Source: Nostoc sp. FACHB-280
GTDB taxonomy: Bacteria > Cyanobacteriota > Cyanobacteriia > Cyanobacteriales > Nostocaceae
Assembly: GCF_014697615.1 (NCBI RefSeq)
Contig: NZ_JACJSD010000001.1
Location: forward strand, 1-64,000
Reading direction: 5' to 3'
Length of the DNA: 64,000 nucleotides
Shown: positions 1 through 64,000 of the stretch, piece by piece
Layout: every line of letters starts with the position of its first letter
Position numbering within the stretch: the first letter of the stretch is position 1
Made by a program: the position numbers and the translations under genes
Notes under the pieces: generated by a model
The model's database searches: none
Seen by the model: only the letters and a program-made list of their open reading frames with translations
Told to the model about the DNA's origin: nothing

Positions 1-65
1 TCCAGTTTTAAGGCTTTTTGTAGTTTCTCTATTTGCTGAGAAGTTAAATGATTTTTTGCTGGCAT
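1..65 (-). CDS. IS630-type transposase, N-terminal fragment (cut by window edge)
   Basis: The minus strand opens with ATG at 65-63 and stays open to the window edge. It encodes 21 residues beginning MPAKNHLTSQQIEKLQ. That resembles the start of the short orfA-like cyanobacterial IS630 transposases, which begin MPAKN and lead into a helix-turn-helix. The catalytic DDE part would lie outside the window, so completeness and activity cannot be judged. Family identity rests on memory of a short N-terminal motif. Confidence 0.5.
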   Translation of the reverse strand, partial: MPAKNHLTSQQIEKLQKALKL

Positions 66-249
66 TATTCCTTTTTTTTACTTAATTCAGCTTTCTATTA
101 TACACAATTTAAATGCTGAACAGCTTAATTTCAAATTTAGTATGCCCAGATTTTAGGCAAAATTCACCTATGTACCGAGTAATTACGGTTATTTACACCT
201 TTGTAAACAAGCTAGTGTAGAGCCAACTAATGTCTAATAATCTAAGAAA

Positions 250-1845
250 ATGCAGTTCCAATTTGCTCCTGTGATTGAAGCTGGGATTCAAGCTGGTAAA
301 TATGCCCAAGTCTTGAGTAATGGTGTACCAATAGCTATGGCCAGAGATAATATTACTGGACAGTTTGTTGCTCATGCTATTGGTGCTACGGTCAAAAATA
401 GTCCTCTATCGCCACTGTTAGTTGCGTCTCAATTAATTAGCAGTGGAGCGCAAATGTATCAAATGAATAGAGGATTTACAGAAGTTCTCAATGGCTTACA
501 AGTTATGCAATCTACTTTAGGAGTATTACAAGCTACTACTGCATTAATTGGAGTAGGAACAGTAGCAGGTGTAGCTTTGACTGCCATTAACTTACACCAA
601 ACTTTAAAACTGCGAAAAGAAGTTGAACAAATGCGCCTTGAGGTTAAAAATGGCTTTATTGACTTAAGGCAAGCCTTAAAAGACCAAGGGGTAGAAATTA
701 GGCAAATAATTGAGCAGATATCCCAAGATATTAAATTTGAGCAGCATCGTGTGGTTTTAGTTCGGGCTTATGGATTATTTATACAAGCTATAAATCGCTT
801 TCGTTCTGCGATGCAATTACAAGATTTAAGTCGTAGAAATGCTGAAATCGATGGCGCACGGGAGATGTTGTTTACAGTTTTGGCAGATTATAATAATCCT
901 CATTTGTTGGAAGGAACCTGTGTTGCTGGTCAGCTTCGGAGAATGGAATGTTCTTGGGTAATTGAACAGGCAATTATTACAACTTATCAAGTACAAGATG
1001 AGAAATTAGCAGTGAGCGATTGCCTCTGTCAACTTCAAGATAAAATTCGTCAAGATAGCATTACTGTGATTAATCACTGCGACTCACACGATGAGCTTGA
1101 TTTTCTTTTTCCTGAAATTAATCGCATTTACAACCATGATTTAGCAGTATTAGAATCATGGAAAAATCATATTAATTGGACAGCTTCGCTCCCTACATCC
1201 GAATTAAAACTTTTAAGTAGTGCTGATATAACTAATGCTAATTTCATATATAGTAACGATATCAATCTAGCAACACCACCAGAACAGTTAATCTACGAAA
1301 ATCTAGCCGAAAAATCTCACTTCTATTCTCTACGCGACCAACTATTGTTTTTGTTTGATGCTGGCATACGCGAAGAATACGAACTATATATTAATCAACA
1401 AGCTGTAAAGACAGGATATAAAACTTTAGTCTTATCTAATTTGCAACAAGCATCAGATTTAGCTGTAGCTAATCTTTATTATTACTTTCAGATTAAAGAT
1501 GAATCTGAAGATGAAACAAAAATACATTTAGAAGAGAACTATCAATCTATTCAAGCAACTAAAGTAAACCTAGACTTGGATATATCTATCAACAGCAATT
1601 TTAAAGAGAGTTTATTTCAAAAAATTAAAGTAATTATAGCTGAACAGTTAGTAGTAGATGTTAATAAAATCACCAGGAATACTAATTTTATTCGAGATTT
1701 AGGAGCAGATTCTTTAGATGCAGTAGAACTCATCATGGCTTTTGAGGAAGAATTTGAAATTGAAATTTCTGATGAAGTTGCTGAGAAAATCACACATGTT
1801 CAACAGGTGGTTGATTATATTAGTCAACAAGTCGCTGTTAAATAA
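250..1845 (+). CDS. Large unknown protein with hydrophobic/coiled-coil N-terminus and C-terminal acyl carrier domain
   Basis: This 531-residue protein has three parts. Residues 1-115 are glycine/alanine-rich and hydrophobic, with a strong apolar stretch at about 86-113. Residues 118-165 look like a coiled coil. Residues 165-440 are of unknown fold. Residues about 453-529 are a typical acyl carrier protein: the motif GADSLD places the phosphopantetheine attachment serine at Ser488, followed by the acidic helix of fatty-acid ACPs. The ACP part follows AcpP closely ([16 protein letters not shown]), so it is probably functional once modified. No synthase domain is fused and no synthase gene is adjacent. 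The N-terminal half recalls membrane-inserting helical proteins, but this is only an impression. The ACP call is firm; the role of the whole is unknown. Confidence 0.85.
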
Positions 1846-1870
1846 TATTGATATAGCCAGTTAACATTGC

Positions 1871-1957
1871 AACGCAGAGGTTTGCAAAGGAAATCGCAGA
1901 GGAACGCAAAGTTTTCTCCGCGATACTTTGCGTTTACCTCTGTGTACCTCCGCGTTT
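1871..1957. repeat. Imperfect inverted repeat between convergent genes
   Basis: Two nested pairs of complementary arms lie here: AACGCAGAGGT against ACCTCCGCGTT, and AACGCAAAGT against ACTTTGCGTT. They match the CGCAGAG/CGCAAAG family of cyanobacterial intergenic repeats. The element sits between the convergent ACP-fusion gene and thiC and could act as a two-way terminator. A related stretch lies inside the helicase gene near 22740. Confidence 0.7.
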
Positions 1958-1965
1958 CAAAATAT

Positions 1966-3440
<1,475 letters not shown>

Positions 3441-3528
3441 ATGTAGATTGTACCATTTTGCTTACGGTTGAGGACAAGGGAGTTAACAATTTATGAGGTG
3501 TGGAGGAGTGCGATCGCACCTCGCCTTG

Positions 3529-4404
3529 CTAAACACCAGATATTTTCGGGCGATCACCTTGTTGAAATTTCATCCAATCTTGTTTTAAAGCTGCTGGAGC
3601 CGGATTCTTGGCATCATAGACAACAATGACATTGGTTAGGGGTCTGCCAGCCGGGACTAAAATTTTATTGTTTGCTGCTAAAGCTTTGGAAGCACCACCA
3701 TCTAAATTCATCGCTTCGTGACAGCCGATGGCTTTCATAGCTTGTGCTGTTTGCTGCAAACTTAAGCTACTGTCAAAATTTACCAAAAATAATTTTTTGC
3801 CGTCGGCGGGGAAACCAATGGCTGTACGTGCGCCTTTACCTAAAACATGAGGATCTTTAAATCCTTCTAGTCCTGGGTTGAGCCAAATTTGTCCCTGTCT
3901 TAACAATCGGGGGCCGCAGGTAAGAGAAAACCAATGTTGATGCCATTCTGGTTTACCATCCGCCCGTGCGGTAATCATTTCTGGTTGATTGCCAACTCGC
4001 AAACCCAAGGTAGTGCCGAAATTTTCCCATTGGCTGTATTTCAGAAATCTACCGCCTGCTACCATATTACCCATCACTGTTTTTTGGGCATTTTTGGCGA
4101 AAAAAGTCCCGTTGGCAATCACAGCAGCACGATAACGAGATACGATTTTGTTAAATTCCTCATCTCCACTACTTTTCTGCTGTGTGTTAGCAAAAGTGGC
4201 ATTCTTGGCTAAACCAATGGTGATGAAAGTTTGGGGGTCAGTCAGGTCAATAATTGTCTGATAAAAAGAAATGCCGTTTATTTTGGCTTTTTTAATTTGG
4301 ACGGTTTGAGCAGTGGCGGGAAGCTCCCATGTCAGTCCTTTGACTAAGGAAGCACCACTCAGGAACAAGAAAGAACGCCGACAAATCTTAGAGTTCAGCA
4401 TCAT
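3529..4404 (-). CDS. Exported phosphodiester glycosidase-family (NAGPA-like) protein
   Basis: The protein has about 291 residues. A twin-arginine-like signal (CRRSFLFLSGAS) comes first, then an Ala-X-Ala cleavage region (PATAQT), so export is likely. The body matches the phosphodiester glycosidase/DUF2233 family: an NGTFF segment, a TCGPRLL segment and the signature MNLDGGASKALA near the C-terminus. Family members act on sugar phosphodiesters or cell-wall glycans, and the substrate here is unknown. I chose the ATG at 4404 because a longer GTG start at 4458 would bury the signal peptide behind 18 charged residues. The gene is divergent from the pseudouridine synthase. Confidence 0.8.
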   Translation of the reverse strand: MMLNSKICRRSFLFLSGASLVKGLTWELPATAQTVQIKKAKINGISFYQTIIDLTDPQTFITIGLAKNATFANTQQKSSGDEEFNKIVSRYRAAVIANGTFFAKNAQKTVMGNMVAGGRFLKYSQWENFGTTLGLRVGNQPEMITARADGKPEWHQHWFSLTCGPRLLRQGQIWLNPGLEGFKDPHVLGKGARTAIGFPADGKKLFLVNFDSSLSLQQTAQAMKAIGCHEAMNLDGGASKALAANNKILVPAGRPLTNVIVVYDAKNPAPAALKQDWMKFQQGDRPKISGV

Positions 4405-4520
4405 CAACTCATCTTTATCTGTTTTTATTAAAATTCCCAAATTTTTGCATAATTTCACTCAATCAACCCTGTTAAGTCTAAATTGAGGCTTCTAGGAGTA
4501 GCAAAAATCCATAATATCTA

Positions 4521-5138
4521 ATGACCAATAGCTTTCGGTATTTAATTTTTCACAAACCCTACGGTGTCCTCAGTCAATTTACGCAGGAAACACCAAACCA
4601 TAGTACCCTCAAAGATTATATTGATGTGCCTGATGTTTATCCGGTGGGGCGTTTGGACTGGGATAGTGAAGGGTTATTACTGTTGACAAACGATGGAAAA
4701 TTGCAACATCGGCTTGCTGATCCGCGTTTTGGCCATCAGCGAACTTACTGGGTACAGGTAGAGCGGATTCCCGATCCAGATGCTATAACCAAATTGCAAA
4801 GGGGTGTAGAAATCAAAGATTACCGCACTCGCCCTGCCCAAGTGAGGCTGTTAACCGTAGATCCACCAGTGGGCGATCGCCACCCACCCATCAGATTCCG
4901 CAAAAATGTACCAACGGCTTGGTTAGAAATGACTTTAACAGAGGGCAAAAATCGTCAGGTGCGGCGAATGACTGCGGCTGTAGGGTTTCCCACGTTGCGA
5001 CTAATTAGGGTAAGCATAGCCCATCTCAATTTAGACGGACTACAACTCGGTCAGTGGCGTGACTTGAGCGCATCGGAACTTAAATTACTACTAAACAAGT
5101 CTTCTGAATCTAAAACTAAAAAGTCTCAATTCTCTTAA
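4521..5138 (+). CDS. 23S rRNA pseudouridine synthase, RluE type
   Basis: This 205-residue protein of the RsuA/RluB/E/F family isomerises a uridine in large-subunit rRNA. The catalytic motif [17 protein letters not shown] puts the nucleophilic aspartate at Asp46. The second signature, [22 protein letters not shown], ends the catalytic domain. There is no N-terminal S4 RNA-binding domain, which fits RluE rather than RsuA or RluB. The start is ATG followed by [19 protein letters not shown], typical of this family. The C-terminal tail is lysine/serine-rich. Confidence 0.88.
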
Positions 5139-5307
5139 TTAATAAATAGATGTAAATAAACGTGAGAATTAATCTGTGAATGTCAGCTATTCAAGGAAAG
5201 CATTAAAAACTGGGAAAGATATTTTTTGCCTGTAATTGGCTAAATTCTGCCAAAAAAATTATAATAAACTTTTTTTGTTCCCTTTCCCTATTAATGAACG
5301 TTAGCCT

Positions 5308-6621
5308 GTGAGTACAAGTTTAGGTTTTATGAGCTTAAATCAGCGATCGCTCTGGCATCAAACACACACACAACAAGATACCTTGTCAGCTTCTCCGGCT
5401 CGCTTGGAACTTGTGCCTGAACGCACCTCGGATTTAGAACTATACACAGCAGATATGCTGCGGCGTACACAAGCAGAACTCCAATGGTATCGCAGCCTGT
5501 ATGAACAGACTCCAGCAATTTACTTGAGTGTGAATGCAGCAGGGACAATTCTTTCTGTCAACCAATTCGGTGCTAACTTGCTGGGTTACAAACCAGAAGA
5601 ATTAATCACAACCTCTGTATTTAATTTACTGGAATTCTCAGACAGACAAAGATTATCAGAAACATTCATTGAACTGTTCAGTGCTGTTCATCCCAAACAC
5701 TCTATCAAGGCAGAATATCGCCTCCACTGCCCTAATAGTAAAATTACACAGGTGAAAACAACTCTCAAAATATTACCTGATGGTGAATATCCTGAGAAAA
5801 GTCCGGTAATTTTAATGGTGTGTGAAGAAGTGAGCCAACCAACTAACCAAACTGCAATGCAGGTACAGTTGGCAGAAATGGAAAGTCTGACTCACCTCAA
5901 AGAAGAGTTTCTCAGCACAGTTTCCCATGAACTCCGCACACCACTGACAAACATGAAAATGGCAATTCAAATGTTAGGAATTGCACTACAGCAAGAACAA
6001 AATTTTTCGCAGGAAATGGCCAAGCCGCCAGCCGAACGCTCAAAAGCAGCCCGCTATTTTGCAATCTTAGATAACGAGTGTGAACGAGAAATCAATCTGA
6101 TTAATAACTTTCTGGATTTACAACGTTTAGATAGCAACGGTAAACCTTGGGTACTGGAAACTATTCAAGTCCAACAATGGCTGTGGCGAGTTGTAGAGTT
6201 ATTTCACGCCCGTAACCGAGGTATATGTAAACAAAAAATTCACCTACGTATAGCTCCGCATCTACCGCCATTGGTTTGTGATCCTTTTAGCCTAGAGCGC
6301 ATCTTTATCGAACTGCTGACTAATGCCTGCAAGTTTAGCCCTCCAGATGCCGAAATCACTGTTTCTGCCGAATTAAATTCCCAAAATATGCAATTTCAAG
6401 TAATTAATTCGGGTGTAGAAATCTCTAGTTCGGAACTACCACATATTTTTGAAAAGTTCTACCGCATTCCCAGTAATGACCCGTGGAAGCAAGGTGGTAC
6501 AGGTTTAGGATTGGCATTAGTGCAGAAATTAATTAAGCAATTAGAAGGAACGATCGAGGTAGAGAGCGGGTCAAATCGTACTTGTTTTATGGTGCAATTA
6601 CCATTGCACCATAAAATATAA
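5308..6621 (+). CDS. PAS-domain sensor histidine kinase
   Basis: The 437-residue protein has a PAS domain at about 60-180 (NQFGANLLGYKPEEL) and no transmembrane segment, so it is probably a soluble sensor. The kinase core shows the H-box SHELRTPL with phosphorylated His207, an N-box (ELLTNACKF), an F-box-like region and the G-box GTGLGLALV. The H-box helix carries an insertion of about 30 residues (residues ~225-245) before the second dimerisation helix. The start is GTG at 5308; an ATG seven codons downstream is possible. No response regulator is adjacent, making it an orphan kinase. The PP2C and Ser/Thr kinase genes follow in the same direction. Confidence 0.9.
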   Translation: MSTSLGFMSLNQRSLWHQTHTQQDTLSASPARLELVPERTSDLELYTADMLRRTQAELQWYRSLYEQTPAIYLSVNAAGTILSVNQFGANLLGYKPEELITTSVFNLLEFSDRQRLSETFIELFSAVHPKHSIKAEYRLHCPNSKITQVKTTLKILPDGEYPEKSPVILMVCEEVSQPTNQTAMQVQLAEMESLTHLKEEFLSTVSHELRTPLTNMKMAIQMLGIALQQEQNFSQEMAKPPAERSKAARYFAILDNECEREINLINNFLDLQRLDSNGKPWVLETIQVQQWLWRVVELFHARNRGICKQKIHLRIAPHLPPLVCDPFSLERIFIELLTNACKFSPPDAEITVSAELNSQNMQFQVINSGVEISSSELPHIFEKFYRIPSNDPWKQGGTGLGLALVQKLIKQLEGTIEVESGSNRTCFMVQLPLHHKI

Positions 6622-6865
6622 AAAGGGGTGTAATTATACCAGTTTCTAACTGAAAAATTGCTACTACCCTTGGACAAGCGCAAAATTTATTTGCATTTAT
6701 CTGAAATATTTAGCTAATATGCGTCACAATTAATACTGCCACCAACATTCACTCGTGAAACCACAATCTCTTGTAGGTCTACTGTAGGCAGGGGCAGTTA
6801 ATTGTGGCACTTTGGATATTAGTTGGCTAGAAGCACCTTGGAACGGGAATAAAGGAACTTCCACT

Positions 6866-8854
6866 ATGCTGATTTGCCCTCAGTGTAAATTTGAGAACCC
6901 CAATGCTAATAAATTTTGCCAAAACTGTGGCACCTCCCTGACTCATCATGCTTGTCATGAATGTGGTATGGAAGTGCCATTAAATGCTCAAAATTGCCAT
7001 AACTGTGGTGCTGAATGTGGAACAGTTTGGTGGGCAATTGTCACTAAGGAAGAAGGCGGGGACTGGGAATTAGGCAGTTGGCAAGATGATCAGGATGATT
7101 TACCAACTTTACCTCTTTCCACGGAACATACTTTACCTCTGGCGGCTAGACCTGTGTTGAAAGCAGGTTCTTACATTGATAAAGAACAACGCTATCAACT
7201 GCTAGAACCTCTAGCAATCTTTGATGACAATGGCAACCAGAGTGAATTTGGTGTACGAGTTTTAGATTGTCAACCGTATCAAATATCACCAATTGAAGCA
7301 ATTTTAGATAATCAAACCCAAGGATGGCTCTCCGCAACGGCTCCAGAGATTGGCATTCCTAAATTAGCTAAAGCTTACGTACAATTACAATCAAAATGCC
7401 AAGTAGAAATACCAGCTATTCACGATGCTTGGCAGGAAGGAAATACCCAGGTTGTCTTAATTGAAGACCGTTCTGATTGGCCGCTGTTAATTGATCTGTG
7501 GAAAGAAGAAACAACAAGCTCGTTACAAATTTTACATTGGTTTTATCAAATGACCCAACTTTGGGCAGTATTGGAACCTGTGAAATGTCGCCAAAGTTTG
7601 TTGGATTTGTCGAATCTGCGCTTGGATGAAGACCAAACATTAGCTTTGGCAAGATTGCACAGGGAGAGTGACGCAGAAGCCGATGACATAGCCGAAGACG
7701 AAACATTATCACTAACAGAACAGCCGTTTAGTGTAAAAGTTTTGGGGGAAATTTGGCAGGAATTATTTAGACAGTCTCAACGTACACAGTTTGGTGCGGT
7801 ATTGCAGATTTTGGAGGATTTAAAACTAGGGAAAATTCAAATGATTGCCCAGTTGCGATCGCGCCTAGAAGCGATCGCCTCAGACCTAGAAACCTCAGCA
7901 ATTCCTAGTTTTTCTCCAACCGCTCACCAACATCCCACTGCACCCACGGTCATTCAGCTAGAAGATGATCCAGATGAAGACAGTTCTGGAAGAAGCGACG
8001 ACTTACCCACCATCGTGCTGTCAATGCAATTAAGCAGTCTAGAAGATGTGGGATGCACTGACGTAGGTCGTCAGCGTCAACACAACGAAGATTACTTTGG
8101 CATCGACACGAAAATTGAGAAGCTAGAATTGCCAAGAAACCGGATCTACCAAGCCCGTGGTTTATACATTCTCTGTGATGGGATGGGTGGTCATGCTGGT
8201 GGGGAAATAGCTAGTGAATTGGCTGTTAACACTGTCAAACAATACTTCCAAGAATTTTGGCAAAATAACCAGCGCCCAACCGAAGCAAATATGCGCGAGG
8301 CTGTTTATTTAGCTAATCAAGCAATTTATCAGCTAAATCAACAAGATGCGCGATCGGGCATTGGTCGGATGGGTACAACTTTGGTAATCTTGGTAATTCA
8401 AGATACCGAAGCTGTAGTTGCTCATGTGGGCGATAGTCGTCTCTACCGTTTAACCCGCAAACGCGGACTAGAACAAATCACTGTAGACCATGAAGTTGGA
8501 CAGCGGGAAATTGCACGGGGAGTAGAACCCAGCATAGCTTATGCACGTCCTGATGCTTACCAATTAACCCAAGCTTTAGGGCCGCGTGACGAAAGCGCCA
8601 TCTATCCTGATGTAGAATTTTTTGACATTAATGAAGATAGTTTACTAATTCTCGCCTCTGACGGTTTATCAGATAATGATTTACTAGAAACCCACTGGAA
8701 GACTCATTTACTTCCTTTATTAAGTTCTGGTGCTAGTTTAGAACGGGGTGTTAACGAGTTAATTGATTTGGCAAACCAAAAAAATGGTCATGACAACATT
8801 ACTGCAATACTTGTACGGGCTAAAGTTCGACCAAACATGGACAGTCAAAAGTAA
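6866..8854 (+). CDS. Zinc-ribbon PP2C-type Ser/Thr phosphatase
   Basis: The 662-residue protein begins with two four-cysteine zinc ribbons (CPQC...CQNC, then CHEC...CHNC). A long middle region of about 330 residues follows and has no clear motif. The C-terminal PP2C domain starts near residue 395 and carries the metal-binding motifs DVGRQRQHNEDYFG, CDGMGGHAGGE, GDSRLYR and SDGLSDND, plus GHDNITAI. All key aspartates are present, so it should be an active phosphatase. I start at ATG 6866 (AAAGGA box upstream) because the longer TTG start adds residues unlike the family. The kinase gene follows 88 bases later, which suggests a matched phosphatase-kinase pair. Confidence 0.9.
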   Translation: MLICPQCKFENPNANKFCQNCGTSLTHHACHECGMEVPLNAQNCHNCGAECGTVWWAIVTKEEGGDWELGSWQDDQDDLPTLPLSTEHTLPLAARPVLKAGSYIDKEQRYQLLEPLAIFDDNGNQSEFGVRVLDCQPYQISPIEAILDNQTQGWLSATAPEIGIPKLAKAYVQLQSKCQVEIPAIHDAWQEGNTQVVLIEDRSDWPLLIDLWKEETTSSLQILHWFYQMTQLWAVLEPVKCRQSLLDLSNLRLDEDQTLALARLHRESDAEADDIAEDETLSLTEQPFSVKVLGEIWQELFRQSQRTQFGAVLQILEDLKLGKIQMIAQLRSRLEAIASDLETSAIPSFSPTAHQHPTAPTVIQLEDDPDEDSSGRSDDLPTIVLSMQLSSLEDVGCTDVGRQRQHNEDYFGIDTKIEKLELPRNRIYQARGLYILCDGMGGHAGGEIASELAVNTVKQYFQEFWQNNQRPTEANMREAVYLANQAIYQLNQQDARSGIGRMGTTLVILVIQDTEAVVAHVGDSRLYRLTRKRGLEQITVDHEVGQREIARGVEPSIAYARPDAYQLTQALGPRDESAIYPDVEFFDINEDSLLILASDGLSDNDLLETHWKTHLLPLLSSGASLERGVNELIDLANQKNGHDNITAILVRAKVRPNMDSQK

Positions 8855-8892
8855 AAAGTCAAAAGGTAAAAGTCTTTTTACTTTTGACTTTT
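8854..8892. repeat. Inverted repeat of the AAAAGTCAAAAG / CTTTTGACTTTT type
   Basis: The stop codon of the phosphatase gene runs into AAAAGTCAAAAGGTAAAAG, which pairs with a CTTTTGACTTTT arm. The same AT-only motif recurs near 28450-28495 and 38435-38500. It is a dispersed intergenic repeat and may form a hairpin between the phosphatase and kinase genes. Confidence 0.6.
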
Positions 8893-8942
8893 AATTTTTA
8901 ACTTTTTAATTTCTACTCCCTATTTTTTATGCAGGTTTGATT

Positions 8943-10202
8943 GTGGTTATTGTGACACTGTTAGAACCGCAACACAAAACACCCCTGAAACAGTGGTGCT
9001 TTGATAACTCCGCCGTCATTCGTATTGGTCGAGCGGCAGACAATCATGTGGTTTTATCCGATAGTTTGGTTTCCCGACATCATCTAGAACTCAGGCAAGT
9101 TAGTACTGGTAACAATGAAGAATCTTGGCAGATATATAGTCAAGGTACAAATGGTACTTTTCTCAATGGCATTTTGGTAATTCAAAGTCCTCTACCTCAC
9201 AATGCAGTTTTACAACTAGCACAGGGAGGGCCAATACTGCAATTTCAAATTCAGGAGATATCGCCAGCGGCCAATGCAGAGTCAGAAAATTTGGCTGGAT
9301 TTGTGTCGGCAAATCAAGACCCTGCTAGGGCTGCTTACTCTTGCACCCATGAAGGTAATTCTCCGCAAAATTTATTTTGTATTCATTGTGGTCAACCTCT
9401 TTCAGTGCAACAGACGATTCGTCAATATCAGGTGTTGCGAACTTTAGGCCAAGGAGGTATGGGAACCACTTATTTAGCTTGGGATACAAAAGGGTGGATG
9501 AGTGGAAATCCGCAACTTTTGGTCTTAAAGCAAATGAATGCTGATATGGCGAAAATTGCCAAAGCCCAAGAATTATTTGAGCGAGAAGCCAATACGCTGA
9601 AATCTCTCCATCATCCAGGTATCCCCAAGTATTATGACTTTTTTGTTGACGGTGGCAAAAAATACTTGGCTATGGAATTAGTACATGGGCAAGATTTAGA
9701 AAAACGAGTCCAGATGACTGGGCCTGTAACGCCTAGCCAAGCGATCGCCTGGATGATTCAAACCTGCGACATTCTAGACTATTTGCATAGCCAAGAACCA
9801 CCACTGATTCATCGTGATATTAAACCCGCTAACCTGATGGTGCGAAATGCCAATAATCACATTGTGGTGCTAGATTTTGGTGCCGTGAAAGAAATTGGCA
9901 CAACACCAGGTACGCGAATTGGTGCAGAAGGTTATTGCGCCCCCGAACAAGAACGGGGACAACCTCTGATTCAATCAGATTTATATGCCATTGGGCCAAC
10001 ACTAATTTTTTTGCTGACTGGGGAAAATCCTTTTAAATTTTTCCGCCAAAAAGGACGAAATTTCCGGTTTGATGTGGCTAACTCTCCCACGATTACACCC
10101 CAAATCAGAGAGGTGATTGAACGTGTTACCGAGCCATTACCACGCGATCGCTATCAAACCGCTAGGGAATTAGCCAATGCTTTAACAGCTTGCAAGGTAT
10201 AG
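8943..10202 (+). CDS. FHA-domain serine/threonine protein kinase
   Basis: An N-terminal FHA domain (residues about 20-95, with IRIGRAADNHVVLSD and SRHHLEL) should bind phosphothreonine. A degenerate zinc ribbon (CTHEG...CIHCG) follows near 135-155, then a kinase domain. Kinase motifs are the glycine loop GQGGMGTTY, VLKQM with the ATP-binding lysine, the catalytic loop HRDIKPANLM, DFGAVKEIG and APEQERGQP. There is no transmembrane segment, so it is probably cytoplasmic. Start choice is uncertain: GTG at 8943 has an AGG spaced about eight bases upstream, while TTG 8937 and GTG 8952 are also in frame. It is probably co-transcribed with the PP2C gene. Confidence 0.9.
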   Translation: MVIVTLLEPQHKTPLKQWCFDNSAVIRIGRAADNHVVLSDSLVSRHHLELRQVSTGNNEESWQIYSQGTNGTFLNGILVIQSPLPHNAVLQLAQGGPILQFQIQEISPAANAESENLAGFVSANQDPARAAYSCTHEGNSPQNLFCIHCGQPLSVQQTIRQYQVLRTLGQGGMGTTYLAWDTKGWMSGNPQLLVLKQMNADMAKIAKAQELFEREANTLKSLHHPGIPKYYDFFVDGGKKYLAMELVHGQDLEKRVQMTGPVTPSQAIAWMIQTCDILDYLHSQEPPLIHRDIKPANLMVRNANNHIVVLDFGAVKEIGTTPGTRIGAEGYCAPEQERGQPLIQSDLYAIGPTLIFLLTGENPFKFFRQKGRNFRFDVANSPTITPQIREVIERVTEPLPRDRYQTARELANALTACKV

Positions 10203-10325
10203 ATGGGGAGTGTGGAGTAGTTAGAGGAAGCTGTGCAGGGAGCAGAGGGAAAATTTCCTTCCCAATGTATCCCTGCTGTTTCTCTGCCTTGTCTACCTTG
10301 TCTTCCCCATCCCCTGACTTATTCC

Positions 10326-10544
10326 CTACTCTTCATCCCACGCTTCCACCGCCAACAGTTCACTGATTGGGTCTTGCATACTGAAGCCAAAGTCCAACAG
10401 TTCCTGTTTCCAGTGCTGCCAGTCATTGCCATAGAGAAAGGCAATTTTCCAAATGCTATCAGTGGGTTTGATGATATTTGATTCTACGAGTGATTGCACG
10501 TTACGCTGCAATTTCACCATTGGGTGAATTACTTGCTGAGTCAT
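10326..10544 (-). CDS. Small conserved cyanobacterial protein (DUF4327-like)
   Basis: The 72-residue protein starts MTQQVIHPMVKLQRNVQSLV and is rich in tryptophan, with an acidic end (AVEAWDEE). This pattern matches my memory of the DUF4327 family, small soluble cyanobacterial proteins of unknown function. It converges on the kinase gene. The plus-strand frame over the same bases is repeat-derived and lacks protein character. Confidence 0.65.
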   Translation of the reverse strand: MTQQVIHPMVKLQRNVQSLVESNIIKPTDSIWKIAFLYGNDWQHWKQELLDFGFSMQDPISELLAVEAWDEE

Positions 10545-11320
10545 AACCTATGATTGAGTTCAGATTTCGTTTAGGTAAATGCTTAATCAAAACTGCTTTC
10601 CGCTTGGCAATTATTATCGATGCGTAGAGCGTTGGAATTGGTAAAGCTAGTCTTAACTTTCTAACTATACCATAACAAACCCTGCTTGTTTTGGCATAAA
10701 TTCGGTTTTGTACGGTAATTACCACCACAAAACTGACATTTTTACTCACAAGCGATCGTCTATGCGTCACGAAAAAATTAACTGTTTTGAAAGTTGCATT
10801 GATAACACAAGTTGAATTTGCAGAATTTTATCTACATCAGCCATGAGCATGTGAGTACTTGTTAGAAAAACAAGGATTTTAGGCTGGTTTAAGGTCGTTT
10901 AAGACACGGCCAAGGAGAGTTTACCGCGTATATTTTAGACGTAATATACAATATCGCAAACATCTGAAGTTAGATAGATTTATTACAAAAATTTATAAAA
11001 TATTAATTTTTTAGCAGAGATTAAACTGTGGCTTAGGGGTATTTCAACACACCTAGCACTTATGTACAAGGCGTGAGGATGTAAAGGTTTTGAACACCGA
11101 CACCGTTCGGTTGAAGCTCACGACGAAGCCTTATCTCCCTCATCTTCCTCGTCGCCCTCGTCCAAAATGATTGCAAGTCCCCATTCCAATAATTCTTACG
11201 TACTGCCTGAATAATTTTCAAAACTTTACAGCCATAATGTTAGTTCCTCTAGGGGTCTGGGTACTCTGATAACTGGAGGCTTGCTGGTATCTCAGTATTT
11301 TTCACAGCAACTATTGAGAC
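10545..11320. other. Intergenic region with dispersed repeats, no gene recognised
   Basis: The 776 bases are AT-rich. Near 11076-11165 they hold a repeat (GTGAGGATGTAAAGG, then a CCTCATC/CCTCGTC pyrimidine tract). A related stretch recurs near 28390-28520. The minus-strand frame over 10501-10770 has no recognisable motif. The promoter of the downstream TPR gene should lie at the right end. Confidence 0.6.
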
Positions 11321-11707
11321 ATGTCTAGTTCTGGGGATGACTATATTATTTCCCGCCAAAAGAAAATTGAGCGAAAGAAACGGATTTTAACGGTAGTAGG
11401 TTTAGCCTCTTTCGTTGGTTCTACTGTATTTGGTGTGATTAGTGGAATACCACAAGCTCATCAGCAGGCTCAGAAAAAGAATGTATCTATTGAGTCTTCC
11501 TTACAGGAAAAAGCACGGGGTTATGAACTAGTTTTACAACGAGAACCAAACAACCAAGAGGCTTTAGAAAAACTAGCTATAGCCAAATTAAATTTAAAAG
11601 ATACCAAAGGAGCGATTGAGATTATGGAAAAGTTGGTCAAGCTACATCCTGACAGGCAAGATTACAAAACTGTTTTAGAGCAGGTAAAAAAGCAGCAAGT
11701 TAAGTAA
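11321..11707 (+). CDS. Membrane-anchored TPR protein
   Basis: The 128-residue protein has a basic N-terminus, one transmembrane helix at about 22-42 (ILTVVGLASFVGSTVFGVI), and two tetratricopeptide units at about 65-125 (YELVLQREPNNQEALEKLA, then IMEKLVKLHPD). The orientation suggests the repeats face away from the N-terminal side. It lies 52 bases upstream of the giant glycosyltransferase and may be co-expressed. The function is not recognised; TPR units imply a protein-binding role. Confidence 0.75.
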   Translation: MSSSGDDYIISRQKKIERKKRILTVVGLASFVGSTVFGVISGIPQAHQQAQKKNVSIESSLQEKARGYELVLQREPNNQEALEKLAIAKLNLKDTKGAIEIMEKLVKLHPDRQDYKTVLEQVKKQQVK

Positions 11708-11759
11708 AAGAAAGCCTCTATTTAAAAATAATATTGTAATTATTTAGGTAGATAAATAT

Positions 11760-14700
11760 ATGACAAAAAAACTTACTCAGTCTAATATTTCCGAGTGCCA
11801 AGAAAAATTTAATCTTTCTTACCATGTAAACTTTGCTTTATGGTGTGAAGAATTAGTAGGGTTTGCCAATAAAGATGTTTTAGAAGTTGGTGGAAGTCTC
11901 CCTCAAGAATTTGTATTTGATTATTTACACGCTAAATCGTGGACTGCTGTTGAGTCTCCCGAATATGAAGATGCTCTTAAAGGAGTTAGTAATATTTCAC
12001 AAGCTTCGATATTGCGTCATCTATCGAATGAGGAAAAATTAGATTTTACTGAGAATAAAAATATAAATGATGATAAGTACAAATTTTATGCAGCAAACAT
12101 AGAAGAATTACCTCCTGAATATTATAATCAATATGATTTAGTTTTTTCTATAGCTGCATTTGAACACATTCATAAATTTTCCACAGCCTTAGAAAAAATG
12201 TTTTTATCCTTAAAACCAGGAGGTCAGCTTTTTTCAGTTTTCTCTCCTATTTGGTCTGCCCATGATGGACATCATTTACCTACAATTACAGACTCTAAAG
12301 GAAGAAGTTTTGATTTTCAAAACTCTCCGATTCCTCCTTGGGGACATCTATTAATGCGTCCTCCAGAGCTTTGTCATCATCTTTATCAATTTACAGATAA
12401 AGAAGCGGTAGATTTAATGATGTATCACGTTTATAATTCTGGACATATTAATCGTTTTTTCACCGAGGATTATCTAGAATTTATAAATCAAAGCTCTTTT
12501 ACAATTAAAAGATTTGATCCAATAGGTTTATGTTCAATACCTAAAGAGATTCAGCAGCAACTTGAAACTTTATATCCAGGAAGAGAGTATTTTGCGAATA
12601 ATGGAATCTTAGTAGTTTTAGAAAAACCTCAAAATTCAGAAAAACAAATTCAATCACAGTTAGATACCAAAGTTTTATTTAATCAAATCCATCCTCATAG
12701 AAAGGAAGAATCCAGTCATGCCAAAACAGAAAAAGTATTAGGAAATGCTCATAAAGAAAGTGATTCTGTGGGTGCTAGTCTTGCTGTGTGCATGATTGTG
12801 CAGAATGTAGAAAATACACTAGCTATTGCTCTCGAATCTCTACAAAATATTTATGATGAATTAATTATTGTTGATGGTGGCAGCACTGACTCTACTTGTG
12901 AAATAGCTTTACGTTATGGAGCAAAACTCATACATTCTCAATGGCAAGGAGATTTTGCGTTACAAAGAAATATATCTTTATCTTATGTTACATCTGATTG
13001 GGTATTTGTTCTAGATGCAGACGAATTCATTGATAAAGTAACTTTAGATTTTTTGCAATATATTAAAACAACTTCTAGCAAGGAAACAGATAATTTCTGG
13101 CTTCCAAGAAAATGGATTACTCCATTTAGCCTAAAGCATTATATTTCTAGTTCTCCACACTATCCAGATTGGCAAGGTCGTCTATTTAAATATTCTAACA
13201 GTGTCACCTATAAAGGACGTATTCATGAACTTCCTCAAGGATTTAATGCTCCAGCAAAAGGTTTGCATCATCTGAGTATATATCATCTAGATTTATTGGT
13301 GAATAGTGAATCAAAGCGAAAACAAAAAGTTCTGAAATATTCTGGAATAACATCACAAGGTGGAATGCCACATTTCTATTTACCAAATTTTAAAAATGTG
13401 CAGAAACAAGCCTGGAATCTTAATCAAATATTACCTGTGGTACAAAACTTAATTCAAGATATACCTATGAAATGCAAAGTGTGCGAATCTGATACACAAC
13501 TCTTTGCTAAAAGTATTGTCCTCGGTCAGTATGAAGTTGATTATTTTCAATGTTCTGATTGTGGATTTGTGCAAACAGAAGAACCTTATTGGTTAGATGA
13601 AGCTTACTCGGATGCTATAGCTCGTACCGATGTTGGTTTGGTGTTTCGTAACAACAATTTATCACGTAGAACTGCTCATATAATAGTAAATCTTTTTAAT
13701 CATGAAGCAAAGTTTTTAGACTATGGGGGTGGCTATGGTCTATTCGTGAGGATGATGAGAGATTTGGGGTTTGATTTTTATTGGGATGATAAATTCTGCA
13801 CCAATTTATTTGCTAAAGGTTTTGAATTTGATTTAGATAACAATGCTACTTATGAATTAGTAACTGCTTTTGAGGTATTTGAGCATTTTAGCAATCCCAT
13901 AGAAGAAATTGAAAATATTTTAAAAATTTCCAAAAATATTTTATTTAGTACGGAAATTTTACCTGAAAATAATCCTAAGCCTAATGAGTGGTGGTATTAT
14001 TCACCTCATGATGGGCAGCATATCTCTATATATACAGTTAAGACTTTATCAAAAATTGCAGAGAAGTATAATTTAAATTTGTACTCAGATGGCTCATCTT
14101 TACATCTATTAACTGAACAAACTTTACCTCCAGAGTTGTTTAATAGTCTTTGCTATTCGCCTATAGAACCATTCAATAAACAGTCCCTACTTCAAAATGA
14201 TTACTCAAAAGCAGTCTTTTCACTCATTAGTAGGCATAATAACAGTTTTATCAAGGTTAATGAAGGTCATGAATATAGTACGAAAAATCCAACAATATTA
14301 GTAGATGGGGTGTTTTTTCAACTCTATCAAACTGGAATAGCTCGTGTCTGGAAATCTTTGCTAGAAGAATGGACTAATAATGGTTTTGCTCAACATCTGA
14401 TTGTTCTTGACCGTGCTGGAACTGCCCCTAAACTTCCTGGAATTAGATATTTAAATATCACAAGTTACGATTATGATAATACTGATACTGACAGGGAAAT
14501 GCTACAGCAGATATGTGATGAAGAAGGGGTAGATTTATTTATTTCTTCTTACTACACAACTCCATTAAAAACACCTTCTGTATTCATGGCTTATGACATG
14601 ATTCCAGAAGTGATGGGATGGAATATGGATAATCCTATGTGGCAAGTCAAACATGAGGCTATTCAGCACGCATCTGCTTACATTGCCATTTCGGAATATA

Positions 14701-15764
14701 CAGCGCGTGATTTATCAAACTGCTTTCCTGAAATATCTGTAGAGTCTATTACTGTTGCTCATTGTGGAGTTAGTAGCACTTTTTCGCCAGCAAAATCTGA
14801 AGATGTTAATAGTTTTAAATCGAAGTATGGCATTACAAAACCTTACTTTATTTTAGTTGGGGCTGGTAATGGTTATAAGAATGGGGTGCTATTCTTTCAA
14901 GCATTTTCTCAGCTTGCTAATAGCTATGGATTTGATATTGTTTGTACAGGTAGTGGTGGGATATTAGCAGCAGAATTTAGAGCTTGTACATCTGGTAGTT
15001 CTGTTTATATGTTGCAACTTAGTGATGAGGAATTAGCAACAGCTTATTCTGGTGCAATGGCGTTGGTTTATCCTTCTAAATATGAAGGATTTGGGATGCC
15101 AATTGTGGAAGCAATGGCTTGTGGGTGTCCGGTAATTACTTGTCCTAATGCTTCAATTCCAGAAGTAGCAGGAGAGGCGGCAATATATGTGAAGGATGAT
15201 GATGTAGATGGAATGGTAAATGCTTTATGTGATATCCAAAAGCCGAGAATTCGTCAACCATTGATTGAGGCTGGTTTGGTGCAGGCGCAAAAGTTTTCTT
15301 GGTCAAAAATGGCTAATATCGTCAGTTCTAGTTTGATTAATGCTAGTCTGTTGTCTTTGAATTTGAAGGAAATTAATGTTATTATTTTCCCTGATTGGTC
15401 GCAATCGGAAGAGTTACTTGGTTTAGAATTGGAATCTGTAATTAAGGCGATCGCAACTTATCCAGATAGTCAAAAAACTACTTTATTAATTAACACCAGT
15501 AATATTTCTACTGAAGATGCAGAACTGTTACTTTCTGGCATCACCATGAATCTTTTGATGGAAGAGGATTTAGATATCAGCGAGGGATTAGAAATTGCTT
15601 TGGTTGGTAGTTTAGCAGATATTCAATGGCAAGCTTTATTACCTCGTCTCAGCAGCCGAATTATTTTAGAATATGAAAATAAGGCAGTTTTGGCAGAACT
15701 CCCAATAGAGACACTACCAGCTTGTGTACTAGAAAGCTTTATTAATCAACTTTGTGTTTTATAA
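11760..15764 (+). CDS. Multidomain methyltransferase/glycosyltransferase (MT-GT2-MT-GT4)
   Basis: This 1334-residue fusion has five parts. (1) A class I methyltransferase lies at about 35-240 (DVLEVGGS, AAFEHIHKF, LKPGG). (2) A GT2 glycosyltransferase lies at about 340-480 (LIIVDGGSTDST, DWVFVLDADEF). (3) A zinc-ribbon methyltransferase lies at about 570-800 (CKVCESD, CSDCGF, FLDYGGGYG). (4) A GT4 glycosyltransferase lies at about 842-1190, with the donor-site motif YPSKYEGFGMPIVEAMACGCPVI (split here for reference: YPSKYEGFG then EAMACG). (5) A C-terminal module at about 1202-1325 has acidic patches and the motif PDWSQSEELL. That module reappears at the N-terminus of the next protein. The likely role is assembly and methylation of a surface polysaccharide or glycoprotein glycan. 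Confidence 0.88.
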   Translation: MTKKLTQSNISECQEKFNLSYHVNFALWCEELVGFANKDVLEVGGSLPQEFVFDYLHAKSWTAVESPEYEDALKGVSNISQASILRHLSNEEKLDFTENKNINDDKYKFYAANIEELPPEYYNQYDLVFSIAAFEHIHKFSTALEKMFLSLKPGGQLFSVFSPIWSAHDGHHLPTITDSKGRSFDFQNSPIPPWGHLLMRPPELCHHLYQFTDKEAVDLMMYHVYNSGHINRFFTEDYLEFINQSSFTIKRFDPIGLCSIPKEIQQQLETLYPGREYFANNGILVVLEKPQNSEKQIQSQLDTKVLFNQIHPHRKEESSHAKTEKVLGNAHKESDSVGASLAVCMIVQNVENTLAIALESLQNIYDELIIVDGGSTDSTCEIALRYGAKLIHSQWQGDFALQRNISLSYVTSDWVFVLDADEFIDKVTLDFLQYIKTTSSKETDNFWLPRKWITPFSLKHYISSSPHYPDWQGRLFKYSNSVTYKGRIHELPQGFNAPAKGLHHLSIYHLDLLVNSESKRKQKVLKYSGITSQGGMPHFYLPNFKNVQKQAWNLNQILPVVQNLIQDIPMKCKVCESDTQLFAKSIVLGQYEVDYFQCSDCGFVQTEEPYWLDEAYSDAIARTDVGLVFRNNNLSRRTAHIIVNLFNHEAKFLDYGGGYGLFVRMMRDLGFDFYWDDKFCTNLFAKGFEFDLDNNATYELVTAFEVFEHFSNPIEEIENILKISKNILFSTEILPENNPKPNEWWYYSPHDGQHISIYTVKTLSKIAEKYNLNLYSDGSSLHLLTEQTLPPELFNSLCYSPIEPFNKQSLLQNDYSKAVFSLISRHNNSFIKVNEGHEYSTKNPTILVDGVFFQLYQTGIARVWKSLLEEWTNNGFAQHLIVLDRAGTAPKLPGIRYLNITSYDYDNTDTDREMLQQICDEEGVDLFISSYYTTPLKTPSVFMAYDMIPEVMGWNMDNPMWQVKHEAIQHASAYIAISEYTARDLSNCFPEISVESITVAHCGVSSTFSPAKSEDVNSFKSKYGITKPYFILVGAGNGYKNGVLFFQAFSQLANSYGFDIVCTGSGGILAAEFRACTSGSSVYMLQLSDEELATAYSGAMALVYPSKYEGFGMPIVEAMACGCPVITCPNASIPEVAGEAAIYVKDDDVDGMVNALCDIQKPRIRQPLIEAGLVQAQKFSWSKMANIVSSSLINASLLSLNLKEINVIIFPDWSQSEELLGLELESVIKAIATYPDSQKTTLLINTSNISTEDAELLLSGITMNLLMEEDLDISEGLEIALVGSLADIQWQALLPRLSSRIILEYENKAVLAELPIETLPACVLESFINQLCVL

Positions 15765-15856
15765 AGTTTGAACTAACAGTTTGAATAATTTTATTTAATG
15801 GTGAGTGCTTTAGTATTAAGGCACTCACTCTAGTTTAAAAAGAAGGAGAAGATAAC

Positions 15857-17968
15857 TTGATTAGCACCACAGAAGAATTGAGTAATGACTTTGATTCCCT
15901 AAATACTAATAATATTAATATAATTGTTTTTCTTGACTGGTCACAGACAGAAGATAATCTTTATCAAGATTTAGAAAAGGTAATTCAGGCGGTCAACAAT
16001 CATCCTGCTAGTAGTCAGATAAATTTAATGATTGATATTAGCAATGTGTCGGAAGATGTCGCCAATTTAGCATTGTCTGGTGTATTAATGAATCTGCTGA
16101 TGGCAGATGATGCTGATGTTAGTGCAGGTTGTGAAGTGTCTCTAGTTGATAGTTCAGATGTTTATCAATGGGAGATAATATCTACTCAAGTTCATGCACG
16201 AATTATTTTAGATAGTGTTAATCAAGAAACGGTTGCTAATATTCCCGAATATTCAATTGATGAATTTTGTCAGATATCGATAGTACAATTAATTTATGAT
16301 TTAGCAAATAGATTATTTCAAATAGGATATTGGCAAGGGGCGATCGCACAATATCAAAAACTGCTAAAATTGCAAATCAATAACTTAGAAATTTACAGTA
16401 ATTTAATTCATTGCTACAGAAGTTCTCAGCAAACTGAGGCTTATTATACAACACTACATCAGGCGATCGCACTCTATCCCACAGAAGGGAGTTTGCATTT
16501 TTCTTTAATCATCGATTTGCGGCGTGATGGTCGAACACAAGAAGCAATTGCTAGTGCGGAACATGCTTGTGTATGCTTGCCGGATGATTATACTTTTAAG
16601 CTGCTGAAATATTTAACAGTACCTAGCATTTATAATTATGTAGATGAAATAGACTTTTATCGCCAGCGTTACACCCAAGGCTTACAAGATTTAATTGCAC
16701 AAACAAGCTTAGATACTTTAGAAGAAAAAATTAATGCTTTCAATGGTATAGGTCGTCTGACAAACTTTTATTTATCCTATCAAGCCCAAAATGACCGAGA
16801 TTTGCAACGTCAATATGGACAGTTAGTGCATGACATTATGGCGGCTAACTATCCCCAATGGGTTGCACCTTTGTCTATGCCAAAACTCCAGCCACAGCAA
16901 AAAATTCGCATTGGCTATCTTTCACATTATTTACATTCTTATAGTGGCACATTATGGTTAACTGGTTGGCTACGTTATTGTAATCATCAAGACTTTGAAG
17001 TTTACTGTTACTATACAGGTAATGACCCAGATCCAGTTACAGAACAATTTCAAGAATATAGTGATATTTTTCACCATATTCCTTATAATTTGCCTGGAGT
17101 TTGTGAACAAGTAATTGCTGATAACTTACATATTTTAGTGTTTCCAGAAATTGGCATGAACCCACAAACTATGCAAATTGCTGCACTTAGACTTGCGCCT
17201 GTGCAGTGTGTAGCTTGGGGACATCCGGTAACAACTGGTTTACCAACAATTGATTATTTCTTATCAAGTGAGTTAATGGAACCGGAAAATGCCCAAGAAC
17301 ATTATTCGGAAACACTAATTCGTTTACCTAATATTGGTGTATCTTACCCCAAACCTTATATTCCCCCCATCATCAAAACTCGCTCAGATTTTCAGTTTCC
17401 AGATGATGCGGTGATTTATTTATGTTGCCAAGCACCATTTAAATATTTACCCCAATATGATTTTATTTTGGCAGAAATAGCCCGTCGTGTACCGCAAGCT
17501 AAATTTGTATTTTTGCGAGGAACTTTACTTCAGTCGCGTTTACAACGTGCTTTTGCAGCGATAGGTTTAAATAGTGAAGATTATTGTGTATTTTTAAATA
17601 TTCCCGATCGCCTAGATTATCTGATGATTAACTTATTATCAGATGTTTATTTGGATACTTTTACTTGGTCTGGTGGTAATACTACCTTAGAAGCGATCGC
17701 TTGTAATCTCCCTATTGTTACTTGTCCAGGAGAATTTATGCGTGGTCGTCACTCAGATAGCTTTCTCAAAATGCTGGGAGTGACTGAAACCATCGCCGCC
17801 AATGAAGCAGAATATATTGATATCGCCGTTAAGTTGGGACTAGACTCAATGTGGCGAAACCACATCGCCGAAAAAATCAGCCAGCGTCATCATTTATTAT
17901 TTGATGACCAGGCTTGTGTTGCTGGGTTGGAAAGTTTTTATCGCAAAGTGCTGAGTGCTGAGTGCTGA
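15857..17968 (+). CDS. SPINDLY/OGT-like (GT41) glycosyltransferase with TPR repeats
   Basis: The 703-residue protein starts at TTG 15857, eight bases after an AAGGAG box. Residues 1-140 repeat the C-terminal module of the upstream protein (FLDWSQTEDNL, LSGVLMNLLM). TPR-like helices span about 150-260. The catalytic region at about 345-700 resembles O-GlcNAc transferase/SPINDLY: KIRIGYLSHYL, PVQCVAWGHPVTTGLPTIDY, SETLIRLPN, DTFTWSGGNTTLEAIA and CPGEFMRGRHS. It probably adds a sugar to proteins or an acceptor glycan. The last codons (KVLSAEC) are written by the GTGCTGA heptamer repeat, so the C-terminus was set by repeat DNA. Confidence 0.88.
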   Translation: MISTTEELSNDFDSLNTNNINIIVFLDWSQTEDNLYQDLEKVIQAVNNHPASSQINLMIDISNVSEDVANLALSGVLMNLLMADDADVSAGCEVSLVDSSDVYQWEIISTQVHARIILDSVNQETVANIPEYSIDEFCQISIVQLIYDLANRLFQIGYWQGAIAQYQKLLKLQINNLEIYSNLIHCYRSSQQTEAYYTTLHQAIALYPTEGSLHFSLIIDLRRDGRTQEAIASAEHACVCLPDDYTFKLLKYLTVPSIYNYVDEIDFYRQRYTQGLQDLIAQTSLDTLEEKINAFNGIGRLTNFYLSYQAQNDRDLQRQYGQLVHDIMAANYPQWVAPLSMPKLQPQQKIRIGYLSHYLHSYSGTLWLTGWLRYCNHQDFEVYCYYTGNDPDPVTEQFQEYSDIFHHIPYNLPGVCEQVIADNLHILVFPEIGMNPQTMQIAALRLAPVQCVAWGHPVTTGLPTIDYFLSSELMEPENAQEHYSETLIRLPNIGVSYPKPYIPPIIKTRSDFQFPDDAVIYLCCQAPFKYLPQYDFILAEIARRVPQAKFVFLRGTLLQSRLQRAFAAIGLNSEDYCVFLNIPDRLDYLMINLLSDVYLDTFTWSGGNTTLEAIACNLPIVTCPGEFMRGRHSDSFLKMLGVTETIAANEAEYIDIAVKLGLDSMWRNHIAEKISQRHHLLFDDQACVAGLESFYRKVLSAEC

Positions 17969-17984
17969 GTGCTGAGTGCTGAGT
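17948..17984 (+). repeat. Heptamer tandem repeat (GTGCTGA)x5
   Basis: Five perfect GTGCTGA units overlap the 3' end of the SPINDLY-like gene, and its TGA stop is part of a unit. A second short repeat block (CACCTGT/CACCTAT) follows at about 18000-18029. Such short tandem repeats are typical of heterocystous cyanobacteria. Confidence 0.95.
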
Positions 17985-18037
17985 AAATATTGTCTACTCC
18001 TATCACCTGTCACCTGTCACCTATCACCTCAAAACAT

Positions 18038-20302
18038 CTACTCCTCTGCTTGACCGACGCGGCGAATATTGATGATGTCGCTCATTTTTTTAATTTGGAC
18101 AAACACTTGTTCAAGTTGTGGTCGATCGCGTATATCTATACCTAAGTCCATTAATGCTGGTTGTCCACTGGCTGTTTTAACTTGGGCATGACGGACGTTA
18201 ATACCTTGGTCACTTAACCGCGATAAAATGTCTTTTAAAACGCCTACACGGTCTAGGGCTTCAATTTGGATATTGACTGGGTAAGTGTGGGGGCGAGAAC
18301 TATTTTCTACTGCCGCATTCCATTTTACAGGCACTAGGCGATCGCCTTCGACATGATCTAAATTATGACAGCCTTGGCGATGGATAGAAATTCCCCGACC
18401 GCGTGTCACTACGCCAATAATTGATTCTCCGGGAATTGGTGTACAACACCCCGCCAGATGATACACCAAACCCTCAACACCGAGAATCGGCGAATCGCTG
18501 GCGCGGGAACTGCTGTGGGGAACATCCCGTAAAGCTTTCGCTGATGATTCTTTAGGGACAAATGGGGGTATGACCATTGTGGCAGGTTGCTGTGCCTTGA
18601 CCACATCCCGCCAGCGATTTAGGACTAAATTTAAGGTAATTTCGCCATAACCCAAACCTGCAAGTAAATCTTCGACGCTGTGATAGTTGCACTTTTCAGC
18701 GACAGTCTGCATTGCGTCTGATTTCAGCAAATTATCAAAACCAGTTTTACCGAGTTCTTTTTCTAACAAGTCTCGCCCACGGGTGACGTTTTCTTCACGG
18801 CGCGATCGCTTGTACCATTGCTTAATTCGATATTTTGCCGTGGAAGTTCTGACAAAATTCAACCAATCTAAACTCGGATGGCTATTCTTTTGGGTGAGAA
18901 CTTCGACAATATCGCCATTTTGTAACCTTGTAGATAAAGGTACTATCCGCCCATTTACCTTTGCACCTGAACAATGGTTGCCGACTTCTGTATGGATGCG
19001 ATAGGCAAAATCTATACTAGTAGAACCAGGATTTAAAGAAACAACATCACCCTTGGGCGTGAACACATAAACATCGTCTTCAAATAAGTTATCTTTAACG
19101 CTATCTAAATATTCTTGGGCATCTTTCAGGTCGCTTTGCCACTCTAATAATTGCCGTAACCAAGTAAACTTTTCATCAGCAGCAGTTAACGTACTATTAG
19201 AACCACCTGTTTCTTTGTACTTCCAATGGGCTGCAATACCATATTCAGCGATATGGTGCATTTCCAGGGTGCGAATTTGAATTTCTAAAGGACGACCAGT
19301 TAAACCAATAACCCCTGTATGCAGAGACTGGTAACGGTTGGGTTTGGGTAAGCCGATATAATCTTTAAATCTACCGGGAATGGGGCGAAACGCATCATGA
19401 ACAACAGCCAAAGCCCGATAACATTCTTCGTTGGTTTCAACAATAATTCGCAGCGCCGCTAAATCATAAATTTCATGAAATTCCTTTTGCTGTCGCTGCA
19501 TTTTTTGATAAATGCTGTACAAATGTTTGGGACGACCGCTAATATCTAAACAGCGAATTCCAGCTTGTGGTAAACGTTCTCGTAAAATATCTGTGGCTTT
19601 GGCTAATTTCTCTTCTCGCGCCGTGCGTTTTTCCGAAACATGCTGCTGCATTTGGCGAAAAGCTTCCGGTTCCAGATATTTAAATGCTAAATCTTCTAGT
19701 TCCCACTTAATATGCCAAATACCCAAGCGGTTGGCTAAAGGTGCAAAGATATCTCGTGTTTCTTGGGCGCTGCGACGACGGCTATCTTCTGACATATATT
19801 GCAGAGTTCGCATATTATGCAAACGGTCTGCTAACTTGACTACAATTACTCTAATATCTTGCGCCATTGCCAAAAACATCCGGCGGAAATTTTCGGCTTG
19901 GCTTTCGGTTTTACTTTTGAAATTAATTTTAGAAAGCTTCGTGACACCTTCGACTAACTGCCGCACTTCTGAGCCAAATAGCTCTTCTATTTCTTCAATT
20001 GTGACATCTGTATCTTCAACTACATCATGAAGAAATCCAGCTGCTATCATAGCAGGACTACCCCCTAAATCGCGTAGCAACCCAGCTACGGCAACGGGAT
20101 GATAAATATACGGTTCTCCAGATTTGCGAAATTGTCCATGATGGAGTTGATAGGCAAAAGAAAATGCTCGACAAATTAACGACGCATCATTCTGTCTTCG
20201 GTCTTCTGGTTCCACACTTCTGGGTGATGACTCGCGTAAACATTTGTTGAGCCATTCTGGAAGTGTAACGTCAATTGAAGTACTAGTAGCTATGCCGCTC
20301 AT
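18038..20302 (-). CDS. Bifunctional (p)ppGpp synthetase/hydrolase, Rel/SpoT family
   Basis: The 754-residue enzyme makes and degrades the stringent-response alarmone. In order it has an HD hydrolase domain at about 45-200 (YIYHPVAVA, FLHDVVEDTD with His92-Asp93), a synthetase domain at about 250-370 (YQSLHTGVIG, EIQIRT), a TGS domain at about 405-470 (VFTPKGDVVSLNPG), a conserved cysteine region (LAGCCTPIPG) and a C-terminal ACT domain (IEALDRVGVLKDI). Both catalytic halves look intact, fitting the single bifunctional enzyme usual in cyanobacteria. It is divergent from the probable patD. Confidence 0.95.
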   Translation of the reverse strand: MSGIATSTSIDVTLPEWLNKCLRESSPRSVEPEDRRQNDASLICRAFSFAYQLHHGQFRKSGEPYIYHPVAVAGLLRDLGGSPAMIAAGFLHDVVEDTDVTIEEIEELFGSEVRQLVEGVTKLSKINFKSKTESQAENFRRMFLAMAQDIRVIVVKLADRLHNMRTLQYMSEDSRRRSAQETRDIFAPLANRLGIWHIKWELEDLAFKYLEPEAFRQMQQHVSEKRTAREEKLAKATDILRERLPQAGIRCLDISGRPKHLYSIYQKMQRQQKEFHEIYDLAALRIIVETNEECYRALAVVHDAFRPIPGRFKDYIGLPKPNRYQSLHTGVIGLTGRPLEIQIRTLEMHHIAEYGIAAHWKYKETGGSNSTLTAADEKFTWLRQLLEWQSDLKDAQEYLDSVKDNLFEDDVYVFTPKGDVVSLNPGSTSIDFAYRIHTEVGNHCSGAKVNGRIVPLSTRLQNGDIVEVLTQKNSHPSLDWLNFVRTSTAKYRIKQWYKRSRREENVTRGRDLLEKELGKTGFDNLLKSDAMQTVAEKCNYHSVEDLLAGLGYGEITLNLVLNRWRDVVKAQQPATMVIPPFVPKESSAKALRDVPHSSSRASDSPILGVEGLVYHLAGCCTPIPGESIIGVVTRGRGISIHRQGCHNLDHVEGDRLVPVKWNAAVENSSRPHTYPVNIQIEALDRVGVLKDILSRLSDQGINVRHAQVKTASGQPALMDLGIDIRDRPQLEQVFVQIKKMSDIINIRRVGQAEE

Positions 20303-20585
20303 ACAAAAGGTGATCGGTAAATAGTAAGATGGACGAAGTTTACAGCATCAACTAATGGTGATCCTGTGTCCCTGGTGGGGGTAGTAAATGCAGTGTGAGG
20401 ATGATGAGTCTATTGCCTTGTGGTAGTCCTCCATTTTAGCTTTCAACAAGCATCATCTGGAAAAACCTACGATGGCGAATAAGCCTCAAAAGAGGATTTG
20501 AGGCTTGTGATAGTGATAGTGGTTCAAGAAGATATACTGTAGAAGAAAAAATTCTTGTCATTAATACTATCTTAAATGGCACTAG
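20303..20585. promoter_or_regulatory. Divergent intergenic region with a 10-bp-stem hairpin
   Basis: The region separates the rel/spoT and probable patD starts and should hold both promoters. AAGCCTCAAA at 20481-20490 pairs perfectly with TTTGAGGCTT at 20497-20506, giving a short-loop hairpin about 80 bases upstream of the patD-like start. It could be a leader structure or an operator. No NtcA or HetR box was identified. Confidence 0.5.
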
Positions 20586-20945
20586 ATGTCTTTAAATTGT
20601 GAGAAATATCAAGCACTGGCAAAGTTATTAGTGCAGTTACGTTCTGATGTCTCTGCTGGGGAATTTGACAAAACCCAACTGCGACAGCGTGTTGCTGATT
20701 TGCAGCAGTTATTTCAACGTGAGATTGTGCCTTTAGCAACAGCAGATTCTAAAGAACTGTCTTATCAAACGGAAATTAGTAAACAATTGCGCTTATTGGA
20801 AATTGATATCACATTTTTCCAAGGCGCAAGGCAGGCTGCCACAGCAAAAACCAGACTTCAAACCATGAGCGATCGCCTCACTACTTTAATTCAATATTGC
20901 CATGCCATACTGCAACAAGAGACACCAGAAGTTTCTGAGGATTAG
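20586..20945 (+). CDS. patD: Probable heterocyst frequency control protein PatD
   Basis: The 119-residue, mostly helical soluble protein starts MSLNCEKYQALAKLLVQL. It has a conserved-looking second half (EISKQLRLLEIDITFFQGARQ, AKTRLQTMSDRL). Length, start and this pattern agree with my memory of PatD, a small protein that limits heterocyst frequency in Anabaena and has been linked to FtsZ. No catalytic motif is visible. The call rests on recall only; a generic cyanobacterial helical protein is the alternative. Confidence 0.55.
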   Translation: MSLNCEKYQALAKLLVQLRSDVSAGEFDKTQLRQRVADLQQLFQREIVPLATADSKELSYQTEISKQLRLLEIDITFFQGARQAATAKTRLQTMSDRLTTLIQYCHAILQQETPEVSED

Positions 20946-21363
20946 TCTGTCTGTTAAGTTTTGCCGTTAAATTCATCAGGATCAAAGAAATCTGGTAAAC
21001 AACATAGATTCTCTAAGTTGATGAAGATTTAATGCTGATATTTTAGGGTGTAGGGGTATGAGGGTGTATAGGTGTGAGGGTGTGGGTGTGAAGAAAGAAG
21101 CAGGGCGAATGGAATTCACGGCTATACAGGCAAAGTCCGAGCAGGCGGACTAACGTGAAATCAAGGGATTTAGAACCTGCGGAGGCCAATTTTGTTTGTG
21201 TAGACGCGGTTTCTAACCGCCCTTTTCAAGTTAAACTGACACCAATCAAAACCCCTACACCCTACACCCTTACACCCCTACACCCTGACTCTCTTCCACC
21301 CATTACTTCCTCAATAACTGTAGGATTGTTACTTAGTACAGGACAATCCCCAAGCAATTCGGA
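20946..21363. repeat. Intergenic element with facing GGGTGTAGGGGT / ACCCCTACACCC arms
   Basis: From about 21046 to 21090 the plus strand carries GGGTGTAGGGGT-type repeats. From about 21248 to 21297 it carries the complement (CACCCTACACCC). Together they bracket a roughly 150-base core that contains GCGGTTTCTAACCGCC. The arms could form a long imperfect hairpin or mark a non-autonomous mobile element. The plus-strand frame here (21155-21385) is repeat-derived and not a gene. Confidence 0.65.
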
Positions 21364-22947
21364 ATGGCTCGCATCTCCAAATTAACCTTCGATCGCGGTA
21401 CATTAATTCTGCACCCACCACCACGCGGTAAAGCTTGGATGGATTATGCTACATGGGATGACCGCGTGGAAAAATTTCGGATTCCGGCGATGCGATACCG
21501 GGCTGTGGTGGAAGCACTGCAAGGGGAAGAAGTAGAGTTTATTGATGAAGCGAAGGAATTTTACCCGATAGAGTTGGTTCCGAGTTTGGAAATGGAACCT
21601 TACCCCCACCAAAGTGAAGCTTTAGCGGCTTGGAAGTTGGCGGGAAGACAAGGTGTAGTAGTTTTACCAACGGCGGCTGGTAAAACTTATCTGGCGCAGA
21701 TGGCGATGCAAGCAACACCGCGCACTACGTTAATTGTTGTCCCGACTTTGGATTTAATGCACCAGTGGTATGCACATTTAGTTGCGGCGTTTCCCGATGC
21801 AGAGGTGGGGTTACTAGGCGGCGGTTCGCGGGATAAGACAGCGATATTAGTAGCAACTTATGATAGTGCAGCGATTCATGCGGAAACTTTAGGGAATAAA
21901 TATGCTTTGATTATTTTTGATGAGTGCCATCATTTACCGACAGATTTTAGCAAGGTAATTGCCGAATATGCGATCGCACCTTATCGGTTAGGATTATCAG
22001 CCACACCAGAACGCACCGATGGCAAACACGCTGATTTAAATATTTTGATTGGTCGAGAGGTATATCGCAAACGCGCGGAAGATTTGGCGGGGAAAGCCTT
22101 AGCTGAACATGAAATTGTCCAAATAAAAGTGAAATTATCCCAGATTGAGCGGGAAAGATACAATCAATTAATTCAAACCCGTAATGATTTTTTGCGTCAA
22201 TCTAAAATTTCTTTGGGCAGTATTCAAGGTTGGCAAATGTTTGTGCAGATGAGTGCGCGATCGCAAGTTGGACGTAGAGCCATGTTAGCACACCGCGAAG
22301 CCAAAGAAATTGCTTTGGGAACTGATGGTAAGTTGCGAATTTTAGCTGATTTATTAGCTACCCATTATCCTGAACGGGTGTTAATTTTTACGGCTGATAA
22401 TGCGACGGTTTATAAAATTTCCCAAGACTTATTAATCCCGGCAATTACTCATCAAACACCAGTCAAAGAACGCCATGAAATCTTAACTAAATTCCGCGAA
22501 GGTGAATATAATACTTTGGTTGCTTCTCATGTGTTGAATGAAGGTGTTGATGTTCCGGCGGCTTCAGTGGCAATTATTCTGTCGGGTACAGGTTCAACGC
22601 GGGAATATATTCAACGTTTAGGTAGGGTTTTACGTAAGGGAAATGTGGAGAATAAACAGGCGATTTTGTATGAGGTAATCGCGGAGGATACAAGTGAAGA
22701 AGGGACTTCGGCGCGGCGGCGGGGTGAGGAGAAATACGAACCGCAAAGACGCAAAGAGCGCGAAGGGAAGAAAGAAAAGAAAGGGAATTTACAGGTTATC
22801 TATGGGACTGGACAGGAAAAAAGTTTAATGGCTGCGGAACAATTAGAAATAAAATATTCAACTAAAAATTCAGAAGATGTTACCAACGGAGTTACTAAGT
22901 CATCGCCTAAACGGAGAAGAAATCATTCCGAAAAGGCTGAAGATTGA
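21364..22947 (+). CDS. XPB-like superfamily 2 DNA helicase
   Basis: The 527-residue protein has the XPB/Rad25 layout: a damage-recognition-like N-terminal part, then RecA domain 1 with Walker A (PTAAGKT), Walker B/motif II (DECHH) and motif III (LSATPERTDG). RecA domain 2 follows with LIFTADNATVY, ASHVLNEGVDVPAA and motif VI QRLGRVLRKG. It likely unwinds DNA for repair. It overlaps the downstream DUF790/Bax1-like gene by 71 bases, the arrangement that pairs archaeal XPB with the nuclease Bax1. Residues about 443-470 are an Arg/Lys/Glu-rich insertion matching the CGCAAAGA intergenic repeat. Confidence 0.9.
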   Translation: MARISKLTFDRGTLILHPPPRGKAWMDYATWDDRVEKFRIPAMRYRAVVEALQGEEVEFIDEAKEFYPIELVPSLEMEPYPHQSEALAAWKLAGRQGVVVLPTAAGKTYLAQMAMQATPRTTLIVVPTLDLMHQWYAHLVAAFPDAEVGLLGGGSRDKTAILVATYDSAAIHAETLGNKYALIIFDECHHLPTDFSKVIAEYAIAPYRLGLSATPERTDGKHADLNILIGREVYRKRAEDLAGKALAEHEIVQIKVKLSQIERERYNQLIQTRNDFLRQSKISLGSIQGWQMFVQMSARSQVGRRAMLAHREAKEIALGTDGKLRILADLLATHYPERVLIFTADNATVYKISQDLLIPAITHQTPVKERHEILTKFREGEYNTLVASHVLNEGVDVPAASVAIILSGTGSTREYIQRLGRVLRKGNVENKQAILYEVIAEDTSEEGTSARRRGEEKYEPQRRKEREGKKEKKGNLQVIYGTGQEKSLMAAEQLEIKYSTKNSEDVTNGVTKSSPKRRRNHSEKAED

Positions 22948-24091
22948 TGATAAACATTTGGCGTTAACAAATGAATTAATTGCTTGTTTCCAAGCAGCGC
23001 AAGGTAAAACTCAAGGGGAGTTAGAAAAGCAGCTTTTAGATTTAGAAGGTGATGCGACAGATTATCGTGTCAAGCGGGGATTAGCTTATATTATCAAAAG
23101 CAATTTTTGTACTTTTGAAGTGGTGAGTCCCTTGGAACCACCAATGTTAAGAGAACGGGTGTTTGCTTTAGCGGCAAAATCTGTAGCCAGCCGAGAATCA
23201 ACCCAAGCAACTTTAAGCAAAATTGCTGATGAATTAAGTCAAGAATTAGAGCGAGAAGTTTTGTTAGAACAGGTGCGGACTGGTTTGTATGCTGACTTAT
23301 CAGAAAATAAAATTTTGACTCAATTTGATACACCTTCACCTGTAGATATTTTAAATAGATATAACTTGTCCCAGGTGCAGGGAATTTTTTATAAAGCAAG
23401 TCAGTTAGTATTAAATGCTCATCGCAATGTTCCGGGGGAATATAAGCTGTTATTTCGCTATTTAAAATTGTTTCAACTCATGGCTTATATAGAAGGTGAT
23501 GCCGACCACGGCTTTACAATTACAGTGGACGGGCCGACGAGTTTATTTAATCCTAGTACGCGGTATGGGCTGGCGATCGCTAAATTAATTCCGGCTTTGT
23601 TGCATGTCACTAAATGGAGTCTTTCAGCAACATTACAAACCCGTGATGTTTACACAGATACTTGGAAAACTGGCAGATTTACCCTCAATTCCGAGTGTGG
23701 TTTAGTATCGCACTATTCTAAAGGTAAGCCTTACGATAGTATGTTGGAGGCTTCCTTTGCTGATAAATGGGATGCTTTAAAAACCGATTGGGTATTAGAA
23801 AGAGAAGTTGATTTAATTCCCATTCCTGGAAGTGTGATGATTCCTGATTTTCGCTTAGTGCATCCTGATGGACGGGAATTTCTATTAGAAATTGTCGGTT
23901 ATTGGCGACCAGAATATTTACAAAAGAAATTTTCTCAGGTGCGGCGTGCGGGTTGTGATAATTTGATTCTGGCAATTTCCGAACGGCTGAATTTGGAAAA
24001 AGCTGGCGTGAAATTAAATGATGTACCTGCGAGAATTGTGTGGTTTAAAGATAAGTTATTACCCAAAGCTGTGTTAGCTGTGATGGATTAA
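22877..24091 (+). CDS. DUF790 / Bax1-like nuclease, partner of the XPB-like helicase
   Basis: The 404-residue protein begins MLPTELLSHRL, as DUF790 proteins do. Its C-terminal part carries a PD-(D/E)XK-type pattern: IPDFRLVHPDG, then EFLLEIVGYW and a following lysine (QKKFSQVRRAG). DUF790 includes archaeal Bax1, which binds XPB and cuts DNA bubbles. The ATG sits inside the helicase gene in another frame, so the two are translated from one transcript and probably form a helicase-nuclease repair complex. It is widespread in archaea and patchy in bacteria. Confidence 0.85.
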   Translation: MLPTELLSHRLNGEEIIPKRLKIDDKHLALTNELIACFQAAQGKTQGELEKQLLDLEGDATDYRVKRGLAYIIKSNFCTFEVVSPLEPPMLRERVFALAAKSVASRESTQATLSKIADELSQELEREVLLEQVRTGLYADLSENKILTQFDTPSPVDILNRYNLSQVQGIFYKASQLVLNAHRNVPGEYKLLFRYLKLFQLMAYIEGDADHGFTITVDGPTSLFNPSTRYGLAIAKLIPALLHVTKWSLSATLQTRDVYTDTWKTGRFTLNSECGLVSHYSKGKPYDSMLEASFADKWDALKTDWVLEREVDLIPIPGSVMIPDFRLVHPDGREFLLEIVGYWRPEYLQKKFSQVRRAGCDNLILAISERLNLEKAGVKLNDVPARIVWFKDKLLPKAVLAVMD

Positions 24092-24100
24092 GTAACCAGA

Positions 24101-24133
24101 AGATCCCCGACTTCTTGAAGAAGTCGGGGATCT
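24101..24133. repeat. Perfect palindrome family AGATCCCCGACTTC..., copy 1
   Basis: A 33-base element with two perfect 16-base arms and one loop base lies just 9 bases after the DUF790 stop. The following bases (AGTCTCTCGAT) are shared with the copy at 30641-30673. A shorter-armed relative lies at 48358-48390. It is a REP-like element; as RNA it would be a very stable hairpin. It has no T-run, so it is not a classic terminator. Confidence 0.9.
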
Positions 24134-24158
24134 AAGTCTCTCGATACACATACAGAAT

Positions 24159-24347
24159 ATGATAAGGATGATTGGAAAAATGACCTTTGGAACACCTAAC
24201 TCCCAAGGCATATACGGCGAAGCCGAAAACCTGTTAAAGCAAGCTTTGGATATTTATGAGCGAAGCCTAGGAGTTAATCATCCCCGTACTGTTACTTGTC
24301 GTGAAGATTTAGCAGATTTGCGCGATCGCCTCAACTCACAACAGTAA
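24159..24347 (+). pseudogene. Remnant of a TPR (kinesin-light-chain-like) protein
   Basis: The 62-residue frame ends with one TPR-10-like unit (EAENLLKQALDIYERSLG, then NHPRTVTCREDLADL). This unit is typical of the last repeat in large NB-ARC/TPR proteins. No other repeat and no upstream domain is present, so it looks like the 3' scrap of a deleted gene that kept an open frame. Confidence 0.6.
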
Positions 24348-24389
24348 AATTCAAGTTCCCAACCTCATCAATCAACCTTTTATCTCCAA

Positions 24390-24578
24390 GTTTCGTGTTC
24401 TGAACTCGAAGGTTCATGTTCGGAACTCCAAGTTTCATGTTCCAAACGAGGACGTTCATGTTCTGAACTCGAAATTTCAGGTTCCGAACTCGAAGGTTCC
24501 TGTTCTAAACGAGAATGTTCTAGTTCTGAGCTTGAATGCTGGTGTTTTGCAGTCGGAGTTCCGCGTTTTGATGTCAAA
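24390..24578. repeat. Tandem array of nine degenerate 21-base units
   Basis: Nine consecutive 21-base units follow the pattern GTTCATGTTCTGAACTCGAA plus one base, with substitutions but no indels. On the minus strand the units stay open and would encode a seven-residue repeat of the SSEHEPS type (65 codons from 24577). No good ribosome site was seen for that frame. Absence of indels means the 21-base register is kept, which is compatible with either coding or structural selection. Confidence 0.85.
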
Positions 24579-24926
24579 TCGAAGTGCGATCGCTCTTTCC
24601 ATTATCTTTTATCACCCAATAATTACGCAAAAATCCTTGGTAAATTCAGAAATAATTATGGCTACTTAAGTAAATCTAATGATTTTTTGCTTTTATTACC
24701 TTACTTTTTAATTTTCAAAGTATTCTGCAATTGATTAATTGACTTACGTATGTATTTATACGCTTATTAAAGTGGAACAGAAGTGCGATCGCTCTGTGAA
24801 ATGGGGATCATTGCAATACTTAAAAAAGCCTTAAGTATTTTAATATATCTATCTTAAGTGTAAGTAAATAAAGAGAAGGATTTGGGAAATATGGAGATAT
24901 AGGTAAATTTTTAAGGAGGTATTCAA
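24579..24926. other. AT-rich intergenic region, promoter of the following small gene
   Basis: The 348 bases contain two GTGCGATCGCTCT copies (near 24583 and 24783) and long AT tracts. No open frame of interest was found. A strong Shine-Dalgarno site (AAGGAGGT) at about 24912-24919 belongs to the next gene. Confidence 0.5.
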
Positions 24927-25115
24927 ATGCAGAACTTACGCCTTTACTCCACAATTTCAAAATCATTGGTTCCTGAAACTCACACAAAAAAGCTGGCAGT
25001 TTTAGTAGAATGGTGCAAAATTATTCATGGTTGCATCGAATCTGGACAAATCGAGGATGCCAGAATTTTTCTAGAGCAAGCAATTCAGGAAGCAGAAATG
25101 CCAAGTAGAGAATAA
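24927..25115 (+). CDS. Small unknown protein (62 residues)
   Basis: A very strong AAGGAGGT box lies seven bases before the ATG, so this short frame is very likely translated. The protein is helical (LAVLVEWCKIIHGCIESGQ, then EDARIFLEQAIQEAEM) and could be a single TPR-like hairpin. A rho-independent terminator follows at 25190, making it a free-standing gene. No family is recognised. Confidence 0.75.
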   Translation: MQNLRLYSTISKSLVPETHTKKLAVLVEWCKIIHGCIESGQIEDARIFLEQAIQEAEMPSRE

Positions 25116-25189
25116 ATTAATTCACATCGGCATCAGGTAAAACTGGAAATGCTAAAAATATTCAATATACTCACGAAATACGAAAAACG

Positions 25190-25222
25190 AAGGAGTCAGA
25201 ATAATTTTCTGGCTCCTTTTAA
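25190..25222 (+). terminator. Rho-independent terminator after the 62-residue gene
   Basis: AAGGAGTCAG at 25190-25199 pairs with CTGGCTCCTT (one G-T wobble) and is followed by TTTT. The hairpin lies 75 bases after the stop codon. Confidence 0.8.
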
Positions 25223-25235
25223 TTAGAAGAATATA

Positions 25236-25336
25236 TATAGCAATCCTAAATGAATAAAAAACATCTCTCCCTTGTCTACCGTTTCCGCCTTGTCTCCCTT
25301 GTCTCTTTTCTTCACATATCAAATAGGATTGCTATA
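25236..25336. mobile_element. MITE-like element with 13-bp terminal inverted repeats
   Basis: TATAGCAATCCTA at 25236-25248 is the exact reverse complement of TAGGATTGCTATA at 25324-25336. The 75-base interior is a CCTTGTCT-type pyrimidine repeat with no coding capacity. The size and ends fit a non-autonomous miniature element; this terminal motif is, to my memory, dispersed in Nostoc genomes. It abuts the clpB stop codon and may form its 3' end. Confidence 0.8.
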
Positions 25337-25343
25337 ACAGGTA

Positions 25344-27986
25344 TTATGTAATTGGCTGTGGTACTGATACTTTCACAGTGGATTTTTTGCGAAAAATCAA
25401 TTTGTCTTCAGCTTTGTCAATGAGGATGGTATCACCACCAATGAAGGTATTTTCTAATATCTTCGTAGCGATGGGGTTTTCTACTTCTCGGCGAATGGCT
25501 CGTTTTAAGGGACGTGCGCCATAAACAGGGTCATAGCCCATTTCTACTAAGTAATCACAAGCTTCTTGAGTGATTTCAAAGGAGATTTTTTGTTCTTTCA
25601 ACAGGTTCTCAACGCGCTTGAGTTGAATGCGGATGATGTGGCGCATTTCGGAACGGCTGAGGGTATGGAAGAGAATGGTATCATCTACACGGTTGAGAAA
25701 TTCAGGGCGGAAGTGCGATCGCAGTGCATCTGTTACCCGTTCCCGCATCATGTCATATTTAGTATCATCACCGGAAACATCTAAAATGTGTTCGCTACCA
25801 ATGTTACTGGTCATGACAATCACGGTATTACGAAAATCTACTGTTCTGCCTTGAGAATCAGTGATTCTACCATCATCAAGTACCTGCAACAGAATATTAA
25901 ACACATCTGGGTGAGCTTTTTCCACTTCATCCAACAACACAACTGAGTAAGGATGGCGGCGCACAGCCTCGGAAAGTTGACCGCCTTCTTCATAACCAAC
26001 ATAACCAGGAGGCGCACCAACTAACCGCGCTACCGAGTGTTTTTCCATATACTCGGACATATCTAGGCGTACCAAAGCATCCTCAGAATCAAAGAGAAAC
26101 TGCGCTAATGCACGGGCGAGTTCTGTTTTACCTACGCCAGTCGGCCCCATAAATAAAAATGAACCGATGGGGCGGCTGGGGTCTTTCATTCCGGCGCGGG
26201 CGAGACGAATGGCGGCGGCGACAGCTTCCACTGCTTCATGTTGACCAATAACCCGTTCGTGTAAATGGCTTTCGAGTTGCAGTAGTTTTTGCCGTTCTGA
26301 TTCCAGCAGGCGGTTGACGGGGATACCTGTCCACTTAGCGACGATTTCAGCGATGTCGGCTTCGGTGACTTGTTCGCGCAACAAAGTCGAACCTTGGCTT
26401 TGAAGTTCTATAAGTTTGGTTTCTTTAGCTTCGCGATCGCGCTGCACACCTTCTAATTTGCCATACTTCAACTGAGCAGCTTTATTCAAATCATAAGCCC
26501 GTTCAGCTTGATCAATTTGCAACCGTAAAGATTCTTCTTCTTTCTTTAAAGCACTGATAGCTTCTAACAGTTGCTTTTCACCTTGCCATTGTTCGTTAAA
26601 TTCTTGCTGTTTGAATTTTAAGGTGTCGATTTCCTGTTCAATGCGCTGCAAGCGTTCCCGCGTTTGGGTAGGAACTTTTTCTTCTCCCGCCAGTGAAAGT
26701 TTTTCCATTTCTAGCTGCATCAAGCGGCGGTCAATGGCTTCCAATTCTGAAGGTTTGGAGGTAATCTCCATTTTTAACTGTGCCGCCGCCTCATCTACTA
26801 AGTCAATGGCTTTGTCGGGTAAGAAGCGGTCAGAAATATATCTGGCTGACAAAGTAGCCGCCGCCACTAAGGCTGAGTCGGAAATTTTTACGTTGTGGTG
26901 GACTTCGTAGCGTTCTTTCAAACCCCGCAAAATCGAGATAGTGTTTTCTACGCTGGGTTGGTCAACAAATACTTGTTGAAAACGACGTTCTAAGGCTGCA
27001 TCTTTTTCGATATATTTGCGATATTCATCTAAGGTTGTAGCGCCTATACACCGCAGTTCACCCCGCGCCAGCATCGGTTTGAGTAAATTTCCCGCATCCA
27101 TCGCCCCTTGTTGGTTGGAACCAGTACCAACAACGGTGTGCAGTTCATCAATAAACAGGACAATTTGTCCGTTAGAGTCGATAACTTCCTTGAGGACGGC
27201 TTTCAGGCGGTCTTCAAATTCACCCCGATATTTTGCCCCAGCAATTAAACTCCCAATATCTAAAGAAATTAATTGGCGATTCTTCAGCGATTCGGGGACA
27301 TCACCGTTGATTATACGCTGTGCCAAAGCTTCTGCGATCGCAGTTTTCCCGACACCCGGTTCACCAATTAAAACAGGGTTATTTTTACTCCGGCGTGACA
27401 ATACCTGAATCACACGGCGAATTTCATCATCCCGCCCGATAACTGGGTCGAGTTTTCCCGCTTTGGCTTGTTCTGTTAAGTCCCTACCAAATTTTTGCAA
27501 TGCTTCGTAGCGAGACTCTGGATTTTGGTCTGTCACTTTTTGGCTACCGCGTACAGCTTTAATTGCCGCCTCTAGAGTACCACTATCCGCATTAAAACCT
27601 TTAAGTATCCGCCGCCCAATACGTTCATCTTCTGCAAAACCCAAAAGAATATGTTCTACAGAAATGTAGGTATCTTTCATTTTGACTCTGGCTTCCTCGG
27701 CGCGGTCAAGCAGCACATCTAAAGTGCGACCGAGGTAAAGTTGGTCATTATTGGCAACTTTGGGCTGACGTTGAGTATATGCTTCGAGTTGCTGTTGTAA
27801 ACGGATGGGGTCGATTTCCGCCCGTGCTAAAATGCGAATCGCTAAACTAGTGGGTTCTTCTAAAAGGGCAATAATTAAATGTTCAACGTCTAATTGTTGT
27901 TGTTTATAAGCACGAACTATATCCTGAGATTTAACAATGGCTTCCCAGGCTTTATCTGTAAATTTATTGGGATCTGTAGGCTGCAT
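25344..27986 (-). CDS. clpB: ATP-dependent disaggregase ClpB
   Basis: The 880-residue Hsp104/ClpB chaperone resolubilises aggregated proteins with DnaK. It has an N-terminal Clp domain at about 1-145, AAA-1 (Walker [10 protein letters not shown] near 206, Walker B IDELH), the coiled-coil M domain at about 400-530 (specific to ClpB), and AAA-2 (Walker [10 protein letters not shown], sensor NRVDD). There is no ClpP-binding IGF loop, as expected. No CIRCE operator was noticed in the leader. The gene stands alone, so promoter control should lie in 27987-28100. Confidence 0.97.
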
Positions 27987-28529
27987 CGTTACGAAGTTGA
28001 ATTGCGGATTTTATTTAAGAAATTGGAGTTGGGAAAAGGTAGAGGACTTATGATGAGATGCGATCGCTGCATCCCCTGTTAGTAGCGTAGGATGAAATAG
28101 AACGATAAGCTAGGGGCGAGGAATAATCAATAATAAAGGATTTACAACCACTAGACTTGCCAACCACAAGAATAAACATTTACACTTCATACTTCACACA
28201 CTTCACACTTTTGACAGTATTCTCTCCCCAAATCATTATCCAAGCACTATTGAGTTTAAATCCGCGTGTATCTGTGGTTGCAAGTTCGGCGTAATTTATC
28301 TTCGGGAAGGGTGTGAGGTACAGAAATCAGGACTTCCGCACAAAGGTTGTCTGACAAGAATGGGTGTAAGGGCTTCGCGTGAGCGTCAGCCGAACGGTGT
28401 AAGGGTTTTGAATACCTACACTCCTACGGGGAAGTTAAAACTCCAAAGTAAAAGACCTTTTGACTTTTAACTTTTAACTTTTGACTTTTGACTTGATGTT
28501 GCCCCTTACACCCTCATCCTCATCAAAAA
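27987..28529. other. Intergenic region between clpB and gloA with dispersed repeats
   Basis: The left part should hold the clpB promoter. From about 28370 to 28520 it contains repeat DNA: GGCTTCGCGTGAGCG, GGTGTAAGGGTTTTGAA, then TTTTGACTTTTAACTT and CCCCTTACACCCTC. Parts recur near 11080 and 8855. No gene was seen. Confidence 0.6.
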
Positions 28530-28964
28530 CTATTGCGATACGAGTTGTTCTTGTGATGTTTGCTTGGCGGCTGATCCTTGAGTACCCAATTGAATTAGCT
28601 CAATTTTGTATCCGTCGGGATCTTCCACGAAAGCAATGACGGTCGAACCATGTTTCATTGGCCCTGGTTCCCGCACTACCTTACCACCACGATTTTTAAT
28701 CGCTTCACAGGTAGCATAAATGTCATCTACTCCCAAAGCGATATGACCGTAAGCGTTACCTAATTCGTACTTTTCTACTCCCCAGTTATACGTTAATTCA
28801 ATGACTGCATTGTCACTTTCATCACCATAGCCAACAAAAGCCAAGGTAAATTCTCCCCCTGGATAATCTTTTTGACGCAGTAATTTCATACCTAGAAGAT
28901 CACAGTAGAATTTCAATGATTCTTCTAGATTTCCTACCCGCAGCATTGTATGTAGTAAGCGCAT
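28530..28964 (-). CDS. gloA: Lactoylglutathione lyase (glyoxalase I)
   Basis: The 144-residue enzyme isomerises the methylglyoxal-glutathione hemithioacetal to S-lactoylglutathione. The start [20 protein letters not shown] is diagnostic. The four metal ligands are in place: His5, Glu56, His74 and Glu122. The motif [13 protein letters not shown] ends the fold, and a short Gln/Ser-rich tail follows. It is a stand-alone gene. Confidence 0.96.
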
Positions 28965-29146
28965 AATGACTTTTTACTTTCAGGTTGTTGATTTCTGCCA
29001 ACATTCTACAAGGGACTGATAAATGAGGATGAGGCTTCAACGTTGTAGATACATTTTGAGAGAGACTCTACAGCAATTATCTTATGCAATATTTTGCGAT
29101 ATTTTGCGATATTTTGCTTTTTAATCCAAATATGCTTTGAAATACT

Positions 29147-29176
29147 TAACGCACCGCCCCAAAAGGTGGTGCGTTA
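29147..29176. terminator. Hairpin TAACGCACC...GGTGCGTTA
   Basis: A perfect nine-base stem with a 12-base loop lies between gloA and the next minus-strand gene, about 70 bases after the latter's stop. There is no T-run on the minus strand, so it may be an attenuating or protective hairpin. Three ATATTTTGCG repeats lie just left of it (about 29089-29117). Confidence 0.6.
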
Positions 29177-29244
29177 TATAAGAACAAACAGAACAAAGAG
29201 TTTTAAGACTTAGCTATAACTCTTGACTACACAAACATAGAAAT

Positions 29245-29427
29245 TTAAACAGGTCTATCTTCGCGTTCTATTTGTTGCCGAATAGTATCAATGGCTGCAT
29301 TAATACCAGAGAGCTTAGATTCTAAATCATCTCGCATCCAAGTTAGGAACTTGAGTTTACGTTCTAAATGCGCTTTATGCGAAACTGGTTCACTACCATA
29401 ACAGCCGTAACCCCAAAAAGGAAACAT
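29245..29427 (-). CDS. Small unknown protein with aromatic-glycine start and coiled coil
   Basis: The 60-residue protein begins MFPFWGYGCYG. It then forms a charged helix (LERKLKFLTWMRDDLESKLSGI, INAAIDTIRQQIE) that should be a short coiled coil. It resembles the DUF5320-type pattern of a glycine/aromatic head plus one helix, but this is a weak match. An AGAGG box precedes the ATG. Confidence 0.6.
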   Translation of the reverse strand: MFPFWGYGCYGSEPVSHKAHLERKLKFLTWMRDDLESKLSGINAAIDTIRQQIEREDRPV

Positions 29428-29596
29428 ATTTTGCCTCTGAATTTAGCTAGATAAAAGTGCTATATACTGCACTACTAACTTACATTCTGACTAAAAACAA
29501 TCTGGCTGGTAGAGTAAAAACCGACCAAGACATTACGTATTGGGAAAATATTCGATAATTGTTTTTGATGTATGTTAAATTATCAAACTTAGAGAA

Positions 29597-30166
29597 TTAA
29601 GCAGAGTTTAGTACTGATTGCGATCGCCACTGCTTGCTAGGCAAGATAAACATTATAGCAGATTTAAGTCCTTGAATTATCCTTTCTCCAGTCGAAAGTA
29701 ATCTTTCCCAACGGTCTTTTCTAATTTCTTGATGCTGAATAGTGTTACGTGCTTTGTTCGCGTTACGTAAGCTATCTATTAAGTTAGTTAAAGCATCAAA
29801 AATAGTTGTGACAATTGTTTTATTGCTGACCTTGGTTGGTAATCCTATACTTGGGGCAATTTGAATTAGATGAACTAGCTGCGATCGCATTTTTTCATCT
29901 GCCATTAATCCTGATGGATAATTAATCACAATCGATGAAGCTGTAGGGTTAATTCTCACTTTTGCATTCTTAATTTGAGATTCTATCGCTACCTTCAATT
30001 TATTGGCATATTCTGTATCTTTAGCCAGTCGCGGCACCCGAAAGCGTACTCTTCCAGAAATTTCATGAGCAACACTATATGCGATTTGTTGAGTTTTTGT
30101 TTGATGATGAGTTGAATTTTTACTTGGCTTATTTTGCTGTGAACTAAATAATTTTTTATAATTCAT
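29597..30166 (-). CDS. HMA-like (heavy-metal-associated fold) protein
   Basis: The 189-residue protein has a polar head, then IAYSVAHEISGRVRFRVPRLA at about 28-48 and VRINPTASSIVINYP at about 75-90. This pattern matches the HMA_2 half of metal-ATPase-associated proteins, which lack the CXXC metal site. The C-terminal half is basic and helical. No P-type ATPase is adjacent. The function is unknown; the fold is inferred from the GRVRFRVP motif. Confidence 0.55.
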   Translation of the reverse strand: MNYKKLFSSQQNKPSKNSTHHQTKTQQIAYSVAHEISGRVRFRVPRLAKDTEYANKLKVAIESQIKNAKVRINPTASSIVINYPSGLMADEKMRSQLVHLIQIAPSIGLPTKVSNKTIVTTIFDALTNLIDSLRNANKARNTIQHQEIRKDRWERLLSTGERIIQGLKSAIMFILPSKQWRSQSVLNSA

Positions 30167-30384
30167 ATCTTAATTATTGCTTCACAAAAAATATTTTTAT
30201 TTCTAGATTTTGTAATTATTTTAATCTAGTAGACTTTACACCAAATATAATAAGTGTGGCTATATTACAAAAACTCTATCCATAGAAGAGTATCCGCAAC
30301 TATCAAAGGTAGGAAAATAAATATAGCCTTACGGCTCAGTTTACTTAGCTAAAATGAAACTATTTAATTTAAAGGTATAAATCA

Positions 30385-30555
30385 ATGTCAGAAGCATTCC
30401 CATTCTCAAATTCTGCTGAACTAAATGAATGGCATCAAGGTATTACAATGGCTAACCGCAATAACATTTTCTGTCATTGTGGTAGTTGTCAGTATGAATG
30501 GGTTGATTCTTTAGAAAATGCTGTATGTCAAAAATGCGGTAGCCAAGATGTTTAA
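30385..30555 (+). CDS. Small zinc-ribbon protein (56 residues)
   Basis: A 56-codon frame starts at ATG 30385, after an AAAGG box. It runs MSEAFPFSNSAELNEWHQG, then FCHCGSCQYEW and VCQKCGSQDV. Two cysteine pairs about 18 residues apart fit a zinc ribbon of the rubredoxin-like type. The palindrome at 30641 lies 86 bases after the stop. It is missed by length cut-offs of 60 residues. The role is unknown; nucleic-acid or protein binding is plausible. Confidence 0.75.
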   Translation: MSEAFPFSNSAELNEWHQGITMANRNNIFCHCGSCQYEWVDSLENAVCQKCGSQDV

Positions 30556-30640
30556 CATATCTCTTGCTGGCAGTTTCCTGATGACTAAAATTATTTAAAA
30601 GTTGTTACTTTATAGCATTCCTGAATTATTCGTTAACTAC

Positions 30641-30673
30641 AGATCCCCGACTTCTCAAAGAAGTCGGGGATCT
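30641..30673. repeat. Palindrome family AGATCCCCGACTTC..., copy 2
   Basis: AGATCCCCGACTTCT pairs with AGAAGTCGGGGATCT around a three-base loop. It differs from the copy at 24101 only in the centre and is followed by the same AGTCTCTCGAT-like bases. Confidence 0.9.
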
Positions 30674-30830
30674 GAGTCTCTCGATGCTCACCAAGCAAAT
30701 AGAATTACTATATTTTGTTCATCTATCAAATATAAATGCTATGGTTATTAAAAATTTGTAGTTGGTAATTGATAAAATTCCGACAACATTGAAATTTCTA
30801 AATTTAAATCTGTTGTCGGATAAATAAAGT

Positions 30831-31313
30831 TTAGCGAGCAAGTACCGCTATCTTGGCGTGTTTATTCACATAGTTCACAAATAATTGCTTCAGCCTCGGA
30901 CTGACACTAAAACCATTAAAATCTTCTAAAAAACCAAAGCCTAAACTTTTAGCTTTAGCTAAGGTTTGTTCTGCGTTTAGTCCTTCTTTGATGGCTATAC
31001 TTAACAGCGCAATTCCTGTGGAACGCATTCCGGCTGCACAGTGGATGAGAACTGGTTTTGGTAGCTGTTCTAGCGTCTTTAGGGTTTGGGTAATCAATTC
31101 TTCATTCAGTACTTCTAGCTTGACGGGTACGTTGACATAATATAGTCCCAATTTTTCAGCAAGCTTCTGCTCATCCCTAAAAAATCCTAGTTCATCAGGC
31201 GATCGCAAATTTAACACGGACTTATAACCTTCTTGGATAGCTTGCTCTAGCTGCTTTACTGAGATTTGCCCTGTTGTTGTTAAGCTGTCATTGATTAATA
31301 TGGCGTTATTCAC
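30831..31313 (-). CDS. Tyrosine-phosphatase-like protein (beta-lactamase hydrolase-like/DUF442)
   Basis: The 160-residue protein has the phosphatase loop HCAAGMRST (CX5R: Cys, then Arg six residues later) at about 105-113. An N-terminal strand-helix part (KSVLNLRSPDELGF) is typical of the BLH/DSP-like phosphatases linked to sulfide and persulfide metabolism. An aspartate that could act as general acid is not obvious. I start at GTG 31313 because AAGGAG lies five bases upstream. The TTG at 31340 is itself upstream of this box. Confidence 0.8.
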   Translation of the reverse strand: MNNAILINDSLTTTGQISVKQLEQAIQEGYKSVLNLRSPDELGFFRDEQKLAEKLGLYYVNVPVKLEVLNEELITQTLKTLEQLPKPVLIHCAAGMRSTGIALLSIAIKEGLNAEQTLAKAKSLGFGFLEDFNGFSVSPRLKQLFVNYVNKHAKIAVLAR

Positions 31314-31634
31314 ATTCACTCCTTTTAACTTGGCTTGCAAAAATGCTGTGAGCAGCTATTCAAAAATGCACAGCGAAATTTGACAAAAATGCAATTAATC
31401 GGCTGATTAAAGCTAAATTTGTCTTTTTGTTTTGATAATTTTATTGCTCTATTCATAATATACGGTTAATCTATCGACTTACCGATGTTTAAAACAAATA
31501 ATCGATATTCCCGTTAGGTTTAGTGGTTTTTATCTATTTGCCAAGTTGCCCAACTTTAGCAGGCGATCGCACTTGGTTTCGGATATTGCGTTTATGAAAT
31601 ACAATTGTGCTATTACAGTTGCATAAACTTCGCC
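31314..31634. other. Divergent intergenic region
   Basis: The 321 bases separate the phosphatase and antitoxin starts and are AT-rich, with one HIP1 site near 31562. Promoters for both sides are expected. No further structure was recognised. Confidence 0.4.
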
Positions 31635-32090
31635 ATGAATTCCATCATTCCTGGACAGAACAAACCATTAGAGCCAGTTTTACTTCAAGAACAAGAAATT
31701 CAATCTATCAAGCAGCTAGAAAGTATACTGGAACCAGAAGATACTCAACTACATTTAGTAGGCACACATGGCGAAACAATTCCCATTCCTGAATCAGTAG
31801 ATAAAGTATTGCGTAAAGTTGTTCAGGCAATGGCATCAGGTAAATTAGTCTCAATAGTAATTCAAGAGCAAGAATTCACAACACAACAAGCAGCAGACTT
31901 TCTCAACGTATCACGTCCTTATCTGATTAAGTTGTTAGAGCAAGGCGAAATTCCCCATATCATGGTAGGTACTCATCGGCGTGTAAGATTTGAAGATTTG
32001 CAGCAGTATAAACAACAGCGAGATAGCAAGCGGCGGCAGTTATTAGACGAATTAATTGCAGAAAGCCAAGAACTAGGCTTTTACGAATAG
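31635..32090 (+). CDS. Excisionase-fold antitoxin
   Basis: The 151-residue protein has an acidic N-terminal half and a MerR/excisionase helix-turn-helix at about 85-130 (FTTQQAADFLNVSRPYLIKLLE, then HRRVRFEDLQQYK). This HTH_17 architecture is that of antitoxins paired with PIN toxins. The next gene, 66 bases downstream, is such a PIN protein, which supports a toxin-antitoxin pair autoregulated by this protein. I start at ATG 31635; the upstream TTG adds 10 non-conserved residues. Confidence 0.85.
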   Translation: MNSIIPGQNKPLEPVLLQEQEIQSIKQLESILEPEDTQLHLVGTHGETIPIPESVDKVLRKVVQAMASGKLVSIVIQEQEFTTQQAADFLNVSRPYLIKLLEQGEIPHIMVGTHRRVRFEDLQQYKQQRDSKRRQLLDELIAESQELGFYE

Positions 32091-32156
32091 GGATTTTGTA
32101 ATTAAACATGAATTCGGTAGATTGGATTTGACCAATTTAAAAATAATTACATACAA

Positions 32157-32714
32157 ATGTTTAATGTTGTACTGGATTCCTGCGTACTGTTTCCTATGTA
32201 CTTGAGGGATACCTTACTTTGTGTATCTGAAGCTGGTTTTTATCTACCCTTTTGGTCTCAGAGAATTCTTGATGATACAATTCGTAATCTCTTGTCTACA
32301 GAGAGAATATCACCAGAAGCAGCAAGAAGACTTGAAACGAGAATGAAAGCAGCTTTTCCAGAAGCAATAATTGAGGTACCGGATGAGTTAACTGAAGCAA
32401 TGACTAATCATCCTGGGGATCGTCATGTACTAGCTACAGCTATAGTAGCGAGAGCTAATGTAATTGTTACGTCAAATCTGAAGCACTTTCAAGAAAAGGA
32501 TCTTGCCTCGTGGAATATACAAGCACAATCTCCAGATGAATTTTTGACGAGGCTGTATAATTCTAATCCACAGAAAATGCTTGAAGTAGTGGAGCGACAA
32601 TCTCAAAGTCTAAGAAAACCACCGATGAATTTAGTACAACTCCTTGATTTACTCCATCAAGTAGCCCCAAACTTTGCGGATCTTGTCTCGGCATATAAAT
32701 CCGAAAGTTTATAG
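32157..32714 (+). CDS. PIN-domain toxin (putative endoribonuclease)
   Basis: The 185-residue protein starts MFNVVLDSCVLFP, with the first PIN acidic residue at Asp7. The second cluster is GDRHVLATAIVARANVIVTSN, which carries the other metal-binding acids. The fold cuts RNA with Mg or Mn. Its C-terminal 60 residues are helical and may bind the antitoxin. It lies downstream of the excisionase-fold gene in the usual antitoxin-first order. Confidence 0.87.
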   Translation: MFNVVLDSCVLFPMYLRDTLLCVSEAGFYLPFWSQRILDDTIRNLLSTERISPEAARRLETRMKAAFPEAIIEVPDELTEAMTNHPGDRHVLATAIVARANVIVTSNLKHFQEKDLASWNIQAQSPDEFLTRLYNSNPQKMLEVVERQSQSLRKPPMNLVQLLDLLHQVAPNFADLVSAYKSESL

Positions 32715-32770
32715 CTCAACGTTGACCGCAAATGTTACATCTAAGATTGTTGAGCGGTGAAAAAATCAAG

Positions 32771-33817
32771 GTGAAAGCACAGGTATTTAGAGGCGTAAAT
32801 CAACTTTCTTACGAAGAAATCCCAGTTCCAACCTTAGAACCAGATGAGGTACTGGTGCAGGTGCAAGTTGTGGGGCTGTGTCAGTCAGATATTAAAAAAA
32901 TCCTTTATCCTCTTTATGAACCGCCACGCATATTTGGGCATGAAACGGCGGGAAAAATTGCCGCAGTGGGTTCAGAAGTCAGAGGTTGGCAAGTGGGACA
33001 AAGGGTAGCGGTGATGCACCACATCCCATGTATGCGTTGCGCTTATTGTTTAAATGAAAATTTCTCGATGTGCAATGTCTACAAAAATATCTCTACCACA
33101 GCAGGCTTTAATGCTAGTGGTGGCGGTTTTGCGGAGTATGTAAAAGTACCAGGACACATTGTGCAGAATGGTGGGTTAATTCCAATCCCCGAAGATATTA
33201 GTTTTGAAGAAGCAAGTTTTGTGGAACCGACAAATTGCTGTCTCAAAGCCGTGAAAAAAGCTCAAATTGCCCCCGGACAAACAGTATTAGTCACTGGAGC
33301 CGGGCCGATTGGGTTAATGTTTGTGATGTTGGTGAAGTATTTTGGGGCAAAAGCGATCGCTACTGATTTACTGCCCTCTAGAATCGAAAAAGCCTTGAAT
33401 ATGGGTGCAGAAGCAGCTTTTGATGCCCGTGATCCCGATTTACCCACGAAAATTCACGCCCTTACAAATGGACTAGGTGTGGATGTGACCTTGCTGGCTG
33501 TACCTAGTGAAAAAGCGTTCTTTCAAGCACTAGACTGCACCCGTAAAGGGGGGAAAATACTGTTTTTCGCTGAGTTCCCCGATGAATTAGAAATTCCTAT
33601 CAATCCGAATATTCTTTATCGCCGAGAAATTGATTTGATGGGAAGTTACAGTTCTTCTTACCGTCTTCAGGCGCTTTCGGCTGATATTGTATTTAATCGG
33701 CGGATTGACATTCCAGCCTTAATTAGCGATCGCTACCCTCTCAAAGATTTATCAGCCGCAGTAGAACAAGCGATCGCTCCTTCTCCTGATACATACAAAA
33801 TATTAATCTATCCTTGA
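32771..33817 (+). CDS. Zinc-dependent medium-chain alcohol dehydrogenase
   Basis: An NAD(P)-dependent dehydrogenase of about 349 residues. The catalytic zinc site is VVGLCQSD plus GHETAGKI. The structural zinc lobe has four cysteines (CMRCAYCLNENFSMC). The Rossmann motif is VTGAGPIGLM. It resembles sorbitol/threonine dehydrogenase-like members, and the substrate is unknown. I prefer GTG 32771, giving VKAQVFRGVNQLSYEEIPVP in register with the family. An in-frame ATG at 32732 would add 13 residues and also remains possible. It follows the PIN gene but shows no functional link. Confidence 0.85.
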   Translation: MKAQVFRGVNQLSYEEIPVPTLEPDEVLVQVQVVGLCQSDIKKILYPLYEPPRIFGHETAGKIAAVGSEVRGWQVGQRVAVMHHIPCMRCAYCLNENFSMCNVYKNISTTAGFNASGGGFAEYVKVPGHIVQNGGLIPIPEDISFEEASFVEPTNCCLKAVKKAQIAPGQTVLVTGAGPIGLMFVMLVKYFGAKAIATDLLPSRIEKALNMGAEAAFDARDPDLPTKIHALTNGLGVDVTLLAVPSEKAFFQALDCTRKGGKILFFAEFPDELEIPINPNILYRREIDLMGSYSSSYRLQALSADIVFNRRIDIPALISDRYPLKDLSAAVEQAIAPSPDTYKILIYP

Positions 33818-33904
33818 TCCGGGCAAAGAAGCTAACTCGTAGAAAATACTTATAGCTAATTGTCAATTGAAGTGTGAAGTATGAAGTATGAAAATTGATC
33901 CAAA

Positions 33905-34065
33905 AAGAATTCAGAAGTCAGTAGCCAGAATTCAGTATGAATTCTGTGCGACACTTCTCCTGGCGGAGACGCTACGCGAACGACAAGCGGCATCGCAGTG
34001 CATTGCAAGCGGATGAATCAATGGCTTTAAAACCTCCACCAATTGATTCTGACTTCTGAATTCTT
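33905..34065. mobile_element. MITE-like element with 17-bp perfect terminal inverted repeats
   Basis: AAGAATTCAGAAGTCAG at 33905-33921 is the exact reverse complement of the bases at 34049-34065. The interior holds TCTCCTGGCGGAGACGC and a CGCGAACG tail, the complement of the element near 45800. It is non-coding. It abuts the transporter gene, so the long TTG start of that frame would fall inside repeat DNA. Confidence 0.75.
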
Positions 34066-34114
34066 CTTCAATCTCTACTTTCCTACTTCCCCTGATCTCC
34101 ATCTACCCCAACCC

Positions 34115-35434
34115 ATGCCCATGACCTTAGTGATAGTTGCCATCCTTGCTTTTTATGTCGCCTGTAATCTTGGTGCTAACGATGTTGCCAACGCAATGGG
34201 GACTTCTGTTGGTTCCAAAGCTGTAACTCTCAAACAAGCCATCATTATTGCTGGAGTTTTAGAGTTTACTGGCGCTGTATTGTTTGGGCATGAAGTATCA
34301 GAAACTTTAGCAACAAAGGTTGCCAATCCTAATTTATTTGCTGCCACACCCCAATTATTGGTAACAGGCATGATGACTGTATTAATATCTTGCGGTGTAT
34401 GGTTGCAAATTGCTACTGCTAAAGGTTTACCTGTATCATCTTCTCACGCCGTCGTTGGTGCGATCGCAGGCTTTAGTGCTGTGGCAATGGGTATAGGTGC
34501 AATTGATTGGTCATCCATTGGCATGATTACCATTGGTTGGTTACTCACACCGATAATTAGCGGTAGTATTGCAGCTTTGTTTTACAGCCAAATTCAACGC
34601 TGGATTTTAAATCAACCAAACCAAGTTGCACAGCTAAGAGAATGGATTCCTTGGCTGAGTTCGGCTTTGTTGGGCGTGTTTGGCGTGATTGTCCTACCTT
34701 CGCTAACGCAACCTTTAACGAATTTTCTAAATGCACAAGTAGGAATTAACATCCCTGCATACGACATGCCCTTATTTGCAGGTGCATTAGCAGCAGTAGG
34801 GCTGACTGTAATGAGTTGGCGACAACTAGAACGAGAGGAATGCAAGGGTGTAGGGGTGAGAGGGTGTAAGGGTGTAGGGGAAACCCAAGAAGAATCTATC
34901 ACTCAGTACTCAGCACTCAGCACTCCCACCGAACGCCTATTCGGTCGTTTCCAACTACTCAGTGCTTGCTTTGTGGCGTTTGCACATGGTTCTAACGATG
35001 TAGGAAATGCGATCGCACCTTTAGCCGCGATCGTTTATATTAACGCGACTGGTAACGTACCAATCAATGGTATTGATATACCCTTGTGGATTTTGGTTGT
35101 TGGTGGTGCAGGAATTGTTACAGGTTTAGCGATTTGGGGGAAAAACGTCATTGCTACCATTGGCGAAAACATCATTGCTTTGCAACCTAGTAGTGGGTTT
35201 TGTGCTGAACTAGCTACCGCCACTACCATTCTTTTGGCTTCTCGCTTGGGTTTACCTGTTTCGACATCTCACGCATTGGTTGGGGGTGTAGTGGGGATCG
35301 GGATGGTGCAAAGCCTGAACTCAATTAAATTTCAAACTCTGCAAGCGATCGCTGCTGCGTGGTTAATTACAGTTCCTTTGAGTGCAGTCCTCAGTGCAAG
35401 TATCTTTAGCATTGCGCGGTTTGTGTGGCACTAA
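34115..35434 (+). CDS. PiT-family inorganic phosphate permease
   Basis: This low-affinity phosphate transporter of about 439 residues sits in the inner membrane and has about ten transmembrane helices. Both PiT signatures are present: GANDVANAMGTSVGS near the N-terminus and HGSNDVGNAIAPLAA in the second half. The central cytoplasmic loop (about residues 243-275) contains CKGVGVRGCKGVG and YSALSTP. These are translations of the GGTGTAGGGGTG and CTCAGCACTCAG intergenic repeats, which have entered the gene in frame. I start at ATG 34115, since upstream codons are repeat DNA. Confidence 0.92.
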   Translation: MPMTLVIVAILAFYVACNLGANDVANAMGTSVGSKAVTLKQAIIIAGVLEFTGAVLFGHEVSETLATKVANPNLFAATPQLLVTGMMTVLISCGVWLQIATAKGLPVSSSHAVVGAIAGFSAVAMGIGAIDWSSIGMITIGWLLTPIISGSIAALFYSQIQRWILNQPNQVAQLREWIPWLSSALLGVFGVIVLPSLTQPLTNFLNAQVGINIPAYDMPLFAGALAAVGLTVMSWRQLEREECKGVGVRGCKGVGETQEESITQYSALSTPTERLFGRFQLLSACFVAFAHGSNDVGNAIAPLAAIVYINATGNVPINGIDIPLWILVVGGAGIVTGLAIWGKNVIATIGENIIALQPSSGFCAELATATTILLASRLGLPVSTSHALVGGVVGIGMVQSLNSIKFQTLQAIAAAWLITVPLSAVLSASIFSIARFVWH

Positions 35435-36218
35435 TTTGGTGGTTCGGCTACTTCGACTGCGCTCAGTACAAGTTCGCTCACCAACCGTTTTAAATTCACT
35501 CGGAAAATTTGTTGATCAATGCCTAACTCAAAAAAACTAGGAGAAAATTGCAAAATAAATATTTAAATTATCCTGATGCTTGTTGCCGACTACTTTGAAA
35601 TACTAGAAGTAGCTAAAATATATTTTAGGAGAGAATAATACTTAAAAATTCCCAAGGAAAACAAACTAAGCTCTGAGGTAAATTTAAACTGTTGCTAAAG
35701 TTACATTCTATAGAACTCATATTTAATTTCGGAAGAAAACTAGGTACACTGCGACGCTCTTTTTCCTGTAACCTGTTACCTATCACCTGTAACCTGTTAC
35801 TTTTCTACACCAGTACTTCCAGTTATCAAATTTGATTCCTAGATAATGATGATTTACATCTAACTTTTACAAAGTTACCATCCTGAATAATTTCCAGGCA
35901 TTTATTCGCAAGTATTTAAAATTTACTGTTGCTATCAAAATAACAAGTACTTATATTGAGTGATAGATTTTCTATTTCAAAATCTCACTTTTAAAGGATT
36001 GAATTTGCTGGCTGATACGTGGCACAAACTATGTGAAGCTGTACAGCCCAAGACTATAGACTTTGCCAAGCTGTGTTCAGCGTGACAAAATTACTTTGAT
36101 ACGTGCAAATCTTGTTAAATTTTTTGGTCTATCTGACAAAATACTGAAATTTAGTATGAGCGCCAAGCAAATTTACGGGAAGCAGCTTTATCTTCAAGGT
36201 GTTAGAGGTTAGAAGCTA
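35435..36218. other. Intergenic region with repeats, leader of the DMT gene
   Basis: Near 35440-35490 lies a GCTACTTCGACTGCGCTCAG dispersed repeat. At 35765-35800 lies a CCTGTAA/CCTGTTA short tandem repeat similar to that near 18005. The rest is AT-rich without an open frame of note. The promoter of the transporter gene is expected in the last 200 bases. Confidence 0.55.
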
Positions 36219-38405
36219 ATGGGGCGAATTGAAAAACGGCCAGATAGCCCGCGAGTTAGAGGCGAACTATCGAGATCAGCAGAAACAGCACTCTGGGCTG
36301 TTGTGGAGGATTTAGAAAATCTCCAACAAAATGTGCTGAGATCATTGCAAGAAGAAATTAAACGGTTACAAGCAGACAAAGAGCGACTGTACGATGACAT
36401 TCAAAAACTGCTAGAGGAAAAAGAACACTTACAACAAGTGCGACAAATTACCGAACAGCAGGTGTTAATTCGACAGTTGGCAGAAGTTTTAGCTAAACAT
36501 ATTTCTTCCCAACTGCAATCATCACTGAAGAATTTAGCTAACGAACTAAAAATGACTGGTGCTGATGAACAAGCAGTTCTAAAATCAGCCGAAAGTAATG
36601 AACAGATTAAACAAATGCTGGGCAGTTTGGATGATACTCTGACCATTACTTTTAATTCGCTGCAACAAGAACTAAAAAATTATCAAGGTAATTTGTCTCA
36701 GCAGTTGTCTCGGATGCAAAGCCAACAACAGCAAGGCGAAACGATTGTAGAGGAATTAGTTAATCGCCTGCGTGGGGAATTAACTAAAGCTATCCAAGAA
36801 ACTACCCAACCTCCAAAACCATCGCCACCAACGGTTTTACAACCAGATGAGCCAAAGTTGGAAAGTGCTGTGAAAGTATCGCCACCAACAGTTTTACAAT
36901 CAAATGAGCGATCGCCTGTTAATTCTTTTACAGTATCTTCAGCTACAGTTTTACAACCAGATGAGCCACAGTCGGTAAATTACCCTCTGTTATCAGAAGT
37001 CACCAATAAATCGAATGACAACCAAACGACTGCTTCTTCAGCAGAAACATCTTCAGCCGTAATTGTTCCACCAGTTAAAGAAAGTTCCACTCAGCCAATT
37101 TCCATCGCTCCCAAGGACTTTCCCCCCAAGGAAAAACCACCGGAACCAATTGTTTTACCGGACAAAGATGTGGCGGAATCTACATCTAGCAATGTTGCAG
37201 CCAGTGAACAAAATGCTGTACTCCGGTTTGATGTACCAGAAACCCAAATCCAATCTCCTTCTAGCAAGGTTAGTGAGCCAGTTTCTGTTCTCAGTGCAGA
37301 TTTGGTAGAAGATGAACCAATTTCTCCACCGCCTGCACCAGCACGCAGATCCCGAAGACCTAGCAAACCGCAAAGTTTATCTCCAGTGCAGATTGGGTTT
37401 TTGCTAGTTGTCTTGTCTACGGTGGTGTCTTCACTGTATAACGTCGCCGTAAAAATGATGTTCCACCAAAGTTCTGCGGTGGTGGGAAGCTTGGCGGTAG
37501 AGCGGTTGTTATTACCGACTTTGGGAAATATTTTCTTAATTTTATTGCTGCGCTTGGCGATTGTTGTACCGCTGACGTTGCTGTTAGCACCGATGATGCA
37601 CCCCCAAGTTTGGCAAGATATCAAAAACTTAATGGAATCATTTCAAGGTAAGCCTTCAGCCGCTAAGGTGAAATCCCAGAGAGTGTTGCAACTATCAATT
37701 GCGAGTGGTTGCTTTTTGTTTTTATCGCAGGTGTTGATTTATCTGGCGATTGGTCAAGTAACAACGGGTATGGCGATCGCACTATTCTTTATCTATCCCG
37801 GTATTAGCGGTTTGTTGTCTTGGCTGTTATTCCGCGATAAACCAAATAGCGTGCGTGGGGCTGCCATTGGTGCGATTTTCTTAGGTGAATTATTAGTTTT
37901 AGCTGGTGCTGCAACGGCGGGGATCAGCGATTTTTCTATTGGTAGCAGTGCCGCAATTTTTGGTGGGATAGCCTTTGCCTGCTATGTCATGCTGACTCGT
38001 GTCTGCGCCGCCAAACTGCATCCTGTGTCTTTTACTTTAGTTAGCTTCACCACCATGTTTGTTTTGAGCTTTATTGGTTTGATGTTACCTTTACCAACCG
38101 ATTGGAGCCTAGCAATTGATGGTTCTAAGTTATTGGAAATTGTTTTAAGTGCTTTTATTTTGGGCGTGCTGACACTTTTAAGCTATGTCCTCAACAATAT
38201 TGGTATTGGTAAACTTGGAGCCTTGCGATCGGCAATTATTGGCGCAGGTGTACCGATATTAACCGTGGTGTTTGCTGGGTTATTGATTCAAGAAAATTTA
38301 GAAATAATTCAGATTTTCGGCGTGTTATTTGTCACATTTGGTGCTGCGGCTTTTGGTTTTGATAAAATGCGTCATCCAGTGAAATCATCAAGTACTGAAA
38401 CTTAA
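36219..38405 (+). CDS. DMT-superfamily (EamA) transporter with long coiled-coil N-terminus
   Basis: The 728-residue protein has two unlike halves. Residues 1-200 form a charged coiled coil (ENLQQNVLRSLQEEIKRL, DDIQKLLEEKEHLQQ). Residues about 200-385 are Pro/Ser/Thr-rich, with repeated TVLQPDEP-like motifs. Residues about 390-715 carry ten hydrophobic helices in two EamA repeats (for example GMAIALFFIYPGISGLLSWL and GALRSAIIGAGVPILTVVF), as in drug/metabolite exporters. The large cytoplasmic head is unusual for this family and may attach the transporter to a partner or to septal structures. It lies upstream of hetR in the same direction, but 1.37 kb away. Confidence 0.85.
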   Translation: MGRIEKRPDSPRVRGELSRSAETALWAVVEDLENLQQNVLRSLQEEIKRLQADKERLYDDIQKLLEEKEHLQQVRQITEQQVLIRQLAEVLAKHISSQLQSSLKNLANELKMTGADEQAVLKSAESNEQIKQMLGSLDDTLTITFNSLQQELKNYQGNLSQQLSRMQSQQQQGETIVEELVNRLRGELTKAIQETTQPPKPSPPTVLQPDEPKLESAVKVSPPTVLQSNERSPVNSFTVSSATVLQPDEPQSVNYPLLSEVTNKSNDNQTTASSAETSSAVIVPPVKESSTQPISIAPKDFPPKEKPPEPIVLPDKDVAESTSSNVAASEQNAVLRFDVPETQIQSPSSKVSEPVSVLSADLVEDEPISPPPAPARRSRRPSKPQSLSPVQIGFLLVVLSTVVSSLYNVAVKMMFHQSSAVVGSLAVERLLLPTLGNIFLILLLRLAIVVPLTLLLAPMMHPQVWQDIKNLMESFQGKPSAAKVKSQRVLQLSIASGCFLFLSQVLIYLAIGQVTTGMAIALFFIYPGISGLLSWLLFRDKPNSVRGAAIGAIFLGELLVLAGAATAGISDFSIGSSAAIFGGIAFACYVMLTRVCAAKLHPVSFTLVSFTTMFVLSFIGLMLPLPTDWSLAIDGSKLLEIVLSAFILGVLTLLSYVLNNIGIGKLGALRSAIIGAGVPILTVVFAGLLIQENLEIIQIFGVLFVTFGAAAFGFDKMRHPVKSSSTET

Positions 38406-40675
<2,270 letters not shown>

Positions 40676-40764
40676 CACTTCCGGCTCATAATAAAGTAAG
40701 CATCCTAACACTCAGCAACCGGGAAATCTCAAATCATTATGTACAATCGTTACGACGGGTAGGC

Positions 40765-40816
40765 TCCTGCTGCAAAATTTAGAGACATCGTTAGCTTTGT
40801 GTCTCGAATGGCAGGA
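40765..40816 (+). ncRNA. Nested hairpin in the hetR 3' region (possible structured RNA)
   Basis: An outer stem pairs TCCTGC (40765-40770) with GCAGGA (40811-40816). An inner stem pairs GAGACA (40782-40787) with TGTCTC (40800-40805) around a 12-base loop. The structure begins 90 bases after the hetR stop. It may be a 3' UTR element or a small RNA. Expression is unknown. Confidence 0.4.
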
Positions 40817-40893
40817 TGCTTCCGTTGCCATCCACATTTATAAATTGGATGATTTAGTATTTTATTAGCTTATATAAATAGACAGGGTTATTT

Positions 40894-40944
40894 TTGGTCA
40901 ACGGTCTGTAGTGAAAAGGTAAGTTACCAAAGACAGTTGACCAA
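40894..40944. terminator. Inverted repeat between convergent hetR and the next gene
   Basis: TTGGTCAAC at 40894-40902 matches GTTGACCAA at 40936-40944, with more pairing inward (13 of 15). It lies between the convergent hetR and the cysteine-rich protein gene and could end transcription from both sides. Confidence 0.6.
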
Positions 40945-40968
40945 ATAATGAAGTAAGTAATATTAAGT

Positions 40969-41547
40969 TTAGGGCGCTGTAGGTGAAGCAGTTAGCCCAT
41001 TAGCAGTTTCACTAGCATCAATACAAGTATCTAACGCCTGTATTGGTGTTAAAGGGATTTCTCTACGCAAGCCAACCACACAGTCCGCAAAAGTGATAGG
41101 TAATAAACTGCGACCACAATAATTTAAAACGGCTGAGTTAATTTCTTCTTTGGTATTGAGACTGACCCCAACAACACAACTAGCTAACTCTTTAGGACGA
41201 CGCGCCCTAGTACAGTAAGCCAGTGCATCAGTTGGGCTAATTTTTGTTCCTTGTTTAATAGTCGCCACACAAGCAGATAAGTCTCTGGGACGTATTGCTG
41301 TAGCACAACCTTGGGCTGCGGCTGCTTGGGTGACACCTGCTTTTAAAAGTTGCGCCGCACATGCACGGTAACTCTCGTGGTCATCAGAAAATAATATCAG
41401 TGCTGGGCTGGGAAGACTAGATATAAAAAGTCCTGCTATAGCCAAAACAGGTGTAGCCCAGCGAATGCTATGGGTGCTGAGTATCCCAGAAATAGACTGA
41501 CATTGAGGCTTTTTCACTTTACTCGCTTTTTGTGTTTCCATTGCCAT
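40969..41547 (-). CDS. Secreted or membrane-anchored protein with repeated cysteine motifs
   Basis: The 192-residue protein has a basic head and a hydrophobic segment at about 30-50 (WATPVLAIAGLFISSLPSPAL), which acts as a signal or anchor. The rest has four to five related units of about 35 residues, each with a pair of cysteines (RACAAQLLKAGV, SACVATIKQGT, ASCVVGVSLNT, ADCVVGLRREI). The spacing suggests a helical repeat stabilised by disulfides in the periplasm. It is conserved in cyanobacteria as far as I recall, with unknown function. Confidence 0.75.
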   Translation of the reverse strand: MAMETQKASKVKKPQCQSISGILSTHSIRWATPVLAIAGLFISSLPSPALILFSDDHESYRACAAQLLKAGVTQAAAAQGCATAIRPRDLSACVATIKQGTKISPTDALAYCTRARRPKELASCVVGVSLNTKEEINSAVLNYCGRSLLPITFADCVVGLRREIPLTPIQALDTCIDASETANGLTASPTAP

Positions 41548-41746
41548 TGTTCCAAAACCCTCAGTTATGCTAACTCAAATGTAAGCCAACTCTGCTTGAC
41601 ATTCTCAATTCTGGTGTTTGGCTCTTAAATTCTGATATTTATAAATTTTTGATGATTAAATTTCTGATTTTTAGCATTTTTCATTTACAGATATTTATAA
41701 TAGTATGTCTGGGTAAAGTTTAAACAGGATTAAATTAAGGAAACTC

Positions 41747-42355
41747 ATGTCCCGATACAGAGGGCCACGCCTCAGAATTGTACGTCGCTTAGGCGAATTA
41801 CCAGGATTAACTCGTAAAAGCGCAAGACGCGCCTATCCGCCCGGTCAACATGGTCAGAACCGCAAAAAGCGTTCTGAATATGCTGTCCGTCTCGAAGAAA
41901 AGCAAAAACTCCGTTGTAACTACGGTCTAACCGAAAAGCAACTGCTACGCTATGTCCGTAAAGCCAGACGTGTTACTGGTTCTACCGGACAGGTGTTATT
42001 ACAATTGCTAGAAATGCGTTTAGATAATACCGTTTTCCGCTTGGGTATGGCTCCCACAATTCCAGCAGCGCGTCAGCTGGTAAATCACGGTCATGTCACA
42101 ATCAATGGTCGTGTAGTTAATATTCCCAGCTATCAGTGCCGTCCTGGTGAGGTAATTGCGGTTCGTGATAAAGCACAATCACGGAAGTTGGTAGAAACTA
42201 ACTTGCAATATCCTGGTTTGGCTAACCTTCCCAGCCATTTGGAATTTGATAAAAACAAGCTGACTGGTAAAGTTAACGGTGTCATCGAACGCGAGTGGGT
42301 GGCTTTACAAGTTAACGAACTGCTGGTTGTGGAATACTATTCACGACAAGCGTAA
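41747..42355 (+). CDS. rpsD: 30S ribosomal protein S4
   Basis: The 202-residue S4 begins [22 protein letters not shown] and carries the S4 RNA-binding domain ([25 protein letters not shown]). It nucleates assembly of the 30S body. It is a single gene here, away from the main ribosomal operon, as is usual in cyanobacteria. AAGGA precedes the ATG. Confidence 0.98.
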
Positions 42356-42359
42356 GGAA

Positions 42360-42389
42360 GTGCTGAGTGCTGAGTGCTGAGTGCTGAGT
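42360..42389 (+). repeat. Heptamer tandem repeat (GTGCTGA)x4
   Basis: Four GTGCTGA units follow the rpsD stop codon within five bases. They are the same unit as at 17948-17984; related runs occur near 45742-45768 and, in complement, near 54132-54153. Confidence 0.95.
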
Positions 42390-42433
42390 AATTAAACAGC
42401 CTCAAATCTCAGAACTCATTACTCAACAAAGTT

Positions 42434-43420
42434 TTATCCGCCTATTTGCGACATAGTGCGGCTGTATGTGCCTGTAGTACCAGAGTCACGGCCTTTAAAG
42501 TTAATTTCTGGCTTGATAGCTAATAAGTGTCTCACTTGTTCGAGTAACTGGTGGATGCTGACACCAGAACGTAGAGCAGTTTTTAAATCTAATTGACCAG
42601 TTTCGTTTAATAAGCAGGGACGTAACCAACCATCGGCGCTGAGTCGCATCCGGTTACAACGATCGCAAAAACATTCTGACATCTGGCTAATAAATCCCAG
42701 TGTACCTTTCGCTCCTGGAATTTGAAAAACATCCGCAGGCCCATTACCACGAACTTGTGATTCTGTCAATCCCCATTGTTTGCGAATGCGTTGGCGTAAA
42801 TCCGCAGAAGACACCCAACCGCGATCGCCAAATAATTGCCAATTACCAATCGGCATAAATTCAATAAATCGGACGTGCCACTGTTTGTCAATGCTGAGGG
42901 CGGCTAAATCAAGAATTTCATGGTCATTAACACCGGGGATCACCACTACATTCAGCTTCAGAGGGTTAAATCCCGCTTTGTAGGCGGCTTGAATACCATC
43001 CCAGACTTGTTGCCAGCGAGAACGTCCATGATTGCCGATAATTTGATCAAAGATATCAGGATCAAGGGAATCTAAACTAATATTTATTCGGCGTAGGCCA
43101 GCTTCATAAAGATTTTTGGCGATGGGTGCAAGTAAAAACCCATTGGTTGTCATGGATAAGTCTTTAGTTTCCCTGAATGATGCGATCGCTTTAACTAAAT
43201 CTACTACACCAGGACGCAGTAGAGGTTCGCCCCCAGTTAAACGAAATTGCGTAAAACCGACAGGGATAAACACCTCTTGAATCAAAGTCAGTAGTTCCGC
43301 GTCAGAGAGTAGTTGTTGCTTGAGGGCATATTCTAGTTCTGCACCCTCCGGCATACAATATTGACAGCGAAAATTACAGCGATCAATTAAACTAATGCGG
43401 AGATAGTCTACCTGGTTCAT
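42434..43420 (-). CDS. moaA: GTP 3',8-cyclase MoaA (molybdenum cofactor synthesis)
   Basis: The 328-residue radical-SAM enzyme converts GTP to 3',8-cyclo-GTP, the first step of molybdopterin synthesis. The N-terminal cluster motif is CNFRCQYC (Cys15, Cys19, Cys22). The C-terminal second cluster region is [10 protein letters not shown] plus the later PCL. MoaA usually ends in a conserved GG that activates the enzyme, and here the end is MSQIGG, so the tail is intact. No other moa gene is in the window. Molybdenum cofactor is needed for nitrate reductase. Confidence 0.96.
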
Positions 43421-43605
43421 TTTAAGGAATTTATTTCTATTGTATTTTCCGCATTGCCCATCTGACTTTCATAGCTATCAAGCAGAAGAGTGCAAGTTGA
43501 ATAAAGGGCAAAGACTTGCGCCCTCAGATTTTAGTACATTTAAACGAATATAGCAGAAGGCAGGAGGAAAAGTCTTACTATCCCTTGTATTCAAGCTTTC
43601 AAACT

Positions 43606-43643
43606 CTACCCTAGCTGGCTAAACTGGCTGGGGGATTTTTTTT
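43606..43643 (+). ncRNA. NsiR1-like sRNA copy 1 (3' half only)
   Basis: Only the terminator half is recognisable (CCCTAGCTGGCTAAACTGGC, GGGGGA, T8). The upstream promoter segment is not conserved, so it may not be transcribed on its own. Confidence 0.5.
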
Positions 43644-43706
43644 GGTAGATGATGCTTGTTGTGAAAAATTATTCCGGGAGATGCAACTTGAGAACAGAAC
43701 AATTAA

Positions 43707-43770
43707 TTGGTAGATGCACCCTGATAACTTCTCCCCTCGCTGGCTGACACTGGCTGGGGGATTTTTTTTT
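43707..43770 (+). ncRNA. NsiR1-like sRNA copy 2
   Basis: The DIF-like box TCCGGG is at 43673-43678, 34 bases before TTGGTAGATGCACCCTGATAA. The stem TCTCCCC...GGGGGA ends in T9 at 43770. The predicted length is about 64 nt. Confidence 0.75.
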
Positions 43771-43833
43771 GGTAGATGATGCTTGTTGTGAAAAATTATT
43801 CCGGGAGATGCAGCTTGAAAACAGAACAATTAA

Positions 43834-43897
43834 TTGGTAGATGCACCCTGATAACTTCTCCCCTCGCTGGCTGACACTGGCTGGGGGATTTTTTTTT
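43834..43897 (+). ncRNA. NsiR1-like sRNA copy 3
   Basis: The DIF-like box TCCGGG is at 43800-43805. The unit is nearly identical to copy 2 and offset by exactly 127 bases, ending in T9. Confidence 0.75.
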
Positions 43898-43960
43898 GGT
43901 AGATGATGCTTGTTGTGAAAAATTATTCCGGGAGATGCAACTTGAGAATAGAACAATTAA

Positions 43961-44023
43961 TTGGTAGATGCACCCTGATAACTTTCTCCCTAGCTGGCTG
44001 ACACTGGCTAGGAGGATTTTTTT
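43961..44023 (+). ncRNA. NsiR1-like sRNA copy 4
   Basis: The DIF-like box TCCGGG is at 43927-43932. The stem differs on both sides: CTCCCTAGC against GCTAGGAGG, which are compensating changes that keep pairing. It ends in T7. Confidence 0.75.
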
Positions 44024-44107
44024 AATACCAACATCTCAGCAGAAGTAAAGTAATTATATATATTTTTCCTGCGGAAGATGTTAATTAAATCTCGAACCAG
44101 ATAATTA

Positions 44108-44167
44108 TTATAAATACACCCTGATAAATAAATCTCCTAGTTATCTGACATTACTGGGAGATTCTTT
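44108..44167 (+). ncRNA. NsiR1-like sRNA copy 5 (diverged)
   Basis: The box is TGCGGA at 44070-44075. The core ACACCCTGATAA is kept. The stem is CTCCTAGT...ACTGGGAG, again compensated, with an interrupted T-run. Confidence 0.6.
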
Positions 44168-44242
44168 AATATTTGGTAAATAGCAACCATGATTATTGCA
44201 TTTATTCGGAAGATGTTGATAAATTCTCGAATAAATAAATTA

Positions 44243-44304
44243 TCAATTGACGCGCCCTAATAACTAACTCCCCTATGCACTGGCCATAACTGGTAGATTT
44301 TTTT
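44243..44304 (+). ncRNA. NsiR1-like sRNA copy 6 (diverged)
   Basis: The box is TTCGGA at 44205-44210. The core is CGCGCCCTAATAACTAACTCCCC, and the 3' arm is weakened to CTGGTAGA before T7. A weak terminator is predicted. Confidence 0.5.
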
Positions 44305-44377
44305 CTGCTGTTTTAGCAGCATACTGATTTTTGGAATTTTTATCCGGAACATACTTCTAAATCCTGGAAACAGATTA

Positions 44378-44434
44378 TTGGTAGTTGTACTAAGATAACT
44401 AACTTTCCTGCTTGGTAGATACAACTATATTTTT
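44378..44434 (+). ncRNA. NsiR1-like sRNA copy 7 (diverged)
   Basis: An exact TCCGGA lies at 44343-44348, 35 bases before TTGGTAGTTGTACTAAGATAA. The stem region is shortened and ends in a T5 run. Confidence 0.5.
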
Positions 44435-44504
44435 ACTTTTGAAGCACCCAAAAACCTTTATGGTAATTGTTCCGGAAGACTTTGCTAGACCTTGGAACAA
44501 TTAA

Positions 44505-44563
44505 TTGGTAGATGTACCCTGATATCTAACTCCCTGGATTAACTAACACTTACTTGACGATTG
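44505..44563 (+). ncRNA. NsiR1-like sRNA copy 8 (terminator lost)
   Basis: An exact TCCGGA lies at 44471-44476, 34 bases before TTGGTAGATGTACCCTGATA. The 5' half is well kept, but no GGGGGA arm or T-run follows. The transcript end is therefore undefined and read-through is possible. Confidence 0.5.
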
Positions 44564-45195
44564 TTGAGACAGTTATTGTCTTTTGTTGGTAGTTGCTTAG
44601 GCGTATATTCTAGCGTAAGTTTCAGACAATATACTAGTGCAAATGGTGTTTTTTGACTATCAGTGTCAGCATTTATTGACTTAACTTCAATCTGAATCTT
44701 CGCAGTTATCATGCCACCGATAGAGTTTATCAAACACTTTTAGTGTTTATTAAGATGAAACTCACTTATTTACCTTCTACTATTCACAAGCAGTAGATGG
44801 ATTGTGGAAATATTTTTGCGATCGCTCAGTTGCTTTGCAGAAGCTACCCTGGATGAGAATCGTAAGTTTGTACATCCTATCATAGTTTATAGCCAGATTT
44901 CTACTGATTTGTCAAAACCAGATTACAGATTGCTAAAAATTAATTTTTTTGACTTCAATTACACATCTATAACCAAGCCATAGCTTAGGTTTTGGCTAAA
45001 TTCTGTTGCCTAGTCAACAGCTTTTCCACACTATGACTATTTCCTGAAAATTATTTTTTTTCGGATAAAATTCTAAATTTTGTACTTAAATTTTCATTAA
45101 TTGCGCTATCCTAGTGGCTCATCCTTTAGTAAGATGCTTACTTTGAATAAGTATGATACGATATATTGCCTATTTTCAGGGAGGCGCAAAATTAT

Positions 45196-45519
45196 ATGAG
45201 TTTAGCTGTAATTAAATTTTCATCTGAAGACTGCGGCATTTGCCATAAAATGGCTTTTTATGACCAAAAAGTAGCCGAAGAATTGGGTTTGCAGTTTATT
45301 GATGTGAAAATGCAAGATACAGCCACTTATCGCAAATATCGGAAAATTTTGCTCACCCAGTATCCCGATAAATCAGAAATGGGCTGGCCTACTTATATTA
45401 TTTGTGATGCGCCAGAGGGAGAATTTCAGATTATTGGTGAAGTTAAAGGTGGACACCCCAAAGGGGAGTTTAGAAGTCGTCTACAAGCAGTTTTAAATCC
45501 TACTGCTAATGAGAATTAA
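45196..45519 (+). CDS. Thioredoxin-like protein
   Basis: The 107-residue protein has a single thioredoxin fold with an active-site motif CGIC (SSEDCGICHKMAF), like atypical or glutaredoxin-type thioredoxins. The later cis-proline is seen in GWPTYII. It should reduce disulfides in the cytosol. The start is ATG 45196 after GGAGGCG; the longer frame begins in the leader. Its 3' end overlaps the convergent gene by 14 bases. Confidence 0.8.
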   Translation: MSLAVIKFSSEDCGICHKMAFYDQKVAEELGLQFIDVKMQDTATYRKYRKILLTQYPDKSEMGWPTYIICDAPEGEFQIIGEVKGGHPKGEFRSRLQAVLNPTANEN

Positions 45520-45739
45520 GGATTTCAAAAGATTTCACTTCTAAAACTGGGCCAATCATTGCTGCTGTCATGATATCTTCACGCACCTGTCCTGTGACTT
45601 TAGCTTGCTGCCCAGTTTTGAGCAAGCTTTTATCAGCGCCTTTGAGAATTTCGTAGGTCACGCCGTCACCTGAGACTAAAGCCCAAGCGCCCATACCAAT
45701 ATCACGACGTTCAATAGTACCTGTAATTGTGATGCTCAT
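45506..45739 (-). CDS. Small conserved protein with OB-like fold
   Basis: The 77-residue protein runs MSITITGTIERRDIGMGAW, then VTGQVREDIMTAAMIGPVL. This is the pattern of short beta-barrel (OB-like, DUF5818-type) proteins that hold repeated G-T-V strands. The longer frame upstream is repeat DNA, so I start at ATG 45739. The function is unknown. Confidence 0.65.
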   Translation of the reverse strand: MSITITGTIERRDIGMGAWALVSGDGVTYEILKGADKSLLKTGQQAKVTGQVREDIMTAAMIGPVLEVKSFEILNSH

Positions 45740-45783
45740 AATTAAGTGCTGAGTGCTAAGTGCTGAGTAGAAAGTGGGGAATT

Positions 45784-45837
45784 CTGTACACTGAGCGTTC
45801 GCGCAGCGTCTCCGACAGGAGAAGTCGAAGTGTACAG
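45784..45837. repeat. Dispersed repeat with CTGTACACT ends and a GCGTCTCCGACAGGAGA core
   Basis: CTGTACACT at 45784-45792 and AGTGTACAG at 45829-45837 are perfect inverted ends. The interior CGTTCGCGCAGCGTCTCC matches, in complement, the core of the element at 33955-33981. A GTGCTGA run lies to its left. Confidence 0.75.
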
Positions 45838-45900
45838 GACTGAGTAGGGAGTGGGGATTTTTCACTACTCACTACTCCCCACTCACTATTGCCTGATATT

Positions 45901-47745
45901 TTATGCCACTTGTCTTTCGTTGTTAACTGCCAAACGAGCTAGTCCGTAGCAGAGTAGGGCATTAACCATGAGGAAGACTCTGGCTAAGTCGCCATCACCC
46001 AAACCCCAAACGGCTGGGTCGTAAATGGCACTGACTGTCAAGCAAGCTGCCACACCCAAGGTACAACCAACGGCAAACCATTTCCAAGTCGGATGCCCTA
46101 ACAGCAATACAATCAGCAAAAGGGGAATTAACACACTGGCAAATAAGGGATTAAAAGCATTTGTACCTTGTAGGGTGTTACCCAACTCAGGTAGAGAACT
46201 GCCTAACAGGCGGAAAGGCCACTGGGGTAAATCAAATATATAAATGCCTTTGAGGAAGAATAACCCAGAACTGCCAAAAGTTAAGCCACTAAATAAAGCC
46301 CAACTCCAGGTAAAGGGGAAATAAACCCGTAAAAACCAAGCCAGTAAATAGGAACCGACTACCATTAAAATCTTCGGCAAAAGTGCTACAACACCGCCAT
46401 CTATCCAAAAGCCAGGGTTAATATAACCGTTATCGCGCAACCACCGGAAGAAATCTGGGAAACTGATTTGTCCTTGGGCTGCTAGTTTAACTGCGGCTTC
46501 GGCGTTAAGTTGTCCAGCACCGTAATAGTTCAACCCATCATCTTGAATTACTCTGGCTGACTGTTTGAGAACTTTTAAAATGTCATCGGGATTTTCGATA
46601 CCCTTGGCTTTGATTAAAGCCGCTACACCTGCAACGTGAGGCGCAGCCATACTTGTACCTTGGAGTCCCAAAAATTCACTTTCGCCATTTTCGTTGATGG
46701 TTTCTTGCAAAATCTTGCCAGTATCACTACCACCAGGGGCAGAAATATCAACGCCAGCACCATAGTTAGAGTAGTCTGCTTTTTCACCCTCTGGGCCGAA
46801 GGCGGAAACACCAATTACATAGGGGTAACGGGCTGGATAGCTGGCACCATTGGCACTTTCATTACCAGCCGCAGCAATGATGACTACACCTTTTTTATGA
46901 GCATAATCAATAGCATCTTTCATTAACTGGCTTTCACCGCCACCACCCAAGCTCATGTTAATCACATCTGCACCTTTATCGGCCGCAAATTTAATAGCTT
47001 CGGCAATATCGGCGACTGTACCACCACCGTACTCACTTAAAACTTTGAGTGGCATGAGACTGGCCTCGTAAGCAACACCCGCGACACCATATTGATTATT
47101 GGTAGCTTGGGCGACTGTACCTGCAACGTGTGTACCATGTCCGTTATCGTCGGTGGCTTGTTCTCGGTCATTGACAAAATCGTAGCCTTTGACAAATTTG
47201 GTCTCTTTTAAGTCGCGTAGCTGGGTAACACCAGTATCAATCACAGCAACGGTGATGCCACTACCTTTGGTTTCAGTCCACGCGCCTTCAATGCCGATTT
47301 TGTGCAGGTTCCACTGCTTGCTGTAATATGGGTCGTTGGGGCCGATTAAGGAAGGTTTGGCCTCGTTATTTTGGGGTGGGGTGAGTTCTCCAAGAACGGT
47401 GGTTTTAGGTTCTGGGGGAATTCTATAGATGTAATTTGGTTCAATAAATTCTGTGGCTTTGGCAAACTGAGATTTTTTCAGTTGTTGCAGCCTTTGGCGA
47501 TCGCCTTTGATAATATACACATTGTCTTGTGCAGAAAATTTATTATCTAATTGGGGTGTGACGTTGTATTGTTGAGCGATCGCTTGCAAGTCTCGGTCTA
47601 TTTCATCTTTAGCAATATCTTCCCGAAAATCAAGCACAATCGTTTCAAAATCACCTTTTGCTGCTAGTCCCTGAAAATTTAAAAATCCAAAAACAGCAGC
47701 ACCCAGCCCAATAATAAACAGGCACAATAATAATAGCCTTCTCAT
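45901..47745 (-). CDS. Subtilisin-like serine protease with C-terminal membrane domain
   Basis: The 614-residue protein has an N-terminal membrane/signal helix at 3-22, a propeptide at about 30-110 and an S8 peptidase domain at about 140-420. The catalytic triad is in place: Asp170 (VIDTGV), His203 (GHGTHVAGT) and Ser365 (GTSMAAPH), plus the oxyanion Asn (AAAGNES). The last 150 residues form about five hydrophobic helices, anchoring the protease in a membrane. This architecture is known in cyanobacteria; the substrate is unknown. Confidence 0.92.
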   Translation of the reverse strand: MRRLLLLCLFIIGLGAAVFGFLNFQGLAAKGDFETIVLDFREDIAKDEIDRDLQAIAQQYNVTPQLDNKFSAQDNVYIIKGDRQRLQQLKKSQFAKATEFIEPNYIYRIPPEPKTTVLGELTPPQNNEAKPSLIGPNDPYYSKQWNLHKIGIEGAWTETKGSGITVAVIDTGVTQLRDLKETKFVKGYDFVNDREQATDDNGHGTHVAGTVAQATNNQYGVAGVAYEASLMPLKVLSEYGGGTVADIAEAIKFAADKGADVINMSLGGGGESQLMKDAIDYAHKKGVVIIAAAGNESANGASYPARYPYVIGVSAFGPEGEKADYSNYGAGVDISAPGGSDTGKILQETINENGESEFLGLQGTSMAAPHVAGVAALIKAKGIENPDDILKVLKQSARVIQDDGLNYYGAGQLNAEAAVKLAAQGQISFPDFFRWLRDNGYINPGFWIDGGVVALLPKILMVVGSYLLAWFLRVYFPFTWSWALFSGLTFGSSGLFFLKGIYIFDLPQWPFRLLGSSLPELGNTLQGTNAFNPLFASVLIPLLLIVLLLGHPTWKWFAVGCTLGVAACLTVSAIYDPAVWGLGDGDLARVFLMVNALLCYGLARLAVNNERQVA

Positions 47746-47865
47746 ATTAACTCGTTAACGCTTTTGCCAGTTTGCTCACTAACATAACTTATTTACATCC
47801 CTGGTTGGTGTAATTGTCACTTTAGTTAGTTAAACCTTCACTTACGACTCAGGATTTGTTAAACG

Positions 47866-48297
47866 ATGGAACGTGGTCTTTTATGGTTGCCTTTGTTGAT
47901 AGCGTTTTTTTGGTTAGCTTGGCAAGGATCTAAAGAATATCAAAAAGTCGAAGCTTACCGAACTTGGGCAGCACAATTTGAACGAGCTAAATATGATATT
48001 TATGCCGTATTAGGTCAAAAAGACAACAATCTTACTTGGGGTAAACCCACAACCAAAGGCCCAATCAATGTAGAAACTTTTTCTTTACTTGATGTCAAAA
48101 AAATAAATCTTTTGGTCAACGACATAGTTGTTAATATAGAAGCACCACCCGCCAAAGGTCGAGACATCAAAATAGAATTTGTTATTGCTGAACCCGCTAA
48201 ATCTGTACTTATACCATTTACAGAAATTCCCTTAGCCACCCAATGGGCTAAATATTTAAAGGGAGCATTACAAAATTTACGTGGGGAACAAAGTTAA
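47866..48297 (+). CDS. Membrane-anchored unknown protein
   Basis: The 143-residue protein has an N-terminal hydrophobic helix (LLWLPLLIAFFWLAWQ), then a soluble alpha/beta domain without known motifs. It is divergent from the protease gene. The palindrome copy at 48358 follows its stop by 61 bases. Confidence 0.65.
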   Translation: MERGLLWLPLLIAFFWLAWQGSKEYQKVEAYRTWAAQFERAKYDIYAVLGQKDNNLTWGKPTTKGPINVETFSLLDVKKINLLVNDIVVNIEAPPAKGRDIKIEFVIAEPAKSVLIPFTEIPLATQWAKYLKGALQNLRGEQS

Positions 48298-48357
48298 TCT
48301 ACAAGCCGTCATCAGTTCTAGGAAATTGCAAGGTATATTGAGAAGCAAAGCAAAATC

Positions 48358-48390
48358 AGATCCCCGATTTATTATATAAGTCGGGGATCT
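48358..48390. repeat. Palindrome family AGATCCCCGA..., copy 3 (shorter arms)
   Basis: AGATCCCCGA pairs with TCGGGGATCT. The central 13 bases (TTTATTATATAAG) have diverged from copies 1 and 2 but still pair in part. Confidence 0.85.
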
Positions 48391-48534
48391 AATTTCCTGA
48401 GCATTTTTCCAGCAAATATCTTAACCAAATGAATTAATTTTTTTGCAAAATTTTGGGAAATCTTGTCTAGAGAAATTGTAGTCAGAAACAGAAATAAAAA
48501 ATCTTCCATCTTAGTCAAGAGATGAGAATTGGTT

Positions 48535-50136
48535 ATGCAAAAAAATATTGCTGTTTTGGGTGTCTTATTACTTCTTGGTGCTTGTAGTTCTGGTATTGAC
48601 GGCATCTCTCAAGCTACAAATACCGTGAAAGCGAAAGTAGAAAACTGTCCCCAAGCTGAGGTTGTGGCTTTACCAGGACAAAAGCAAAACGAAGGCTTTT
48701 ATGACAGGTTTGATTGGCATATTCGCAACATTATAGCGAATGATGACACGATTAGATTTCAAACTTTAAAGCAAGATTTTGTTTTCTGTCGAGCTAATAA
48801 TACTTGGACAGTCCAAAAAGGAACTTTACCCAAAGACTTACAACCACCAAGCAACTATACCGCTTTTGCCCAAGAGATAGTAAATCCCAAGTTCAAAACT
48901 ATTAACTTTCAGGATAAAGCCTATCAATATCGAGTCCTTCAAGAGCCAAATTATTCTTTAAGCTCAGACAATAATCTCTCCCGCCCAGAAGTCAAAGATC
49001 CAACCAAAGATAAAATTGTTTTTGAACTCATTACACCTAATAATAAAACTCCTCAACGGCAAACTTTGTACACCCTTAAAGATTTGCAAAATGCAGCAGT
49101 AAAAGCCGGATTTTCTGCCGAAGGAAATTTGTTAGGTGTGCCAAGAATTACATCTAGTTTAATTTATGGCGATCAGATTTGGTGGTCAGTTGCCTTTGAG
49201 CAAGGTGAAGGTAACAACGGCATTGCCACTATTGTTAGTTATGACCCAAAAACTGATAAATTTAGCTTAATTCAACCAGAAACCCTGGCATTTACACAAA
49301 TCACAGATTTAGCCATTACTGGCGATGCAAATAATCCAACTTTCTGGATGGGTACTAATGTGAGTGGTGAAGGAAATCTCTACATTCCTGCCAAGGGATT
49401 AGTTGCTTATCGTCCTGATAATTCTTTAAGTACTTACACTACAAATAACAGTCCTTTAGTTGGGGCAATTCCTGACAAAATCAGAGTAGAAAATAACATT
49501 CTTTGGGTGAGTAGTGCTAACGGTGTTTGCCAAGTAAAATGGCAAGCTGCTGATAACCCAGAGAATTGGTCTTGTTGGCGCTTTACTGCAATGGCTAAAT
49601 TGCCAGAAACATTACCAATTTACAGTGCCTCGACTAATAAAAAGTCTGCTGCATCCTTAGCCGCTAATGAAACTGTAGAAGTTTTGTGGTGGAGTCCTGT
49701 AAATTTCCAAACCAACAAAGGACGTTACGAGGTGACATATCCTCAAGGCTTCACAGCAAAACTCAATGAAGGTGCAAGTAAGTATGAGTTTGGGCGTTCC
49801 TTACCAGCTGGAAAAACACCTATTGAATGGCCTGGTTTTGAATGGCACTGGAATGGACAACGCTTTATTCGTAGCTTAGATGAAGTTTCCCTCAATTTAG
49901 TTGGCGGCGGCCCCCAAGGTATCGGTTCTGGACAACTCAACCCAAACCCAGAATTAGCAAGGAATTGGAATGCAATGCGCGGTGATTTAGAGTTACTTGA
50001 TATTTCTCCCAAGTCTACCAGCGTAAAATATTACTCTGGCTGGGTTGACTCTGAAAAACTGCAACCTTATCTTACAGTTGTGCCGCAAACCAGACCCCAA
50101 AACTCACAACCAAACCCTTTATTGAAGGGCAAGTGA
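48535..50136 (+). CDS. Large lipoprotein of unknown function
   Basis: The 533-residue protein has a lipobox (LLLLGACSSG) that places the acylated cysteine at about residue 18. A folded domain follows with a beta-propeller-like pattern: repeated Trp/Asn-rich strands such as WSVAFEQGEG, FWMGTNVSGEG and LWVSSANGVC. It probably faces the periplasm. I start at ATG 48535. The upstream TTG is part of the leader, and the family is not recognised. Confidence 0.75.
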   Translation: MQKNIAVLGVLLLLGACSSGIDGISQATNTVKAKVENCPQAEVVALPGQKQNEGFYDRFDWHIRNIIANDDTIRFQTLKQDFVFCRANNTWTVQKGTLPKDLQPPSNYTAFAQEIVNPKFKTINFQDKAYQYRVLQEPNYSLSSDNNLSRPEVKDPTKDKIVFELITPNNKTPQRQTLYTLKDLQNAAVKAGFSAEGNLLGVPRITSSLIYGDQIWWSVAFEQGEGNNGIATIVSYDPKTDKFSLIQPETLAFTQITDLAITGDANNPTFWMGTNVSGEGNLYIPAKGLVAYRPDNSLSTYTTNNSPLVGAIPDKIRVENNILWVSSANGVCQVKWQAADNPENWSCWRFTAMAKLPETLPIYSASTNKKSAASLAANETVEVLWWSPVNFQTNKGRYEVTYPQGFTAKLNEGASKYEFGRSLPAGKTPIEWPGFEWHWNGQRFIRSLDEVSLNLVGGGPQGIGSGQLNPNPELARNWNAMRGDLELLDISPKSTSVKYYSGWVDSEKLQPYLTVVPQTRPQNSQPNPLLKGK

Positions 50137-50264
50137 AGAATGAAGTGTGAAATTAATTGACTCTAGAAGTTGTCAACGGTTATTTTTCATTTGTCATTTG
50201 TCTACCTTGTCTCCTCTATCTACCTTGTCTCCCTCGTCCCCCTACACCCTCACACCCCACCCTT

Positions 50265-51086
50265 ATGAATGCCGAAAAGACATCAAAAATACCCGTAGCT
50301 TTAACTATTGCTGGTTCAGATAGTGGCGGTGGTGCGGGGATACAAGCTGACTTACGCACCTTTGCCTTTCATTGTGTCCACGGTACTAGTGCTGTAACCT
50401 GCGTGACGGCGCAAAATACCTTGGGGGTGAGGCGAGTGGATGCGATGCCACCGGAGGCTGTTGTTGCCCAAATGCAAGCGGTAGCAGAGGATATTGGCGT
50501 TATAGCCGCGAAAACGGGAATGTTGCTAAATCAAGAAATTATTGCGGCTGTTGCCCAGCAAGTAGAGGCTTTAGAAATTAATAATTTAGTAGTTGACCCG
50601 GTGATGGTATCGCGTACAGGGGCGCAGTTAATTGATGATGATGCTATTAAGACATTATGTCAGCAGTTAATTCCCCAGGCGGTAATCATTACCCCTAACC
50701 GCTATGAGGCGCAGATTTTAAGCGGTTTCCCGATAAATACTCTAGATGATATGAGGGCGGCTGCCCAAACTATTTACCGCAACTTCAAAGCGCAGACTGT
50801 TTTAGTGAAAGGTGGCGGGATGCAAGGCAATGCCCGTGGGGTGGATATTTGGTTTGATGGGAACTGTTTGGAACTCTTGACAACACAGCAAATAGACACG
50901 CAAAATACCCACGGTACTGGTTGTACTCTATCAGCTGCGATCGCCGCTAATTTAGCAATGGGCAAGGATTTGTTAACATCCGTCAAACAGGCAAAAGAGT
51001 ATGTTACAAATGCTCTTGCTTACTCACTCAGTATAGGCAAAGGTCAAGGCCCTGTAGGACACTTTTTTCCTTTGTTACGAAATTGA
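50265..51086 (+). CDS. thiD: Hydroxymethylpyrimidine/phosphomethylpyrimidine kinase ThiD
   Basis: The 273-residue ThiD phosphorylates HMP and then HMP-phosphate, the step after ThiC in thiamine synthesis. Motifs are ALTIAGSDSGGGAGIQADL at the start, VVDPVMVSRTGAQL, LITPNR-like VIITPNRYEA, VLVKGGG and NTHGTGCTLSAAIAANL, which carries the catalytic cysteine/glycine anion hole. The start is ATG 50265, since the preceding codons are CCTTGTCT repeat DNA. No riboswitch was noticed upstream. Confidence 0.96.
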   Translation: MNAEKTSKIPVALTIAGSDSGGGAGIQADLRTFAFHCVHGTSAVTCVTAQNTLGVRRVDAMPPEAVVAQMQAVAEDIGVIAAKTGMLLNQEIIAAVAQQVEALEINNLVVDPVMVSRTGAQLIDDDAIKTLCQQLIPQAVIITPNRYEAQILSGFPINTLDDMRAAAQTIYRNFKAQTVLVKGGGMQGNARGVDIWFDGNCLELLTTQQIDTQNTHGTGCTLSAAIAANLAMGKDLLTSVKQAKEYVTNALAYSLSIGKGQGPVGHFFPLLRN

Positions 51087-51276
51087 CCTGTATTTAGTGG
51101 AATATTGTAAGTTGTTAGTTGCTTGTTATGGCGATTTTTAGGTATTAACTCGACCAAAAAAAATCTTTGCTATCTCAGCATTTATCCATTATTCTTGGGC
51201 ATAGTTTCATATCTAGCCATTTCCTTTAGCATTTCTGTAAAATTCCATTACCTTAACTTTTGATACCAATTCACCG

Positions 51277-51879
51277 ATGCGAACAACCACAGCAGCTGTT
51301 CATAGCCACTCTGCAAAACGGCCCGCTTCTCCAAATCATCCCTCCTCTGTGCCATTGTACGTATATCGGGAATTGGCAGCAGAGTTAGAAGCAACCCAAG
51401 CCCAGTTAGATGCACTCAACGCGAAAAATCAACAACTTGTGCAAGAAAATAAGTTTCTCCGCCAAGAAATTGCCAAAGTCTTGCAGTCTGTTTCCCAATT
51501 GCAAAAACTAGTTGATTTCCGTGTCCCCGAAAGTAAGGATAGTAACCCGCCCAGCCGTGCTAGTGGTGAAGTGAAAAATTTCCCCAAACAGCCAAAAAAA
51601 GAAGCACGCCCACGTTCGCAGTCAGCGCGTCCGCGTCCAGCCGCCCCGCCAAAAGCCAAACGCCGTCCTTTTCCTTTACCTGTAGTCGAAATAGCTCCTC
51701 CCCAGCCCGAAACCATCTTTATTGAGGAGCAGCCTGTCAGTTATTATCCTTCTAGGGAACCGGAAAAGAGGGAAATTAATGGTTGGGGATTAGTGATTAC
51801 TATTGTGTTAGTTATGCTGACCGCTTTTGGTGCTGGGTATTTAATTGTAAGACCCTTATTTGCCCATCAAAGTAACTAA
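51277..51879 (+). CDS. Coiled-coil protein with C-terminal transmembrane helix
   Basis: The 200-residue protein has a coiled coil at about 28-80 (YRELAAELEATQAQLDALNA). It is followed by a Pro/Arg/Lys-rich linker and a C-terminal membrane helix at about 172-195 (WGLVITIVLVMLTAFGAGYLI). The long basic linker suggests binding to nucleic acid, membrane or an acidic protein. It is upstream of glnB, same direction, 270 bases apart. Confidence 0.75.
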   Translation: MRTTTAAVHSHSAKRPASPNHPSSVPLYVYRELAAELEATQAQLDALNAKNQQLVQENKFLRQEIAKVLQSVSQLQKLVDFRVPESKDSNPPSRASGEVKNFPKQPKKEARPRSQSARPRPAAPPKAKRRPFPLPVVEIAPPQPETIFIEEQPVSYYPSREPEKREINGWGLVITIVLVMLTAFGAGYLIVRPLFAHQSN

Positions 51880-52137
51880 TTTGGCCATGAATTGTTAACA
51901 AATCTACTTAAATATAGAATTTTTCTATCTTTAAGGTAAATCAAGCAAGTTTCACCTCGCTCCTTGTATATCTCCCTATTTTGGACTTCAATCTGAATTG
52001 CTAAAACTGCATAGACAAAAACTAGACACTTTAAAAAAAGTTGCAATTATTACATTATGTTTTGGTAATCGGGTTATTGGTAAGAATGTCAGACGATTGA
52101 TCTGCTTAGATAGATAAACGAACCTATTTAAGATTAA

Positions 52138-52488
<351 letters not shown>

Positions 52489-52759
52489 GGCTAAAGAGTG
52501 GCGCGAGCGATCGCGTCTATTACTGTCTACTACTTGACAAAATAGTCAGCGTTGCTGAAAGTGAGATGAAAAACATCCACAAGTTAAACTTTCAGATGTT
52601 TTTGCGTCTCTAAAATCAGCAACGCCTCCTAATACAACAAGGCAAAAGTAAAAAGGAAAAAGAAGGAATATTGAACTTTTCAGCAATTTATAATGGTGCT
52701 TGCCGCCAACCTGTACTAGGAAAATTTTAAAATCGGATTTTACTGAGAAATTAGGGAAA

Positions 52760-53395
52760 TTACTCAGTAAAAACTTGAAAAATATTTTGGTAGCCAGACT
52801 GGGCTAAATTTTCAGCTTCCCGACGTTCTTCATCGGAAAATTCACTTTGTAGTTTTTCATCGTCAGAAAATTTAGCAATTAATTGTTCATCATCGAAAAA
52901 CAAAGTTTCTCCAGAATGGAAATACCTGATGGCTATAACTTTGTTATTTCTGAACCAGAAACCTACCCCATCTCCGACTTCTAAAAGTGCTTCTGAAGCT
53001 GTCACAGGTTCATTATTGATAGTACAAATTCTATAAACTACACCTGCTTTTACTTTTGTCTTGTCTTCGCAACCTTCAGTCATCTCTGTGAGGGACTGCA
53101 TTAGCTTCTCAAACAGTTGTTTTGGAGTGTCTTGATTAATTTCCTGTTTTGCGGTTGCAGAAGTATCAATCTCACATCTATCGGGAATACCATCACCATC
53201 ATCATCAATGCGTGAGTCATTTTGTCGCCCATCATTGTCGCAATCAATTGCACCTCCAATAATTTTACTTTCTTTTACACCTGATGCTTGGAGAGTGGAC
53301 ACTTGAGATGCTTGAGAGACTTGACAATTCGTAATTAAAGTAGTAAAAACTAGCAAACTCAAAGAGATTAGTTGCGGAAATAGCAGTGATTTCAT
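52760..53395 (-). CDS. Exported protein with calcium-binding TSP3-like motif
   Basis: The 211-residue protein has a signal peptide (MKSLLFPQLISLSLLVFTTL). An Asp-rich segment follows near residues 55-80 (DCDNDGRQNDSRIDDDGDG), with spacing like thrombospondin type-3 repeats, and then a globular domain. Two cysteines may pair. The start is ATG 53395. The function is unknown; an envelope role is likely. Confidence 0.75.
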   Translation of the reverse strand: MKSLLFPQLISLSLLVFTTLITNCQVSQASQVSTLQASGVKESKIIGGAIDCDNDGRQNDSRIDDDGDGIPDRCEIDTSATAKQEINQDTPKQLFEKLMQSLTEMTEGCEDKTKVKAGVVYRICTINNEPVTASEALLEVGDGVGFWFRNNKVIAIRYFHSGETLFFDDEQLIAKFSDDEKLQSEFSDEERREAENLAQSGYQNIFQVFTE

Positions 53396-53492
53396 TACAT
53401 ATCTGATGTATTTGGCTAATTTAGTTTGCCCAAAATACAACAGTTTGATTAAATAGCTCTATTCTGCACACAGAATCCATAACTTCCGAAAA

Positions 53493-54002
53493 ATGATCGA
53501 GAATTCTATTCCTATCTCCACTCTTTTTATTGGGCTGAATGGTCTGATTGCTTTTTTTCTGTCTTATATTGTGGCTTTTGAACGCACAAAAACTAGAGTT
53601 TGGCATGGCGAATCTCAAAAAGACATTGCACAACAACCCAATCCTTCCGTTAATCCTGGTGCTTGGGCTACTTTGGTTGAGCAAAGCACTCAAAAACTCT
53701 TCCCCACTCAAAGTCAAGATGATGGGTTGTTGCAACGAAAAGTTCGCGCTCATGGAAATTTTGCAGAGTATGTACCTCATGCGTTACTGTTTGTACTGGC
53801 TTTAGAACTAATGCAAGTCCAAACATGGTTGTTATGGCTGTTGGGATGCAGCATAACTGTAGCTCGGATTGCCCACGCATGGGGTTTAATCAAAACTTAC
53901 GGCCCTTCTCCAGGGCGAGCTATTGGCTTTTTTCTTACTTGGTTTGTTTATATCGTTGGGAGCCTAGCCTGTATATATTATGGGTTGAGAGGCATTTTCT
54001 AA
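53493..54002 (+). CDS. MAPEG-family membrane protein
   Basis: The 169-residue protein has four hydrophobic helices. It carries the MAPEG signature: ERTKTRVWHGESQKD, a QRKVRAHGNFAEYVPHALLF segment (the RA.GNF.EY motif) and a C-terminal AHAWGL. Bacterial members resemble membrane glutathione S-transferases. It is probably a detoxification or peroxidase enzyme. Confidence 0.85.
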   Translation: MIENSIPISTLFIGLNGLIAFFLSYIVAFERTKTRVWHGESQKDIAQQPNPSVNPGAWATLVEQSTQKLFPTQSQDDGLLQRKVRAHGNFAEYVPHALLFVLALELMQVQTWLLWLLGCSITVARIAHAWGLIKTYGPSPGRAIGFFLTWFVYIVGSLACIYYGLRGIF

Positions 54003-54163
54003 AGAATTTTTACCACCAAGCAAGTATGAAAGAGAGGCTAGAGACTAGAGACTAGGAACTAGAGGGTTTGTATGTTTTTACTTAGCAACGCCACGGAGGG
54101 AGTCAGCAGAGCCGCCCAACGCAGTGACTCCTCAGCACTCAGCACTCAGCACTTTCTGAGCAA

Positions 54164-54463
54164 CTATTGTGATTTATCACCACTTTCCAAAAGAGGCATA
54201 GAGTCTTTCACCCGCCGAATTGGTAAATTGGCAATCAAAGCTGTGGTTCTTTGGTTACTTTCGAGCGTAAATTCCAAGCCATCAGTTTCAATTTCCACAT
54301 AGCGACAGACAATATCTAGAATTTCTTGACGCATTTTTTCTAACGTCTGAGCATCTAGATCAGCGCGGTCGTGGGCTATGACTACTTGTAGGCGACGTTT
54401 AACTTGATTGCGACTGTTTTCAGGAGGTCGAGAAAAAAGTCGTTCGATAAGTTCAATGATCAT
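54164..54463 (-). CDS. minE: Cell division topological factor MinE
   Basis: The 99-residue MinE has an amphipathic start ([13 protein letters not shown]), the MinD-activating helix ([15 protein letters not shown]) and the C-terminal topological domain ([15 protein letters not shown]). It removes MinD from the membrane. It lies 28 bases after minD in a minC-minD-minE operon. Confidence 0.95.
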
Positions 54464-54491
54464 TGCTAATAGATATCAGGAGACTGAAACA

Positions 54492-55298
54492 TTAAACAAT
54501 CTTTGTCCACAACAACTTACGCAATCGGGCGAAGATGTTATCTGGGGGTGCGTCGAGATCCAAAAATTCGACGGTTTCTCCTTCCAATCTCCGAGCAATA
54601 TTTTCCACCGCTAGGGCCGCTAAAGAGGGAGTATCCCCTAATACTAAAGGTTCGCCACGATTGGTTGAGACAATTACACGCTCATCGTCAGGGATTACGC
54701 CAATCAAGGGAATTGCAAGCAGTTCTTGAACATCTTGGACAGACATCATGTCATTTGCCTGCACCATTGCTGGCCTAATCCGGTTAATTATTAAGTGTAC
54801 ACGCTTAATACCTTGTGCTTCTAGTAACCCAACTACCCGGTCAGCGTCTCGGACGGCGGAGATTTCCGGTGTAGTCACAATTAGGGCTTCTTTGGCTGGG
54901 GCGATCGCATTTTTAAATCCGTTTTCAATTCCCGCCGGACTATCAATAATGACGTACTGATATTTTTGGGCTAGTGCATTCACCAATAACTTCATTTGTT
55001 CGGGGGTAACTGCATCTTTGGAACGATTTTGGGCTGCTGGTAGAAGTACGAGGTTAGTTTGGCGTTTGTCTTTGACTAAGGCTTGTTCTAACCGACATTC
55101 TCTAGAGAGAACTTCTACGGCTGTGTAGACAATGCGGTTTTCTAGTCCTAACAGCAAGTCCAAATTTCTTAAACCAAAATCTGCATCAACCAAGGCAATT
55201 TGACGACCCATTTTAGCCAGGGCCATACCGAGGTTTGCTGACACTGTAGTTTTACCCACCCCTCCTTTGCCGGAGGTAATCACAATAATGCGAGTCAT
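54492..55298 (-). CDS. minD: Septum site-determining ATPase MinD
   Basis: The 268-residue ParA-type ATPase has a deviant Walker A, GKGGVGKTT (signature Lys11, catalytic Lys16), and the switch region IIDSPAGIENG. The C-terminal membrane-targeting helix is FARLRKLLW. It binds MinC to block FtsZ rings away from mid-cell. It lies in the operon with minC and minE. Confidence 0.97.
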   Translation of the reverse strand: MTRIIVITSGKGGVGKTTVSANLGMALAKMGRQIALVDADFGLRNLDLLLGLENRIVYTAVEVLSRECRLEQALVKDKRQTNLVLLPAAQNRSKDAVTPEQMKLLVNALAQKYQYVIIDSPAGIENGFKNAIAPAKEALIVTTPEISAVRDADRVVGLLEAQGIKRVHLIINRIRPAMVQANDMMSVQDVQELLAIPLIGVIPDDERVIVSTNRGEPLVLGDTPSLAALAVENIARRLEGETVEFLDLDAPPDNIFARLRKLLWTKIV

Positions 55299-55343
55299 GT
55301 TCAGAGTTGCGAGCGATGAGGGTTCAGGAATTATAATAGATAT

Positions 55344-56489
55344 TTATGGTACTGGATTTATCCTAGCTAATTGATTTCTAGAAAAATCCGTAGCCCTAGC
55401 GATGCGAATTCCTTGCGGCGTGATATGTGCCACTTCGGGAGAAAATTGTGCTGGTAGCTTCTCTGGCGCTCTAGCTACAGCATCGGCGATTCGCAATTGA
55501 GTTGGTTCCATTTGCAAAGCCATAATTAGGCACTCACGGTTCCCCCCAGCACCAGCATGAGCAATTCCACGCAAACGCCCCCAGACTAAAATATCTCCTT
55601 CTGCAACTACGATACCACCTGGATTGACATCTCCTAGCAAAATTACTGTGCCGGGATGGCGAATTTCCACTCCTGAACGCACAGTCATTTCGAGATAGAG
55701 TGCGTCGGCGTGGGTGGTAGGTGTGGCTTGAGGTTCGGAACTGAGGGAAGTTTGGGGCTGTAGTTGTTCTACAGAATACCCTGATGTGACAGCAGCGATC
55801 GCAGTTTGTCTACGACTCGTGGCGACATATTTGAGTTGAAGTTGAACTTCACTAAAGCTGTCGGCTAAATCTTGCAGTTGTCTGCTATCTAACAAGCGGT
55901 CATGGGCGATCAAATGCACTGGTGTATTTGGTATCCTTAAGCGATCGCCTGCATTTAATCGCACCTTTAACTGTTGCCAAATATCAGACCAAGCCAGTTC
56001 TGAAGCTGGTAACTGGGATTCTGTCGGTAAAATCACTAACAGTTTGCCGTCTTCATGCTTGAACTGGACTTGGATATGATTTTTGAGTCGATTGTCTACT
56101 TCGGTTTCTGTCACATCCCAAAGAGTAGAACTCGCATCTGTATGGGGGACTTCAGCATTCGCTTCTAAGTCCTTAGCCAAATTTAATTCCACTTCTTCCG
56201 GTGCAGGATTTAACTCTACATCCAAAAGGGGAGCATTTGACTCTGATTCTTCGGGAACAGATTCTGGATTTAGCACTAAAGGCGGAGAATTTGATTTTAA
56301 ATAAAGGAGAACAGATGATAATTCCGTATCTGGAATCACAGAATGGGGATCTGGCTCAAAAACGGTAGAATTCGGTTCAATCTGAGAAACCGTGGAATTT
56401 ACATCTATTTCAGATAGATGAGTGATGGATTCTGCATCAGGAAGCGCAGAATTTGACTCTGGATTGGGGATAGCAAAATCAGAAGTCAT
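55344..56489 (-). CDS. minC: Septum site-determining protein MinC with long N-terminal extension
   Basis: The 381-residue MinC is long for the family. Residues 1-130 are an acidic extension with degenerate repeats (PNSTVFEPD, PDTELSSVLL, LNPESVPEE, LNPAPEEVEL). The MinC-N domain lies at about 135-235 and the C-terminal beta-helix at about 265-370 (RSGVEIRHPGTVILLGDVNPG, GRLRGIAHAG). It inhibits FtsZ and is recruited by MinD, whose gene follows 45 bases later. Confidence 0.93.
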   Translation of the reverse strand: MTSDFAIPNPESNSALPDAESITHLSEIDVNSTVSQIEPNSTVFEPDPHSVIPDTELSSVLLYLKSNSPPLVLNPESVPEESESNAPLLDVELNPAPEEVELNLAKDLEANAEVPHTDASSTLWDVTETEVDNRLKNHIQVQFKHEDGKLLVILPTESQLPASELAWSDIWQQLKVRLNAGDRLRIPNTPVHLIAHDRLLDSRQLQDLADSFSEVQLQLKYVATSRRQTAIAAVTSGYSVEQLQPQTSLSSEPQATPTTHADALYLEMTVRSGVEIRHPGTVILLGDVNPGGIVVAEGDILVWGRLRGIAHAGAGGNRECLIMALQMEPTQLRIADAVARAPEKLPAQFSPEVAHITPQGIRIARATDFSRNQLARINPVP

Positions 56490-56968
56490 GCAGCACCAGC
56501 CATAAACACAACGGAAACTCCGGGTAATTACTTATCTTAAATTAGTTACTCGACGGAACAACATTCTCACCCAAGAAAGTTATGAGGACTGAGTACTGTC
56601 AACGCTTCTGTGATCTCCTGGAGGATGCACCAACAACTGCGGCTCAGAACTTTTGAGTTTTGCACTGAACTCATGTTTCTGAAGTATTTCAGAACAAACA
56701 TTTTGTATCAACCCTGATTTATTATTCTTAACTAGACATACGGACAGCTATTAGGCATACATATTGCACTGTTTTTTGCAGATTGTCATTAGTCAAGAAT
56801 CAAAAATCAATGTTAAGGAGGCAGGAGGACGAAGGCAGGAGGCAGAAGTGAATATCCCAGAAATAAATTTAGAGTATTTAACAAGTAAATAATATTTCTT
56901 GTGCAATGCCAGCACGAAATATATATTTTCTTTGGTCAACATCTCATGAAAAATCAAGACTTCACACT
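56490..56968. other. Intergenic region between minC and the DUF1537 kinase gene
   Basis: The 479 bases hold the promoter for the minCDE operon near 56490-56600. A GGCAGGAGG repeat lies near 56816-56847. No open frame was recognised. Confidence 0.5.
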
Positions 56969-58291
56969 TCATTCTTTAGTTAACCGTTGATAAACTGTTG
57001 CCAAGGCATTAGCATCGCCAACATTACCAGGAAATAGTACAACTGGTAAATTGGGAAATTGGGGATGGTTTGCCGGTGTCGTTACCATTGAACAACCAGC
57101 GAGAATTTGTCCAAGTAATCTGGCGGTTGTTAAAGCCAAACCAGTACTCAAAACATCATTGGAGGTAATTCCACCTTTGCTAATTAAAAAGCCAATATCA
57201 GCAGGTAAACCTCGCACAATATCCATCAATAAACTAGAAACTTGAATCCCAAAATCTAGCCGCGTTTTAACATCATTAAAGGTGAGTTCTTGACGACTAG
57301 TATAAACAACAGGCGTTTTGCCAGCGTTATGTACAGTCTGAATATTTGCTAATGTCTCAGTTAGCAAAGTAGTAGCAGAATTTTCTTGATTATCGAGTAA
57401 TCTTTGCACCTCAACTTCAATGCCCACTGTTCCGGCTGTTTTTAATAAAGCTTCTAATTGTTGAGTTGTCTTTTTGACATGAGAACCAACAATTACCGCA
57501 CCCGGTTTACCTTGGCGGACGTATTTTGCCATGTTTTCGGCTGCAATTGGTTGGGGAGGTAAGGCAGCCAAAGCTGTTAAAATGCTGGCGGCGCTACGAA
57601 ATAAAAAGCGTTTACCTTGGCTGGCGGCGGCTAATAAATCTTTGGCGAACATATCCAAGTCGGCTTGAATTTCACCATCAACTACAGCACACTGATTACC
57701 AGTGAGTTGCAGCAAGCGTTCTAAGCTACCAGCACGAATATCAGCCAGTAAAAAGCGGGTGACAGACTCCGCACTGATGCGACCCTGAGTTTTTTCAGCG
57801 ACATATTTGGGTAAGTAACTGTGATGATAACCAAATACAGAATCGCGGGCAAACTCGGTTTCGTGTACTGGAGTTGGGACACCATCAATAATTAAGTAAT
57901 GAATACTGTCACGGGTGATGCGTCCGCCTTCAAAAAATGCTGGTACGAGAAAATGAGCATCAAAAGAACCGAGTTCGTCAGCGATCGCATCTGTTTCAAT
58001 GGGATAATGACCGCGTAAGGTAGAATCAGAACGGCTGACTACTAAAAAATCGTTGATTCCTTCAGATGCGATCGCTTGTTTTAAATTTTGACAAACTTCT
58101 CTAGTCACAGATGCGGCTGACTCTGGAGGTAGCGCACGGGTATTAGTCAGGACAAAAAAAATCGGTGATTCATCGCGCAAACCGATGCGTAAAGTTTCCA
58201 CATCCCAGCGCATTAGCAGCAAGCAACTGTGGACTGTTTGCGAACCGGTAGGGTCATCATCTAAAACAATTATTTTTGGTTTGTTACTCAT
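56969..58291 (-). CDS. DUF1537 four-carbon acid sugar kinase-family protein
   Basis: The 440-residue protein starts MSNKPKIIVLDDDPTGSQTVHSCLLL, with the nucleotide-binding LDDDPTGSQ motif. A second motif, FLISKGGITSNDVLSTGL, lies near the C-terminus. Family members (OtnK, DtnK) phosphorylate four-carbon acid sugars in catabolism, but no partner gene is present here, so the substrate is unknown. Both halves look intact. Confidence 0.88.
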   Translation of the reverse strand: MSNKPKIIVLDDDPTGSQTVHSCLLLMRWDVETLRIGLRDESPIFFVLTNTRALPPESAASVTREVCQNLKQAIASEGINDFLVVSRSDSTLRGHYPIETDAIADELGSFDAHFLVPAFFEGGRITRDSIHYLIIDGVPTPVHETEFARDSVFGYHHSYLPKYVAEKTQGRISAESVTRFLLADIRAGSLERLLQLTGNQCAVVDGEIQADLDMFAKDLLAAASQGKRFLFRSAASILTALAALPPQPIAAENMAKYVRQGKPGAVIVGSHVKKTTQQLEALLKTAGTVGIEVEVQRLLDNQENSATTLLTETLANIQTVHNAGKTPVVYTSRQELTFNDVKTRLDFGIQVSSLLMDIVRGLPADIGFLISKGGITSNDVLSTGLALTTARLLGQILAGCSMVTTPANHPQFPNLPVVLFPGNVGDANALATVYQRLTKE

Positions 58292-58578
58292 AAGAGTCAG
58301 CAGCGCAACTGTTGTGTGAGATATTTCAGACTTGAGAGAATAATCTGCAATAATTTAGCAGTTAAATATATATACCAGATGGAATAGTGAGTGTTTAGGC
58401 TGGCAGATTTGCTAAATTATTTGTCAGCGATTTTTTATTATCTCGCAAAAATGGTATATTCCCGTTCTAGTTAAAATATTAGATGTACTATCTTCTTTTG
58501 TGGACTTAGCAATAATATCAAGCTTCAGAAAAATTGCGATCGCAGGGAAAAATCCAGAGGAATATTCTTATTTGTGTT

Positions 58579-58968
58579 ATGAGTACTCAAATCACTATCA
58601 CCTTACCAGATGAGATTTACCAACATGCTGAACGTTTTGCGAAATTGGCAAATCGGGATGTTGCTAGTATTTTGGCAGATACAATTCAACTGTCGATTCC
58701 ATCTGTGAGAGCAGAAGTTAATCATTTAGAACCTGTCTCAGTTCTTGCCAATGAACAAATTCTAGCTTTGACTGAATTGCAAATGGAACCCGAACAGGAT
58801 AGCAGATTGAGTGAATTACTTGAGCGCCAACAAGCAGGGACTATTACCGATAATGAGCGTCCAGAGTTACAAAACTTGATGCAAATTTATCAAGAAGGAC
58901 TCTTACGGAAAGCAACTTCACTAAATGAAGCTGTCAAACGTGGATTAATTGAGCCTTTAAGTCAGTGA
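58579..58968 (+). CDS. Small ribbon-helix-helix-like protein, possible antitoxin
   Basis: The 129-residue protein has an N-terminal strand-helix pattern (STQITITLPDEIYQHAERFAKLANRDVASIL) like ribbon-helix-helix regulators. A charged helical tail follows. Its TGA stop overlaps the GTG of the next frame (GTGA), the tight coupling seen in toxin-antitoxin and nuclease operons. The next frame is an HNH nuclease gene broken by one stop codon. The role as antitoxin is an inference. Confidence 0.65.
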   Translation: MSTQITITLPDEIYQHAERFAKLANRDVASILADTIQLSIPSVRAEVNHLEPVSVLANEQILALTELQMEPEQDSRLSELLERQQAGTITDNERPELQNLMQIYQEGLLRKATSLNEAVKRGLIEPLSQ

Positions 58969-59390
58969 GCCAAATTCCAGAAGCAGTCCGTGTACAAATC
59001 AGAACACAAGCCAACAATCAGTGCGGTTACTGCCGCAGTCTTCAAAAGTATGTTCTAGGCATTCTCGAAATTGAACACATTGTACCCAAAGCAGCAGGTG
59101 GTACTGATGATGAAGAAAATCTCTGACTTGCCTGTCGGTTATGTAATTCCTACAAAGGTATTCAAACCTATGCCAAAGATCCCATAACTAACTCTAAGGT
59201 CAGACTATTCAACCCTCGTCAACAAAAGTGGTCAGATCACTTTACTTGGACAGACGATGGTAGTCAGATTGTAGGTTTAACTACCTGTGGTCGCGCGACT
59301 GTTTTAGCTCTGCAATTGAATAATCCCTATGCTGTTGTTGTCAGACAAGCTTGGGTTTCCGCAGGCTGGCATCCTCCAGTAGAAATCTGA
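58965..59390 (+). pseudogene. HNH endonuclease interrupted by one in-frame stop
   Basis: From GTG 58965 the frame is open to TGA at 59124-59126 (codon 54) and then open again to 59390. Before the stop: NQCGYCRSLQ, EIEHIVPKAAGGTDDEENL. After the stop: LACRLCNSYKG, and on to the C-terminus. This is a complete HNH nuclease with CXXC pairs, the His of EHI, and Asn. Relatives have Trp at the stop position (ENLWLAC), so a single TGG to TGA change would explain it. The rest of the 141 codons is undamaged, meaning recent inactivation or a sequencing error. Confidence 0.8.
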
Positions 59391-59396
59391 GCAAAA

Positions 59397-60089
59397 TTAA
59401 GGCTTTTGCAACTTTCTAATTTCGGCTTGCACATCAAGAGCAATCTGCAATGATTGATTGAGCAATTGAGCATATTCACCAGCTTGGGTACTGACTTGTA
59501 ATGCTTGCAGATTAGCTAAATTATTCACAAATAATTCTTGATTATTTGCAAGTAGTTTTTTATTGTCCCGCAAAATGCGCTCGGTTTTTAAGGCGCGGAC
59601 TAAATCTTCCCGAATTAGTTGTAAGGCAGAAATTACTTGTTCTCTGTCGTGGATAGAGTTATCTGAAGTTGCTAATTGGTCGTGAATATCTATGGCGTTA
59701 ATCACAGCATGATATTGATCTACTTCATCTAAAAGCATGGTGAGTGCTTGCGGACAAGTAAACTTGCGCCAGAGCGATCGCCCAACAATCACAGCCAAGG
59801 GTACTAAAATTAATAAAATAATGCCTAATGTGATGGAAGAACCAATAGTGGGCAAAATAATAAACGCATAAATAAAACCCACAATAATTGGTGTGAGTGC
59901 TAAAGCCACCAGCAATTCATTCATCAAAAAGCCAATTCGCTTCTCTTTATCTTTCATGACCGAAGGCCGGAAAACATCTTCTGGGTCAAACCCAGTTAAA
60001 CGCCTCAATTCTCCCTTGCTAATTTCTAAGCCTAGTAAATCCGGCTGCACTGCTGCATACTCCTTGAGAAAGTGCGATCGCGTTTTCAT
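59397..60089 (-). CDS. Membrane protein with two transmembrane helices and coiled coil
   Basis: The 230-residue protein has two adjacent hydrophobic helices at about 57-80 and 83-103 (LALTPIIVGFIYAFIIL, ITLGIILLILVPLAVIV). A long helical C-terminal half follows (IREDLVRALKTERILRDNKK). The end lies seven bases from the broken HNH gene. No family is recognised. Confidence 0.65.
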   Translation of the reverse strand: MKTRSHFLKEYAAVQPDLLGLEISKGELRRLTGFDPEDVFRPSVMKDKEKRIGFLMNELLVALALTPIIVGFIYAFIILPTIGSSITLGIILLILVPLAVIVGRSLWRKFTCPQALTMLLDEVDQYHAVINAIDIHDQLATSDNSIHDREQVISALQLIREDLVRALKTERILRDNKKLLANNQELFVNNLANLQALQVSTQAGEYAQLLNQSLQIALDVQAEIRKLQKP

Positions 60090-60204
60090 TGTAATCGCCT
60101 ATGGGCAAGGTCGTACATCCACCTCGCTAGAGCGATCGCACTTTCCGAGTCAGACAATTGCCTATATAAGTTGCTTTGCTGGGTATAAAAATTTTTTGTC
60201 TATC

Positions 60205-60295
60205 AGGACTTACGCAAAAATTCCCACAAAGCTTAATTTATCGAACCGCCAAGTCGCCAAGAACGCCAAGAAATCATAGAGTCTGCGTAAGTCCT
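60205..60295. mobile_element. MITE-like element with 12-bp terminal inverted repeats (AGGACTTACGCA)
   Basis: AGGACTTACGCA at 60205-60216 is the reverse complement of TGCGTAAGTCCT at 60284-60295. The 67-base interior contains AACCGCCAAGTCGCCAAG, a common Nostoc repeat. The flanking bases (TATC and ATCTATC) may hold a short target duplication. To my memory this end motif is dispersed in many Nostocales genomes. Confidence 0.8.
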
Positions 60296-60308
60296 ATCTA
60301 TCTCAAAT

Positions 60309-60821
60309 CTACGGTGTGTTTTCAGGTTGTTCAGCATTTTGATAACTTTTAGAACGACTTTGTTCTACCTGCTGAATTTCTCGTTCTAAAAAGTAATTCA
60401 GTAATGTTCTTAGTAGTACAATTGCCCCTAAATTGAGAATATCTTGGCGTGTAGGTGCAACAGCCGTTCTTAAAATGTCACTAGCAACAGTAAATTCTAA
60501 GCCCAAAGCTAATACCCGCCCCAACTGCAACCGCACCACTTCTGTAGAATCAATATGTTGTCTAGAACGAGAAAAGGTTTGTAGCAGATAAAGCAATATT
60601 CCACGAATCACAGCCAGTCCAATTACCAGTGCGGCGGAGATTTCGGCGGTGGCGGCGAGATAACCAACAATTAATTTTAACCATGATTCTAACGGTGCTT
60701 GTGCTGCCTCTGTTTGGTGAGTTTGTTCGACATTGAGGCTTAAAAGTAAAACTAAACCGAAAATTAATGCTAGAGGTAGTAGAATTTCTAACAAAGATGC
60801 TGATAAAGATTTTTGCTGCAT
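60309..60821 (-). CDS. DUF1622 membrane protein
   Basis: The 170-residue protein has three hydrophobic helices: LLEILLPLALIFGLVLLLSL, LIVGYLAATAEISAALVIGLAV, and a third near 110-150 containing LALGLEFTVASDILRT. The last segment (RQDILNLGAIVLLRTLLNYFLEREI) is the DUF1622 signature. Start at ATG 60821, since the longer frame is non-conserved leader. Function unknown. Confidence 0.8.
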   Translation of the reverse strand: MQQKSLSASLLEILLPLALIFGLVLLLSLNVEQTHQTEAAQAPLESWLKLIVGYLAATAEISAALVIGLAVIRGILLYLLQTFSRSRQHIDSTEVVRLQLGRVLALGLEFTVASDILRTAVAPTRQDILNLGAIVLLRTLLNYFLEREIQQVEQSRSKSYQNAEQPENTP

Positions 60822-60928
60822 AGTGATTGTATGAGTTCTCCCGTTTTTATTTTTGGGAAAAACAGCACCAAGCGATCGCACCATCCATAAGCCTTTACAA
60901 TTTAAGTAATAACACTCAAGGCTAGTCA

Positions 60929-61783
60929 GTGAACTTTTTTATTGGTTGTGCAGTTTGGGCGTATAAAGGTTGGGTGGGTGAGTTGTATCCTCCAGGGACT
61001 CGCGCTACTGATTTTTTGCGTCTTTACAGTCGTCGCTTGACTACGGTTGAAGGCAATACTACCTTTTATGCTGTGCCTAACCAAGAAACTGTCAACCGTT
61101 GGGTAGCCCAAACACCTCCAGGTTTTGAATTTTGCCTCAAGTTACCACGCGATATCACCCATAAAGGTTTACTCCAACCCAATATTTCCGCAGCTTTGAA
61201 GTTTTTAGAAGAAATGCAGCCTTTAGGGAAACGCTTGGGGCCGATGTTTGTCCAGCTACCTCCCAGTTATCCAGGGAAACTAATTGATGATTTAACTGCT
61301 TTTCTCGAAGCTTGGCCAAGGGAAACAGCACCTCTAGCTTTAGAAGTCAGACATTTAGATTGGTTTAAAGAACCTTACAGTAGTCAATTAACAGCGTTGC
61401 TAGAAAATCTTGGTGTTGGAAGAGTATTGTTAGATTCGCGTCCGATCTACAATGGCGAAGATGATCCCCAGTTACAATCAGAACGACGCAAACCAAAATT
61501 ACCTGTACAATTCAGCGTTACAGCACCTTTTAGCTTGATTCGGTTTATTTCCCATCCCACATTATCTGAGAATCAGCAGTTTATGGCCGAATGGGTAACT
61601 CAGATTCAAAAATGGTTGCAGGCGGGGACAAAAATCTACTTCTTTGTCCATTGTCCTTTAGAAGAGCGATCGCCACACAACGCCCGTCACTTTCAACAGC
61701 TATTAGAACAAAGCGGTGTTTCAGTTCCGCCTTTACCTTGGAATCACCTAGAAAATCCACCAAATCAGCTAAGTTTGTGGTAA
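60929..61783 (+). CDS. DUF72 family protein
   Basis: The 284-residue protein begins FFIGCAVWAYKGWVGELYPPG and has FCLKLPRDITHKG, GPMFVQLPPSY and LALEVRHLDWF, all typical of the DUF72 TIM-barrel family (no characterised reaction). The start is GTG 60929. It is divergent from the DUF1622 gene. Confidence 0.88.
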   Translation: MNFFIGCAVWAYKGWVGELYPPGTRATDFLRLYSRRLTTVEGNTTFYAVPNQETVNRWVAQTPPGFEFCLKLPRDITHKGLLQPNISAALKFLEEMQPLGKRLGPMFVQLPPSYPGKLIDDLTAFLEAWPRETAPLALEVRHLDWFKEPYSSQLTALLENLGVGRVLLDSRPIYNGEDDPQLQSERRKPKLPVQFSVTAPFSLIRFISHPTLSENQQFMAEWVTQIQKWLQAGTKIYFFVHCPLEERSPHNARHFQQLLEQSGVSVPPLPWNHLENPPNQLSLW

Positions 61784-61950
61784 ATTCTTCCCGATATTTC
61801 AGGACTGACACACAAAATATTCAACTCATACTCACTTCAAAAAGAGTAATAATAGTTATTGCAAGACATTTTTAATAAAGCGGGAGTCGTTCTCTTTTTT
61901 AAGAAGGGCATTATATATCCCTGAGCAAATTTGCTAAGAGGATATTAACA

Positions 61951-62048
61951 ATGCTTAAAAATAACCAAGAGAAATGGCTTGATTTTTTATGTGGATTGTG
62001 ATTGGGGCGATCGTTGGTAAGCAGTTTCATCAAAGGAGGTTCAGATGA
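61951..62048 (+). other. Two overlapping tiny ORFs leading into the next gene
   Basis: A 16-codon frame (61951-62001, MLKNNQEKWLDFLCGL) follows an AGAGGAT box. A 19-codon frame (61989-62048, MWIVIGAIVGKQFHQRRFR) overlaps it, and its TGA overlaps the ATG of the 146-residue gene (ATGA). They could act as leader peptides that couple translation, but could also be chance. Confidence 0.3.
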
Positions 62049-62485
62049 GTCGTCTTCTTTATGAAAAATCAATTTCATATCAAGGATATCTCATCATTCC
62101 GTTTGTTTACGGCAAAGCTGATGCTTACGAAATCTATTCCTACAAACTGTTGTCAGAAATCGGCAATAAAAGTAGATTTCACAAAACCGAAAATCCAGCA
62201 GGCATCTATGGTAATAGCATTAATAATATTATTGATATTGCCAAAGAACATCTTGACAAAAATTTAGAATTTATCAGTCAACAAGATTGTTTTAAGTCTC
62301 GCTATATTTTCCGTAACAACTTGATTATCATCTTTCAACAAAATGGTAAATATTTCTACGACCATTATCCACCAGAGTTATTGAATAATATTGCCGCCCC
62401 AAAATTATTCAATTCCGAATATGAATGCTTGAGTTGGATACAAACTGGGTTGAATGGACAATATGTCCGACAGCAAGCAAGCTAA
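62045..62485 (+). CDS. Unknown protein (146 residues)
   Basis: An AAAGGAGGT box lies just before the ATG, so expression is likely. The soluble protein has SYQGYLIIPFVYGKADAYEIYSYKL at the start and YDHYPPELLNN near the end. No motif or family is recognised. It precedes a glycosyltransferase gene by 54 bases in the same direction. Confidence 0.75.
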   Translation: MSRLLYEKSISYQGYLIIPFVYGKADAYEIYSYKLLSEIGNKSRFHKTENPAGIYGNSINNIIDIAKEHLDKNLEFISQQDCFKSRYIFRNNLIIIFQQNGKYFYDHYPPELLNNIAAPKLFNSEYECLSWIQTGLNGQYVRQQAS

Positions 62486-62539
62486 ACCAAAGTCATACTT
62501 GACATAAACTAATGATGGTTTGGTTGGTAAGGATTTTTC

Positions 62540-64000
62540 TTGATTAACCAAGCCATCACTAAAAATACTCCACTTCCCAAGCTAAACTGGCATAAACAGC
62601 TTTCTTACCTAGCCATTAGCCTCTATTTTGCAGAATTAATGTTGTATAAGTTACCTCGGTTGCAGTCTATTTGGCAACAATTTCGCTTATCAGCCGCATT
62701 TCCTTATCTCAGCTTGTTAGTTTGGCTACTGCCTTTATTATTATTTACCTCTGGGCAGAATAGTTTGATGGCACATGATGAAGGGCTGTATGCTTGGCGG
62801 GCGCGTCGGATGTTTGATTCTGGCGATTGGATAGCACCTTGGGGTACTGTGCATCATAAAACTCCTGGTTTTTATTGGATGATTGCCCGTGCTTATACAA
62901 TATTTGGGATGAGTGAAGTTAGTGCCAGAATTCCCAGTGCGATCGCGGGAATTTTGTGCTTATTTCTCATATATGAAATCGGCAAAATTATTTTAAATCA
63001 AAAATTAGCTTGGTTAGCTGCTGCTATTTTGAGTGTAGAATTTTTGTGGTTGCAATATTGCCGATTAGGCGCACCTGATGTGCCGATGATTTTTTTAGTT
63101 TTATTGGCTATTTTTTCTTTAATTAAAGCTGAAGTACAATCAAAATATTCCTCTATTTGGCGATTTGTAGCAGGTTTATGTTTAGGTTTAGGCTTCTTAG
63201 TCAGAAGTTTTATGATTTTCTTGCCAGCAATGGCATTATTACCTTACCTTATTGGTGAAAATCGTCGTCATCGCCATCTTACCAACCCGATTTTATATTT
63301 GGGTTTAATATTAGGTTTTATCCCCACTTTCATCTGGCTAGTGTTAAGTTGGCAGCGTTATGGTACAGATAGTTTAAATGCTTTATTACAATTTGTTTTT
63401 CAGTTAGGTTCTGAAGAACGAGCCGGAAATGGGATTATATTTTACTTTTGGAATGTGCCTTTAAAAGCATTTCCTTGGGTGTTTTTCAGTGTTTTAGGTT
63501 TAATTATTGCCTGTCGTCGTCCTATTGTTAATTATCATTTATTATTAGTTGGTTTTCCGATAGTTTTATTTACCGAACTCAGTATTTTCTCAACGCGATT
63601 ATCTCACTATAGTCTTGGTCTTTATCCTTTCATTGCCTTATTAGCCGCATTAGGTTTAGATTGGTTGGGTAAAATTTACGAGAAAACACAACCATCTAAG
63701 CATCTTCCTCGTAATTTAAGTTATTGCTGTGGTGGATTAGGTGTTTTACTTTTATTAGCAGGTATGTATCTTTTAATTTGGGGTAATGCAGAGATTAGCA
63801 AATATGCACCCCTGGGCTTAATTGTGGGATTGAGTTGTTTAATTTTACCTGGTGTGTGGATTTGTTATCACCACTACAATTACAAGTTTTTTACCGCAAA
63901 TTATTGGTTAGCTGGGTGGTTGATTCCCTGTTGGTTAGCTTTAGCGGTTGCTGGAAGTTTGGGATTAATTGGTGATTATAATCCAGCCTTTAGAAGATTT
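62540..64000 (+). CDS. GT39-type (ArnT-like) membrane glycosyltransferase, cut by window edge
   Basis: The frame is open from 62531 to the window end, about 487 codons. It carries the first-loop acidic pair MAHDEGLYAWRARRMFD, then LGAPDVPMIFL, and at least ten hydrophobic segments, including HYSLGLYPFIALLAALGLDWL. It uses polyprenyl-phosphate sugar donors on the periplasmic side. I start at TTG 62540, with AAGGA six bases upstream. ATG 62639 would remove 33 residues. The C-terminus is outside the window. Confidence 0.85.
   Translation, partial: MINQAITKNTPLPKLNWHKQLSYLAISLYFAELMLYKLPRLQSIWQQFRLSAAFPYLSLLVWLLPLLLFTSGQNSLMAHDEGLYAWRARRMFDSGDWIAPWGTVHHKTPGFYWMIARAYTIFGMSEVSARIPSAIAGILCLFLIYEIGKIILNQKLAWLAAAILSVEFLWLQYCRLGAPDVPMIFLVLLAIFSLIKAEVQSKYSSIWRFVAGLCLGLGFLVRSFMIFLPAMALLPYLIGENRRHRHLTNPILYLGLILGFIPTFIWLVLSWQRYGTDSLNALLQFVFQLGSEERAGNGIIFYFWNVPLKAFPWVFFSVLGLIIACRRPIVNYHLLLVGFPIVLFTELSIFSTRLSHYSLGLYPFIALLAALGLDWLGKIYEKTQPSKHLPRNLSYCCGGLGVLLLLAGMYLLIWGNAEISKYAPLGLIVGLSCLILPGVWICYHHYNYKFFTANYWLAGWLIPCWLALAVAGSLGLIGDYNPAFRRF

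Follow-up and report, generated by a model that had tools for sequence, protein, structure and literature searches.

An NsiR1 small RNA array in Nostoc sp. FACHB-280 that has been separated from hetF

What does an array of small RNA genes act on when the gene that it normally accompanies lies elsewhere in the genome? The window analysed here, the whole stretch of 64,000 nt from contig NZ_JACJSD010000001.1 (40% GC), raises this question through a + strand tandem array at 43606-44563, placed between moaA (- strand) and a gene for a small CGIC-motif protein (+ strand). The repeated gene, NsiR1, is to our knowledge one of a handful of small RNAs with a demonstrated role in bacterial cell differentiation. 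In PCC 7120, as described in the available sections of PMC9045159 and PMC8406250, hetF has upstream of it an array of twelve nsiR1 copies whose transcription is directed away from the gene, and NsiR1.1 among them is antisense to the 5' UTR of hetF. The sections of PMC9045159 also report that NsiR1.4 binds the leader of the hetP-like gene alr3234, which makes action in trans possible. Because NsiR1 in that strain is antisense to its neighbour hetF and also acts in trans on a hetP-like gene, the cis and trans modes are hard to separate there. A clade in which evolution has already parted the two makes the question directly testable, as a natural test of the small RNA alone. The array and its neighbours are as follows.

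39776..40675, + strand: hetR, master regulator of heterocyst differentiation, 299 aa (Pfam Peptidase_S48 and HetR_C)
41747..42355, + strand: rpsD, ribosomal protein S4 (Pfam Ribosomal_S4 and S4)
42434..43420, - strand: moaA (Pfam Radical_SAM and Mob_synth_C), the divergent neighbour of the array, by synteny in the place that hetF occupies in coupled genomes
43606..43643, + strand: unit 1, truncated NsiR1, the 3' (terminator) half alone with no promoter box; junction with the moaA side
43673..43678, + strand: DIF1-like box of unit 2, TCCGGG, 35 nt ahead of the sRNA start
43708..43768, + strand: unit 2, intact NsiR1 sRNA, RF02399 66.3 bits
43800..43805, + strand: DIF1-like box of unit 3, TCCGGG, 35 nt ahead of the sRNA start
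43835..43895, + strand: unit 3, intact NsiR1 sRNA, RF02399 66.3 bits
43927..43932, + strand: DIF1-like box of unit 4, TCCGGG, 35 nt ahead of the sRNA start
43962..44023, + strand: unit 4, intact NsiR1 sRNA, RF02399 60.5 bits
44070..44168, + strand: unit 5, degenerate; box TGCGGA at 44070, RNA part 44108-44168, RF02399 32 bits (below cut-off)
44205..44308, + strand: unit 6, degenerate; box TTCGGA at 44205, RNA part from 44247, local profile match alone (19.3 bits)
44343..44440, + strand: unit 7, degenerate; box TCCGGA at 44343, RNA part from 44378, recognised by box and spacing alone
44471..44563, + strand: unit 8, degenerate; box TCCGGA at 44471, RNA part from 44506, no T-run, RF02399 24.6 bits (below cut-off)
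45166..45519, + strand: small CGIC-motif protein, by synteny an ancestral distal-side neighbour of the array
45901..47745, - strand: subtilase (Pfam Peptidase_S8 and DUF5942), by synteny an ancestral distal-side neighbour

The array is almost certainly NsiR1. A sequence-only reading of this DNA had proposed that identity, and the Rfam search that it suggested bears it out: units 2, 3, and 4 score 60-66 bits with RF02399 (NsiR1), whose gathering score is 39. At a permissive threshold the model also matches, below its cut-off, the RNA part of unit 5, a stretch at 44506-44567 in unit 8, and one at 43585-43642 corresponding to the truncated unit 1 (20.3 bits); units 6 and 7 give no RF02399 match even at that threshold, and unit 7 gives none to the local profile. 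Unit 1 matches the local profile at model positions 25-62 (23.4 bits) and retains a hairpin of -16.1 kcal/mol. Tandem Repeats Finder reports a period of 127 at 43605-44023 (3.3 copies, 94% matches, score 743), and the boxes lie 127-143 nt apart, the period given by the earlier reading. Its count of eight units stands if truncated unit 1 is included, with just three of the eight intact (starting at 43708, 43835, and 43962) and four degenerate (44108, 44247, 44378, and 44506).

Each of units 2-8 carries a DIF1-class box, seven in all and all within one mismatch of TCCGGA, as had been claimed for the complete units. The predicted sRNA starts follow at 35, 35, 35, 38, 42, 35, and 35 nt, so that the proposed spacing of 34-38 holds for six units and fails for unit 6. 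T-runs had been claimed for copies 1-7. The tandem units have terminators of their own, of which only those of units 1-4 show hairpin and T-run clearly; in unit 6 a T-run accompanies a poor hairpin, the T-runs of units 5 and 7 are weak (the hairpin of unit 5 is -14.1 kcal/mol), and unit 8 lacks a T-run. The region 43400-44700 holds seven terminator-like sites, several of them overlapping, against 0.9 in shuffles. In the predicted fold of an intact unit the first 22-24 nt are unpaired save for a 3-bp helix, and the seed UAGAUGCACCC lies within this stretch; the terminator hairpin follows, and the whole RNA folds at -16.8 to -17.7 kcal/mol. Judged by its sequence, each intact unit is a separate gene with a DIF1-class promoter, an RNA of about 60 nt, and a terminator hairpin. 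The proposed fit of unit size, box, and terminator to NsiR1 holds as well, since box position, RNA length, and terminator agree with the available sections of PMC9045159 and PMC6133370, the latter being the source of the DIF1 motif (TCCGGA, one mismatch allowed, near -35). By analogy with PCC 7120, expression of the array would be heterocyst-specific and HetR-dependent. Two other identities were rejected: a protein-coding repeat, as the antisense ORFs of 72 and 95 aa that overlap repeat units read as by-products, and other RNA families, whose matches at E <= 1 (TCL6_2, RAGATH-25, Xist_exon1) fall far under their cut-offs.

The array shares with that of PCC 7120 a 60-nt RNA of the RF02399 family, a DIF1-class box about 35 nt ahead of it, a promoter and terminator for each unit, a mixture of several near-identical and several divergent copies, and transcription directed away from the divergent neighbour gene. 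Unlike the twelve copies that stand together beside hetF in PCC 7120, it is split and has moaA and hetR as neighbours, hetF having another location and a new leader. The hetR gene, 2.9 kb from the array, holds the single HetR_C match in the whole genome; the small CGIC-motif protein has no Pfam match over 45196-45519. Elsewhere in the window, a TPP riboswitch (3347-3443, - strand, 63.1 bits) lies just upstream of a 462-aa ORF at 1966-3354, and a tandem repeat at 24384-24536 has 21-nt and 63-nt periods (score up to 185).

We are highly confident that the array is split and stands without hetF. We take hetF to be the CHAT-domain gene that adjoins NsiR1 across Nostocales, identified by domain and position rather than by alignment to the PCC 7120 record. 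The sole copy in this genome at E <= 1e-80 is on another contig (C69:18100-20580), and no NsiR1 occurs within 9.4 kb upstream of it. The array in the window is therefore NsiR1 but lies outside a PCC 7120-type module, in which an array upstream of hetF would place NsiR1.1 antisense to the hetF leader. Of 159 confirmed hetF loci in named genomes the best 80 were compared, and in 77 of these NsiR1 lies upstream in the opposite orientation, at a distance of 66-690 nt from the called ORF start and most often near 180 nt. The three exceptions are Nostoc spongiaeforme FACHB-130, Nostoc sp. TH1S01, and Nostoc sp. CHAB 5844. In a HetF tree (86 rows, quick method, no bootstrap), these three, the present genome, and five other genomes (G001, G002, G004, G006, and G009) fall on one side of a branch with an SH-aLRT of 99, and the coupled FACHB-110 and FACHB-152 stand next to this uncoupled clade. 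The closest NsiR1 in G001 is 5.9 kb from hetF; for G002 the upstream sequence examined spans only 348 nt. The new hetF leader is found in nine of the 11 genomes of the genus examined and is absent in the two coupled ones, G003 and G007. No second hetF still adjoining NsiR1 was found: 13 of 14 genomes have one hetF at E <= 1e-80, and that of G006, in two pieces (C1:2196563-2199047) and with an internal TAA, is either a pseudogene or the product of a sequence error. The portions of the NsiR1 literature covered here give no account of an uncoupling from hetF; the main papers (Ionescu 2010, Brenes-Alvarez 2020) fall outside that scope and may mention one.

How the array and hetF came apart can be read from the coupled sister Nostoc sp. 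FACHB-152 (G003). Its array runs from NsiR1.1 (signature GCACCTTGATCTT) through copies of a hetF-proximal type and copies of a distal type (promoter TTCCGGGAGATGC) to three degenerate copies, the counterparts of which in the window are units 5, 6, and 8. Distal units, degenerate copies, and the subtilase and CGIC neighbours are common to both arrays; unlike the window array, that of FACHB-152 is undivided, with NsiR1.1 179 nt from hetF. The window array consists of the distal-type and degenerate copies, and the proximal half with NsiR1.1 is on another contig. In the uncoupled clade NsiR1.1 and the proximal-type copies occupy a separate locus, which in this genome is C30:94234-95995 and is interrupted by a 316-aa ORF. 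The gene adjoining it (C30:96380-100105; L010:8381-12106) encodes a NACHT-HEAT repeat protein of 1241 aa.

The breakpoints can be followed on both sides. An ancestral hetF-proximal segment of 271 nt is full-length, among 11 genomes of the genus, in G003 and G007 only; for the remaining nine the best match breaks off shortly beyond the NsiR1.1 promoter, at query position 114-138. Relocated hetF is alignable with other hetF genes from about codon 3 onward (in the leader alignment, 24 coupled loci were named, of which 16 fit the start pattern and eight were dropped). It lies near a gene for a protein beginning MSVNDP, which both sisters have without hetF. Upstream of relocated hetF in five of the nine uncoupled genomes are a tRNA-Ser(GGA), a ferredoxin-like gene, and a gene for a 186-aa protein; the sisters carry these three as well, again without hetF. 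As for the source of the new leader, its best match in G003 has E 0.003 over about 32 nt and in G007 E 0.23. That the old and new leaders are diverged homologues was rejected, their alignment being no better than shuffles (z -0.5 to 1.7 in 12 comparisons). The distal array is present in all nine uncoupled genomes examined: it adjoins moaA in five (that of the window, G001, G004, G009, and G010), stands apart from it in G005 and G006, and lies at a contig end in G002 and G008. Wherever it is linked to moaA it opens with a truncated unit (five of five genomes), and in the sisters neither the hetR-rpsD-moaA block nor the array-2 flank has NsiR1 at E <= 0.1. An assembly artefact is unlikely: in G006 and G009, each a single contig, a long distance separates hetF from the arrays; these two, together with G004 in eight contigs, indicate that the rearrangements are real. 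By these comparisons, in the ancestor of the clade the array was cut inside a unit and parted from hetF at the NsiR1.1 promoter, and hetF now lies at another place under a new leader; the distal half of the array, joined to the moaA-rpsD-hetR block, is the array of the window.

Parted from hetF, the RNAs of the window cannot be its cis antisense, and we consider that they probably act mainly in trans. The strongest argument comes from NsiR1.1, which has hardly changed since it lost its antisense partner, a conservation that is itself evidence for a role in trans. Across the nine uncoupled genomes, mean pairwise identity (ungapped) is 0.992 over nt 1-29 of NsiR1.1, against 0.785 for its promoter and 0.308 for positions -130 to -71. 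Nor is the number of NsiR1 matches per genome reduced, at 11-17 in six uncoupled genomes and 10-15 in four coupled ones. The 5' seed would pair with mRNA leaders and lower their translation; likely targets would be the hetP-like gene known from PCC 7120, perhaps still hetF, and others.

Whether hetF remains among them turns on its new leader. GCATCTA, the complement of the NsiR1 seed, occurs there at -60 in nine of nine genomes, and in 0.6-1.7% of shuffling trials with the four of the nine leaders that were tested. Of the 77 coupled leaders, 68 have the same 7-mer in the interval from NsiR1.1 to the start (about 1% in shuffles), although coupled leaders are conserved in general. As a predicted NsiR1 site in the new leader it is suggestive only, and we propose with some reserve that hetF is still a target in trans. 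Several observations count against this: any 7-mer of the NsiR1 5' end is found in 10-15% of shuffled leaders, the duplex energies of the new leader are weak (z +0.5 to -2.95), and nine of the 77 coupled leaders, among them relatives of PCC 7120, are without GCATCTA. A reporter result in PCC 7120 counts against our reading too: according to the available sections of PMC8406250, removing or changing the nsiR1.1 -10 box has little effect on hetF-gfp. The same result makes a strong cis role harder to maintain. Our tentative reading is that a physical break of the antisense module in one Nostoc clade left a dispersed sRNA family acting purely in trans, in which NsiR1.1 remained under strong selection although its partner was gone, and that relocated hetF carries the 7-nt seed site in a leader with no detectable similarity to the old one. 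This would mean that NsiR1 can reach hetF by way of the seed, with no overlap needed, and that the cis arrangement found throughout Nostocales can be dispensed with.

The closest rival holds that hetF has been freed from NsiR1 control entirely in this clade, that NsiR1 is maintained solely on account of other targets, the hetP-like gene for example, and that GCATCTA is a chance match. Loss of the 60-nt complementarity, the weak duplex scores, and the lack of significant alignment between new and old leaders would all fit; the constant position of GCATCTA in all nine new leaders and its rarity by shuffling speak against it, and we regard it as unlikely. A decaying remnant, with only the other NsiR1 loci mattering since the separation from hetF, could explain truncated unit 1, the degeneracy of four of eight units, and the TCCGGG that replaces TCCGGA in three of seven boxes, the last two of which also count against our reading. 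However, the three intact units are near-identical with their seed unchanged, the distal array persists in every uncoupled genome examined, and coupled G003 also has TCCGGG and three of the degenerate copies, features that therefore predate the split; all of this makes decay improbable. That the array took up a local role on moaA, which stands in hetF's divergent place and adjoins the array in five of nine uncoupled genomes, or on hetR, in view in four of those five, is very improbable, as the array is transcribed away from both, its unit closest to moaA has no promoter, and in G005 and G006 it does not adjoin moaA.

The trans-acting family proposed here, described in this way, resembles the multi-copy sibling sRNAs of other bacteria discussed in the available part of PMC9045159, in which similar copies have shared and separate targets; the likeness drawn here is one of description, and a change from cis to trans by rearrangement is specific to the present case. 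The parts of the system are ordinary and their arrangement is unusual: NsiR1 itself is known, and what is new is its surroundings, an array cut off from hetF.

NsiR1-like genes also occur outside the arrays. One single-copy gene (C42:61534-61584; L011:6536-6585) scores 49-52 bits, has a TTCCGGA box about 36 nt upstream, and is present in ten of ten genomes, coupled and uncoupled. It is an old family member, and its two flanking ORFs (293 and 258 aa), which we take to be lgt-like and cobM-like, respectively, are constant in all six genomes examined. A second isolated gene (C28:67497-67553; L012:6499-6553), at 36 bits below the Rfam cut-off, has the seed TAGATGCACCC and a TTCCGGA box, and its neighbouring ORFs are constant in four of four genomes. 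Three further NsiR1 copies (C25:99509-99825; L009:6510-6826) are divergent to a sigma-70 region 4 gene and lie about 100-145 nt from its possible starts, a geometry that resembles that of hetF; these copies and the sigma-70 region 4 gene are possibly a new antisense pair.
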